DNA from: Candidatus Methylacidiphilales bacterium
GTDB lineage: Bacteria > Verrucomicrobiota > Verrucomicrobiia > Methylacidiphilales > CAZTYG01
Reading direction: 5' to 3'
Length of the DNA: 35,886 bases
Assembly: GCA_033875315.1 (NCBI GenBank)
Contig: JANRJG010000039.1
Location: forward strand, 72,614 to 108,499
Shown here: piece by piece, positions 1 to 35,886 of the stretch
How positions within the stretch are numbered: the stretch's first letter is position 1
Layout of the letters: the number at the start of each line of letters is the position of its first letter
Notes under the pieces: model-generated
Seen by the model: only the letters and a program-made list of their open reading frames with translations
Database searches by the model: none
What the model was told of the DNA's origin: nothing
Made by a program: the position numbers and the translations under genes

Positions 1-175
1 TCGAGAAGCTAACGTAGCTCATGTAGAGTAGGTGAAACGCTAGGCTCGCGAATTCGAATTTATTAGCATTGTAGTTGGACTCAAAGGCCTCCCATAGAAA
101 CTGAATGTAGTCCTGCTCGCTCCGGGTTTTGAAGGAGAGCGGTAGGTAGTTGCCAAGTTCGAGCGCTTCTTCCAT
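1..175 (-). CDS. Partial hypothetical protein downstream of hsdMS (N-terminal 58 residues)
   Basis: An open frame starts with ATG at 175, three bases after the hsdM-hsdS stop (179-181), and stays open to the window edge. It gives 58 residues beginning MEEALELGNYLPL and continuing through aromatic-rich stretches such as YIQFLWEAFE and FASLAFHLLYM. The pattern suggests a helical cytoplasmic protein. The close spacing and shared strand indicate it is the third gene of the hsdR-hsdMS operon. Small helical proteins of unknown role are often found at this place in type I restriction operons. I do not recognise a named family and cannot see the C-terminus, so no function is assigned. Confidence 0.72.
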   Translation of the reverse strand, partial: MEEALELGNYLPLSFKTRSEQDYIQFLWEAFESNYNANKFEFASLAFHLLYMSYVSFS

Positions 176-178
176 GGC

Positions 179-2653
179 TCAAGCCTCTGGGGTGGTGGAC
201 GTTTCTTCGCCCCAGATGCGGGCGAGGATGGTTTGGATCTTTTGCTCGAAGCGGGTGATTAGTTCGCGGTTGGCTGCCACCAGTGCTTGCTCGGCCTCGA
301 TCTCGGCCACGATGGCTTGCTGCGTGGCGAGCGGTGGGAGTGGGATTTGAATAGCGCGCAGCTTTTCCTGATTGAGCTTGGGAACTGTGACGCCGGTAAT
401 GTGACGACTGAGGTCCATTTCGTTCAGCGCCGTGATAAGGTAAAGGTCGAGAAGTATAGTTCTTACAGGACGCAAGACATGGGCATGGTTGTTTACCCAA
501 GTCTTACCAGAAATGGCGAATGCCGTTTTGTCGTGGGCTCCCCACTTCGCACCGTCTTCCCCCACGAGGACAAGGGGTTCATCGAAAAGATAATCCTCCA
601 CATAGTCTAGCACGCCAGTGGCCCCGTAATAAGGGAACGGGCCGGGCTTTCTGTCGGATTTCGTTATGGGACGACGTTTGCTGTCCAAAATCTCCACGCA
701 CTCGCCCAACTCCACCATCGGCCAGTCGGGGTGGATGGGGATGTGGGGGCGGTAGTGGTCGAGGACGGCGCGGGCGCCGTTGATGACTTTCTGGTAGCCC
801 TCGATCTCCGCCACGATCTCCTTCTGCACCTCCAGCGGAGGAAGGGGGATTTGGAAGTTTTCGACGTAATCCCGAGGCACGCGCTGCAATCCGCCAGTCC
901 CCGTCATTTGGGCAACGGCACTCTCGCGGAAGAGTGGATGCATTACGCAGAAGTATATCCATTCGGGCAGCACTTGGGCGCTCGGACGCAGGACGTAAAA
1001 CTCACTGGAACCAAACCCAATGCCGTTGACGAGGTCGCGGGCAATTCCGGCTTTGCCGTTCTCGAAGCAAGGCGTGACCTTGGCGAGCAGAACGTCGTTG
1101 TCCTCAAAGTAGGTGTAGCTCGCGCCAACCTCGGACAAGGCCTTCTCGTCGCTGGCCTGAAATGAAATCCGATGTTCGTTGAGGTCCGCCATCGGGACGA
1201 AGGAAACGCGCGTGTCTGCGCTCCTTGCCATCACCTTGTTCTTGCTCGGATTGACCGCGCACACGTCTCCGATCCTGACCAATGGAAACTGGTGCTCACG
1301 GGCTCTACCCTCCCGATACCGCTCGCCGCTGAGGTTGTAGTCGCCGTTGGCGGCGATCTTTTCCTTTGGCACGATCAGGCCGGTGGTGAGGGTCAGCGTG
1401 TCGGTGGGCGCTTTGGCGCGCAGGGCTTCGAGGTAGGCGGTGAGTTCGACCTGGACCTGTGGGAGGTCGTTCTTCTCGATGGCGCGGCGCTGGGCGCCGA
1501 GGCCGAAGCCGTCGTTCTCCACTTTGAAGAAGGCGATGGTCCGCGCCTGCTTGGCGAGGCTCTTGTCGAGGAGGAGAATGCTGGTCTTCACCCCAGAGTA
1601 GGGATTGAAGCAACCCGCAGGCAGGGAAATGACGGCGACGAGGCAGGTGTCCACCAACATGCGGCGCAGCTCGGTATAGGCGGTCTGGCTCTGGAAGATG
1701 ATGCCCTCTGGGACGATGATGCCGGCTCGGCCGCTGGGAGTGAGGTGCTCGGCCATGTAGTCCACGAAGAGGACTTCGCTGCGCTTGGCCTGGATGGAAA
1801 AACGTTTGTGGGGCTTGATGCCGCCCTTCGGGGACATGAAGGGCGGGTTGGCCAAAATGACGTCGGCGAATTCGTTCCATCGCTCCTCGGAGGTGAGGGT
1901 GTCGTATTCGTAGATGTGGGGATCGGTGAAGCCGTGCAGATAAAGGTTCACCAAGGAGAGGCGCACCATGTCGGGCGAGATATCGTAGCCCTTGAAATTT
2001 TGCGCGAGGCGGGCTTTGTCATCCGGGGTCAAGGTGCTATGCCCTTTCGCATCCTTGTTGCTTCGGAGGATATGCTTGTAGGCGGAGATCAAAAATCCGG
2101 CAGTTCCGCACGCGGGGTCGAGGATAGTTTCCCCCTTTTGTGGGTCGAGAACTTCAACCATGAAGTCGATGATGTGGCGTGGGGTGCGGAATTGTCCTGC
2201 GTCGCCCTGGGAGCCGAGTACGCTGAGGAGATACTCGAAGGCGTCGCCCAAGCGCTCGCTGTGGTCGTAGCGGAACTCGTCGATGATTTTGAGGAAGGCC
2301 TTGAGCGTCTCGGGATCGCGGTAGGGGAGGTAGGCGTTTTTGAAGATGTCCCGAAAAAGTGCGGGTATGCCGGGGTTTTCGGGCATCTTGGCAATGCCTT
2401 CGCTGTAGAGGCCGAGCATTTCGTGGCCGCCGAGCGATGGCGCCATGAGCTTGGCCCAGCCGTAGCGGGCATAGTCGCCGGTGAAGAATTTCCGTTTGCC
2501 GCCGAGTTCCTCGGACTCGGCGTCCATGTCGTCCATGAACTTGTAGATGAGGGCGATGGTGATCTGCTCGACCTGGGATTTGGGGTCGGGGACCTTGCCG
2601 ACGAGGATGTCGCGGGCGGTGTCGATGCGGCGTTTGGTATCGGTGTCGAGCAT
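179..2653 (-). CDS. Type I restriction-modification HsdM-HsdS fusion (DNA methyltransferase plus specificity subunit)
   Basis: This 824-residue protein joins an N6-adenine methyltransferase to a specificity subunit. Residues 1-450 are HsdM-like: a helical N-terminal domain, the SAM-binding motif DPACGTAGF at 179-187 and the catalytic motif NPPF at 269-272. Residues 455-824 are HsdS-like, with two target recognition domains (about 456-600 and 645-765). Each is followed by the conserved boundary IPLPPLEVQKEI (602-613) or IPLPPLATQQAI (770-781) and a helical spacer. Most type I systems encode M and S separately (HsdM about 500, HsdS about 400 residues), so the single chain is a fusion. It starts nine bases after hsdR on the same strand and should form a complex with it. 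The recognition sequence cannot be read from the protein. The ATG at 2653 is well placed. Confidence 0.93.
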   Translation of the reverse strand: MLDTDTKRRIDTARDILVGKVPDPKSQVEQITIALIYKFMDDMDAESEELGGKRKFFTGDYARYGWAKLMAPSLGGHEMLGLYSEGIAKMPENPGIPALFRDIFKNAYLPYRDPETLKAFLKIIDEFRYDHSERLGDAFEYLLSVLGSQGDAGQFRTPRHIIDFMVEVLDPQKGETILDPACGTAGFLISAYKHILRSNKDAKGHSTLTPDDKARLAQNFKGYDISPDMVRLSLVNLYLHGFTDPHIYEYDTLTSEERWNEFADVILANPPFMSPKGGIKPHKRFSIQAKRSEVLFVDYMAEHLTPSGRAGIIVPEGIIFQSQTAYTELRRMLVDTCLVAVISLPAGCFNPYSGVKTSILLLDKSLAKQARTIAFFKVENDGFGLGAQRRAIEKNDLPQVQVELTAYLEALRAKAPTDTLTLTTGLIVPKEKIAANGDYNLSGERYREGRAREHQFPLVRIGDVCAVNPSKNKVMARSADTRVSFVPMADLNEHRISFQASDEKALSEVGASYTYFEDNDVLLAKVTPCFENGKAGIARDLVNGIGFGSSEFYVLRPSAQVLPEWIYFCVMHPLFRESAVAQMTGTGGLQRVPRDYVENFQIPLPPLEVQKEIVAEIEGYQKVINGARAVLDHYRPHIPIHPDWPMVELGECVEILDSKRRPITKSDRKPGPFPYYGATGVLDYVEDYLFDEPLVLVGEDGAKWGAHDKTAFAISGKTWVNNHAHVLRPVRTILLDLYLITALNEMDLSRHITGVTVPKLNQEKLRAIQIPLPPLATQQAIVAEIEAEQALVAANRELITRFEQKIQTILARIWGEETSTTPEA

Positions 2654-2662
2654 GGCGGGATT

Positions 2663-5215
2663 CTAGGCGGCGAATTGGTTCAAGGAAACATAGTCCTTGA
2701 TGTATTCGGGGATGAGGGTGCGGTATTTGGCCGGGACGGCCTTGAAATCCTTGGTGGAAAAAGCTGCGTGGGTGGCCAGATCGGTCAAGTGCCCGCCGTC
2801 GATAATATCCCGGACCCGTCCACTGGTGGCATAGGCCTTGAAGTAATTCTTGATAGCAGGAATGGCCTCGGCCTCCTCGGGTTTGGTGTCAGCCACGAAT
2901 TTGGAGAATTCCTCCTCGAGCAATTCGTCCTTGGATTTGAAGCGGGGAATGAGGCCGAAGATTTTTTCCAGGATTTCCCGCAGGGTGAGACGGCGGTCGA
3001 CCGCGGCGGCACGGCGGAGCTTATCGAGGGAGTAGTATTCGGTGGGTTTATCGAAAAGTTCCCGATTGACGTAGTCGATGACCCGATCCCATTGACCAGA
3101 CTCAATGGAGGCGGCAATGAAATCATTCCCCCGCACGGTATCTTCGAACTTCTCGAAGAACATGCGATCGATTTTCATGCCTTCGGTGCCGATGGGCTCC
3201 TCTTTCATGGAAGCGAGGATGTCACTTCCCAGATGTTCATAGGCGCCGTCGATAACCGGGCCTCCTCCTCCGCCACCGGGCTCAACGCCGGTCCCGGGCT
3301 TGGGCAACTGGATGACTAGGTCGTAGGGGAACTTTTCCTCGAAGTATTCGCAGTTGGCGAAGAAGTCGAAAAGTTTGTAGGTGGTTTTGTGGGGGGACTT
3401 TATGGATTCCCTGAGAGCGGGGTCGTGGACCTTTTCGCGGAAGTCGTGAGGCCGGGTGCCACGCCCTTTGATCTGGATGAAGTCGGTAGGGGAGAAGATG
3501 GGACGGAAGAGGCCGAGGTTGAGGATGTCCGGGCAATCGTAGCCGGTGGTCATCATGCCTACGGTGACACAGACCCGGGCTTTGGAGGTTTTGTAGGACG
3601 GGTTGAAATGGCCCGAACCGAGGAGGTTGTTGTTGGTGAAGTTGATGGTGTGTTGCTGGGCTCCTTCGACCTGGGAGGTGACTTGGACGGCAAAGTCTGA
3701 CTGGTATTTTCCGGGGAACATCCGGTCGGCCATTTGGTTGAGGATCTGGACCAGTTTGGCGGCATGGTTTTGACTGACGGCGAAGATGATGGATTTCCCA
3801 ACTTCTCCACTGACGGGATCGCGGAGGGCATTTTCGAGAAAGGTTTTGCAGAGGAGATGGTTGGTGGCTTCGGAAAAGAAACGTCGCTCGAATTCACGCT
3901 GGCTGAAGGCCTCTTTGACGTCGTCTCCCGCATCATCCTTGAATTCGACGACAAATCCGTCGTCCGAAAGAAGTTGGGTGGTGACTTCGCTGCGCGCGTC
4001 GACCACGGTCGGATTGATGAGAAAACCGTCCTTGACCCCGTCGAGCAGGGAGTAACGGTAAGTGGGCTGGCCATCGCTGCATCCAAAGGTTCGGTAGGTG
4101 TCGAGGAGGAGGCGGCGTTCGAACTCCCGGGGGTCACGGGTGGTGGGTTTGGCCTTATTGAAGTTTTTCAGGTAATCGCGGGGCGTGGCGGTCAGGCCGA
4201 GCTTGTAGCCGATGAAGTAATCAAAGACCGCCCGAGCATTGCCGCCGATGGAGCGGTGGGCTTCGTCCGAGATGACGAGGTCAAAATCGGTGGGGGAAAA
4301 GAGACCCTGGTATTTGTTGTGGTGCAGGAAGGACTGGACCGTGCTGACGACAATTTCGGCGTGTCTCCAGTCGTTTCGGTTTTCCTTGTAAATGACGCTC
4401 TTGTAATCGTTGGCCAGAACCCTTTTAAAGGCCTTAAGGGCTTGGTCTTCCAATTCGAGACGGTCAACGAGGAAAAGAACCCGGCTGGCGTTTCCTGTGC
4501 GCAGGAATAGCTTGATGATGGCGGCGGAAACGAGGGTTTTTCCCGTTCCAGTGGCCATTTCAAGGAGGAACCGATCTTGACCCTTGGAGACGGCCGATTG
4601 GACCGCCGCGACGGCCTTCTTTTGGTAATGGCGGAGGAAGCGCAGGCTGTTGGCTTCAATGAAGCCGGGGCGTTCGGTTTCATTTTTCCACGCGGCCTCT
4701 GAGGCGTAATTCGGGCGCTGGGTAAGCACCACATAGTCTTCGCCCACGAGTTCATCGATGAGGCGTTGGGGGTTGGGGGTGGACTTCTGATATCCGGTGA
4801 CGGAGGTGGGGGTGGGGAAAGTGGTGATGATGTAGGGATTGCCCCGTTCCAAGTCCCAGAAGTAGTGCAGGTTGCCATTGGACAGGATGACAAATCGGCA
4901 ATTCTGTGATTTGGCGTATTTGCGGGCCTGTTCCTTCCCGACGAGAGGGTTCTTCTCCTCGGATTTGGCTTCGAGCACTAAAAAGGGAAAGCCTTTCTCG
5001 TTCAGTAGGAGGAAATCAATGAATCCCTTGCCCGCTTTTTCGAAGTTTACTCCCAAGGCGTCTAGGTCTTGGGATTTCAGGGTTACGCTGGGTTCGAGTT
5101 GGATATTTGCCGGGCCGTTGGCATCGGCAAAAAAGCGCCATCCTGCTGCTTCGAGCAGCTTATTGATTTTGATACGGGCGGCGGCTTCGGAAGGCATGAG
5201 CTGCGGAATGCCCAC
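2663..5215 (-). CDS. hsdR: Type I restriction enzyme R subunit (HsdR, EcoEI-like)
   Basis: This 850-residue motor and nuclease subunit cleaves DNA after ATP-driven translocation when the target is unmethylated. The N-terminal nuclease region shows a PD-(D/E)xK pattern: D67 in FIDFLL and E82/K84 in LEAK. The superfamily 2 helicase core has Walker A ATGTGKT at 221-227, DEAH at 317-320, TATP at 342-345 and a downstream GRGTRPHD motif. A glycine-rich linker (GGGGGG) precedes the C-terminal helical domain thought to contact the methylase. The longest frame uses GTG at 5215. An ATG at 5197 is an equally possible start, and neither has a clear ribosome-binding site. It lies upstream of the fused methylase/specificity gene with a 9-base gap, so the operon is complete for restriction and modification. 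Confidence 0.95.
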   Translation of the reverse strand: MGIPQLMPSEAAARIKINKLLEAAGWRFFADANGPANIQLEPSVTLKSQDLDALGVNFEKAGKGFIDFLLLNEKGFPFLVLEAKSEEKNPLVGKEQARKYAKSQNCRFVILSNGNLHYFWDLERGNPYIITTFPTPTSVTGYQKSTPNPQRLIDELVGEDYVVLTQRPNYASEAAWKNETERPGFIEANSLRFLRHYQKKAVAAVQSAVSKGQDRFLLEMATGTGKTLVSAAIIKLFLRTGNASRVLFLVDRLELEDQALKAFKRVLANDYKSVIYKENRNDWRHAEIVVSTVQSFLHHNKYQGLFSPTDFDLVISDEAHRSIGGNARAVFDYFIGYKLGLTATPRDYLKNFNKAKPTTRDPREFERRLLLDTYRTFGCSDGQPTYRYSLLDGVKDGFLINPTVVDARSEVTTQLLSDDGFVVEFKDDAGDDVKEAFSQREFERRFFSEATNHLLCKTFLENALRDPVSGEVGKSIIFAVSQNHAAKLVQILNQMADRMFPGKYQSDFAVQVTSQVEGAQQHTINFTNNNLLGSGHFNPSYKTSKARVCVTVGMMTTGYDCPDILNLGLFRPIFSPTDFIQIKGRGTRPHDFREKVHDPALRESIKSPHKTTYKLFDFFANCEYFEEKFPYDLVIQLPKPGTGVEPGGGGGGPVIDGAYEHLGSDILASMKEEPIGTEGMKIDRMFFEKFEDTVRGNDFIAASIESGQWDRVIDYVNRELFDKPTEYYSLDKLRRAAAVDRRLTLREILEKIFGLIPRFKSKDELLEEEFSKFVADTKPEEAEAIPAIKNYFKAYATSGRVRDIIDGGHLTDLATHAAFSTKDFKAVPAKYRTLIPEYIKDYVSLNQFAA

Positions 5216-5405
5216 TAGTGTAAGGGAATCTAACCGGTTGCCAACGGGGAAATAGGAATGGAGCCTCTCCCTTCCGATTTTGAGGAGCAGACTTGCCAGA
5301 GATCTCGGTGAATAAGGCCAACTTTAACTGGGCGAGTATGAGGCTTAAAGTCAACGCATTTGATGTATTCGGAGGGTGGCGTAGGGCTTTAGGAGAAAAA
5401 TGAGG

Positions 5406-5433
5406 ATGGGCCCTTAGCTAATCAAGGGCCCAT
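5406..5433 (-). terminator. Probable terminator hairpin downstream of tRNA-Phe
   Basis: A perfect 10-bp inverted repeat, 5406-5415 pairing with 5424-5433 (arm ATGGGCCCTT), encloses an 8-base loop. On the minus strand it is followed after five bases by a run of five T. It lies about 67 bases beyond the 3' end of tRNA-Phe, as expected for its terminator. The offset T run makes it weaker than a textbook intrinsic terminator. Confidence 0.6.
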
Positions 5434-5499
5434 TGGGCGGTTGTTGAGAGCTGTCGAGGGGGACGGCGGGGGGTAGAGATTCAGGAAGGTGGGGGGGTG

Positions 5500-5572
5500 T
5501 GGCTGGAGCCGGAATCGAACCGGCGACACGTGGATTTTCAGTCCACTGCTCTACCAACTGAGCTATCCAGCC
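5500..5572 (-). tRNA. tRNA-Phe (anticodon GAA)
   Basis: Read on the minus strand, 5572 to 5500 folds as a full cloverleaf of 73 nt. The acceptor arm GGCTGGA pairs with TCCAGCC, the D-arm contains AGCTCAGTTGGTAGAGC, the anticodon loop is CTGAAAA with GAA at 5539-5537, and the T-arm is CCGGTTCGATTCCGG. The discriminator base is A. The CCA tail is not encoded (ACA follows), so it must be added after transcription. GAA decodes the phenylalanine codons UUC and UUU. Confidence 0.97.
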
Positions 5573-5599
5573 GTGGCCTTCGCGATGAAGCGAAGGGAA

Positions 5600-5628
5600 A
5601 TTAAGCGTTGGAATCGGGACTTTGTAAA
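5600..5628 (-). promoter_or_regulatory. Sigma-70-type promoter for tRNA-Phe
   Basis: On the minus strand a -35 box TTTACA (5628-5623, five of six matches) is separated by 17 bases from a -10 box CTTAAT (5605-5600, four of six). Transcription would begin near 5593, about 20 bases before the mature tRNA 5' end. Spacing and location fit a tRNA promoter. This is a motif match only. Confidence 0.5.
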
Positions 5629-5642
5629 GCGTAGAAACGCGC

Positions 5643-6278
5643 ATGCCGAAAAACAAAGGCCCGGACCTGATGAACCTACCCCGGGAGCAGTGGAGGGAAT
5701 CCTCTTGGGTGCCCACAGCCAATCTCTTCGAGGCTTACGACTGGCGCGAGCTTTTCGGCAATGATCACCCGGTGGAAGTGGAGTTGGGTGCGGGTGATGG
5801 CGGATTCATCCTGGAAAAGGCCCGGCGGGAGCCGGGAAGGAACTTTTTCGCCCTTGAACGTCTTCTGGGCCGTGCACGCAAGATGGCCAAACGGGCACCG
5901 GAGCGCGGCCTGGGCAACTTCAAGGTTTTGCGGCTGGAATCCGCCTATTTCATCGAGCGGCTGTGCCCGTGTGCCTCGGTCGATGTGGTCCATATCATGT
6001 TTCCCGACCCCTGGCCCAAAAAGCGCCACCACAAACACCGCCTTATCCAGCCTCCTTTTTTGGACCACCTGCGCAGTGTGATCAAACCGGGGGGCGAGGT
6101 CCGGTTCACCACCGACCATGAGGACTATTTCCTTTGGTCGATGGAGCATTGGCAGCAGGCGCCCGGCTGGAAATCCCTCGGAAGTTGGGATGCGACAGGC
6201 GATCCACGCACCGATTTTGAGTTGGGTTTTATGGAGGAGGGGCGCGTTTTCCACCGGCACCGATGGGGGCTTGCCTGA
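5643..6278 (+). CDS. trmB: tRNA (guanine-N7-)-methyltransferase TrmB
   Basis: This 211-residue protein methylates N7 of G46 in the variable loop of tRNAs using S-adenosylmethionine. The SAM-binding glycine motif ELGAGDGGF lies at 47-55. The family signature FPDPWPKKRHHKHR at 120-133 contains the catalytic aspartate and the tRNA-contacting basic residues. A conserved FTTDHEDY stretch lies near residue 160. Length matches bacterial TrmB. The ATG at 5643 gives MPKNKGPDLM. The gene diverges from tRNA-Phe, and the space between them (5573-5642) holds the tRNA promoter. It is followed 88 bases later by hisD, which probably has its own promoter. Confidence 0.95.
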   Translation: MPKNKGPDLMNLPREQWRESSWVPTANLFEAYDWRELFGNDHPVEVELGAGDGGFILEKARREPGRNFFALERLLGRARKMAKRAPERGLGNFKVLRLESAYFIERLCPCASVDVVHIMFPDPWPKKRHHKHRLIQPPFLDHLRSVIKPGGEVRFTTDHEDYFLWSMEHWQQAPGWKSLGSWDATGDPRTDFELGFMEEGRVFHRHRWGLA

Positions 6279-6315
6279 TTATAATTCATTGCACCACAAG
6301 GTTTAATGAACGTTC

Positions 6316-6344
6316 TTTTCATTCATTAGCTTTCGCCCTATATT
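6316..6344 (+). promoter_or_regulatory. Candidate promoter of the hisDBH genes
   Basis: A -35-like TTTTCA (6316-6321, four of six) and a -10-like TATATT (6339-6344, five of six) are spaced by exactly 17 bases. They sit in the AT-rich gap between trmB and hisD, and the start point would be near 6351. The match is modest and unsupported by other evidence. Confidence 0.35.
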
Positions 6345-6366
6345 GACCGTTTTGCCGCAACATCCT

Positions 6367-7629
6367 ATGAAGCGCCTCTCCTACAGTGAACCCGGGTTTC
6401 AAGAACGCCTGAAGCAGTTTGACCGAACCTACCAATCCAACCCCGAGGTCGTCCAAAGTGTCCGGCAAATCATCGCCGAGGTCCGCCAGCGCGGTGATCG
6501 GGGCCTGATCGAGATCCACAACCGCTACACCTCGGTTCCCTTGGAGCGTGCCGATCTCACGCTCAAAACCAAACCCAAGCTCCCGCCTGTCGCGGTGCGC
6601 GAGGCCCTGAAAAAAGCCATGCGCAATGTGGAAAAATTCTATCAAAACCGTGTGCCTCAATCGTGGTCCGGTCGCAACAGTGAGGGCGCGGAAGTGGGTG
6701 AAAATTACCAACCGCTGGAGCGTGTCGGGATCTATGTACCCGGGGGCACGGCCCCGCTTGTCTCTTCGGCCATCATGACCGTCACCCTGGCTCGGGTCGC
6801 GCGGGTGCCGGAAATCGTGGTCTGCTCGCCCGGCCCGGTCGCACCCGCCCTGCACTACGCCCTCCGTTTCGCCGGTGCGACGGAAATCCATCAGGTGGGT
6901 GGCGCCCAGGCGATCGCCGCAATGGCCTACGGCACCGAAACGATCCGCCCGGTGGTCAAGGTCTTCGGGCCCGGCAACGCCTATGTCACCGAGGCCAAGC
7001 GCCAGGTCTTCGGACGGGTCGGGGTCGATCTTCTCCCCGGTCCGAGCGAGATCGCGGTCCTGGCCGACAAGACGGCCAAGCCCGCATTCCTTGCGGCGGA
7101 TCTTCTGGCCCAGGCCGAACACGGCCCCGGCAGCCAGATCTTCCTCATCACCCCGGAAAAGAAGATCCTCGAAGCGGTCGCCACGGAAATCGAAAAACAA
7201 ATGTCCACGCTCTCGCGCCAACAATTTCTGCGTGAAACGCTGAACCTCGGGTGTTCCCTCATCCTGGTCAAGAACCTCAAACAGGGCGTCGAGATTGTCG
7301 AAGCCATCGCCCCGGAGCATCTCTCGCTCTGCTGTTCCGGCGCCAAGACCCTGGCCCGCACGATCCGCAACTGCGGCGGCATCTTTGTCGGCGACTTCTC
7401 ACCGGTGGCCGCAGGTGACTACGCGGCCGGGCCGAGCCACGAATTACCGACCGGCGGGGCCGGCAAAACCTTCAGCGGGCTGACCATCGACCAGTTCGTC
7501 CGTCGGACCAGTATTGTCTGCTACGACCGCAAGGCCTTGGGCCGTGCTCGCCGGACGGTGGAAACCCTGGCCGCCACCGAGGGCATGGATGCCCACCTCG
7601 AATCCGTTGCTGTCCGCTTCCGCAAATGA
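6367..7629 (+). CDS. hisD: Histidinol dehydrogenase
   Basis: HisD performs the last two steps of histidine synthesis, oxidising L-histidinol to L-histidine with two NAD+ and a zinc ion. The 420-residue product has family motifs: VPGGTAPL in the substrate/NAD region, [19 protein letters not shown], the [10 protein letters not shown] stretch, AEHGPGSQ with a metal-binding histidine, and IAPEHLSL carrying the catalytic Glu-His pair. The C-terminal [12 protein letters not shown] stretch is also typical. I chose ATG 6367 ([11 protein letters not shown]). The frame extends to a TTG at 6343, but that would lie inside the proposed -10 box. The stop codon overlaps the hisB start by an ATGA junction, so translation is likely coupled. 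Confidence 0.96.
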
Positions 7630-8216
7630 AAAGCCGCACCGCCACAATCAAGCGGGACACCGCCGAAACGAAGATCCGGTTGTCGCTCAACGTCGACGGT
7701 TCCGGGAAATCCGACATCCGCACGGGCATCGGTTTCTTCGACCACATGCTCACTCTCTTCTCCAAGCACGCCAACATGGACCTCAGCGTGGTTTGCCAGG
7801 GCGACCTCCAGGTCGATTACCACCACACGGTGGAGGATGTGGGCATTGCCCTCGGTTCCGCGCTCAAACAGGCCCTTGGCGACAAGAAAGGGATCGTACG
7901 TTACGGTTTTTTCTATCTTCCGATGGATGAAACCCTCACCCGGGTGGTGCTCGACCTGAGCAACCGCGTTTACCTCGAATACCGCGTCCCGGGGAAAACA
8001 CGGAAAGCCGGGGATTTCCCCATGACCTTGGTGGAGGAATTCATGCGCGCGTTCGCCAACAACGCCGCCATGAACCTGCACATCGAATTGCTTTACGGAC
8101 GTGATGCCCACCACATTGCCGAGTCGGTCTTCAAGGGACTGGCCCGCGCCCTTGACATGGCCTGCCGCCGCGACCCCCGGGTCAAAGGCCTGCCCAGCAC
8201 CAAGGGCAAGCTCTGA
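7626..8216 (+). CDS. hisB: Imidazoleglycerol-phosphate dehydratase
   Basis: HisB dehydrates imidazoleglycerol phosphate to imidazoleacetol phosphate, the sixth step of histidine synthesis. The 196-residue length is that of the monofunctional enzyme, with no phosphatase domain. Two His-rich manganese-binding motifs are clear: DYHHTVED near residue 60 and DAHHIAES near 160. FFDHML near 40 and the terminal PSTKGKL are also diagnostic. Its ATG overlaps the hisD stop by four bases, and hisH follows after about 80 bases. Together they form a partial his cluster; the other his genes must lie elsewhere. Confidence 0.97.
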
Positions 8217-8297
8217 TCGGGTTCCGTCCGTTTGGTGGGCAGTGGGCCGGGATATCCCGGCATTGCCACGCGGGCGGGCGGCGTTAGTATGGGAACC

Positions 8298-8924
8298 ATG
8301 AAGGTCGGGTTGATTGATTACGGCCGCGGGAATCTCCACAGCGTGACCAAGGCCCTTGCCCGCGTCGGCTGCCAAGTGTCGCGCGTGTCCCGCTCGGATG
8401 AATTCTCCACTTGTGAGGGTCTGGTTCTCCCGGGCGTCGGGGCGTTTGGCGATGCCATGAATGCCCTGGACCGGCAGGACCTGCGCGCGCCGATTGTGGA
8501 TTGGCTGGCCTCCGGCAAACCCTTCCTGGGAATCTGTCTTGGCTATCAATTGATGTTCGCCGAGGGCGAGGAATCGCCCGGTGTTCGGGGCCTGGGTTGG
8601 CTGCCGGGTCAGGTCGTGCTTTTCCCTCCTTCCGTGGGCAAGATCCCCCACATGGGTTGGAACCGGGTCACCTTCCGGGAGGCTTCCGGGTTGGCTCCGG
8701 CCGGCGGCTCGGATTATTTCTATCATGTGCACTCCTTTTACCCGGATGCCGTGGCCGATGGTGACACTGCCTGCACCACCACCTACGGCGGGGTGACCTT
8801 TGCCAGCGGCATCCGCCGCGGGGCCGTGGCCGGTTTCCAGTTCCACCCCGAGAAGAGCCAGGCCGCCGGTCTGGCATTGCTCAATGCCTACTTTGAGTCG
8901 GTCGGTGCGGGGGTTCCCGCCTGA
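8298..8924 (+). CDS. hisH: Imidazole glycerol phosphate synthase glutaminase subunit
   Basis: HisH hydrolyses glutamine and passes ammonia to HisF, giving imidazole glycerol phosphate and AICAR. The class I glutamine amidotransferase triad is visible: the cysteine in FLGICLGYQ and the His-Glu pair in FQFHPEKSQ. The N-terminus VGLIDYGRGNLHSV is the standard HisH start. Using ATG 8298 gives 208 residues (MKVGLIDYG). An in-frame ATG at 8289 would add three residues (MGT), and the longer frame upstream has no family resemblance. hisF is not adjacent. Confidence 0.95.
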   Translation: MKVGLIDYGRGNLHSVTKALARVGCQVSRVSRSDEFSTCEGLVLPGVGAFGDAMNALDRQDLRAPIVDWLASGKPFLGICLGYQLMFAEGEESPGVRGLGWLPGQVVLFPPSVGKIPHMGWNRVTFREASGLAPAGGSDYFYHVHSFYPDAVADGDTACTTTYGGVTFASGIRRGAVAGFQFHPEKSQAAGLALLNAYFESVGAGVPA

Positions 8925-8973
8925 ACCGGCCGCACCCGCGCCCTGCTCACCCAACTGACCCAACGGTTCCTTT

Positions 8974-10503
8974 ATGTTGAAAAAAATCCTGATGGTCGTG
9001 GGCGTCCTGGCCTTGTTGCTGTTGGTGGCTGCGGTTGGAGGCGTCTTCCTTGTCCTTTCCCAGCTCAACTCTGATGCCACCCGCGAAAAGCTGCGCACGG
9101 GCGTTTCGCAGGCCCTTGGGACGGAAATCCGCATCGCCGGCCACAAGATCGGACTGCTCGGTTCGGCCGAGGTGGACGGCCTGGTGGTGCCCAACGCCCC
9201 ACCGAACGAATCATCCCCGCTGCTCTCGCTCGGTCATGCCGGGGCCCGCATCAATCTTTGGTCGGTCTTCAAGGGCAAGCCGGTGGTCAAAAGCGTCGAA
9301 ATCCGCGATTTGCAGATCGAGATCCATCAGAATGGCAATGGCTCCATCGACCTTCCCTTCAAGACCCAAACCGGGAATGCGACAGACACCCCCAAACAGC
9401 CATCCACTGGATCCAATCCGGAAGCCGCCGGGGAATTGCAGGCCTTGGAGGCGCTGGTGGAATCCGTCAGCATCTCCAAGTCGGGGGCCAAGGTCTTTGA
9501 TCCCGACAACAAGCTCGTCGCCTCGGTCCAGGGACTCGGAGTCGAAGGCTCGGCCCGCTGGTCCGGGGGCAAGCCCTCGGCCGACCTCCGGGTCGAAATG
9601 GACGCACTCGAAGCCGCTCCCGGCATCAGGATTTCCCGTCTCCGCACCCCTTTGCAATTCACCGACGGACAGGTGACCCTCCCGGCCTTCACCGGCTCGC
9701 TCGCCGGGGGCACGGTCGGGGGTAAAATCCAAGTGGCACTCCTGGATCCCGGGCGGGCCTTCGAGACCACATTGGCGGTCAAGGACAGCGCGGTGGGCGA
9801 CCTGCTGCGCGACCTGGCTGGGCCACCGGACTTGCTCACTGGCACGCTCCAGCTGGACTTCCAGGGCAACGGCACCCTCAACGCCCCCAAAGACCTCGGC
9901 GGACAGGGCACCCTCGACATCAAGAATCCGGTCGTCGGCAAACTGAAGAATTTCCCCGTCCCGGGCATCCTCGTCGGCATCCCGCCCTTGCAAACCGGTG
10001 AGTTCGACAGCCTCAAGGGCAACTACCGCATCGCCGGACAAAAAGTACTGGTCGACGAACTCCACCTTGTCGGCAAGGGGGTCAAGTTGCATCTCAACGG
10101 CGAGGTCGGTTTTGACAAACAGCTCAACCTTAAAGGACGGCTGAAGATCGATTCCAGTCCCGTGGGCAAGGTTGCCGATATCGCCCAAGGTTTTCTCAAA
10201 GGACTCCTCGGGGGCAAAAAAAAGGAAGAAGCCCCGCCGGAGAATCCCGATACACCGGCCTCGGCCACGCTCAGGGAAGGCATCCCGTTCTCTGTCACCG
10301 GCCCATCGGAAAAACCTGTCATCCGGCCCGAGGGAGGCGATCCTTTCAACATCATCCCGATGGTGGCCAAGACCCTGGGGTTCGATTTGGCACCGAGTAC
10401 ACAGACGGCAACGATTCCTGAGGACGCGGCCGCTCCCACACCAGCCGACCCATTGTCCGCTCCTGCCACGCCGGCTCCCGAATCCGTACCGGTTACGCCT
10501 TGA
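8974..10503 (+). CDS. AsmA-like membrane-anchored protein
   Basis: This 509-residue protein begins with one transmembrane segment (about 5-28, LLLLVAAVGGVFLVL) followed by a long periplasmic region. That region has the repeating beta-rich pattern of AsmA-family proteins, for example GTEIRIAGHKIGLLGSAEVD and VVKSVEIRDLQIEIHQNGNGSIDL. The later stretch GTLQLDFQGNGTLNAP and the lines ending in KLHLNGEVGFDKQL resemble AsmA C-terminal repeats. A low-complexity Pro/Ala/Thr tail ends the protein. AsmA and its relatives are implicated in phospholipid transport and outer-membrane assembly; here the role is inferred from fold-like pattern only. It follows hisH by 49 bases and precedes yicC, with no functional link seen. 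Many family members are longer, so this is a short version. Confidence 0.75.
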   Translation: MLKKILMVVGVLALLLLVAAVGGVFLVLSQLNSDATREKLRTGVSQALGTEIRIAGHKIGLLGSAEVDGLVVPNAPPNESSPLLSLGHAGARINLWSVFKGKPVVKSVEIRDLQIEIHQNGNGSIDLPFKTQTGNATDTPKQPSTGSNPEAAGELQALEALVESVSISKSGAKVFDPDNKLVASVQGLGVEGSARWSGGKPSADLRVEMDALEAAPGIRISRLRTPLQFTDGQVTLPAFTGSLAGGTVGGKIQVALLDPGRAFETTLAVKDSAVGDLLRDLAGPPDLLTGTLQLDFQGNGTLNAPKDLGGQGTLDIKNPVVGKLKNFPVPGILVGIPPLQTGEFDSLKGNYRIAGQKVLVDELHLVGKGVKLHLNGEVGFDKQLNLKGRLKIDSSPVGKVADIAQGFLKGLLGGKKKEEAPPENPDTPASATLREGIPFSVTGPSEKPVIRPEGGDPFNIIPMVAKTLGFDLAPSTQTATIPEDAAAPTPADPLSAPATPAPESVPVTP

Positions 10504-10587
10504 TTCTGACTGCCCTGGTGTCCCGGGGTGGATTCTTTGATTTCACCCTATGCGCGGGCCACGGCCTGCGTTAAAAAGGAAGGCTCG

Positions 10588-11469
10588 ATGAAGAGTATGA
10601 CCGGGTTTGGATCGTCGGAGGCCAGTGCCTGCGGACGGAAGTTGGTGGTGGAAATCAGCTCGATCAACAGCAAGAAAGGTCTCGACCTACAGTTCAACCT
10701 TCCGCGCGAACTGGCTTCGCTGGAAAACGCGTTGCGAACCCAGGTCCAGCAATCCGCCGCCCGTGGGCGGATCACCGTGGAGGTGGCCTGGCGGGCCGAG
10801 CAGAAGGACGCGGTGCCGGCGCTCCAAGTGAACACCGTGTTGCTCGGCGAGTACCGCAGCCGCATCCGGGCGGCGGCGAAGTCGTTGAAGGTGGAAGGCG
10901 AAGCCACGCTGGATTTTCTTCTCAAACTCCCCGGGGTGATGGAAGACACGCGCGGGGTGACCGATCCGGGTGAGTTTCTCGCACCGCTGACAAAAACCCT
11001 GACCCGTGCCCTGGCCGCCTGGGACAAATCGCGCGAACGCGAGGGCGACTTCCTGGCCCGCGATCTGGCGGCCAAGTTCCGCTTTCTGGCCGAGCAGGCC
11101 GATGGGGTTGAGGAACGCAAGGGTCCGCACTTGGCGGCCCACCGCTCGGCCCTCTTCAAGCGCATCGAGGAGGCCGGGATTCCGGTGGCCCTGGATGACG
11201 AGCGACTGCTCAAGGAGGTGGCCCTCTTCGCCGACCGCAGTGACATCTCCGAGGAACTGACCCGTTTGCGGGCCCATTTCAAGGAAGCCGCACGTCTCTT
11301 GAAATCACCCGAGCCGGCCGGGCGCAACCTGGATTTCCTCCTGCAGGAGATCGGTCGCGAGATCAATACCATCGGGAGCAAGGGCAATGATGTGGAGATT
11401 TCGCGGCGCGTGGTGGCGATGAAGACGGAACTGGAAAAAATCCGGGAACAGGTCCAGAACTTGGAATGA
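10588..11469 (+). CDS. yicC: YicC-family endoribonuclease
   Basis: The 293-residue product starts MKSMTGFGSSEA and ends with GSKGNDVEISRRVVAMKTELEKIREQVQNLE-type sequence; both ends are hallmarks of the YicC family. The family includes an Escherichia coli stress-related endoribonuclease. HFKEAA, FLLQEIGREINTIGSK and the acidic/basic helices of the DUF1732 part are recognisable. ATG 10588 is preceded by a good ribosome-binding site (AAGGAAGG at about 10577-10584). The frame is open further upstream without family similarity. The stop overlaps the gmk start as ATGA, the yicC-gmk order seen in many bacteria. Confidence 0.93.
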   Translation: MKSMTGFGSSEASACGRKLVVEISSINSKKGLDLQFNLPRELASLENALRTQVQQSAARGRITVEVAWRAEQKDAVPALQVNTVLLGEYRSRIRAAAKSLKVEGEATLDFLLKLPGVMEDTRGVTDPGEFLAPLTKTLTRALAAWDKSREREGDFLARDLAAKFRFLAEQADGVEERKGPHLAAHRSALFKRIEEAGIPVALDDERLLKEVALFADRSDISEELTRLRAHFKEAARLLKSPEPAGRNLDFLLQEIGREINTIGSKGNDVEISRRVVAMKTELEKIREQVQNLE

Positions 11470-12077
11470 ATTTCACCCGACAGGGGATCCTTTTCGTGGT
11501 TTCGGCCCCATCCGGCACAGGCAAATCCACCCTCTGTTCGAACCTGCGCAAAACCCCGGACTTCGTTTTTTCCGTCTCCTGCACCACCCGCCCGGCCCGG
11601 CCCGGGGAGACCGACGGCGAGGACTATCATTTCATCAGCGTGGCCGAGTTCCAGCAGCGCATCGCCGGCGGGGAATTCCTCGAGCATGCACTTGTCCATG
11701 GCAACCATTACGGCACCCTCCGCTCCCGAGTGCTTGAGCACCTGCAGGCGGGCCGCGATGTGCTGCTCGATATCGACATTGCCGGCGCGCGTCAAATCCG
11801 GGCCTGCGACGATCCCCACATCCAGGCCAGCCTGGCCGACGTGTTCATCATGCCGCCGACACTCGAGGAACTGGAGCGACGCCTGCGCCGGCGAGGCACC
11901 GAGACCGAAGCCCAGATCCAGACCCGCATGGGCAACGCCCGGTCGGAAATCGAGGCCTGGAAGGAATACCGTTACACCTTGCTCAGCGAGAGCATGGAGG
12001 AAGATCTGGCCAAGTTCCGTGCCATCATGAAGGCCGAGCGCTATAAAAGTGCCCGCTTGGGCTTGAATCGAAGTTGA
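11466..12077 (+). CDS. gmk: Guanylate kinase
   Basis: Gmk transfers phosphate from ATP to GMP, making GDP for nucleotide and (p)ppGpp pools. The P-loop APSGTGKS is at 14-21. The GMP-binding region SCTTRPARPGETDGEDYHF follows and shows the conserved Arg, Tyr and acidic residues. The LLDIDIAGARQIR stretch matches the phosphate-binding core. The length (203 residues) is standard. It is translationally coupled to yicC by a 4-base overlap and ends 15 bases before the convergent transglutaminase-like gene. Confidence 0.97.
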   Translation: MNFTRQGILFVVSAPSGTGKSTLCSNLRKTPDFVFSVSCTTRPARPGETDGEDYHFISVAEFQQRIAGGEFLEHALVHGNHYGTLRSRVLEHLQAGRDVLLDIDIAGARQIRACDDPHIQASLADVFIMPPTLEELERRLRRRGTETEAQIQTRMGNARSEIEAWKEYRYTLLSESMEEDLAKFRAIMKAERYKSARLGLNRS

Positions 12078-12092
12078 TCCGGCGGCCGGCCT

Positions 12093-12953
12093 TCAATCCA
12101 GCCTTTTCACTTCCACCGTGGCATTCAGCTCGTTTTCCACCTTCACCGGGGAAACATAACCGCCTTGGATCGGGTTGGCCCATTCCGGGTCGGCCGAGAC
12201 CGCCACCGGAATGAAATCGCCGGTGCAGAAAATCCCGTTGGTCGGATCCACCCCTTTCCACCCCGCACCGGGCAGGTAGACCTCCACCCAGGCGTGCATG
12301 GCGTTCTCCGCCCGTCCGGTGTCGCTGCCGTGGACATGCAGGTAGCCGCTGACAAAGCGGGCCGCCAGGCCGAGTCTGCGCGCGCAGGCGATGAAGAGCA
12401 CGCTGAAGTCGCGGCAGCTCCCGCCCTGGAGGAGGGTTTGCGCCGGTGTGCGGATGCCGGCTTCTTCGCGGCGTGAGTAGGCCAGGGAGGCGTGCAGGCT
12501 TTGGTTCAAACGGGCCAGCACATCGACCGTTCCCCCGGTCCAGCCGGAACCGGCATTCGCCTCCAGCCAGGCCACCACCGCCGCGTCCGGCACCTGCCCC
12601 GGTTGTTCCAGATAGGGCAGGAGGGCATGACGTTCTACCGGATGGTAAGGAAACGGGAAATGCGTCGCATGCCCGGCCAACAGGAAATCAAACGGATTGT
12701 CCTGGTGCATCGCCACCACCGCCTCCACGCGGATGACGAATTGCTTCGATTGCCCCTCCGGCTGGGCCACGGCGATGTGGTTTTCGTGCATGTCCCGGAT
12801 CCAGCGGACGCGGGCCGATGGCATGAAACGGAGATCGAATTGCTCCACCCGGGCGTGGTGGTCCTCCCGGGGACGGAGCAGGATCAGGTGCTCGCTGAAA
12901 CCGACCATTTCCTGATAACTGTACCGCGTGGTGTGCTGGATTTGGAAGCGCAT
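12093..12953 (-). CDS. Transglutaminase-like cysteine protease-fold protein
   Basis: This 286-residue protein has the two-part architecture of bacterial transglutaminase-like proteins. An N-terminal beta domain (about 1-80, starting MRFQIQHTTRYSY with LRPRED) leads into a papain-like core. The catalytic triad is visible as C180 in GGSCRD, H220 in AMHAWVEVYLPG and D236 in GVDPTNG. No signal peptide is seen, so it is probably cytoplasmic. Members of this family are often peptidases or amidases rather than true crosslinking enzymes, and the substrate is unknown. It is transcribed alone, convergent with gmk and divergent from argA. Confidence 0.88.
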   Translation of the reverse strand: MRFQIQHTTRYSYQEMVGFSEHLILLRPREDHHARVEQFDLRFMPSARVRWIRDMHENHIAVAQPEGQSKQFVIRVEAVVAMHQDNPFDFLLAGHATHFPFPYHPVERHALLPYLEQPGQVPDAAVVAWLEANAGSGWTGGTVDVLARLNQSLHASLAYSRREEAGIRTPAQTLLQGGSCRDFSVLFIACARRLGLAARFVSGYLHVHGSDTGRAENAMHAWVEVYLPGAGWKGVDPTNGIFCTGDFIPVAVSADPEWANPIQGGYVSPVKVENELNATVEVKRLD

Positions 12954-13111
12954 GGATTGGACCGGGTGGGAGGGGGATTGGAATTGAAAGAGGCTTGGAA
13001 GGGTGAAGTGGAGGCAAGGAACTCGCTTGCGAAGCAGATTCTAGACCTGAATCAGTGGCGGGGCGAGTTTTCTCTGGGAATCAGGCCTCTGCCACGATAG
13101 AAAATCTTCCG

Positions 13112-14392
13112 ATGATCTCGTCCAGCCTGCGCGGCATCCTGACCTACACCTCACGGTTTCGGGACCGCACCTTCGTACTTTCCGTCGACAGCGTGGTGCT
13201 CAGCCCCGACTCGCTGCGCAATCTTGTGCTCGATATCGCCGTTCTGCGTTCGGTCAACATCAACATCGTCGTTGTTCACGGCGCCAGCCGCCAGATCGAG
13301 GCCTATGCCACCCAGTTCGGCAGCACCCCGAGCAACATCGACGGCATGGGCGTGACCGACGCCGCCACCCTGCATCTGGCCATCACGGCCAGCAACGCCA
13401 TCGCCCACGAACTCCTCGAAGCCTTCAGTGAGGCCGACCAGCGGGCCATGGTCAGCAACGCCATCATCGCCCACCCCGCCGGTATCGTCAGCGGGCGGGA
13501 TCTCCAGCACACCGGCCGGGTCGAGCGGGTTGACGCCGAGTTCCTCCAGACATCGCTCAACCACGGCATCATCCCCATCATCCCACCCTTGGGCTTCGAC
13601 GGAGAGGGCCGGACCTTCCGGGTCAATTCCGACGGAGTTGCCCTGGCGGTGGCCCGCGCCCTCAAAGCCGCCAAACTCATCTTTCTGGGCCCCAGCAACG
13701 GCGTCGCCATGGCCGGCAAGCTTTCCGCCCAGTTTTCCGTTGCCGAGGCCGATGCCTACGTGCGCAAGAACCGCGACACCGATCCGCCCGAGCTCATTTC
13801 CAAATTGGAACACGGCGTTGCCGCCTGCCTCAATGGCGTCAACCGGGCCCACATTGTCGATGGCCGCACCGAGGAAGCTCTGCTCCGGGAGGTTTTCTCC
13901 AATGAAGGGATCGGCACCATGGTTTACGCCAACGAGTACGAGGCCATCCGCAAGGCGAAGAAGCGCGATGTGCGGGCCATCCTCCGCTTGGTGCGGGAGT
14001 CCGTGCAAGCCCAGGAAGTGGTCCAGCGCAGCGAGCAGGAAATCACCTCGGAGATCGGGAATTTCTACGTCTACGAAATCGACAAGACCGTGCTCGGTTG
14101 CGCCGCACTCCATTTTTACGGCGTCGAGCCCAAGGTGGCCGAACTGGCCTGCGTGGTCGTTTCGTCCTCGCACGAGAACCAGGGGATCGGGCGCAAGCTC
14201 ATGCACTTCCTCGAAAGCCGGGCCCGCGAGGCCGGGACGAAGCGGTTGATCGTGCTCTCCACCCGCACCTTCAACTATTTCCAGCAAAAAGGCGGCTTCG
14301 CCGAGGGCAGCGTCGAGATGCTGCCGCCCGAGCGGAAGCTGAAATACGATGCCAGCGGAAGGAACTCCAAGGTTCTCTACAAAGACCTTTGA
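13112..14392 (+). CDS. argA: Amino-acid N-acetyltransferase (N-acetylglutamate synthase)
   Basis: ArgA acetylates glutamate with acetyl-CoA, the first step of arginine synthesis. From ATG 13112 the product has 426 residues. The N-terminal amino-acid-kinase-like domain (about 1-285) contains IVVVHGASRQIEAY and the arginine-responsive core. The C-terminal GNAT acetyltransferase domain (about 290-426) contains ELACVVVSSSHENQGIGRKLM, with the QGIGRK acetyl-CoA loop. This fused arrangement is the classical ArgA form, not the single-domain synthase. The frame is also open to a GTG at 13055, but MISSSLRGILTYTSRFRDRTFV is the family-like N-terminus. The next feature is a hexamer-rich hairpin between this gene and the convergent mpl. 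Confidence 0.92.
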   Translation: MISSSLRGILTYTSRFRDRTFVLSVDSVVLSPDSLRNLVLDIAVLRSVNINIVVVHGASRQIEAYATQFGSTPSNIDGMGVTDAATLHLAITASNAIAHELLEAFSEADQRAMVSNAIIAHPAGIVSGRDLQHTGRVERVDAEFLQTSLNHGIIPIIPPLGFDGEGRTFRVNSDGVALAVARALKAAKLIFLGPSNGVAMAGKLSAQFSVAEADAYVRKNRDTDPPELISKLEHGVAACLNGVNRAHIVDGRTEEALLREVFSNEGIGTMVYANEYEAIRKAKKRDVRAILRLVRESVQAQEVVQRSEQEITSEIGNFYVYEIDKTVLGCAALHFYGVEPKVAELACVVVSSSHENQGIGRKLMHFLESRAREAGTKRLIVLSTRTFNYFQQKGGFAEGSVEMLPPERKLKYDASGRNSKVLYKDL

Positions 14393-14458
14393 CCTCCTGG
14401 CTCATCGACCACCGGCGAAAAGCGCCAAGTAATTTGGTATTGATTGGTGCGTTCTGCT

Positions 14459-14568
14459 CTCGTTTCTCTTACTCGCTCTCGTGCTCGTTCTCTCCCATTC
14501 AGAGAGCACGAGAAGGAGAATGAGTTGGAGAACGAGTAGCTGATCAAATGCAAAAAGTTAGCAAAACA
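14459..14568. repeat. CTCGTTCTCG-rich hairpin repeat, copy A (between convergent argA and mpl)
   Basis: This imperfect palindrome is built from degenerate CTCGTT/CTCGTG hexamers on one arm (14459-14497) and their complements on the other (14501-14536). A perfect 8-bp inner stem pairs 14478-14485 (CTCGTGCT) with 14505-14512 (AGCACGAG). It is followed by two GCAAAA words (about 14550-14568). A second copy with the same order of parts lies at 30912-31019. Its position between two gene ends suggests a bidirectional terminator or a mobile palindromic repeat; this is inference. Confidence 0.75.
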
Positions 14569-14594
14569 GCGTAGGAAGAACGCGGGAAAGTTGT

Positions 14595-15995
14595 TCAAGC
14601 GTGTTGTTGGAGAAGGCGCGGGATGAGTCCGCCGAAGCTGCCATTGCTCAGGACGGCGACGACATCGCCAGCCGTGGCTTCTTTCTGCATCAGGGCGACT
14701 AGGTCGTCGATTTCCGGGACATACCAGGCTTCGACGCCCAAGTCGCGGGTATCGGCCACCACTTTGGGGACGTCGAGGCCTTCGCCGGGCTTCAGTTGGC
14801 CGGCCCGGGCCACCTGGGTCAACACCACGCGGTCGGCCAAGGCCAGGGCCGCGGGCAGGTCGTTCTGGAAAACGGCCCGGCGGGTGGTGTTGGAACGGGG
14901 CTCGAAGAGGGCCCACAGCCGCCTTCCCGGATAGCGTACCCGCAGGGCTTGCAGGGTTTCCCGGATGGCCGTGGGGTGGTGGGCAAAGTCATCGATGACC
15001 GTAGCCCCGCGCGGCTCACCCCGGACTTCCATCCGGCGTTTGACTCCCTGGAAGGCCCTGAGGGCGGCGGCGATGTCGGGCAGGGGGATCTGGTAGTTGT
15101 GGGCCGCGGTGACGGCCATGGCGGTGTTGTGGACGTTGTGGCGGCCGTAGAGCGGGACGGTGAAGCGCTGGCCAAGCAGGGTGAAGTGGCTGCCTTCCGC
15201 GTCCTGGGTATGGTCGGTGATGCGCACTGCGGCGTTTTCACTGAAGCCCACCTCCACCAACTGGGCCCGGGCGTGGCGGGTGACTTCGAGGGCATTGGCA
15301 TCGTCGGCGTTGAGCACGATCATGCCGTTGCCGGGGACGATGTTGACCAGGTGGCGGAAGGTTTTTTTGACCGCATGCAGGTCGTCGTAGATATCGGCGT
15401 GGTCGAATTCGACATTGTTGATGATGGCCAGTTCGGGGAGATAGTGGAGGAACTTGCTCCGTTTGTCGAAGAAGGCGGTGTCGTATTCGTCCCCCTCCAA
15501 AATCCAGTACTTCCCGTCCTGGCGTCGGCAGCCCTGGCCGAAATTGAGCGGGATGCCGCCGATCATGTAGCTGGGTTGGCGGCCGGTGTGCTGGAAGATC
15601 CAGGCCAGGAGCGAGGTGGTGGTGGTTTTGCCGTGGGTGCCGGTGACGACCAGGTTGTGGGTGTGGCGGAGATAGAAAAGCTTCAGGGTTTCCGGCAGCG
15701 AAAGGTAAAGCATTCGTTGGTCGAGGACGTGCTCCAATTCGGGGTTGCCCCGGGAAATGGCATTTCCGACGATGACCAGGTTGGGGAGGGGTTCGAGATT
15801 CGCGGGAGAATAACCCTCCCTGAGGACGATGCCCTTTTCCTGGAGGAAGGTGGACATGGGCGGGTAGACGCGTTCATCGGAGCCGGTGACGGTGTAGCCG
15901 TCGTCGCGGAGCATGGCAGCCACGGAGCCCATGGCGGTGCCGCAGATGCCGATGACGTGGATGTGACGGATGGGGGGGAAGGGCGACTCGGGCAT
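14595..15995 (-). CDS. mpl: UDP-N-acetylmuramate:L-alanyl-gamma-D-glutamyl-meso-diaminopimelate ligase
   Basis: Mpl reattaches recycled murein tripeptide to UDP-MurNAc in the cytoplasm and belongs to the Mur ligase family. The 466-residue protein has the N-terminal UDP-binding motif VIGICGTAMGSVAAML (14-29). The ATP P-loop TGTHGKTTTTS is at 118-128. WILEGDEYDTAFFDKRSKF is an Mpl-specific stretch and includes metal-binding residues. The C-terminal domain begins after IDDFAHHPTAIRETL. GDEYDTAF, rather than the MurC pattern, and the YLRHTHN stretch favour Mpl over MurC. It implies DAP-type peptidoglycan with recycling. It is transcribed alone; the 217 bases upstream toward hicA show no convincing promoter. 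Confidence 0.92.
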   Translation of the reverse strand: MPESPFPPIRHIHVIGICGTAMGSVAAMLRDDGYTVTGSDERVYPPMSTFLQEKGIVLREGYSPANLEPLPNLVIVGNAISRGNPELEHVLDQRMLYLSLPETLKLFYLRHTHNLVVTGTHGKTTTTSLLAWIFQHTGRQPSYMIGGIPLNFGQGCRRQDGKYWILEGDEYDTAFFDKRSKFLHYLPELAIINNVEFDHADIYDDLHAVKKTFRHLVNIVPGNGMIVLNADDANALEVTRHARAQLVEVGFSENAAVRITDHTQDAEGSHFTLLGQRFTVPLYGRHNVHNTAMAVTAAHNYQIPLPDIAAALRAFQGVKRRMEVRGEPRGATVIDDFAHHPTAIRETLQALRVRYPGRRLWALFEPRSNTTRRAVFQNDLPAALALADRVVLTQVARAGQLKPGEGLDVPKVVADTRDLGVEAWYVPEIDDLVALMQKEATAGDVVAVLSNGSFGGLIPRLLQQHA

Positions 15996-16212
15996 GAAAA
16001 GGCACTCAGTTGATTGTTTTTATGCTGAACAGATGATTCGTGGTGTCACGGGAAACGTACCGACAATCGTGTTCTGTAAAGTTAGGCACAGTCCGACAGT
16101 CTTGAATGAACTTTCCCAGACCATGTTGAGTGCCATGTATAGGACTTCAATGGGTTTCTTGAATTAATGAGTTGCATGGTTGGGTCGGGTCCGCCCACAG
16201 AAACTTCACTCC

Positions 16213-16398
16213 TCAGGGTTTGGGTATGTCCAAATCCTTACAGATCTTCCGGGCCAGGATATCCGGCACTTATTGGTGACGGGGAACTGCGGAACGCCTG
16301 TTTTTGGCAAGATTGGCCCACCAAGAGTGGTTGCCTCCTTCCCGAATAAGTGTGCAGCCATGATCATGAAGGTGGCGCAGCAACTCGCGGCGTTTCAT
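16213..16398 (-). pseudogene. hicA: HicA-type mRNA interferase toxin gene interrupted by an in-frame TAA
   Basis: Starting at ATG 16398, which overlaps the hicB stop as ATGA, the frame reads MKRRELLRHLHDHGC, then LIREGGNHSWW with the expected catalytic histidine (residue 24), then NRRSAVPRHQ. It then meets TAA at 16272-16270. The same frame continues past the stop as VPDILARKICKDLDIPKP and ends with TGA at 16215-16213. Family members typically read VPRHTE at the stop position and continue with the LARKIC helix, so the TAA replaces a residue that is usually Glu. One substitution (GAA to TAA) would explain it. The truncated product would be 42 residues instead of about 61. It could be a decayed toxin or a sequencing error. 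Confidence 0.8.
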
Positions 16399-16607
16399 GC
16401 CGAAATGAGTTCTTCGGAATAATTGCCTTCAGCTGCTTTGCGCGCCTCTTCCCGGTTGAATTCCAGGGCTTCCAAAAGGATTTCCCGCAGGGAAACCATC
16501 AACTGGTCCTTGGTTTCAGCTTGGGCGTTGACTCCCGGTACTTCTTCAACCCAACCAACCCACCAAGGACCGGTTTGTTTGATAATGGCGGTGTATGAGG
16601 ACTGCAT
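16395..16607 (-). CDS. hicB: HicB-family antitoxin
   Basis: This 70-residue protein starts MQSSYTAIIKQTGPWWVGWVEEVPGVNAQ and continues with ETKDQLMVSLREILLEALE. That is the partial RNase-H-like HicB fold in its short form, without an obvious C-terminal DNA-binding domain. HicB neutralises the HicA mRNA interferase. The order here is antitoxin first, then hicA overlapping by four bases. With hicA carrying an early stop, hicB may be a solitary antitoxin. No operator or promoter is evident upstream. Confidence 0.85.
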   Translation of the reverse strand: MQSSYTAIIKQTGPWWVGWVEEVPGVNAQAETKDQLMVSLREILLEALEFNREEARKAAEGNYSEELISA

Positions 16608-16720
16608 AGGATCATCGTATCGACTAATCCACCGGAGGCAAGATCGGTGCTCCGCTCCACTAAACGCAAAACGGTCACCCTTGGGTGGTTGTTGCGGATT
16701 CCAAGTAGGTTGGGCCGGGG

Positions 16721-16792
16721 TTCAGCCCTTCTTGAGAAGGGGGAAGTCCGGTGCGCTCGTTTTCCGGGACGATGTAGCCTGCGGGAAGGGCG
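16721..16792 (-). pseudogene. Decayed 3' fragment related to the small gene at 26564-26764
   Basis: Read on the minus strand this stretch encodes ALPAGYIVPENERTGLP. It matches ALPAGYIVSENERTGLP at the C-terminal end of the 66-residue protein encoded at 26564-26764. After GLP one extra base shifts the frame relative to the intact LLKKG ending, although the DNA still resembles it down to the stop region. Similarity is lost upstream of about 16792, so only the last third remains and there is no start codon. It lies alone in the gap between hicB and the hypothetical gene at 16855. Confidence 0.75.
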
Positions 16793-16854
16793 AGCGGGGC
16801 ATGGATGGATCATGCCGCTGCGGGGCGTGTGGACAAGGAGAAGTGGGTGGGGTG

Positions 16855-17355
16855 CTACTTCTTCGGTGGATGTTCGGGCGCGGCTACTTTGCCCATGATC
16901 AGGGGAGTGTTGGGAGGGGATGGGGAGATGTCGGATGACGGTGGACGGACTTCCGCTTGAGGGGCGATTTCACCCAAGATCATGCGGCTGGAACCCGGGG
17001 GTGGCTGGGTCGTGGCGGGTGGGGTAGGCGGCTTGGCCGAGGAGGAACATCCGATACCCAACAATCCCAGCACAGCCGAGAGCAAGCCGACTGTCATGGG
17101 GCGGATCAGGCTCTGCACCCGGGTGAGAACCGGGGTGAAATGGATTTCCCCACGACTGCCGCACTCATAAGCCGCACAAAGGTTGCCTTTCTTCCACTGG
17201 AGCAGCAGGGCGGCCTCGGGGCGGCTCAACTTGGAAAGGTGGTGGACGTGTTTCGAACAGTGGGTGCAGAAACGCCGGGTTTCGCTTCCTTTCATCTCGG
17301 CCCACGATTTGGGGCAAGGGTTTTTGATGGTCAGGGTGCGGGTGCGGTCAATCAT
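16855..17355 (-). CDS. Hypothetical protein with N-terminal Cys/His cluster and one membrane segment
   Basis: This 166-residue protein has an N-terminal Cys/His-rich region: C14, then C30 and C33 (RFCTHC), H36, H38 and H39, and C60 and C65. A hydrophobic segment follows at about 88-103 (VGLLSAVLGLLGIGC), then a Pro/Ser-rich tail (about 105-166). Short zinc-ribbon-like leaders of the form CPxxW...FCxxC are common on uncharacterised proteins in Bacteroidota and Verrucomicrobiota. The LLGIGC motif resembles a lipobox but lies far from the N-terminus. It may therefore simply be a transmembrane segment with the tail outside the cytoplasm. The ATG at 17355 has a plausible GGAACC-type leader. Function unknown. 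Confidence 0.7.
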   Translation of the reverse strand: MIDRTRTLTIKNPCPKSWAEMKGSETRRFCTHCSKHVHHLSKLSRPEAALLLQWKKGNLCAAYECGSRGEIHFTPVLTRVQSLIRPMTVGLLSAVLGLLGIGCSSSAKPPTPPATTQPPPGSSRMILGEIAPQAEVRPPSSDISPSPPNTPLIMGKVAAPEHPPKK

Positions 17356-17455
17356 GGAGGTTCCTTTTCTCTATAACGATTGGACTGGGAGGAATCTTAG
17401 GCGGAATTATGCCGCTGGCGGTGGTTTCTAATCCCTTTATTTCCAATGGTTTCTG

Positions 17456-17488
17456 CTCTGTCCACTCTGTGTCCTCTGTGGTTCAACT
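17456..17488. repeat. Dispersed CTCTGTGTCCTCTGTGG-type intergenic repeat
   Basis: The stretch contains the words TCCACTCTGTGTCCTCTGTGG and then TTCAACT. It resembles short intergenic repeats of the CTCTGTG/CGCGAAG kind that I recall as scattered in Verrucomicrobiota and some other genomes. Only one arm is seen here. The assignment rests on word pattern alone. Confidence 0.35.
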
Positions 17489-17553
17489 GCATGGATCCGG
17501 ATAAGCTTTTAGCGTGGAATCGACAGGTGGGGTCGCGTCTCTAAACTGCTGCG

Positions 17554-19491
17554 ATGCCCAATGCCTCATCCATCCTGGTGGTGATCCCCGCCCTCAACGA
17601 GGCCGGAGCGATTGCCGGGGTGTTGGGCCGGTTGGCGGAGCAGGGGCTGCGTCGGGTGCGGGTGGTCGACAATGGGAGCACGGATGGGACGGATGGCACG
17701 GCGCTTCGGGCGGGTGCGGAAGTGGTCCATGAACCGTCGCGGGGCTATGGGCGGGCGTGTTGGACCGGTCTGCAAAATCTGCCGGATGGGGTGGAGTGGA
17801 TTCTTTTCTGCGATGCCGACGGCAGTGATGCGTTGGAGGATCTGCCGCGCTTGTTGCGGGCGGCGGATGAGGGGGCGGTTTTTGTTTGCGGGGACCGGAC
17901 GTCGACGGTGGAGGGCCGGGCGGTCATGACCCCGGTGCAGCGATTCGGAAATGCCCTCGCCACCTTCCTGATCCGTCTGGCCTGGGGAGCATCGTTCCGC
18001 GATCTGGGCCCCCTGCGCCTGGTTCGGCGTGATGCGCTGGAACGGATTGCGATGGAAGATCGCGGGTTCGGTTGGACGATTGAGATGCAGATCCGTGCGG
18101 CGGAACTGGGGTTGCGTTGGGCGGAGGTGCCGGTGGGCTACCACCGGAGGCGGGCGGGAAAATCGAAGATTTCCGGGAACCTGCGCGGAATGGTGGGGGC
18201 CGGGAGTGTCATCCTGGGCACCTGGGGCAAGTTTGTCCTGCGCAAGCGGACGGTGCAGCGGGCGTTGGCCTGGGGTTCGACCCTCCTTCTGCTGGCCGGG
18301 GCGGCGGCGGTGGCGTCGTCGGGGGATTTCGCCCGTTACGGGGTCCGTCCCCTGTTCTGGGCCGGTGCGTTGGCGCTGGTGTTGGGTTATGTCATTTCGT
18401 GGGCGTGGCGCGATGTGGGGAGGCGCGGTTTTCTTTTCCTGTCCCTCGGTCTGAGGGTGGTGATGTGGTTCATGTTCCCCGGGGACGATGTCTGGCGTTA
18501 TCTTTGGGAAGGCCGGGTGCAGAATGCGGGGTTCAATCCCTACGTCCTGGCGCCGGCAGACCCGGCGCTGGCCGAGCTGCGGGATGACGCGTGGGCATTG
18601 ATGCCGCACCGCGAAATCACGGCGATCTACCCGCCGCTGACCCAGGCCTTGATGCGCGTGGCAGCTTTGGGCGCGGGTTGGTGGTGGTTGAAGCTGATGG
18701 TGGCGGCGGCGGATTTCGGGGTGGCCGTGGTGCTGGCCCGGAGATTTGGACCGGCGCGGGCGACGCTCTACGCATGGTGTCCGTTGGTGTTGCTGGCCTT
18801 CGCGGGCGGGGGGCATTTCGACGCCTGGATGCTGTTGGCGATGGTGGTGGGGTGGCTGGCCTGGGACTCCGGGCGGATACGACTGGCGGTTCTGGCGTTG
18901 GGCGCGGCCTGTGGCATCAAGTATGTGGCGGCCCCCCTGCTGGCCTGGGTGTTGTGGAGGCAGTGGCGGGACCAAGGCACGCGCCGGGTGCTAGAACTTG
19001 CGGTATGGGCAATGTTGCCGACGTTGCTGGCCGTAATCTTGCTGCCGCCGCCCTGGGACCCGAGACTTTGGTTCCCCAAGGATTTTGCGGTGTATGCGCG
19101 GAGCGCGGATTTTCTTCCGCGGATCTTCAGCTGGATCTGGGAGCCTTCCCTGAGGATGAACCAGATCCACCTCATCCCCGCCGCACTGCTTGGGATGTGG
19201 GTGGTGTGGCGTTCCCCGACCCTGGCTGTGGCGGCGGAACGCTGGTTCATCGGGTTGCTCGTCCTTTCGCCGTTGGTGCATGCGTGGTATTTCACCTGGG
19301 GAATTCCCTTCGCCGTGGCAAGCGGCAGCCTGGGTTGGCGCCTGGCCGGAGTGAGTGCGTTGATTTACTTCCAACTGCAACAGTTGGCCTTCGTGCAGAA
19401 GGAGTGGTTGTTGGGCGTACCGCTTTGGTTGTTGCTGTGGGGGCCACCCCTGCTCGGATGGCTGTGGGACCAACGGAGGAAGGAACGATGA
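17554..19491 (+). CDS. Fusion of GT2 glycosyltransferase and polytopic membrane glycosyltransferase
   Basis: This 645-residue protein has two parts. Residues 5-230 are a family 2 glycosyltransferase of the dolichyl-phosphate-mannose-synthase type: VVIPALNEAGAIAGVL, VVDNGSTDGT (38-47) and the metal-binding DADGSD (87-92). Residues 235-645 hold about ten hydrophobic segments. The loop 310-330 begins GDDVWRYLWEGRV and ends FNPY, and YPPLTQ follows at 359-364. This pattern is typical of GT-C-like membrane mannosyltransferases that use lipid-linked sugars. A single chain could therefore make a lipid-phosphate sugar and then transfer it; that is inference. The stop overlaps the next glycosyltransferase start by four bases. 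The related name TIGR04283 is used for GT2 proteins in arsenosugar loci, and arsS and arsM lie next door. Confidence 0.85.
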   Translation: MPNASSILVVIPALNEAGAIAGVLGRLAEQGLRRVRVVDNGSTDGTDGTALRAGAEVVHEPSRGYGRACWTGLQNLPDGVEWILFCDADGSDALEDLPRLLRAADEGAVFVCGDRTSTVEGRAVMTPVQRFGNALATFLIRLAWGASFRDLGPLRLVRRDALERIAMEDRGFGWTIEMQIRAAELGLRWAEVPVGYHRRRAGKSKISGNLRGMVGAGSVILGTWGKFVLRKRTVQRALAWGSTLLLLAGAAAVASSGDFARYGVRPLFWAGALALVLGYVISWAWRDVGRRGFLFLSLGLRVVMWFMFPGDDVWRYLWEGRVQNAGFNPYVLAPADPALAELRDDAWALMPHREITAIYPPLTQALMRVAALGAGWWWLKLMVAAADFGVAVVLARRFGPARATLYAWCPLVLLAFAGGGHFDAWMLLAMVVGWLAWDSGRIRLAVLALGAACGIKYVAAPLLAWVLWRQWRDQGTRRVLELAVWAMLPTLLAVILLPPPWDPRLWFPKDFAVYARSADFLPRIFSWIWEPSLRMNQIHLIPAALLGMWVVWRSPTLAVAAERWFIGLLVLSPLVHAWYFTWGIPFAVASGSLGWRLAGVSALIYFQLQQLAFVQKEWLLGVPLWLLLWGPPLLGWLWDQRRKER

Positions 19492-20147
19492 AACCTGGTG
19501 CGCAGGGACGGCGGACAACGGCCGCACTGATGCTCAAGGCGCCGGTGGCGGGCCGGGTGAAAACTCGACTGGCGGCGCAGATCGGCGCGGAGGAAGCCTG
19601 CCTCGCTTACCGTTCACTGGCGTCCTGGCAATGCCGCGTGGTGCCGGTGGAATGGGATTTGGTGGTGCATCATGATCCCCCCGATGCGGGGCCGGTGATG
19701 CGGGCCTGGCTGGGGGACCGGCCGGTTTACCGTCCACAGGTGTCCGGTGATCTGGGCGATCGTTTGTTGGGGGCTTTGGAGTCGCATGATTTTTCCCTGG
19801 GCGCACTGGTTTTTCTTGGCGGGGATTGTCCGTATCTGGATGCCGGGATTTTGCGGCAGGCGGAGGCGTGCCTGAACGGAGGGGCGGAGGTGGTCTTGGG
19901 GCCGGCGCGCGACGGAGGCTATGTCCTTCTGGGTCTGGGTGCGGCGCACCGGGGTTTGTTTGAGCGGATCGAATGGAGCACGCCGCGCGTGCTGGAGCAA
20001 ACCTGCGCACGGGCGAAGGCGGCTGGCTTGTCCGTGCATTTGCTGGAGGAGTCTGAAGACGTGGATGATGCCGCTTCGTGGGACCGGGCAAGGTCGTCCG
20101 GCTGGAACGGCGGGGCCGGATCGTGTGCGGATGGCGCCCGGGGGTGA
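19488..20147 (+). CDS. TIGR04282-type (DUF2064) arsenosugar-associated glycosyltransferase
   Basis: The 219-residue product starts at ATG 19488, just after a GGAGGAAGG ribosome-binding site, and overlaps the preceding stop (ATGA). The nucleotidyl/glycosyltransferase pattern is clear: ALMLKAPVAGRVKTRLA at the N-terminus, GDLGDRLLGAL, then VFLGGDCPYLD with the metal-binding Asp, and GPARDGGYVLLGL. These are the DUF2064/TIGR04282 signatures. The family name links it to arsenosugar biosynthesis by gene neighbourhood, and that neighbourhood is present here. It ends seven bases before the convergent arsS stop. The sugar donor and acceptor are not established. Confidence 0.9.
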   Translation: MKPGAQGRRTTAALMLKAPVAGRVKTRLAAQIGAEEACLAYRSLASWQCRVVPVEWDLVVHHDPPDAGPVMRAWLGDRPVYRPQVSGDLGDRLLGALESHDFSLGALVFLGGDCPYLDAGILRQAEACLNGGAEVVLGPARDGGYVLLGLGAAHRGLFERIEWSTPRVLEQTCARAKAAGLSVHLLEESEDVDDAASWDRARSSGWNGGAGSCADGARG

Positions 20148-20154
20148 GGCGATA

Positions 20155-21123
20155 TCAGGCGGTTGTGAGCGCGCCACCGCAGGACGATCCACAGCCGGCG
20201 GTGCAACCGAAACAATGTTCGCCCAAAGCCACCGGGCGGTCCTCGAGAGTGGCCGGGTCCAGGTCCCAGAGAAAGAGTGGCCGGGGATTGGTCCACTGCA
20301 TGCCGAGTTGCTGGTTGAAATCGCAGTCATAGACTTCGCCGCGCCAGCCAATGTTGAGGGTATTGCGGCACATCAGGCCGGGGATAGTGGCGGGGTTGAA
20401 GGCCTGGCGGAGGGTGTCCATGTAGGCGACGAACTTACCGTTGTGCCGGAGCCAGGTGGCGAAACGCGCGATGGGCATGTTGGTGATGGTGTAAAGGCGG
20501 TGGAAATCGATTCCGAAGTGTTGCTTGAGCTCGCGCTTGTAATCGGCTTCCAGTTCTTCCTGCAGACCTGGAAGAGAGGCGCCGATGGGGTTGTAGACGA
20601 GGTGGAGGGGGAGTTGTTCGGTTCTGCCGTAGCCGAGGCTGTTGAGTTGTTTCAGGGCGGTGATACTGGCCTCGAAGACGCCGTCCCCACGTTGGGCGTT
20701 GACGTTTTCCGGTGAGTAACACGGCATGGAGGCGACGATCTCAACTTGGTGTTCCTTGAGGAAAGCGGCCATGTCTTCATAACCGGGTTCGAGGAGGATG
20801 GTGAGGTTGCAGCGATCGATCACCCGTCGTCCCTGGGCACTGAGGCTGGAGACCAGCCAACGGAAATCGGGGATCATTTCCGGGGCGCCTCCGGTGAGGT
20901 CGACGGTGGTGATGTCGGTGGGGGCGAGCCAATCCAGGATGCGCTCAAGGGTGGGCCGGGTGATGATTTCCTTGCGGGCCGGGCCGGCGTTGACGTGGCA
21001 GTGAGAACAGGTGAGGTTGCAAAGCTTGCCGGTGTTGATCTGGAGGATTTCTGTGCGCGCACGGCGGAGCGCCACGTTCTGGTGGCGAAGCGTATCGGCA
21101 AAAGACAGGGTGGGCGGTTGCAT
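20155..21123 (-). CDS. arsS: Arsenosugar biosynthesis radical SAM protein ArsS
   Basis: ArsS is assigned to formation of the carbon-arsenic bond between methylated arsenic and a SAM-derived deoxyadenosyl unit. The 322-residue protein has the radical SAM cluster motif C35-x3-C39-x2-C42 within LCNLTCSHCHVNAGP, with DLTGGAPEM (75-83) as the SAM-contacting GGxP-type motif. A second Cys cluster near the C-terminus (C304, C307, C311, C315, in CFGCTAGCGSSC) is the SPASM-like/auxiliary region of the family. Some ArsS proteins carry selenocysteine; this one has cysteines throughout and no internal TGA. It is last in the minus-strand run, 45 bases after the aquaglyceroporin. Confidence 0.92.
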   Translation of the reverse strand: MQPPTLSFADTLRHQNVALRRARTEILQINTGKLCNLTCSHCHVNAGPARKEIITRPTLERILDWLAPTDITTVDLTGGAPEMIPDFRWLVSSLSAQGRRVIDRCNLTILLEPGYEDMAAFLKEHQVEIVASMPCYSPENVNAQRGDGVFEASITALKQLNSLGYGRTEQLPLHLVYNPIGASLPGLQEELEADYKRELKQHFGIDFHRLYTITNMPIARFATWLRHNGKFVAYMDTLRQAFNPATIPGLMCRNTLNIGWRGEVYDCDFNQQLGMQWTNPRPLFLWDLDPATLEDRPVALGEHCFGCTAGCGSSCGGALTTA

Positions 21124-21168
21124 GGCCGTAGGGATGCTCGGGGAGGATGTTCGACCGTCCGGGCTTGG

Positions 21169-21996
21169 TCAAACCTGGGTCGGATGGGCGGAAGTGTAGG
21201 CGGGTTTAAGGAATGCGGTGTAGATTCTCCCACCGATGAGACCTCCGAATATGGGGGCGAGGATGTACACAGTCAGCCATCCCCAGCCATTGGTGGTGAA
21301 AGGTATGCTGCCCCAGCCCGCTAGCGATGAAAACAGCCGGGGGCCGAGGTCGCGCGCCGGATTGAAACACGCCATGGTCAGGGGACCGAGCAGGGAGATG
21401 AGCAGGGTGACCGTCAGACCGATGGTCAGGGCGGTGAGGATCTGGGGGCGTCCGGAATTGCGGGCATCGGTGCAGGCGAAGATGACCAGCAGCAGGATGG
21501 CGGTGCCGATGACTTCGGCGCCGATGGCGGCGGTGTGGGTCATGAGCTGCCGGGACTCAGTAGTGAGGGGTTGTCCGCCCGGGTTGGGGAAGTATTCCCC
21601 GAAGATCATGGCGGTGGCTTCGCTGCCGGGGGCGCCGCGCTCGATGCCGTGCCCCGCCTCATAGGTGCGGAGGGCATCACCGAAGATGAGGAAGAGGACG
21701 GCTGCAGCCAGGAATGCAGCCACGAGTTGGGTGGCGATGTAGGGCAGGACCCTGGAGCGGGGGAAGCCGCCAAAGACGGTCATGGCGATGGTGACGGCGG
21801 GATTGAGATGGGCCCCGCTGAGGGAGCCGGTCAGGTAAATGGCGGTGGCGATGCCAAGGCCCCAAACGATGGCGACCTGGAACACGCCGACCTGGGCCCC
21901 GGTGAGGACGGCAGCGCAGACGCTGCCGCACCCGAAGAAAACGAGGAGGAAGGTGCCAAGCGACTCACCGATGAACCATGAGGGCAGATTTTTCAT
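21169..21996 (-). CDS. MIP-family aquaglyceroporin, probable arsenite channel (AqpS-like)
   Basis: This 275-residue integral membrane channel has the two half-helix signatures of the major intrinsic protein family: NPA at 65-67 (GAHLNPAVTIA) and NPA at 212-214 (FNPARDLGPR). The Arg-Asp after the second NPA is the glycerol-facilitator form rather than the water-only form. Six hydrophobic segments are visible. Aquaglyceroporins conduct As(OH)3, and AqpS-type channels sit in several ars operons; here the gene lies between arsM and arsS. Start ATG 21996 gives MKNLPSWFIG. A GTG at 22005 would add three residues. Direction of arsenite flow follows the gradient and cannot be read from sequence. Confidence 0.9.
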   Translation of the reverse strand: MKNLPSWFIGESLGTFLLVFFGCGSVCAAVLTGAQVGVFQVAIVWGLGIATAIYLTGSLSGAHLNPAVTIAMTVFGGFPRSRVLPYIATQLVAAFLAAAVLFLIFGDALRTYEAGHGIERGAPGSEATAMIFGEYFPNPGGQPLTTESRQLMTHTAAIGAEVIGTAILLLVIFACTDARNSGRPQILTALTIGLTVTLLISLLGPLTMACFNPARDLGPRLFSSLAGWGSIPFTTNGWGWLTVYILAPIFGGLIGGRIYTAFLKPAYTSAHPTQV

Positions 21997-22056
21997 GCGC
22001 GTCACTTTATGAGGATTGGTGTGGGGGTGGAACCGTATTCCATTGGGCTTAAGCCT

Positions 22057-23202
22057 TCAGCAGCAACCGCCCCCATCGCAGCACTGGGAGGCTTCAGTGG
22101 TGGCGCTGTAGTCCTGGCCTTTTGTTTCCTTGGGATGGCGGCGGCTGGTGCGCGAGCAATCGAAAGGGCGGGCATCGGCGAGGGGGATGTCGACGAGCGG
22201 ATCAAGGAAGGTGAAGCAGTCCCCGTAGGGGGTTTTCTTGTACAAGTTGTAGGTTTTGTCGCAAACGGCGTAGCGGACACCGCGCTCCATGCGATGGCCG
22301 TCGTCGTCGAGGACTTCCTTGAAGGGCCCCTTGTAGATGACGGCCTGGTTGCGCTCGAAGCAGGGTCCTTGTTTGCCCTTGAAGGCCTCGATGGTCATGG
22401 AGCGGAACTCAATGCCCTCCACCGTGCGCCAGGGGGTGGTGTCGAGTTTGAGGATGCGGACGCCGTAGAATCCGGCTGCGGTGAAGGCGTTGAGGAAACC
22501 TTCCTCGGTCAGCGCACCCGACAGGCAACCGGACCAAAGTTCGGGGTCCTGTTGGAGTTGCTCGGGCACTTCCTCGTCGCTGACGATGTCGGAAATGACC
22601 GCACGGCCCCCGATTTTCAGCACGCGGAAGATTTCCGCGAACAGATCGCGTTTGGAGCGCGAGTCCACCAGGTTGAGGACGCAGTTGGAAACAACGACAT
22701 CGACGGATTCCGAGGCGACGAGCGGGCGGGTGGCGCGAAGTTCGGCGGCGAGGGCGTCGGCGGCCAGGAAGGCGTCGGCACTGGTGATGGGATTTTTCTT
22801 CAATTCGGAGTCCAGCGCCTCGAGGTCGAGGGCCAGGTCCTGGATGCGGCCCTTGCGGAACTCGACGTTGCCGTAACCGATGTTGCGGGCCACGACAGGG
22901 GCATTGCGGCGGGCGACCTCGAGCATGTCGTCGGTCATGTCGATGCCGATGACACGCCCCTCGGGGCCGACGACCTGGGAGGCGATGAAACAGATTTTCC
23001 CGGTTCCGGAGCCGAGGTCGAGGACGGTTTCACCGCGGCGGAGGTGGCGGCTGGGGTCGCCGCAACCGTAATCGCGCTCGATGACTTCCTGGGGGATGGC
23101 AGTGAGGTATTGTTTGTCGTAATCGACCGGGCAGCACAGGGCGGCTTCGGCCTCGCGTGCTCCGGCCGCGTAGCGTTGCTTGACGGCTGTTTCGATGTTC
23201 AT
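22057..23202 (-). CDS. arsM: Arsenite S-adenosylmethyltransferase
   Basis: ArsM methylates As(III) stepwise using SAM. The 381-residue protein has SAM motif I, LDLGSGTGK, at 61-69 and GIDMTDDML at 86-94. The three As(III)-binding cysteines typical of the family are C47 (DYGCGDP), C174 (VSNCVLNL) and C226 (WSGCLSGAL). The Cys-rich tail CCDGGGCC (374-381) is common in bacterial ArsM and may bind As(III) or deliver it. Length fits the long bacterial form. The gene is 47 bases downstream of the DUF547 gene and 60 bases upstream of the aquaglyceroporin. No arsR regulator is visible in the window. Confidence 0.95.
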   Translation of the reverse strand: MNIETAVKQRYAAGAREAEAALCCPVDYDKQYLTAIPQEVIERDYGCGDPSRHLRRGETVLDLGSGTGKICFIASQVVGPEGRVIGIDMTDDMLEVARRNAPVVARNIGYGNVEFRKGRIQDLALDLEALDSELKKNPITSADAFLAADALAAELRATRPLVASESVDVVVSNCVLNLVDSRSKRDLFAEIFRVLKIGGRAVISDIVSDEEVPEQLQQDPELWSGCLSGALTEEGFLNAFTAAGFYGVRILKLDTTPWRTVEGIEFRSMTIEAFKGKQGPCFERNQAVIYKGPFKEVLDDDGHRMERGVRYAVCDKTYNLYKKTPYGDCFTFLDPLVDIPLADARPFDCSRTSRRHPKETKGQDYSATTEASQCCDGGGCC

Positions 23203-23249
23203 GGATGTATGTTACGGGGTTGGGATTGGATGGTAAAGCTACCGGATGT

Positions 23250-23969
23250 CTAGGGTGATTCGTTGAGGGACCAATCGTAGGGTTGGAATCCGATGTGGGT
23301 GTCGGTGGGGAGGGGTTTGGGGAGGTGTTGGTTGAGGAAGGTGCGGACGCCCGCCTGGCCTCCGAAATCTGCGGCGTACCAATTGAAAATCTCTGAAAAG
23401 AGCCATGGGTTGTCTTTTCCATCGGGACGGGCACCAAGGGGGGAGGCAAGGAAGCGACGGGCGGCATCGTTGAGCTGGGCCTCGATCCGGGCGGGGTCGT
23501 AGGGTTCGGCGCGCAGGGGCGGGCAGCTCCGGCTGGCGCAATTGATGGCGAAATGAATCCTGGGATCGCGGAAGGTGGCGAGGAGGTGTTTCTTTTCCAG
23601 GTCGTTCAGGCTGACGGGCTGGCCGGCGATTTGGAAACGCGCTTGTGAAAAGAAACCGAAATTGGGGGCGATGTCGCGGACACCGGAGATGGGGTAGGCG
23701 GCGAGGATGCCGGAAAGCACATGGATGTTGTAGGCGTTGATGAGGAAGGCCTTGGCGGTGGCGGGATCGCCGGGGACGGGGAGGGTGGCCATGGTCCGGG
23801 CGAGGTTGGCCAGGGCCTGGGTGTCCTCGGTGGATTGTTTCCAGGCGCGGTAGCGCACGCCGTCCGGTTTGGCGTATCGGGAGAGGAGGGCTTCATAAGT
23901 GCCGGCAGGGGCCGTTGCTGAGGCGGCGGAGACTAGAATGAGGAGGAGGGCGAAGACTTTGGGTGCCAT
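23250..23969 (-). CDS. Exported DUF547 domain protein
   Basis: From ATG 23969 the product has 239 residues and begins with a signal peptide (MAPKVFALLLILVSAASATA). The mature part carries DUF547 signatures: LSRYAKPDGVRYRAWK near residue 30, AFLINAYNIHVLSGIL near 95, HFAINCASRSCPPL with two cysteines, and a C-terminal FNWYAADFGG. The biochemical role of DUF547 is unknown; the conserved Cys, His and Asn residues suggest an enzyme. The frame is open upstream into the previous gene's end but without the signal peptide logic. It sits between the redox fusion gene (46 bases) and arsM (47 bases). DUF547 genes are frequent neighbours of arsenosugar genes, so a role there is inferred. Confidence 0.88.
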   Translation of the reverse strand: MAPKVFALLLILVSAASATAPAGTYEALLSRYAKPDGVRYRAWKQSTEDTQALANLARTMATLPVPGDPATAKAFLINAYNIHVLSGILAAYPISGVRDIAPNFGFFSQARFQIAGQPVSLNDLEKKHLLATFRDPRIHFAINCASRSCPPLRAEPYDPARIEAQLNDAARRFLASPLGARPDGKDNPWLFSEIFNWYAADFGGQAGVRTFLNQHLPKPLPTDTHIGFQPYDWSLNESP

Positions 23970-24015
23970 ATCCAGGAGCGAAGTGTGAGGTGAACGGCTT
24001 CGATTTTTGTGATGA

Positions 24016-26358
24016 TCAGTGGGAGGCCTCGCGCATGCGGACAGGGGAAGCGGCGAGGCGGTCGAGGATGGGTTGTTTTTCGCTGTCAAGGTGTCCGAAA
24101 GCAAGGACGCCGGTCGGGCATTGTTGCACGCAGGCCGAGCAACGGACGCATTCCGGATCCTGCATGGGCAGGCCCTTGTTGGCAAAGTTCATGATGTCGA
24201 TGCCCTGGTGGCAGACCGAGGTGCAGACGTTGCAGGAGATGCACTTGGACTTTTCAGCGAAGATCCGGAAGCGGGAGAAACGGGCATAAATATGCATGAG
24301 GGCGGCGAGGGGACAGGCGAAGCGGCACCAAGCGCGGCCGGAATACCAAAAGTAGAAGCCATAGCCGAGGATGCCGGCGAGTAAGAGGTCGACGAACCAG
24401 GCATAATTGATGACAGGGAGGTGGTGGAAGCCCTGCTCGAAAGCGTAGGCGGCCCAGGAGACGCCAGCCCAGCCGAGGATGCGGAGGATCATGAGGAGCG
24501 CGGCGAAGGCGAGGATGGCCTGGCCGAGCATGTTGAGGCGGTTCCAAGCGGGACCGTGGGGCATCTTGTGGCGGTGTTGGTCGCCCAGGGTTTCGGCGAG
24601 GGCCCCGCAGGAACAGATCCACCCACAATACGCACCCTTGCCCCAGCGCCAGACGAGGAGCGGAATGAGGACGAAGGTTTGGAGGAAGCCCACGATGAGC
24701 CAGCCGGTGAGGGGTTGTTGTGTGAACCAGTTGTAGACGAAGAGGGGCCAGGCGAGCACCAGTCCGTAGGCTCGCCAGTATTCGCGGCCATGGCCGTAGG
24801 AAACGGCCGGGAAAAACTCGTCGGCGACGGCGCGGGCCCACCCGTGGTCGAAGAGTCCCTGGTGGCCGAGGAAGGGCAGGATGATTTCCGGGAGAAGGAA
24901 GAGGGGCAGGCACTGCATGGCGGTGAGGGAAAGGGTCTGGGCGGTGACGTAGGGGGTCTTGCGACGGCGGATGCGCCGGATGCCGAAAGTGATGATGATG
25001 AGGGAATAGGCAAGGGTGTAGTAGAAAGAAGGACCGGAGGCGGAGATCTTGAGCGTGCCGAGGAGGGTGGAGGGATCGGCGGCGGAGGGCAGAAGGGACT
25101 GGATCCAGGCCCAAAGCATGGCGGGATTCCAATTGAGCCAGGGGGGCAGCTTGCCAATGAAGGGGATTTCCTTTCCGCCTTTCCAGTGATAGAGCCAGGT
25201 GCAGAAGAGGAGGAAGGCGCCCATGGCGGCGAAATCCAATGGTTTCCACTCTCCGCGGATGGGGATGCCGGAGCGGCGGAAGAATTCCAAGGGGGCCTCG
25301 CGTCCGATCATGGCGAAGACGTGGTCGTTGGGGATGGTTTCGGTGGATCCGTCGGGGTGGCGGAGGCTGGCGTTTTCCGGGCCGACGGCGGCGATTTCGG
25401 TACCGAGGGCGAGGCGGAGGGACCCCGGGGCGGCATCGCCGCGCATGGAGGACGAGGCGGCAGTGGTGATGCGTTCGGAGGTGGGACGTTCGACGGCGGC
25501 CTCGGCCATGGGATCGCGGGAGAGGCGCTGGATCTGGGCGAGGTTGTCCGGTTTGGGGCGGGAGAATTCCTTCTTGCGGTAAGACAGGGTGGTGTGGGCA
25601 CCGCAGGCGGTGAGGGCGATGGCGGCTTCGAGGGCGGAGTCGCCCCCGCCGACGACGAGCACTTGTTTTCCGGCGTAGTCGCGGGGGTCGTGGAGGCGGT
25701 TGGTGACCTTGGCGAGGTCTTCACCCGGGCAGCCGAGTTTGCGGAAGTTGCCGCTTCGTCCGATGGCGACGATGGCGCGGCGGGCGGAGATGGTTTTGCC
25801 TCCGGCGAGGTGAAGTTCGATGGATTGGGGGCGGGCGGAGAGGCATTCGACGCGTTCGGTGTGCGGGGTGATGCCGGCCTGAAGGCGTTGGGCTTCCATT
25901 TCGGCGAGGAGGGATTCTTTGTCGGCGGCGGTGATTTGGAAGGAGCCGGCCGGGGTCATGCCGGTGGGGTAGGTGTAGATGGGTTTGCCCTTGGGGAAAT
26001 TGGCGATGGTGAAGAAGGGACCGGAGGGTTCGAAGAGCACGAAGTCGAGTCCGCGCGCGCGGGCCTCGATGGCGGCGGCGATGCCGGCCACCCCACCGCC
26101 GATGATGGCCAGATCATGGGTGGCGGGTTCCTTCGAGGCTCCAGAGGTGGCGAGTTCGGTGGCAACGGCCTGGGCGGCTTTGGCCCCGCCGTCGATGGCG
26201 AATTTGAGGAGGGGGATGCCGGTGAGATCGCCGACGATGCGGACACCGGGGACGGCACAGGTACCGTCCTCGTGGACGAGGGGGAGTTTTTCCACAACGC
26301 CGGCGGGCCAGCGGGTGTGCAACCAGTGCGTGTAGCGTGTGAGGAAGGCGGTCAGCAT
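24016..26358 (-). CDS. Flavoprotein/NAD(P)H oxidoreductase fused to membrane 4Fe-4S ferredoxin domain
   Basis: This 780-residue fusion has an N-terminal pyridine-nucleotide oxidoreductase domain (about 30-360) with the FAD dinucleotide motif IIGGGVAGIAAA (85-96) and the NAD(P) motif VVGGGDSALEAA (235-246). No thioredoxin-reductase-type CxxC lies between them. Several transmembrane segments follow (about 370-650), then the Cys motif CGWICSCGA. Next is WCRFACPL, and two ferredoxin clusters, CISCNVCTSVC and CVRCSACVQQC, follow near the C-terminus. This resembles the NapH/NosR/CcoG type of membrane iron-sulfur protein. Electrons would pass from NAD(P)H through FAD to iron-sulfur clusters at the membrane; the acceptor is unknown. 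Residues 34-66 resemble the usual C-terminal FAD motif of this fold, implying circular permutation. It heads the arsenic gene run. Confidence 0.85.
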   Translation of the reverse strand: MLTAFLTRYTHWLHTRWPAGVVEKLPLVHEDGTCAVPGVRIVGDLTGIPLLKFAIDGGAKAAQAVATELATSGASKEPATHDLAIIGGGVAGIAAAIEARARGLDFVLFEPSGPFFTIANFPKGKPIYTYPTGMTPAGSFQITAADKESLLAEMEAQRLQAGITPHTERVECLSARPQSIELHLAGGKTISARRAIVAIGRSGNFRKLGCPGEDLAKVTNRLHDPRDYAGKQVLVVGGGDSALEAAIALTACGAHTTLSYRKKEFSRPKPDNLAQIQRLSRDPMAEAAVERPTSERITTAASSSMRGDAAPGSLRLALGTEIAAVGPENASLRHPDGSTETIPNDHVFAMIGREAPLEFFRRSGIPIRGEWKPLDFAAMGAFLLFCTWLYHWKGGKEIPFIGKLPPWLNWNPAMLWAWIQSLLPSAADPSTLLGTLKISASGPSFYYTLAYSLIIITFGIRRIRRRKTPYVTAQTLSLTAMQCLPLFLLPEIILPFLGHQGLFDHGWARAVADEFFPAVSYGHGREYWRAYGLVLAWPLFVYNWFTQQPLTGWLIVGFLQTFVLIPLLVWRWGKGAYCGWICSCGALAETLGDQHRHKMPHGPAWNRLNMLGQAILAFAALLMILRILGWAGVSWAAYAFEQGFHHLPVINYAWFVDLLLAGILGYGFYFWYSGRAWCRFACPLAALMHIYARFSRFRIFAEKSKCISCNVCTSVCHQGIDIMNFANKGLPMQDPECVRCSACVQQCPTGVLAFGHLDSEKQPILDRLAASPVRMREASH

Positions 26359-26503
26359 GGATGTTTGAGATTACACGGTGCGGGTTATTCCCGATAAATT
26401 GACCCGAGTGCCCCGGGACGCGAGCCTGAAATTCGGGTTGCGCCTGGCGGACGGGCAACCCATCCGGCAAGGGTGAACGAGGGTGGGACAGCGGCGCGGG
26501 GGC

Positions 26504-26534
26504 AAAAAAACGGCCATCCGTTTCCGGATGGCCG
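26504..26534 (-). terminator. Intrinsic terminator of the dksA-like/rpsR/rpmB run
   Basis: A perfect 10-bp stem (26511-26520 with 26525-26534, arm CGGCCATCCG) has a 4-base loop and is followed on the minus strand by seven T (26510-26504). It lies 30 bases after the stop of the 66-residue gene. This is a textbook rho-independent terminator. Confidence 0.93.
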
Positions 26535-26563
26535 TGGTAAGGTCGCGGTAGTGGCGCGGGGGC

Positions 26564-26764
26564 TCAGCCTTTTTTCAGGAGGGGGAGTCCGGTGCGCTCG
26601 TTCTCCGAAACGATATAACCGGCGGGGAGAGCGTCGAGGGCGCCTTCTTTGACTTCGCCGGCGAAGTAGTAAAGGGTGACGGTTTTGCCGCCCTTGAGGG
26701 GTTGGACGCGGCTGTGCAGGTGGTAGGTCTTGCCGCTTTTTTTGCTGATGACGCTGAAGGCCAT
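26564..26764 (-). CDS. Small conserved hypothetical protein (66 residues)
   Basis: The protein starts MAFSVISKKSGKTYHLHSR, contains LKGGKTVTLYYFAGEVK and ends LPAGYIVSENERTGLPLLKKG. Similar small basic proteins (KSGKTYYLH ... PAGYEVVENxRTGLPxLKK) occur in several phyla with no known function. The beta-rich pattern suggests a small nucleic-acid-binding or ribosome-associated fold, but I cannot show this. It is last in the minus-strand run after rpsR and rpmB, 61 bases beyond rpmB, and is directly followed by a strong terminator. A decayed copy of its 3' third lies at 16721-16792. Confidence 0.88.
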   Translation of the reverse strand: MAFSVISKKSGKTYHLHSRVQPLKGGKTVTLYYFAGEVKEGALDALPAGYIVSENERTGLPLLKKG

Positions 26765-26825
26765 GGGGAATCTCCGGGTTGGGGGTGGGGTGAATGGATT
26801 GGGATGAAGCAGGCGGCCCGGATAC

Positions 26826-27089
26826 TCAGATCAGGCCGGCGGCTTTGAGGGTGGAATAGGCCCCGTTTTTGTCGAGGGTCTTGAGTCCGCGGGCAGAGAG
26901 CTTGACGCGGACGAACTTCTTGAGTTCGGGAACCCAGATGCGTTTTTCCTGGAGGTTGGGCAGGAAGGTGCGGGGGGTGTTGGACGTGACGTGGGTACCG
27001 ATCCCTCCTTTTTTCTTGGCTTTACCGCTGCGGTTGATGCGGTGGCCTTGGGAGGGTTTGGCTTGGGTGATGGCGCAGGAACGGGACAT
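26826..27089 (-). CDS. rpmB: 50S ribosomal protein L28
   Basis: The 87-residue protein begins MSRSCAITQAKPSQGHRINRSGKAKKK and contains the L28 core LPNLQEKRIWVPELKKFVRVKLSARGLKTLDKNG. Length and basic composition fit. L28 is a component of the large subunit. It follows rpsR by 18 bases. Co-location of S18 and L28 genes is seen in several bacterial groups. The start ATG at 27089 is unambiguous. Confidence 0.97.
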   Translation of the reverse strand: MSRSCAITQAKPSQGHRINRSGKAKKKGGIGTHVTSNTPRTFLPNLQEKRIWVPELKKFVRVKLSARGLKTLDKNGAYSTLKAAGLI

Positions 27090-27107
27090 GGCGGGACTCC
27101 GGGGTGG

Positions 27108-27347
27108 TTATTTGACGAGCAGCAGGTTGCGCGCGCGTTTGATTTCTTGGGTCAGTTTGCGATGGAGCTTGGAAGGCATGCCGGTGATGCGGCGGGGCAG
27201 GATCTTGCCGCTCTCGGTGACGAATTTTTTCAGCAGGTCCGGATTGCGGTAATCCAGGGCCTCGGTGCTGACATCGATGCGCTTCTTGTTGACAATGCGG
27301 CCGGAACGGCGGCGCTTGGTTTTGCCTTTGACGATCTTGCTTCCCAT
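27108..27347 (-). CDS. rpsR: 30S ribosomal protein S18
   Basis: The 79-residue protein contains the S18 signature: [58 protein letters not shown]-type sequence, with the PRRITG turn and the C-terminal AR.LLL helix. S18 binds S6 on the small-subunit platform. The zinc-free form is seen (no CxxC). It starts four bases after the DksA-like stop, so it is tightly linked to that gene. Confidence 0.97.
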
Positions 27348-27351
27348 AATC

Positions 27352-28227
27352 TTATTCTTTCAGTTTCTGGCTTTCTTCCTCGGAATCGTCTTCTTCTTCG
27401 AAGAAGTTTTCCGCCGAATCCATGAATTGGGGGGCGGTGTCCCAGCGGTTTTTGCCTTTTTGTTCGCGCTCGAGCTGTTCCTGGCACTGGACGGTGTAGC
27501 GGGCGAAAGGGATGGCTTCCATCCGCTCAACCGGGATGGCCTCGCCGGACATTTCGCAGATCCCGTAGGTGTTCTGCTCGATGCGTTTGAGGGCTTCCTC
27601 GATTTCATACAGGGCGTCCTGTTCCTGGGAAAGGAGGCTGAGGGCGAAATCTTTTTCGTAAGCGTCACTGCCGGCGTCGGCCTGGTGCATGCCGAAGGCG
27701 GATGAGGGGGCGTTGTCGGTGGACTTGAGGCTGTCGTTGGCCACGCCCTGCATCTGGTCGAGGATATGGTCGCGGAGTTCGAGGAGGTTCTTGCGTTGTT
27801 TCTCGAGGAACTTCGGATTGAGGGGCCGGGGTTTGGCTGAAGCGGGTTTGGTGCCGGGGGCAGGGAGGACGAAAGGTCGTTTGGCCGAACCCTTGATGGG
27901 GAATCGCGGACCGGCAGGAATCGGAGCGACAACCGACTTGGCCGGGGCTTTTTTGGCCGGGGAGGGGGCTGGCGATTTGGCTTTTTTGGACTCGGGCTTG
28001 GCAGACGGGGTCGCCTTGGCGGATTTGGCAGATTTTGCAGACTTGGAAGGTTGAGGCATTTTGGCCGATTTGGCCCCCTTGGGCTTGGTTGTCGCCGGGG
28101 CCTTTTTCGGGGCTTTGGCGGGTTTGGTGCTCGGCTTGGAAATGGCCTTGGCAGGCTTCGATTTACCCTTGGCGACAGGCTTCCCCTTGGACTTGGGCTT
28201 CGATGCTTTGGCTTTCTTCCCGGACAT
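27352..28227 (-). CDS. DksA/TraR-like protein with lysine-rich N-terminal extension and degenerate zinc finger
   Basis: From ATG 28227 ([14 protein letters not shown]) the product has 291 residues. A GTG at 28254 would add nine. Residues 1 to about 120 are a low-complexity Lys/Ala/Pro/Ser tail resembling histone-H1-like sequences. The rest is DksA/TraR-like: a long helical hairpin (about 135-215) with an acidic tip ([10 protein letters not shown]), then [29 protein letters not shown]. In the canonical C4 zinc finger four cysteines are expected. Here only the first and last remain, the second being Ser and the third Thr. DksA proteins enter the RNA polymerase secondary channel and tune rRNA and ribosomal-protein transcription. 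Direct coupling to rpsR fits a link to ribosome synthesis, by inference. Confidence 0.88.
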
Positions 28228-28316
28228 AAGAGCAGAAAGGTCTAGCGCAGCCACCCCGGGTTGCCAACAGGTTTTTTCAAATTCCGCAAGGCCCTACCGG
28301 GCAGCCCCCGAGTCGC

Positions 28317-30266
28317 TCAGGCCGTGCCATCAACCGGGGCCGGGCCCGGGGTCTGGGGGAAGAACAAATAGGTCGGGTGTTTGAGACAGTTTTCATACTG
28401 TTCGAGCCATTGCATCCCCTCATTGGGCTTGAGCACGTCACCCCGGATGGCCTGGTCGATCTGAGATTTCATCATACGGGAGAGCTGGGTCGGTTCGTAT
28501 TGCACGTCCGCCAGCACCTGGCCGATGGTGTACCCAGGGATGACTTCCTCGATGTAAAAGCCCTCTTCCTCATCCTCATCCAGGAATACATGGACCTCGG
28601 TGACCGGGCCGAAGAGGTTGTGCAGGTCGCCCATGACGTCCTGGTAGGCCCCCATGAGGAAGAAGCCGAGGACGTAGGGTTCCCCGTTGAGGGCATGCAT
28701 GGGGAGGGTTTCGCGGACATCGAGGTCGTCGATGAAGCGGTCGATCTTGCCATCGGAATCGCAGGTGATGTCGACCAGGGTGGCGTTGTGGGCCGGGGCC
28801 TCGTTGAGGCGGTGGATGGGGGCGATGGGGAACAACTGGTCCAAGGCCCAGTGGTCGATGAGCGACTGGAAGACGGAGAAATTGCAAAGGAACTGGTCGC
28901 CGAGTTGGGTGCGGAGTTCCCTGACTTCCTCGGGGATGGATTTGTTGCCCTCGTAATAGCGGACAATTTTTTCCGCCAGATGCCAGAAGGCGGTTTCGAT
29001 CTTGGCCTTGGTTTCCAGGTCCATCAGGCCGAGTTCGAAGCGCGACAGGGTCTCCTCCTTGATTTGGAGGGCCTGGTGGAGGCTTTCGCTGCGGTTGCGC
29101 TTGTTGAGTTTCTCAATGAGGTCGGAAAGCTCGCGCACCATCTTGTGATCGTCCGCGGCGGCGGGCACCGGCGAACCTTTGGTTTTTTCGATGGCCCCGA
29201 AGACCTCGACCAGCAGGACCGAATGGTGGGCCACGACGGCCCGGCCCCCTTCGCTGACGATGTGCGGGTGGGGGACCTTTTCCTCTTCACAGACACTGGA
29301 GATGTTGCTGACCACGGTGCGGGTGTATTCGCCCAGGGTGTAATTGGTCGAGCTTTCGCTGGATGTGCGGCTTCCGTCGTAGTCGATACCAAGGCCGCCG
29401 CCGACGTCGAGGTAGCTGAGTTTGAAGCCGAGTTTGTAGAGTTTGGCATAGTAGCGGGTGGCTTCGCGGACGGCCTTTTTGACCGTGAGGATGTCGGGGA
29501 TTTGGGAGCCGACATGGAAATGAAGGAGTTGGAAGGCGTCCTCCATGCCTTTTTCCTTGAGCAGGCGCGCTGCTTCCAACATGTCGGAAGTGGAAAGGCC
29601 GAATTTCGCCCCTTCCCCGCCGGAGAGGGCCCACTTGCCGGCCCCTTTGGTCTGGAGGCGGACGCGGATGCCGATGAGCGGTTTGACGTTGAGGCGTTCG
29701 GCTTGTTCGATGATGCGTTGGAGTTCCTCGATCTTCTCGACCACCATGATGACTTTCTTGTTCAACTTGCGGCCGAGGAGGGCCATCTGGATGAATTCGG
29801 GATCCTTGTAGCCGTTGCAAATGAGGAGGCTTTCCGGGTCCTCGTGGATGGCCAACCCGGCCATGAGCTCGGGCTTGCTTCCGACTTCGAGCCCGAAGTG
29901 GTAGGGCTTGCCGGCATCGGCGATCTCCTCCACCACTTCGCGGAGCTGGTTGACCTTGATCGGGAAAACCCCGCGGTACTGGCCGCCGTAGTTCATTTCC
30001 TCGATGGCCTTGGCGAAGGCCTCGTTGATGGTGCGAACGCGGTGGCGGAGCAGGTCGTGGAAACGGACGAGGATGGGGAGGTGGATGGCGCGCTGGCGGG
30101 CCTCGCGGACGACGCGGTGGATGCTGAGGCCGGGGCCCTCGGTTTGGAGCGGGTGGACGCAGATCTCGCCCTCGCCGTTGACACTGAAATAGTCCGCTCC
30201 CCAGCGGTCGATGTTGTAGGCCTGGGTGGCCTGCTCGATGGTCCAGGCCGATTCGCGCTTCTGCAT
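28317..30266 (-). CDS. speA: Biosynthetic arginine decarboxylase
   Basis: SpeA converts arginine to agmatine using pyridoxal phosphate, an early step to putrescine and spermidine. The 649-residue length matches the fold-III bacterial enzyme. PLP lysine K104 lies in GVFPIKVNQ, GLEVGSKPEL follows, and HFHVGSQIP and the glycine-rich YLDVGGGLGIDYDG are the phosphate-binding elements. ICNGYKD and SEGGRAVVAHHS are further signatures. A C-terminal GAYQDVMGDLHNLFG stretch carries active-site residues. It is monocistronic: ATG 30266 faces the divergent gene at 30382, and its stop is about 90 bases ahead of the DksA-like gene. No clear terminator is visible after it. Confidence 0.96.
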   Translation of the reverse strand: MQKRESAWTIEQATQAYNIDRWGADYFSVNGEGEICVHPLQTEGPGLSIHRVVREARQRAIHLPILVRFHDLLRHRVRTINEAFAKAIEEMNYGGQYRGVFPIKVNQLREVVEEIADAGKPYHFGLEVGSKPELMAGLAIHEDPESLLICNGYKDPEFIQMALLGRKLNKKVIMVVEKIEELQRIIEQAERLNVKPLIGIRVRLQTKGAGKWALSGGEGAKFGLSTSDMLEAARLLKEKGMEDAFQLLHFHVGSQIPDILTVKKAVREATRYYAKLYKLGFKLSYLDVGGGLGIDYDGSRTSSESSTNYTLGEYTRTVVSNISSVCEEEKVPHPHIVSEGGRAVVAHHSVLLVEVFGAIEKTKGSPVPAAADDHKMVRELSDLIEKLNKRNRSESLHQALQIKEETLSRFELGLMDLETKAKIETAFWHLAEKIVRYYEGNKSIPEEVRELRTQLGDQFLCNFSVFQSLIDHWALDQLFPIAPIHRLNEAPAHNATLVDITCDSDGKIDRFIDDLDVRETLPMHALNGEPYVLGFFLMGAYQDVMGDLHNLFGPVTEVHVFLDEDEEEGFYIEEVIPGYTIGQVLADVQYEPTQLSRMMKSQIDQAIRGDVLKPNEGMQWLEQYENCLKHPTYLFFPQTPGPAPVDGTA

Positions 30267-30381
30267 GGTGCCGTTATAACCCCCGAAGTGCGCTTGGCAA
30301 CGGGGGCGATGAAATATTTTCGCTGCGATCCTGGCCGGGAGGGTGGCTTGTCTTTTCGGTCCGCGCTCCTAGGGTGGGGGG

Positions 30382-30879
30382 ATGGAAGGAACGCACGAGG
30401 TCAGGATCGTCGGCTTGGTGCCCTCGCAGAACGGGATCACGGTGTTCCTGGGCAACGAGGAGAAGACCTTCAGCATCCACGTCGACCACGGGGTGGGGAC
30501 CAATATCGCCATTCTTTTGAAAGGAGAAAAACGGGAGCGTCCCCTGACCCACGACCTGATCGGCCTGATTTTCTCCTCCTTCGGCATCACGGTGGAGCGC
30601 ATTGTCATCAACGACCTGCGCAACGACACCTACTTCGCCCGCATCACCCTCAAGGCCCGCAACGAAGTGCACAACAAGATCACCGAGATCGATGCCCGTC
30701 CGAGCGACTGTCTGGCCATCGCGCTGCAGGCGGGCAAGCCGGTTTACGTGGCCGACCGGGTTTGGAACCAAGTGAGTGACATCAGCTCGATGCTGGAGCG
30801 GATCAAGGAGAAGATGGAGGAAGAGGGGAAAGATCCGGATGGCGATGCCGAGGCCGATGCGGGTGAGGAAGAGACTTAG
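30382..30879 (+). CDS. Bifunctional nuclease (BFN/DUF151) domain protein
   Basis: The 165-residue protein carries the BFN domain: VRIVGLVPSQNGITVFLGNEEKTFSIHVDHGVGTNIA at the N-terminus, then RPLTHDLIGLIFSSFGITVERIVINDL and RITLKARNEVHNKITEIDARPSDCLAIALQAGKPVYV. The last stretch, with ARPSDCLAIA, is diagnostic. Family members include a plant nuclease and mycobacterial/Thermotoga proteins; the bacterial role is unsettled. A short UVR-type or acidic tail (EEEGKDPDGDAEAD) ends it. It is monocistronic, divergent from speA, and separated from the convergent vWA gene by repeat copy B. Confidence 0.92.
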   Translation: MEGTHEVRIVGLVPSQNGITVFLGNEEKTFSIHVDHGVGTNIAILLKGEKRERPLTHDLIGLIFSSFGITVERIVINDLRNDTYFARITLKARNEVHNKITEIDARPSDCLAIALQAGKPVYVADRVWNQVSDISSMLERIKEKMEEEGKDPDGDAEADAGEEET

Positions 30880-30911
30880 AGCCTTTTCCATTCAATTCGC
30901 GACAGTTCCCA

Positions 30912-31019
30912 CTCGTTTTTCTTACTCGATCTCGTGCTCACTCTCTCCATCCCCGGGAGAACGAGAATGAGAAAGAGTACGAGAACGATCAGGGGATGAA
31001 TCGCAAAACTTGCAAAACA
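30912..31019. repeat. CTCGTTCTCG-rich hairpin repeat, copy B (between convergent BFN and vWA genes)
   Basis: The left arm (30912-30946) reads as degenerate CTCGTT/CTCGTG hexamers and the right arm (30954-30988) as their complements, GAGAACGAG, GAATGAG and GAGTACGAG. The inner stem TCTCC/GGAGA spans a short CATCCCC-type loop. Two GCAAAA words follow (31003-31019). The words TCTTACTCG and TCTCGTGCTC recur in the same order as in copy A at 14459. Both copies occupy gaps between gene ends. Confidence 0.75.
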
Positions 31020-31037
31020 TTCTAGCCGGGAAGATCG

Positions 31038-32387
31038 TTACTTGTCGCCCTTGAAGTCGCGGTAGTTGCCGCCGAAGCGCTTGGTGATTTCGCGCAGATA
31101 ATCACGGTCTTTATCCGAGACCGAATAGCCGACGACGTGGATGGTGGGCTTCTCCTGGCCCCGGGATTTGTAGAGCTCGTTGTAAAGATTGGACAGATAA
31201 TCCAGGAGTTCCTCCCGGGTAAAGGTGTTCGCACCACGATAGGCCCCAGGGGGGGGATTGTCGTATTCTGGTCTCGTCGGCAGGCCCTTGTAGCCTTCGA
31301 TCCACCACACCCATTCCTTTTCCCTTCCCTCAACGGCGGCATTCATCCTGGCCATTTCCTGCCGCATTTCTGCGATGATGGCCTTGTTCTTCTCGTAGTA
31401 ATCGCGGCGCATGATTTCCCAAGCGGCGATTTCCTTGGCGTTCTTCTCCCGCAACTTGGCCCACTCGGCGTTTTCCTTCTCAGTGAACGGACGTTGCACG
31501 TTGGGGGTTCCGTCGGTGAGGATGAAGATGGTGTCGCAGCCGGATTCGAAAGCACCGGTCAGGGCCAGGTCCATGCGGGTTTGTCCAGAGAAGCCGGCCA
31601 TGCGCTGGCTGCGGTAGTTCAGGAGGATGTTGCCGAATTTGTTCGTCATGTAGGGAGCGATCCAGGTGGCGAATTCTGCTTTGTAGCGGTCCGATCCGGG
31701 CACAGCGCGCGGCTTGAAGGCGTCGACGTTGGAATCGAAGATGAAGACATTGAATTCCGACGAACCGTCCAGGCCTTGGATCATGCGGATGAGTTCCTGT
31801 TTGAGTTTGTCGTAACCGGCCTTGCCGCCGCGGCTTGCCAAAACCATGCTGCCAGAGGCATCGAGCAGGAAGGCGACCCGGCGGGCCTCGGCCTTGATGC
31901 CGAAGAATTGGACCACGGACTGTTTGCCGGCGGGGTTGGAAACGTCGGAAACCGCCGCCGGCTTCATTTCGATGTTTTGCGAGAGGCTGTTGATACTGGT
32001 CACACTGGCTGCGGGCGAGATGTTGAATGCCGAGGGGCTGGGGGCGGAAGAGATGATCAGGTCATTGGCCAGGGAGTCGTTGGTGGGGGTCGGGGTTTCC
32101 GCGGAGCTGGGCGCGAGGTCGTTGGTCGGCTGGGGGGTGTCCGGCATTTCCGTGATTTCTTCGGGCGGGGCCATCATGACCGTCTCATCGGCACCGGGGT
32201 CAACCAGGCCATCGGCCGAATTGAAGACCGTCTTGGGCACCACGCCTTCGAAAATGACATAGCCGCCCACGAGCAGGAGGGCGGCGCTGTGCAAGATGAT
32301 GGAAAGGGCGAAGGCGCCGATGGAGGCTTTGGCCGTGCCTTCATTGGACGAGGATTCGCGGGCGGGCGTTTGTATTTCTTCCGACAT
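31038..32387 (-). CDS. Membrane-anchored von Willebrand A domain protein
   Basis: From ATG 32387 the product has 449 residues. A short cytoplasmic N-terminus precedes one transmembrane segment (about 24-46), then a Pro/Thr/Ser-rich linker (about 65-150), giving a TonB-like topology with the rest in the periplasm. The vWA domain begins at VAFLLDASGSM (171-181) with the metal site D176-x-S178-x-S180, T270 and the D292 of ILTDGTP. Within the domain, residues 299-412 form a large charged insertion rich in Glu, Lys, Arg and Trp that is likely coiled coil. The domain then resumes at IHVVGYSVSDKDRDYLREI. Function unknown. The frame is open further upstream (to 32693), but that part overlaps panC and is not family-like. 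It is divergent from panC. Confidence 0.82.
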   Translation of the reverse strand: MSEEIQTPARESSSNEGTAKASIGAFALSIILHSAALLLVGGYVIFEGVVPKTVFNSADGLVDPGADETVMMAPPEEITEMPDTPQPTNDLAPSSAETPTPTNDSLANDLIISSAPSPSAFNISPAASVTSINSLSQNIEMKPAAVSDVSNPAGKQSVVQFFGIKAEARRVAFLLDASGSMVLASRGGKAGYDKLKQELIRMIQGLDGSSEFNVFIFDSNVDAFKPRAVPGSDRYKAEFATWIAPYMTNKFGNILLNYRSQRMAGFSGQTRMDLALTGAFESGCDTIFILTDGTPNVQRPFTEKENAEWAKLREKNAKEIAAWEIMRRDYYEKNKAIIAEMRQEMARMNAAVEGREKEWVWWIEGYKGLPTRPEYDNPPPGAYRGANTFTREELLDYLSNLYNELYKSRGQEKPTIHVVGYSVSDKDRDYLREITKRFGGNYRDFKGDK

Positions 32388-32508
32388 CACCAAAGTATTG
32401 CCAAAAAGACGATGCTGGGCAAGTGCAACGCGATGGTGGGTGGCAGGAATGGGCAACTGGAGGGGGGAGGGACAAATTGGGATGGTCAGCCGCGAAAGGG
32501 CCGTTACG

Positions 32509-33336
32509 ATGGCCGTTTTTATACGCCCCGTGAAAATCGTCACATCGCCCCGAATGATGCAGCGCCTGGCCCTGGATTGGCGTGCCAGCGGGGAAAAGTT
32601 GGTGCTGGTGCCCACCATGGGGGCGCTCCACGAAGGGCATCTGAGTCTGGTCCGGCGGGCTCGCAACTTGGGGGACCGGGTGGTGGTGAGCATCTACGTG
32701 AATCCCCGCCAATTCGGACCCCGGGAAGATTTTTCGCGTTATCCCCGTCCCGCTGCTCGGGATCGGGCCCTTTGCCGGACATCCGGGGTGGATGTGGTGT
32801 TTTCCCCCCGGGATTTGTATCTTCCGGACGATTCGACCGTGGTCGCAGAAAAAGCTTTGTCGGCGGGACGATGCGGGCGTTCGCGCCCGGGGCATTTCGA
32901 CGGGGTGACCACGGTGGTGGCCAAGCTTTTTCTCATCGTTCAACCGGACCTCGCCGTCTTCGGACAGAAAGACGCCCAGCAATGCGAGGTGATTGAAAGG
33001 ATGGTGAGGGATCTTTGGTTTCCGATCCGGGTGGTGCGGGTCCCCACCCACCGGGATGGACGGGGATTGGCGATGAGTTCCCGCAATGCGTACCTTTCCC
33101 GGGAAGCGTACGAACAGGCGCTGGCCTTTCCCCGACTGCTCCGCCAAGCGGCCCGTGGCGCCCTTTCCGCGGGGGCGGCTGAGCGGGCCGGGGTCCGGTT
33201 GTTGTCGCGATCGCCGGGACTGCGGGTGGATTATGTGGAGTGGTCCGGGGGCAGGCTTTGTGCGGCGGTCTTCTGTGGCGGGACCCGGCTGATCGACAAT
33301 GTTTCCTGTCCGATCAAGGCCCGTGGAGCATCATGA
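32509..33336 (+). CDS. panC: Pantothenate synthetase
   Basis: PanC joins pantoate and beta-alanine in an ATP-dependent reaction to make pantothenate. The protein shows the nucleotidyltransferase signature VPTMGALHEGHLSLV with the HxGH ATP motif (41-44), VNPRQFGPREDFSRYPR, HFDGVTTVVAKLF, VFGQKDAQQ and the KMSKS-like AMSSRNAYLS. The frame is open further upstream. I chose ATG 32509 (275 residues), which has AAAGGG nearby. A GTG at 32530 would give the more canonical start MKIVTSPRMM. The stop overlaps the amidase start by ATGA. It heads a panC-amidase-murI run. Confidence 0.93.
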   Translation: MAVFIRPVKIVTSPRMMQRLALDWRASGEKLVLVPTMGALHEGHLSLVRRARNLGDRVVVSIYVNPRQFGPREDFSRYPRPAARDRALCRTSGVDVVFSPRDLYLPDDSTVVAEKALSAGRCGRSRPGHFDGVTTVVAKLFLIVQPDLAVFGQKDAQQCEVIERMVRDLWFPIRVVRVPTHRDGRGLAMSSRNAYLSREAYEQALAFPRLLRQAARGALSAGAAERAGVRLLSRSPGLRVDYVEWSGGRLCAAVFCGGTRLIDNVSCPIKARGAS

Positions 33337-34691
33337 AAGGCTTCCGACTACGGTGGACCTTAGTCCTTCTGTTGGCCTTGGGAACGATGGTCCATGCGGC
33401 CGACCCGGTGTGGGAAGAAGTGAGGCTGCGGGGAAGGTCCTATGTGACGTTGGAATCGTTCGCGAAGTTCTACGGTCTCACGGTCCCGGAGATTCCCAAC
33501 GACGACTATTTTGAATTGAAAGGCAAGGGTTTGAGCGTGGTCTTCCGCCCGAATTCCAATGAATGCGTGCTCAATGGCAGTAAGGTGTGGATGAGCTTCC
33601 CGCTGGGTTTGGATGAGCAGGGGCGCACGCTCGTCTCCAAAGCCGACGTCATCATGCTTTTCGAACCGCTCATCCACAAAGAAAAGGCGGTCCCCCCGCG
33701 CCCCTTCCGCGGGGTGATCCTGGACCCCGGGCATGGGGGGGCGGACAATGGGGCCCGGACGCGGGATGGCTACCAGGAAAAAACCGCCGCCCTTGATACG
33801 GCCCGCCGCTTGGAACGGATGCTCAAGGAAGCGGGCATTCCCTCGGTCATGACCCGGACGACCGATGTCTTCATCACGTTGGAGGACCGGGCGGCGTTCA
33901 CCCTGCGCTATCCGGGTTATATCTTTGTCAGTCTGCACTACAATTCCGGTCCCCGGGTGTCGCATGGGGTCGAAACCTTCGCCCTCTCGCCCCAGGGAAC
34001 CCCTTCCACTTCCTCGCAGGGGATTTTGCGGACCTCGGATCTCGACAGCAACCCGGGCAATCGGATGAATTATCACAACATTCTGCTGGCGGATTTTGTC
34101 CACCGGAAAATCGCCCTTTTGCATAGCCGGGCCGGCGACCGCGGGGTGAAACGCGCGCGATTCGTGGTACTGCGTGAAAGCCACGCCCCTGCCGTTCTGG
34201 TCGAGGGGGGATTCATGAGCAACACCGTCGATGCTGGACTCATCTCCGACGGAGCTTACCGCGAAAAAATAGCGGCGGCCGTTTATGAGGGATTGAAGGC
34301 CTATGTCCGCGTGGTGGATCCCGGGCATGTCTGGGTCCGGCCTCCCCCAACGGCCCCCGTTCCCGCTCCCGCTCCAGTTCCTACGCCCACTCCCGCTCCC
34401 GCACCCGCTCCGCCACCGGTGGCCGTTCCCGTTCCCGTGCCCGAAACTTCCACGACGGCGCCCACGCCACCTCAGATTCCAACTCCATCCACGCCCCCTG
34501 CCGCGGTGGAGGCTCCTCCGGCGGTTCCAGTGCCGGAAGAATCCGCCGCCCCGGCCCCTCAACCCGTCGAACCCGCGCAACCCGTGGAACCCTCGCCTGC
34601 CGTTCCCGCGCCACCGCCGCCCCCCCCGGAGCCTGCGCCCGTCCCGCCTGCCCCGGAAAGCCCGCAACCCGAACAGGAAGCGAAACCATGA
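33333..34691 (+). CDS. Exported N-acetylmuramoyl-L-alanine amidase (Amidase_3) with proline-rich tail
   Basis: The 452-residue protein has a signal peptide (MKGFRLRWTLVLLLALGTMVHA). A small domain (about 25-110) resembles the copper-amine-oxidase-N-like module often found before amidases. The Amidase_3 zinc hydrolase core follows. Zinc ligands are H134 (DPGHGG), E149 (YQEKT) and H202 (SLHYN); the catalytic E291 is in LVEGGFMSN. It cleaves the bond between MurNAc and the peptide in periplasmic peptidoglycan. Residues about 338-452 are a Pro/Ala/Val/Glu tail of PAPVP-like repeats, probably extended. The gene overlaps panC upstream and murI downstream by four bases each, so all three are likely coupled. 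It may serve cell separation or recycling alongside mpl. Confidence 0.92.
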   Translation: MKGFRLRWTLVLLLALGTMVHAADPVWEEVRLRGRSYVTLESFAKFYGLTVPEIPNDDYFELKGKGLSVVFRPNSNECVLNGSKVWMSFPLGLDEQGRTLVSKADVIMLFEPLIHKEKAVPPRPFRGVILDPGHGGADNGARTRDGYQEKTAALDTARRLERMLKEAGIPSVMTRTTDVFITLEDRAAFTLRYPGYIFVSLHYNSGPRVSHGVETFALSPQGTPSTSSQGILRTSDLDSNPGNRMNYHNILLADFVHRKIALLHSRAGDRGVKRARFVVLRESHAPAVLVEGGFMSNTVDAGLISDGAYREKIAAAVYEGLKAYVRVVDPGHVWVRPPPTAPVPAPAPVPTPTPAPAPAPPPVAVPVPVPETSTTAPTPPQIPTPSTPPAAVEAPPAVPVPEESAAPAPQPVEPAQPVEPSPAVPAPPPPPPEPAPVPPAPESPQPEQEAKP

Positions 34692-35497
34692 ACGATTCCC
34701 GTCCCATCGGTATTTTTGATTCCGGTGTCGGTGGATTGACCGTGGTCCGGGCCATTGAAGAAATCCTGCCTTCGGAACGGTTGGTTTACGTCGGCGACAC
34801 CGCCCGGGTTCCCTATGGCAACAAGTCCGAGGCCACCATCACCCGCTACAGCCGGGAAATTGCCCGTTTTCTCGTGGCCGGCGATGTGAAGATGATTGTG
34901 GTCGCCTGCAACACAGCCTCGGCCTTTGCCCTGGAGACCCTGCGCCGGGAATGCACGGTGCCGGTCTTGGGCGTGATCGAGCCTGGGGTGGAAGCAGCGG
35001 TGGCGGCCAGCCCGCAGGGTCGCATCGGGATCATCGGTACGGCCGGAACCATTGGCAGCGGGGTGTACCAGAATTTGATCCTCCAACGCCTGCCCGCTGC
35101 CCAGTTGACCTCGTTGCCCACTCCCCTGTTGGTGCCGTTGATCGAGGAAGATTGGCTGGACCACGAGGTGACGGCATTGGTGCTGCGCGAATACTTGCGT
35201 CCGATGGAGGAGGCCGGGGTGGACACCCTGGTCCTGGCCTGCACCCATTACCCGCTGCTCAAACCCGTGCTTTCCCGCCTGCTCGGCCCGGGGCGGATTT
35301 TGGTCGATTCGGCCTTCGCCTGTGCGCAGTCGGTGCGGCGCTATCTCCATGGCCACGGGATGCTGGCGGCGACGGAGGGGGTCGGGGGAACCGAGGTTTA
35401 CCTGACCGACCTGCCCGCCCATTTCGGACGCATGGCGGAGCGTTTCCTCAAACACCCGGTGCGGCGGATTGAAAAAGTGGCGTTGGATTCGGTTTGA
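34688..35497 (+). CDS. murI: Glutamate racemase
   Basis: MurI interconverts L- and D-glutamate to supply D-Glu for peptidoglycan. The 269-residue protein has the N-terminal GIFDSGVGGLTVVRA, the paired catalytic cysteines C74 (VVACNTAS) and C185 (LACTHYPLL), and DTARVPYGNKS. IGIIGTAGTI follows. Length fits. The ATG at 34688 overlaps the amidase stop as ATGA. It is the last gene of the panC-amidase-murI run, and no terminator with a T run is obvious after it. Confidence 0.96.
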   Translation: MNDSRPIGIFDSGVGGLTVVRAIEEILPSERLVYVGDTARVPYGNKSEATITRYSREIARFLVAGDVKMIVVACNTASAFALETLRRECTVPVLGVIEPGVEAAVAASPQGRIGIIGTAGTIGSGVYQNLILQRLPAAQLTSLPTPLLVPLIEEDWLDHEVTALVLREYLRPMEEAGVDTLVLACTHYPLLKPVLSRLLGPGRILVDSAFACAQSVRRYLHGHGMLAATEGVGGTEVYLTDLPAHFGRMAERFLKHPVRRIEKVALDSV

Positions 35498-35552
35498 GAT
35501 TAAAGACGGCTCTAGGGGGTGTCCGAATAAGCTCCAAGCCGGGAAAATGAAG

Positions 35553-35728
35553 TTCACCGCAAAGGACGCGAAGAACGCGAAGCAGAAACTTTTGGCATCG
35601 ATGGTCCTAAGGAGTAATCCAACCCCGATGAAAATCAGGGTTGGACTTGAACTCACCGATTGGTGAATCGAAAATTTGCTTAGTCCAAACCCCAATGACT
35701 TCGCGAACTTCGCGCTCTTCGTGGTAAA
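35553..35728. repeat. Inverted pair of CGCGAAG-type intergenic repeats
   Basis: The left arm 35553-35582 contains TTCACCGCAAAGG followed by ACGCGAAGAACGCGAAG. The right arm 35699-35728, read on the minus strand, gives TTTACCACGAAGAGC and then GCGAAGTTCGCGAAG; it matches the left arm at 23 of 30 positions. The pair is separated by about 115 bases. Similar ACGAAGGACACGAAG-type intergenic repeats are familiar from environmental genomes. Confidence 0.6.
35618..35645 (+). other. Hairpin with GAAA tetraloop downstream of murI
   Basis: Positions 35618-35629 pair with 35634-35645 across one mismatch, forming 11 base pairs capped by a GAAA loop (35630-35633). It lies between the two arms of the inverted repeat. 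There is no T run after it, so it is not a clear intrinsic terminator. Confidence 0.55.
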
Positions 35729-35749
35729 TCCACTGCATCGTTCAGACTA

Positions 35750-35886
35750 GAGCATTTCCGGATCATATAGACACATAATGTGCATGAGTGAAGTAGTTGA
35801 TACATTCTTGTGGAGTGAACAGTGACAAGCAGTCTGCGACCGCCCGCATGAGTTCTTCGTAGGTTCTTGCACAAGCCCGGCGTAAG
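35750..35886 (-). mobile_element. Terminal part of an IS630-like insertion sequence (cut by window end)
   Basis: The transposase C-terminus reaches its stop at 35763 and the element probably ends at 35750. There a TA (35748-35749) adjoins AGAGCATTTCCGG, which resembles the ends of IS630-family elements, and TA is their usual target. Only this end is in the window, so target duplication cannot be checked. Confidence 0.55.
35763..35886 (-). CDS. IS630-like transposase, C-terminal 40 residues only
   Basis: Reading the minus strand from 35885, the frame encodes LRRACARTYEELMRAVADCL and then SLFTPQECINYFTHAHYVSI before TGA (35765-35763). The motif pattern (RTxEELxxAVAxxL...SPxECxNYFxHAGY) matches the C-terminal end of IS630-superfamily DDE transposases. 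The gene's catalytic part lies beyond the window, so its integrity is unknown. The expected small residue in HAGY is replaced by His here (HAHY). Confidence 0.75.
   Translation of the reverse strand, partial: LRRACARTYEELMRAVADCLSLFTPQECINYFTHAHYVSI

Follow-up and report, generated by a model that had tools for sequence, protein, structure and literature searches.

A membrane ferredoxin protein with a very probably permuted TrxR/YpdA-type flavin domain, encoded at the head of a bacterial arsenic gene cluster

Low-Mr thioredoxin reductases (TrxR; TIGR01292) and the bacillithiol disulfide reductases YpdA/Bdr (TIGR04018; PDB 7a76, 7a7b) share a two-Rossmann flavin fold, with a GxGxxG and a NAD(P) motif in TrxR. 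In the canonical order of both, a VPGxxxAGD strand followed by a helix comes last, and this unit closes the FAD site. TrxR also carries a CxxC pair and an HRRxxxR motif, while YpdA is a soluble enzyme with an active Cys14 and no Fe-S centre. The activity of YpdA depends on this cysteine, in the sequence GGGPC14G (PMC6591457). The TrxR-like ferredoxin/flavodoxin-NADP reductases (PDB 6gar, 3ab1), soluble and of canonical order, lead electrons from NAD(P)H and FAD to an Fe-S carrier, a separate ferredoxin, without a CxxC. NapH/MauN and NosR-type proteins (TIGR02163, Fer4_5) combine membrane helices, two membrane-edge cysteine motifs and a C-terminal two-cluster ferredoxin. The genes of arsenosugar synthesis form a further described set (ArsM, ArsS of TIGR04167, and TIGR04282/04283).

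We analysed a window of 35,886 nucleotides, the whole stretch of DNA considered here, from a Candidatus Methylacidiphilales bacterium. It encodes P0001, which has the flavin fold of the reductases joined to the membrane and ferredoxin features of NapH, a protein without a flavin domain of this kind, and which shares its neighbourhood and its occurrence across genomes with the arsenosugar set (Table 1). The P0001 reading frame begins with ATG and is stop-free inside, and against its own genome, which encodes a separate normal TrxR, the protein gave a self match of 1831.8 bits. Pfam placed Pyr_redox_3 (2.2e-23) and Pyr_redox_2 (4.2e-21) on residues 82-369 and a ferredoxin on 699-748; the membrane part matched Fer4_5. 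The closest curated profile was that of YpdA (TIGR04018), at 108.5 bits with a cut-off of 339.9; TIGR01292 gave 53.7 bits (cut-off 343.45), and a conserved Cys pair is absent. YpdA/Bdr enzymes were also the closest solved proteins, ahead of thioredoxin reductases and TrxR-like ferredoxin/flavodoxin-NADP reductases, and the best match in both sequence and fold; the fold search bears chiefly on the flavin domain and barely covers the membrane part. Where YpdA has its active-site Cys in GGGPCG, P0001 reads GGGVAG, with A at the position of Cys14 and A or S in its relatives. Against NapH/MauN (TIGR02163) we obtained E 2.9e-15 and 56.5 bits over residues 565-754, below the cut-off of 213.05; P0001 has both membrane-edge cysteine motifs and the C-terminal 2x[4Fe-4S] domain of the NapH type, but its motif 1 reads CGWICSCG and not CX3CP.

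The first-pass annotation, made from the sequence alone, had numbered the residues correctly, with CAVPGVRIVGDLTGIPL starting at C34, GGGVAG at 87-92 and GGGDSA at 237-242. It had also reported, rightly, that the chain past AMIGREAPLEFF (349-360) goes straight into membrane helices. At VFAMIGREAPLEFFRRSG (residues 347-364) a canonical chain would continue to VPGxxxxGD, whereas P0001 enters the membrane from residue ~370 on.

Table 1. Features of P0001 and of its neighbourhood; positions are those of the window
Feature	Position	Strand	Basis or remark
Terminator-like hairpin, upstream of P0001	26510..26535	(-)	11-pair stem + T6
P0001	24016..26358	(-)	780 aa: TrxR/YpdA-like flavin domain (very probably permuted), membrane domain, two-cluster ferredoxin
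Residues 9-28, conserved lead-in YxxWLHxxWPAGxVEKLP	26275..26334	(-)	specific to P0001 family
Residues 29-66 TCAVPGVRIVGDLTG, FAD-closing segment (VPGxxxxGD strand + helix), C-terminus to N-terminus	26161..26274	(-)	hhalign, pooled test, model
Residues 82-115, FAD Rossmann motif DLAIIGGGVAG	26014..26115	(-)	Pfam Pyr_redox_3/Pyr_redox_2; hhalign E 1e-27
Residues 231-270, NAD(P) Rossmann motif VVGGGDSALE...SYRKKEFSR	25549..25668	(-)	Pyr_redox
Residues 310-370, NAD(P) domain end and return into FAD domain (VFAMIGREAPLEFFRRSG)	25249..25431	(-)	TIGR04018 match ends
Residues 373-672, six predicted transmembrane helices, NapH-like	24343..25242	(-)	hydropathy, model helices, TIGR02163, Fer4_5
Residues 578-584, membrane-edge cysteine motif 1 CGWICSC	24607..24627	(-)	C578, C582, C584 100% conserved
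Residues 678-683, membrane-edge cysteine motif 2 CRFACP	24310..24327	(-)	C678, C682 100% conserved
Residues 704-755, two [4Fe-4S] ferredoxin motifs	24094..24249	(-)	eight cysteines >=99% conserved; Fer4_10
DUF547 protein, second gene of unit	23250..23969	(-)	PF04784 E 1.7e-24; start codon by eye
ArsM-like arsenite methyltransferase	22057..23202	(-)	NF040538 334 bits (cut-off 500); PRK11873 204 bits (cut-off 263); below both cut-offs
MIP-family channel, AqpS-like by position	21169..22005	(-)	TIGR00861 187 bits, above cut-off
ArsS, arsenosugar biosynthesis radical SAM protein	20155..21123	(-)	TIGR04167 441.7 bits, cut-off 300
TIGR04282 'arsenosugar biosynthesis glycosyltransferase'	19485..20147	(+)	155.9 bits, cut-off 134; converges with arsS
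GT2 + membrane glycosyltransferase	17554..19491	(+)	PF00535

The central claim of that annotation, that the segment closing the FAD site comes ahead of the FAD motif, was borne out by profile comparisons and by the order kept in the relatives. With hhalign, residues 29-61 aligned to positions 268-302 of the 318 in TrxR, in its C-terminal segment, and residues 26-80, as a family segment profile, to positions 269-302 of a profile built from 28 canonical TrxR sequences (E 1.3e-4); residues 82-363 aligned to TrxR positions 10-255 (E 1e-27). The pieces are complementary and in swapped order, which, together with a shuffle test, argues for more than a chance resemblance. When 104 permuted segments were pooled and compared with the TrxR profile, the match had a probability of 94%, an E of 1.3e-7 and a score of 46.2, against a mean of 11.6 (sd 2.3, maximum 18.2) in 60 column-shuffle controls. 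In L207 and L208, which carry the permuted module in another architecture, a plain TrxR HMM matched with its C-terminal portion ahead of its N-terminal one. Of the 316 positions of TIGR04018, matches reached no further than 264-265 in three family members and 189 in P0001, and a true YpdA was matched over 1-315 in the same search. The VPGxxxxGD segment is thus present in P0001 (29-66), and the canonical order, with the closing segment last, is not the one observed: no second such segment was found past residue 345, and the pattern GD[LVIMAT]T[GN], searched over 87 homologues, matched only ahead of the Rossmann motif. Among the best 60 PDB matches listed, none spans both the permuted segment and the core.

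Of the searches with permuted and unpermuted profiles, another check put forward at first pass, the profile-profile form was the informative one. Rearranging the single sequence in silico made the Pfam and NCBIfam matches no longer than before, and a shuffled control behaved alike. Detection of the moved segment by single-sequence HMMs was weak, with few members passing a loose criterion.

Structure prediction gave confident models with a strand and a helix at the place expected for the moved segment. We ran AlphaFold without templates on an alignment of 79 family sequences. The domain model (residues 1-375; mean pLDDT 90.4) has a strand at 39-41 and a helix at 51-72, with averages of 96 over residues 31-40, 82 over 41-50 and 95-98 over 51-70, and the full-length model reached a mean pLDDT of 88.8 and a pTM of 0.84. 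VIA-align paired residues 78-370 of the domain model with YpdA 1-267 (Z 20.5, 258 residues, rmsd 6.2) and gave Z 22.0 and rmsd 3.7 on the full model. Structural aligners of this kind are sequential and do not make a permutation directly visible; they left ~55 residues at the end of YpdA and 77 at the start of the model unpaired, and the overlay on TrxR/YpdA folds thus stops where a permutation predicts. In residues 1-78 the only bridge residues outside strand 39-41 were single ones (26, 32), and since the three-residue strand needs a partner, this partner is most likely in the core. Residues 34-66 would, on this reading, be in direct contact with FAD. The full-model alignments extend to residues ~710-720, which pair with the stretch that directly follows the GD loop in YpdA/TrxR; this might place the first ferredoxin cluster near the flavin, a point on which we do not rely.

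In the 79-row alignment G38, G43, D44, G47, P49, L50 and L51 are invariant in the moved segment, as are Y9, W12, L13, H14, P18, G20, E23 and P26 in the lead-in. The permuted order, whose presence in homologues was a check put forward at first pass, is kept in every family member examined, including L153 and L160, which are 29-31% identical. A scan of GTDB contigs recovered at least 586 relatives, the best 80 of which include records titled Verrucomicrobia, Planctomycetota/Phycisphaerae, Acidobacteria, Myxococcales, Latescibacterota, Gemmatimonadetes and others; the sole annotated record seen, a Pseudoalteromonas homologue (WP_007378779.1), is called 'NAD(P)-binding domain-containing protein'. 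A second architecture, of about 420-510 aa, has an N-terminal anchor and a ferredoxin ahead of the permuted flavin domain (L181, L184, L186, L189, L190, L191, L207, L208), and a third, of about 750-820 aa, adds a C-terminal membrane domain to this arrangement (L179, L182, L185, L188). The permuted module is a widespread domain with two further ferredoxin architectures, which the first-pass annotation had not seen. A tree built on the core places canonical YpdA and the permuted forms on opposite sides of one branch (96/65); TrxR forms a separate long branch, and YpdA is the closest canonical neighbour of the permuted forms. This topology, whose deep forks are weak, is compatible with a single origin of the module. 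The P0001-type enzyme is apparently an undescribed, widespread bacterial membrane protein, and a natural circular permutation of the TrxR-like flavoprotein fold was not found in the open-access papers, PDB sequences and family libraries that we searched.

The permutation, its conservation and the inventory of cofactor motifs come directly out of these computations, and we consider it very likely that the flavin domain of P0001 is a circularly permuted TrxR/YpdA-type fold, in support of the first-pass reading. The poor single-sequence HMM matches to the segment, and the failure of the rearranged sequence to lengthen any Pfam or NCBIfam match, could point to an N-terminus that is an unrelated lead-in with a chance VPGxxxxGD, and to a truncated or degenerate flavin domain. 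Such a reading is very unlikely given that the pooled profile (E 1.3e-7) found the exact place expected, against shuffles, that G43 and D44 are invariant, that the strand and helix have a high pLDDT, and that the order is the same in three architectures. TrxR-type enzymes are dimers, and in a domain swap the closing segment could instead pack on the other subunit, against its FAD and with the same contacts. The confident monomer models, in which only a short linker (residues 73-80) precedes the Rossmann strand, make this unlikely, and the order of the chain would remain permuted anyway.

With the permuted fold in place, the cofactor motifs outline a path for electrons. The flavin domain has no strictly conserved cysteine, the best being position 252 (51%), and the 13 conserved cysteines all lie in the membrane/ferredoxin half (578, 582, 584, 678, 682 and eight in the ferredoxin). 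This distribution argues against a disulfide reductase and for an exit of electrons via Fe-S centres, which most likely oxidise the flavin in place of a disulfide; P0001 most likely works like the TrxR-like ferredoxin/flavodoxin-NADP reductases. Where TrxR has HRRxxxR, the family has the invariant residues R261 and R267, which suggest NADPH as the donor. The six helices show a positive-inside pattern that is predicted to leave the flavin, the cysteine motifs and the ferredoxin all cytoplasmic. P0001 would thus be an NAD(P)H dehydrogenase anchored in the membrane, with a permuted flavin domain that runs directly into a NapH-like membrane domain, followed by a cytosolic two-cluster ferredoxin. 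It is likely, judging from its motifs, that P0001 transfers NAD(P)H electrons via FAD to [4Fe-4S] clusters at the membrane. Beyond the clusters the electrons would reach the membrane-edge cysteine sites and then a quinone or a partner protein, a direction of flow and an acceptor that we infer from the sequence. The displacement of one beta-alpha unit would wire the flavin domain directly into a membrane ferredoxin.

The gene lies at the head of an arsenic operon, as first proposed. A strong, intrinsic-terminator-like hairpin (26535-26510) parts it from the upstream genes, which include those for ribosomal proteins L28 and S18, and on the same strand P0001 is followed by DUF547, ArsM-like, MIP channel and ArsS genes with gaps of about 45-51 bp. 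Elsewhere in the window (31038-32693) we noted a 551-aa protein, von Willebrand-like by eye, for which neither Pfam nor NCBIfam gave a match at the thresholds applied.

Across genomes, the co-occurrence with arsS that the first-pass annotation had proposed to check appeared as enrichment in two phyla, frequently with linkage. ArsS was present in 9 of 13 carriers of the family gene and 9 of 276 other genomes among 289 Verrucomicrobiota (Fisher p 9e-10; by genus 7/10 vs 6/143, p 5e-7), and in 24 of 32 carriers and 58 of 214 others among 246 genomes of the Planctomycetota, the phylum of L050 (p 2.7e-7), p-values that are all weakened by shared ancestry. The two genes lie within 6 kb of each other in 9 of the 24 Planctomycetota carriers with ArsS, and 33 of 50 carriers from many phyla have ArsS. 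The gene orders around the family gene and ArsS are distinct in L028, L154, L155 and L025, and this independence argues for a real link. About a quarter to a third of carriers (4/13, 8/32 and 17/50) are without ArsS. In Pseudoalteromonas sp. Bsw20308 (L209, NZ_CP013139.1 684470-710782) the family gene sits in a glycosyltransferase cluster on a 906-kb replicon, with five glycosyltransferase-type genes including TIGR04282/TIGR04283-like ones, and no ArsS above cut-off was found on that replicon. Arsenic is consequently not the sole setting of the family, which is not confined to arsenic clusters, a point that had escaped the first-pass annotation. Among the neighbours in 87 loci, which contain at least one duplicate (L025 and L048 are the same contig), we counted DUF547 in 17, ArsS in 9, ArsM in 7 and an MTAP-like phosphorylase in 4.

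What P0001 does with its electrons can be read in more than one way. A membrane-anchored disulfide reductase acting on bacillithiol or thioredoxin would agree with YpdA being the closest solved relative, and is nevertheless highly improbable for a flavin domain that lacks a strictly conserved cysteine and in which the Cys14 of YpdA is replaced. The main role of the family may also lie in a glycosyltransferase/DUF547 pathway, for a glycolipid or glycan, with arsenosugar synthesis as one special case. The higher count of DUF547 than of ArsS in the 87 loci, its presence beside members, divergent ones included, without ArsS nearby (L153, L160, L162) and the glycosyltransferase setting in Pseudoalteromonas all favour this role, which we regard as a tentative possibility; against it stands the strong co-occurrence with ArsS across the genomes of two phyla, unlinked cases included. 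Overall, a permuted membrane NAD(P)H dehydrogenase is probably the best explanation. In arsenosugar-making bacteria, P0001 would supply reductant to ArsS or to the reduction of methylated As(V) intermediates; this role is the least certain step, and we consider it evenly balanced. P0001 was not found among the described arsenosugar components in the open-access literature searched, and it is a concrete candidate for a redox step of bacterial arsenosugar synthesis. The broadest reading, possible but somewhat doubtful, is that the permuted TrxR/YpdA module is a new electron-transfer domain, compatible with a single origin, that several phyla share and that occurs in at least three membrane architectures linked to ferredoxin, and that P0001 is a dedicated NAD(P)H-driven arsenosugar electron donor in bacteria without a photosynthetic reductant.

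Some further observations concern the neighbours and the hosts. DUF547 genes (23250-23969 in the window; also at L153, L160, L162 and L034) adjoin family genes more often than ArsS genes do, and DUF547 may be a true functional partner of the family. Pseudoalteromonas sp. Bsw20308 is a possible cultured test organism. In arsS clusters the MTAP-like phosphorylase gene directly follows the family gene (L025:9778-10611, also L027 and L048), and its product could cleave the adenosyl product of ArsS.
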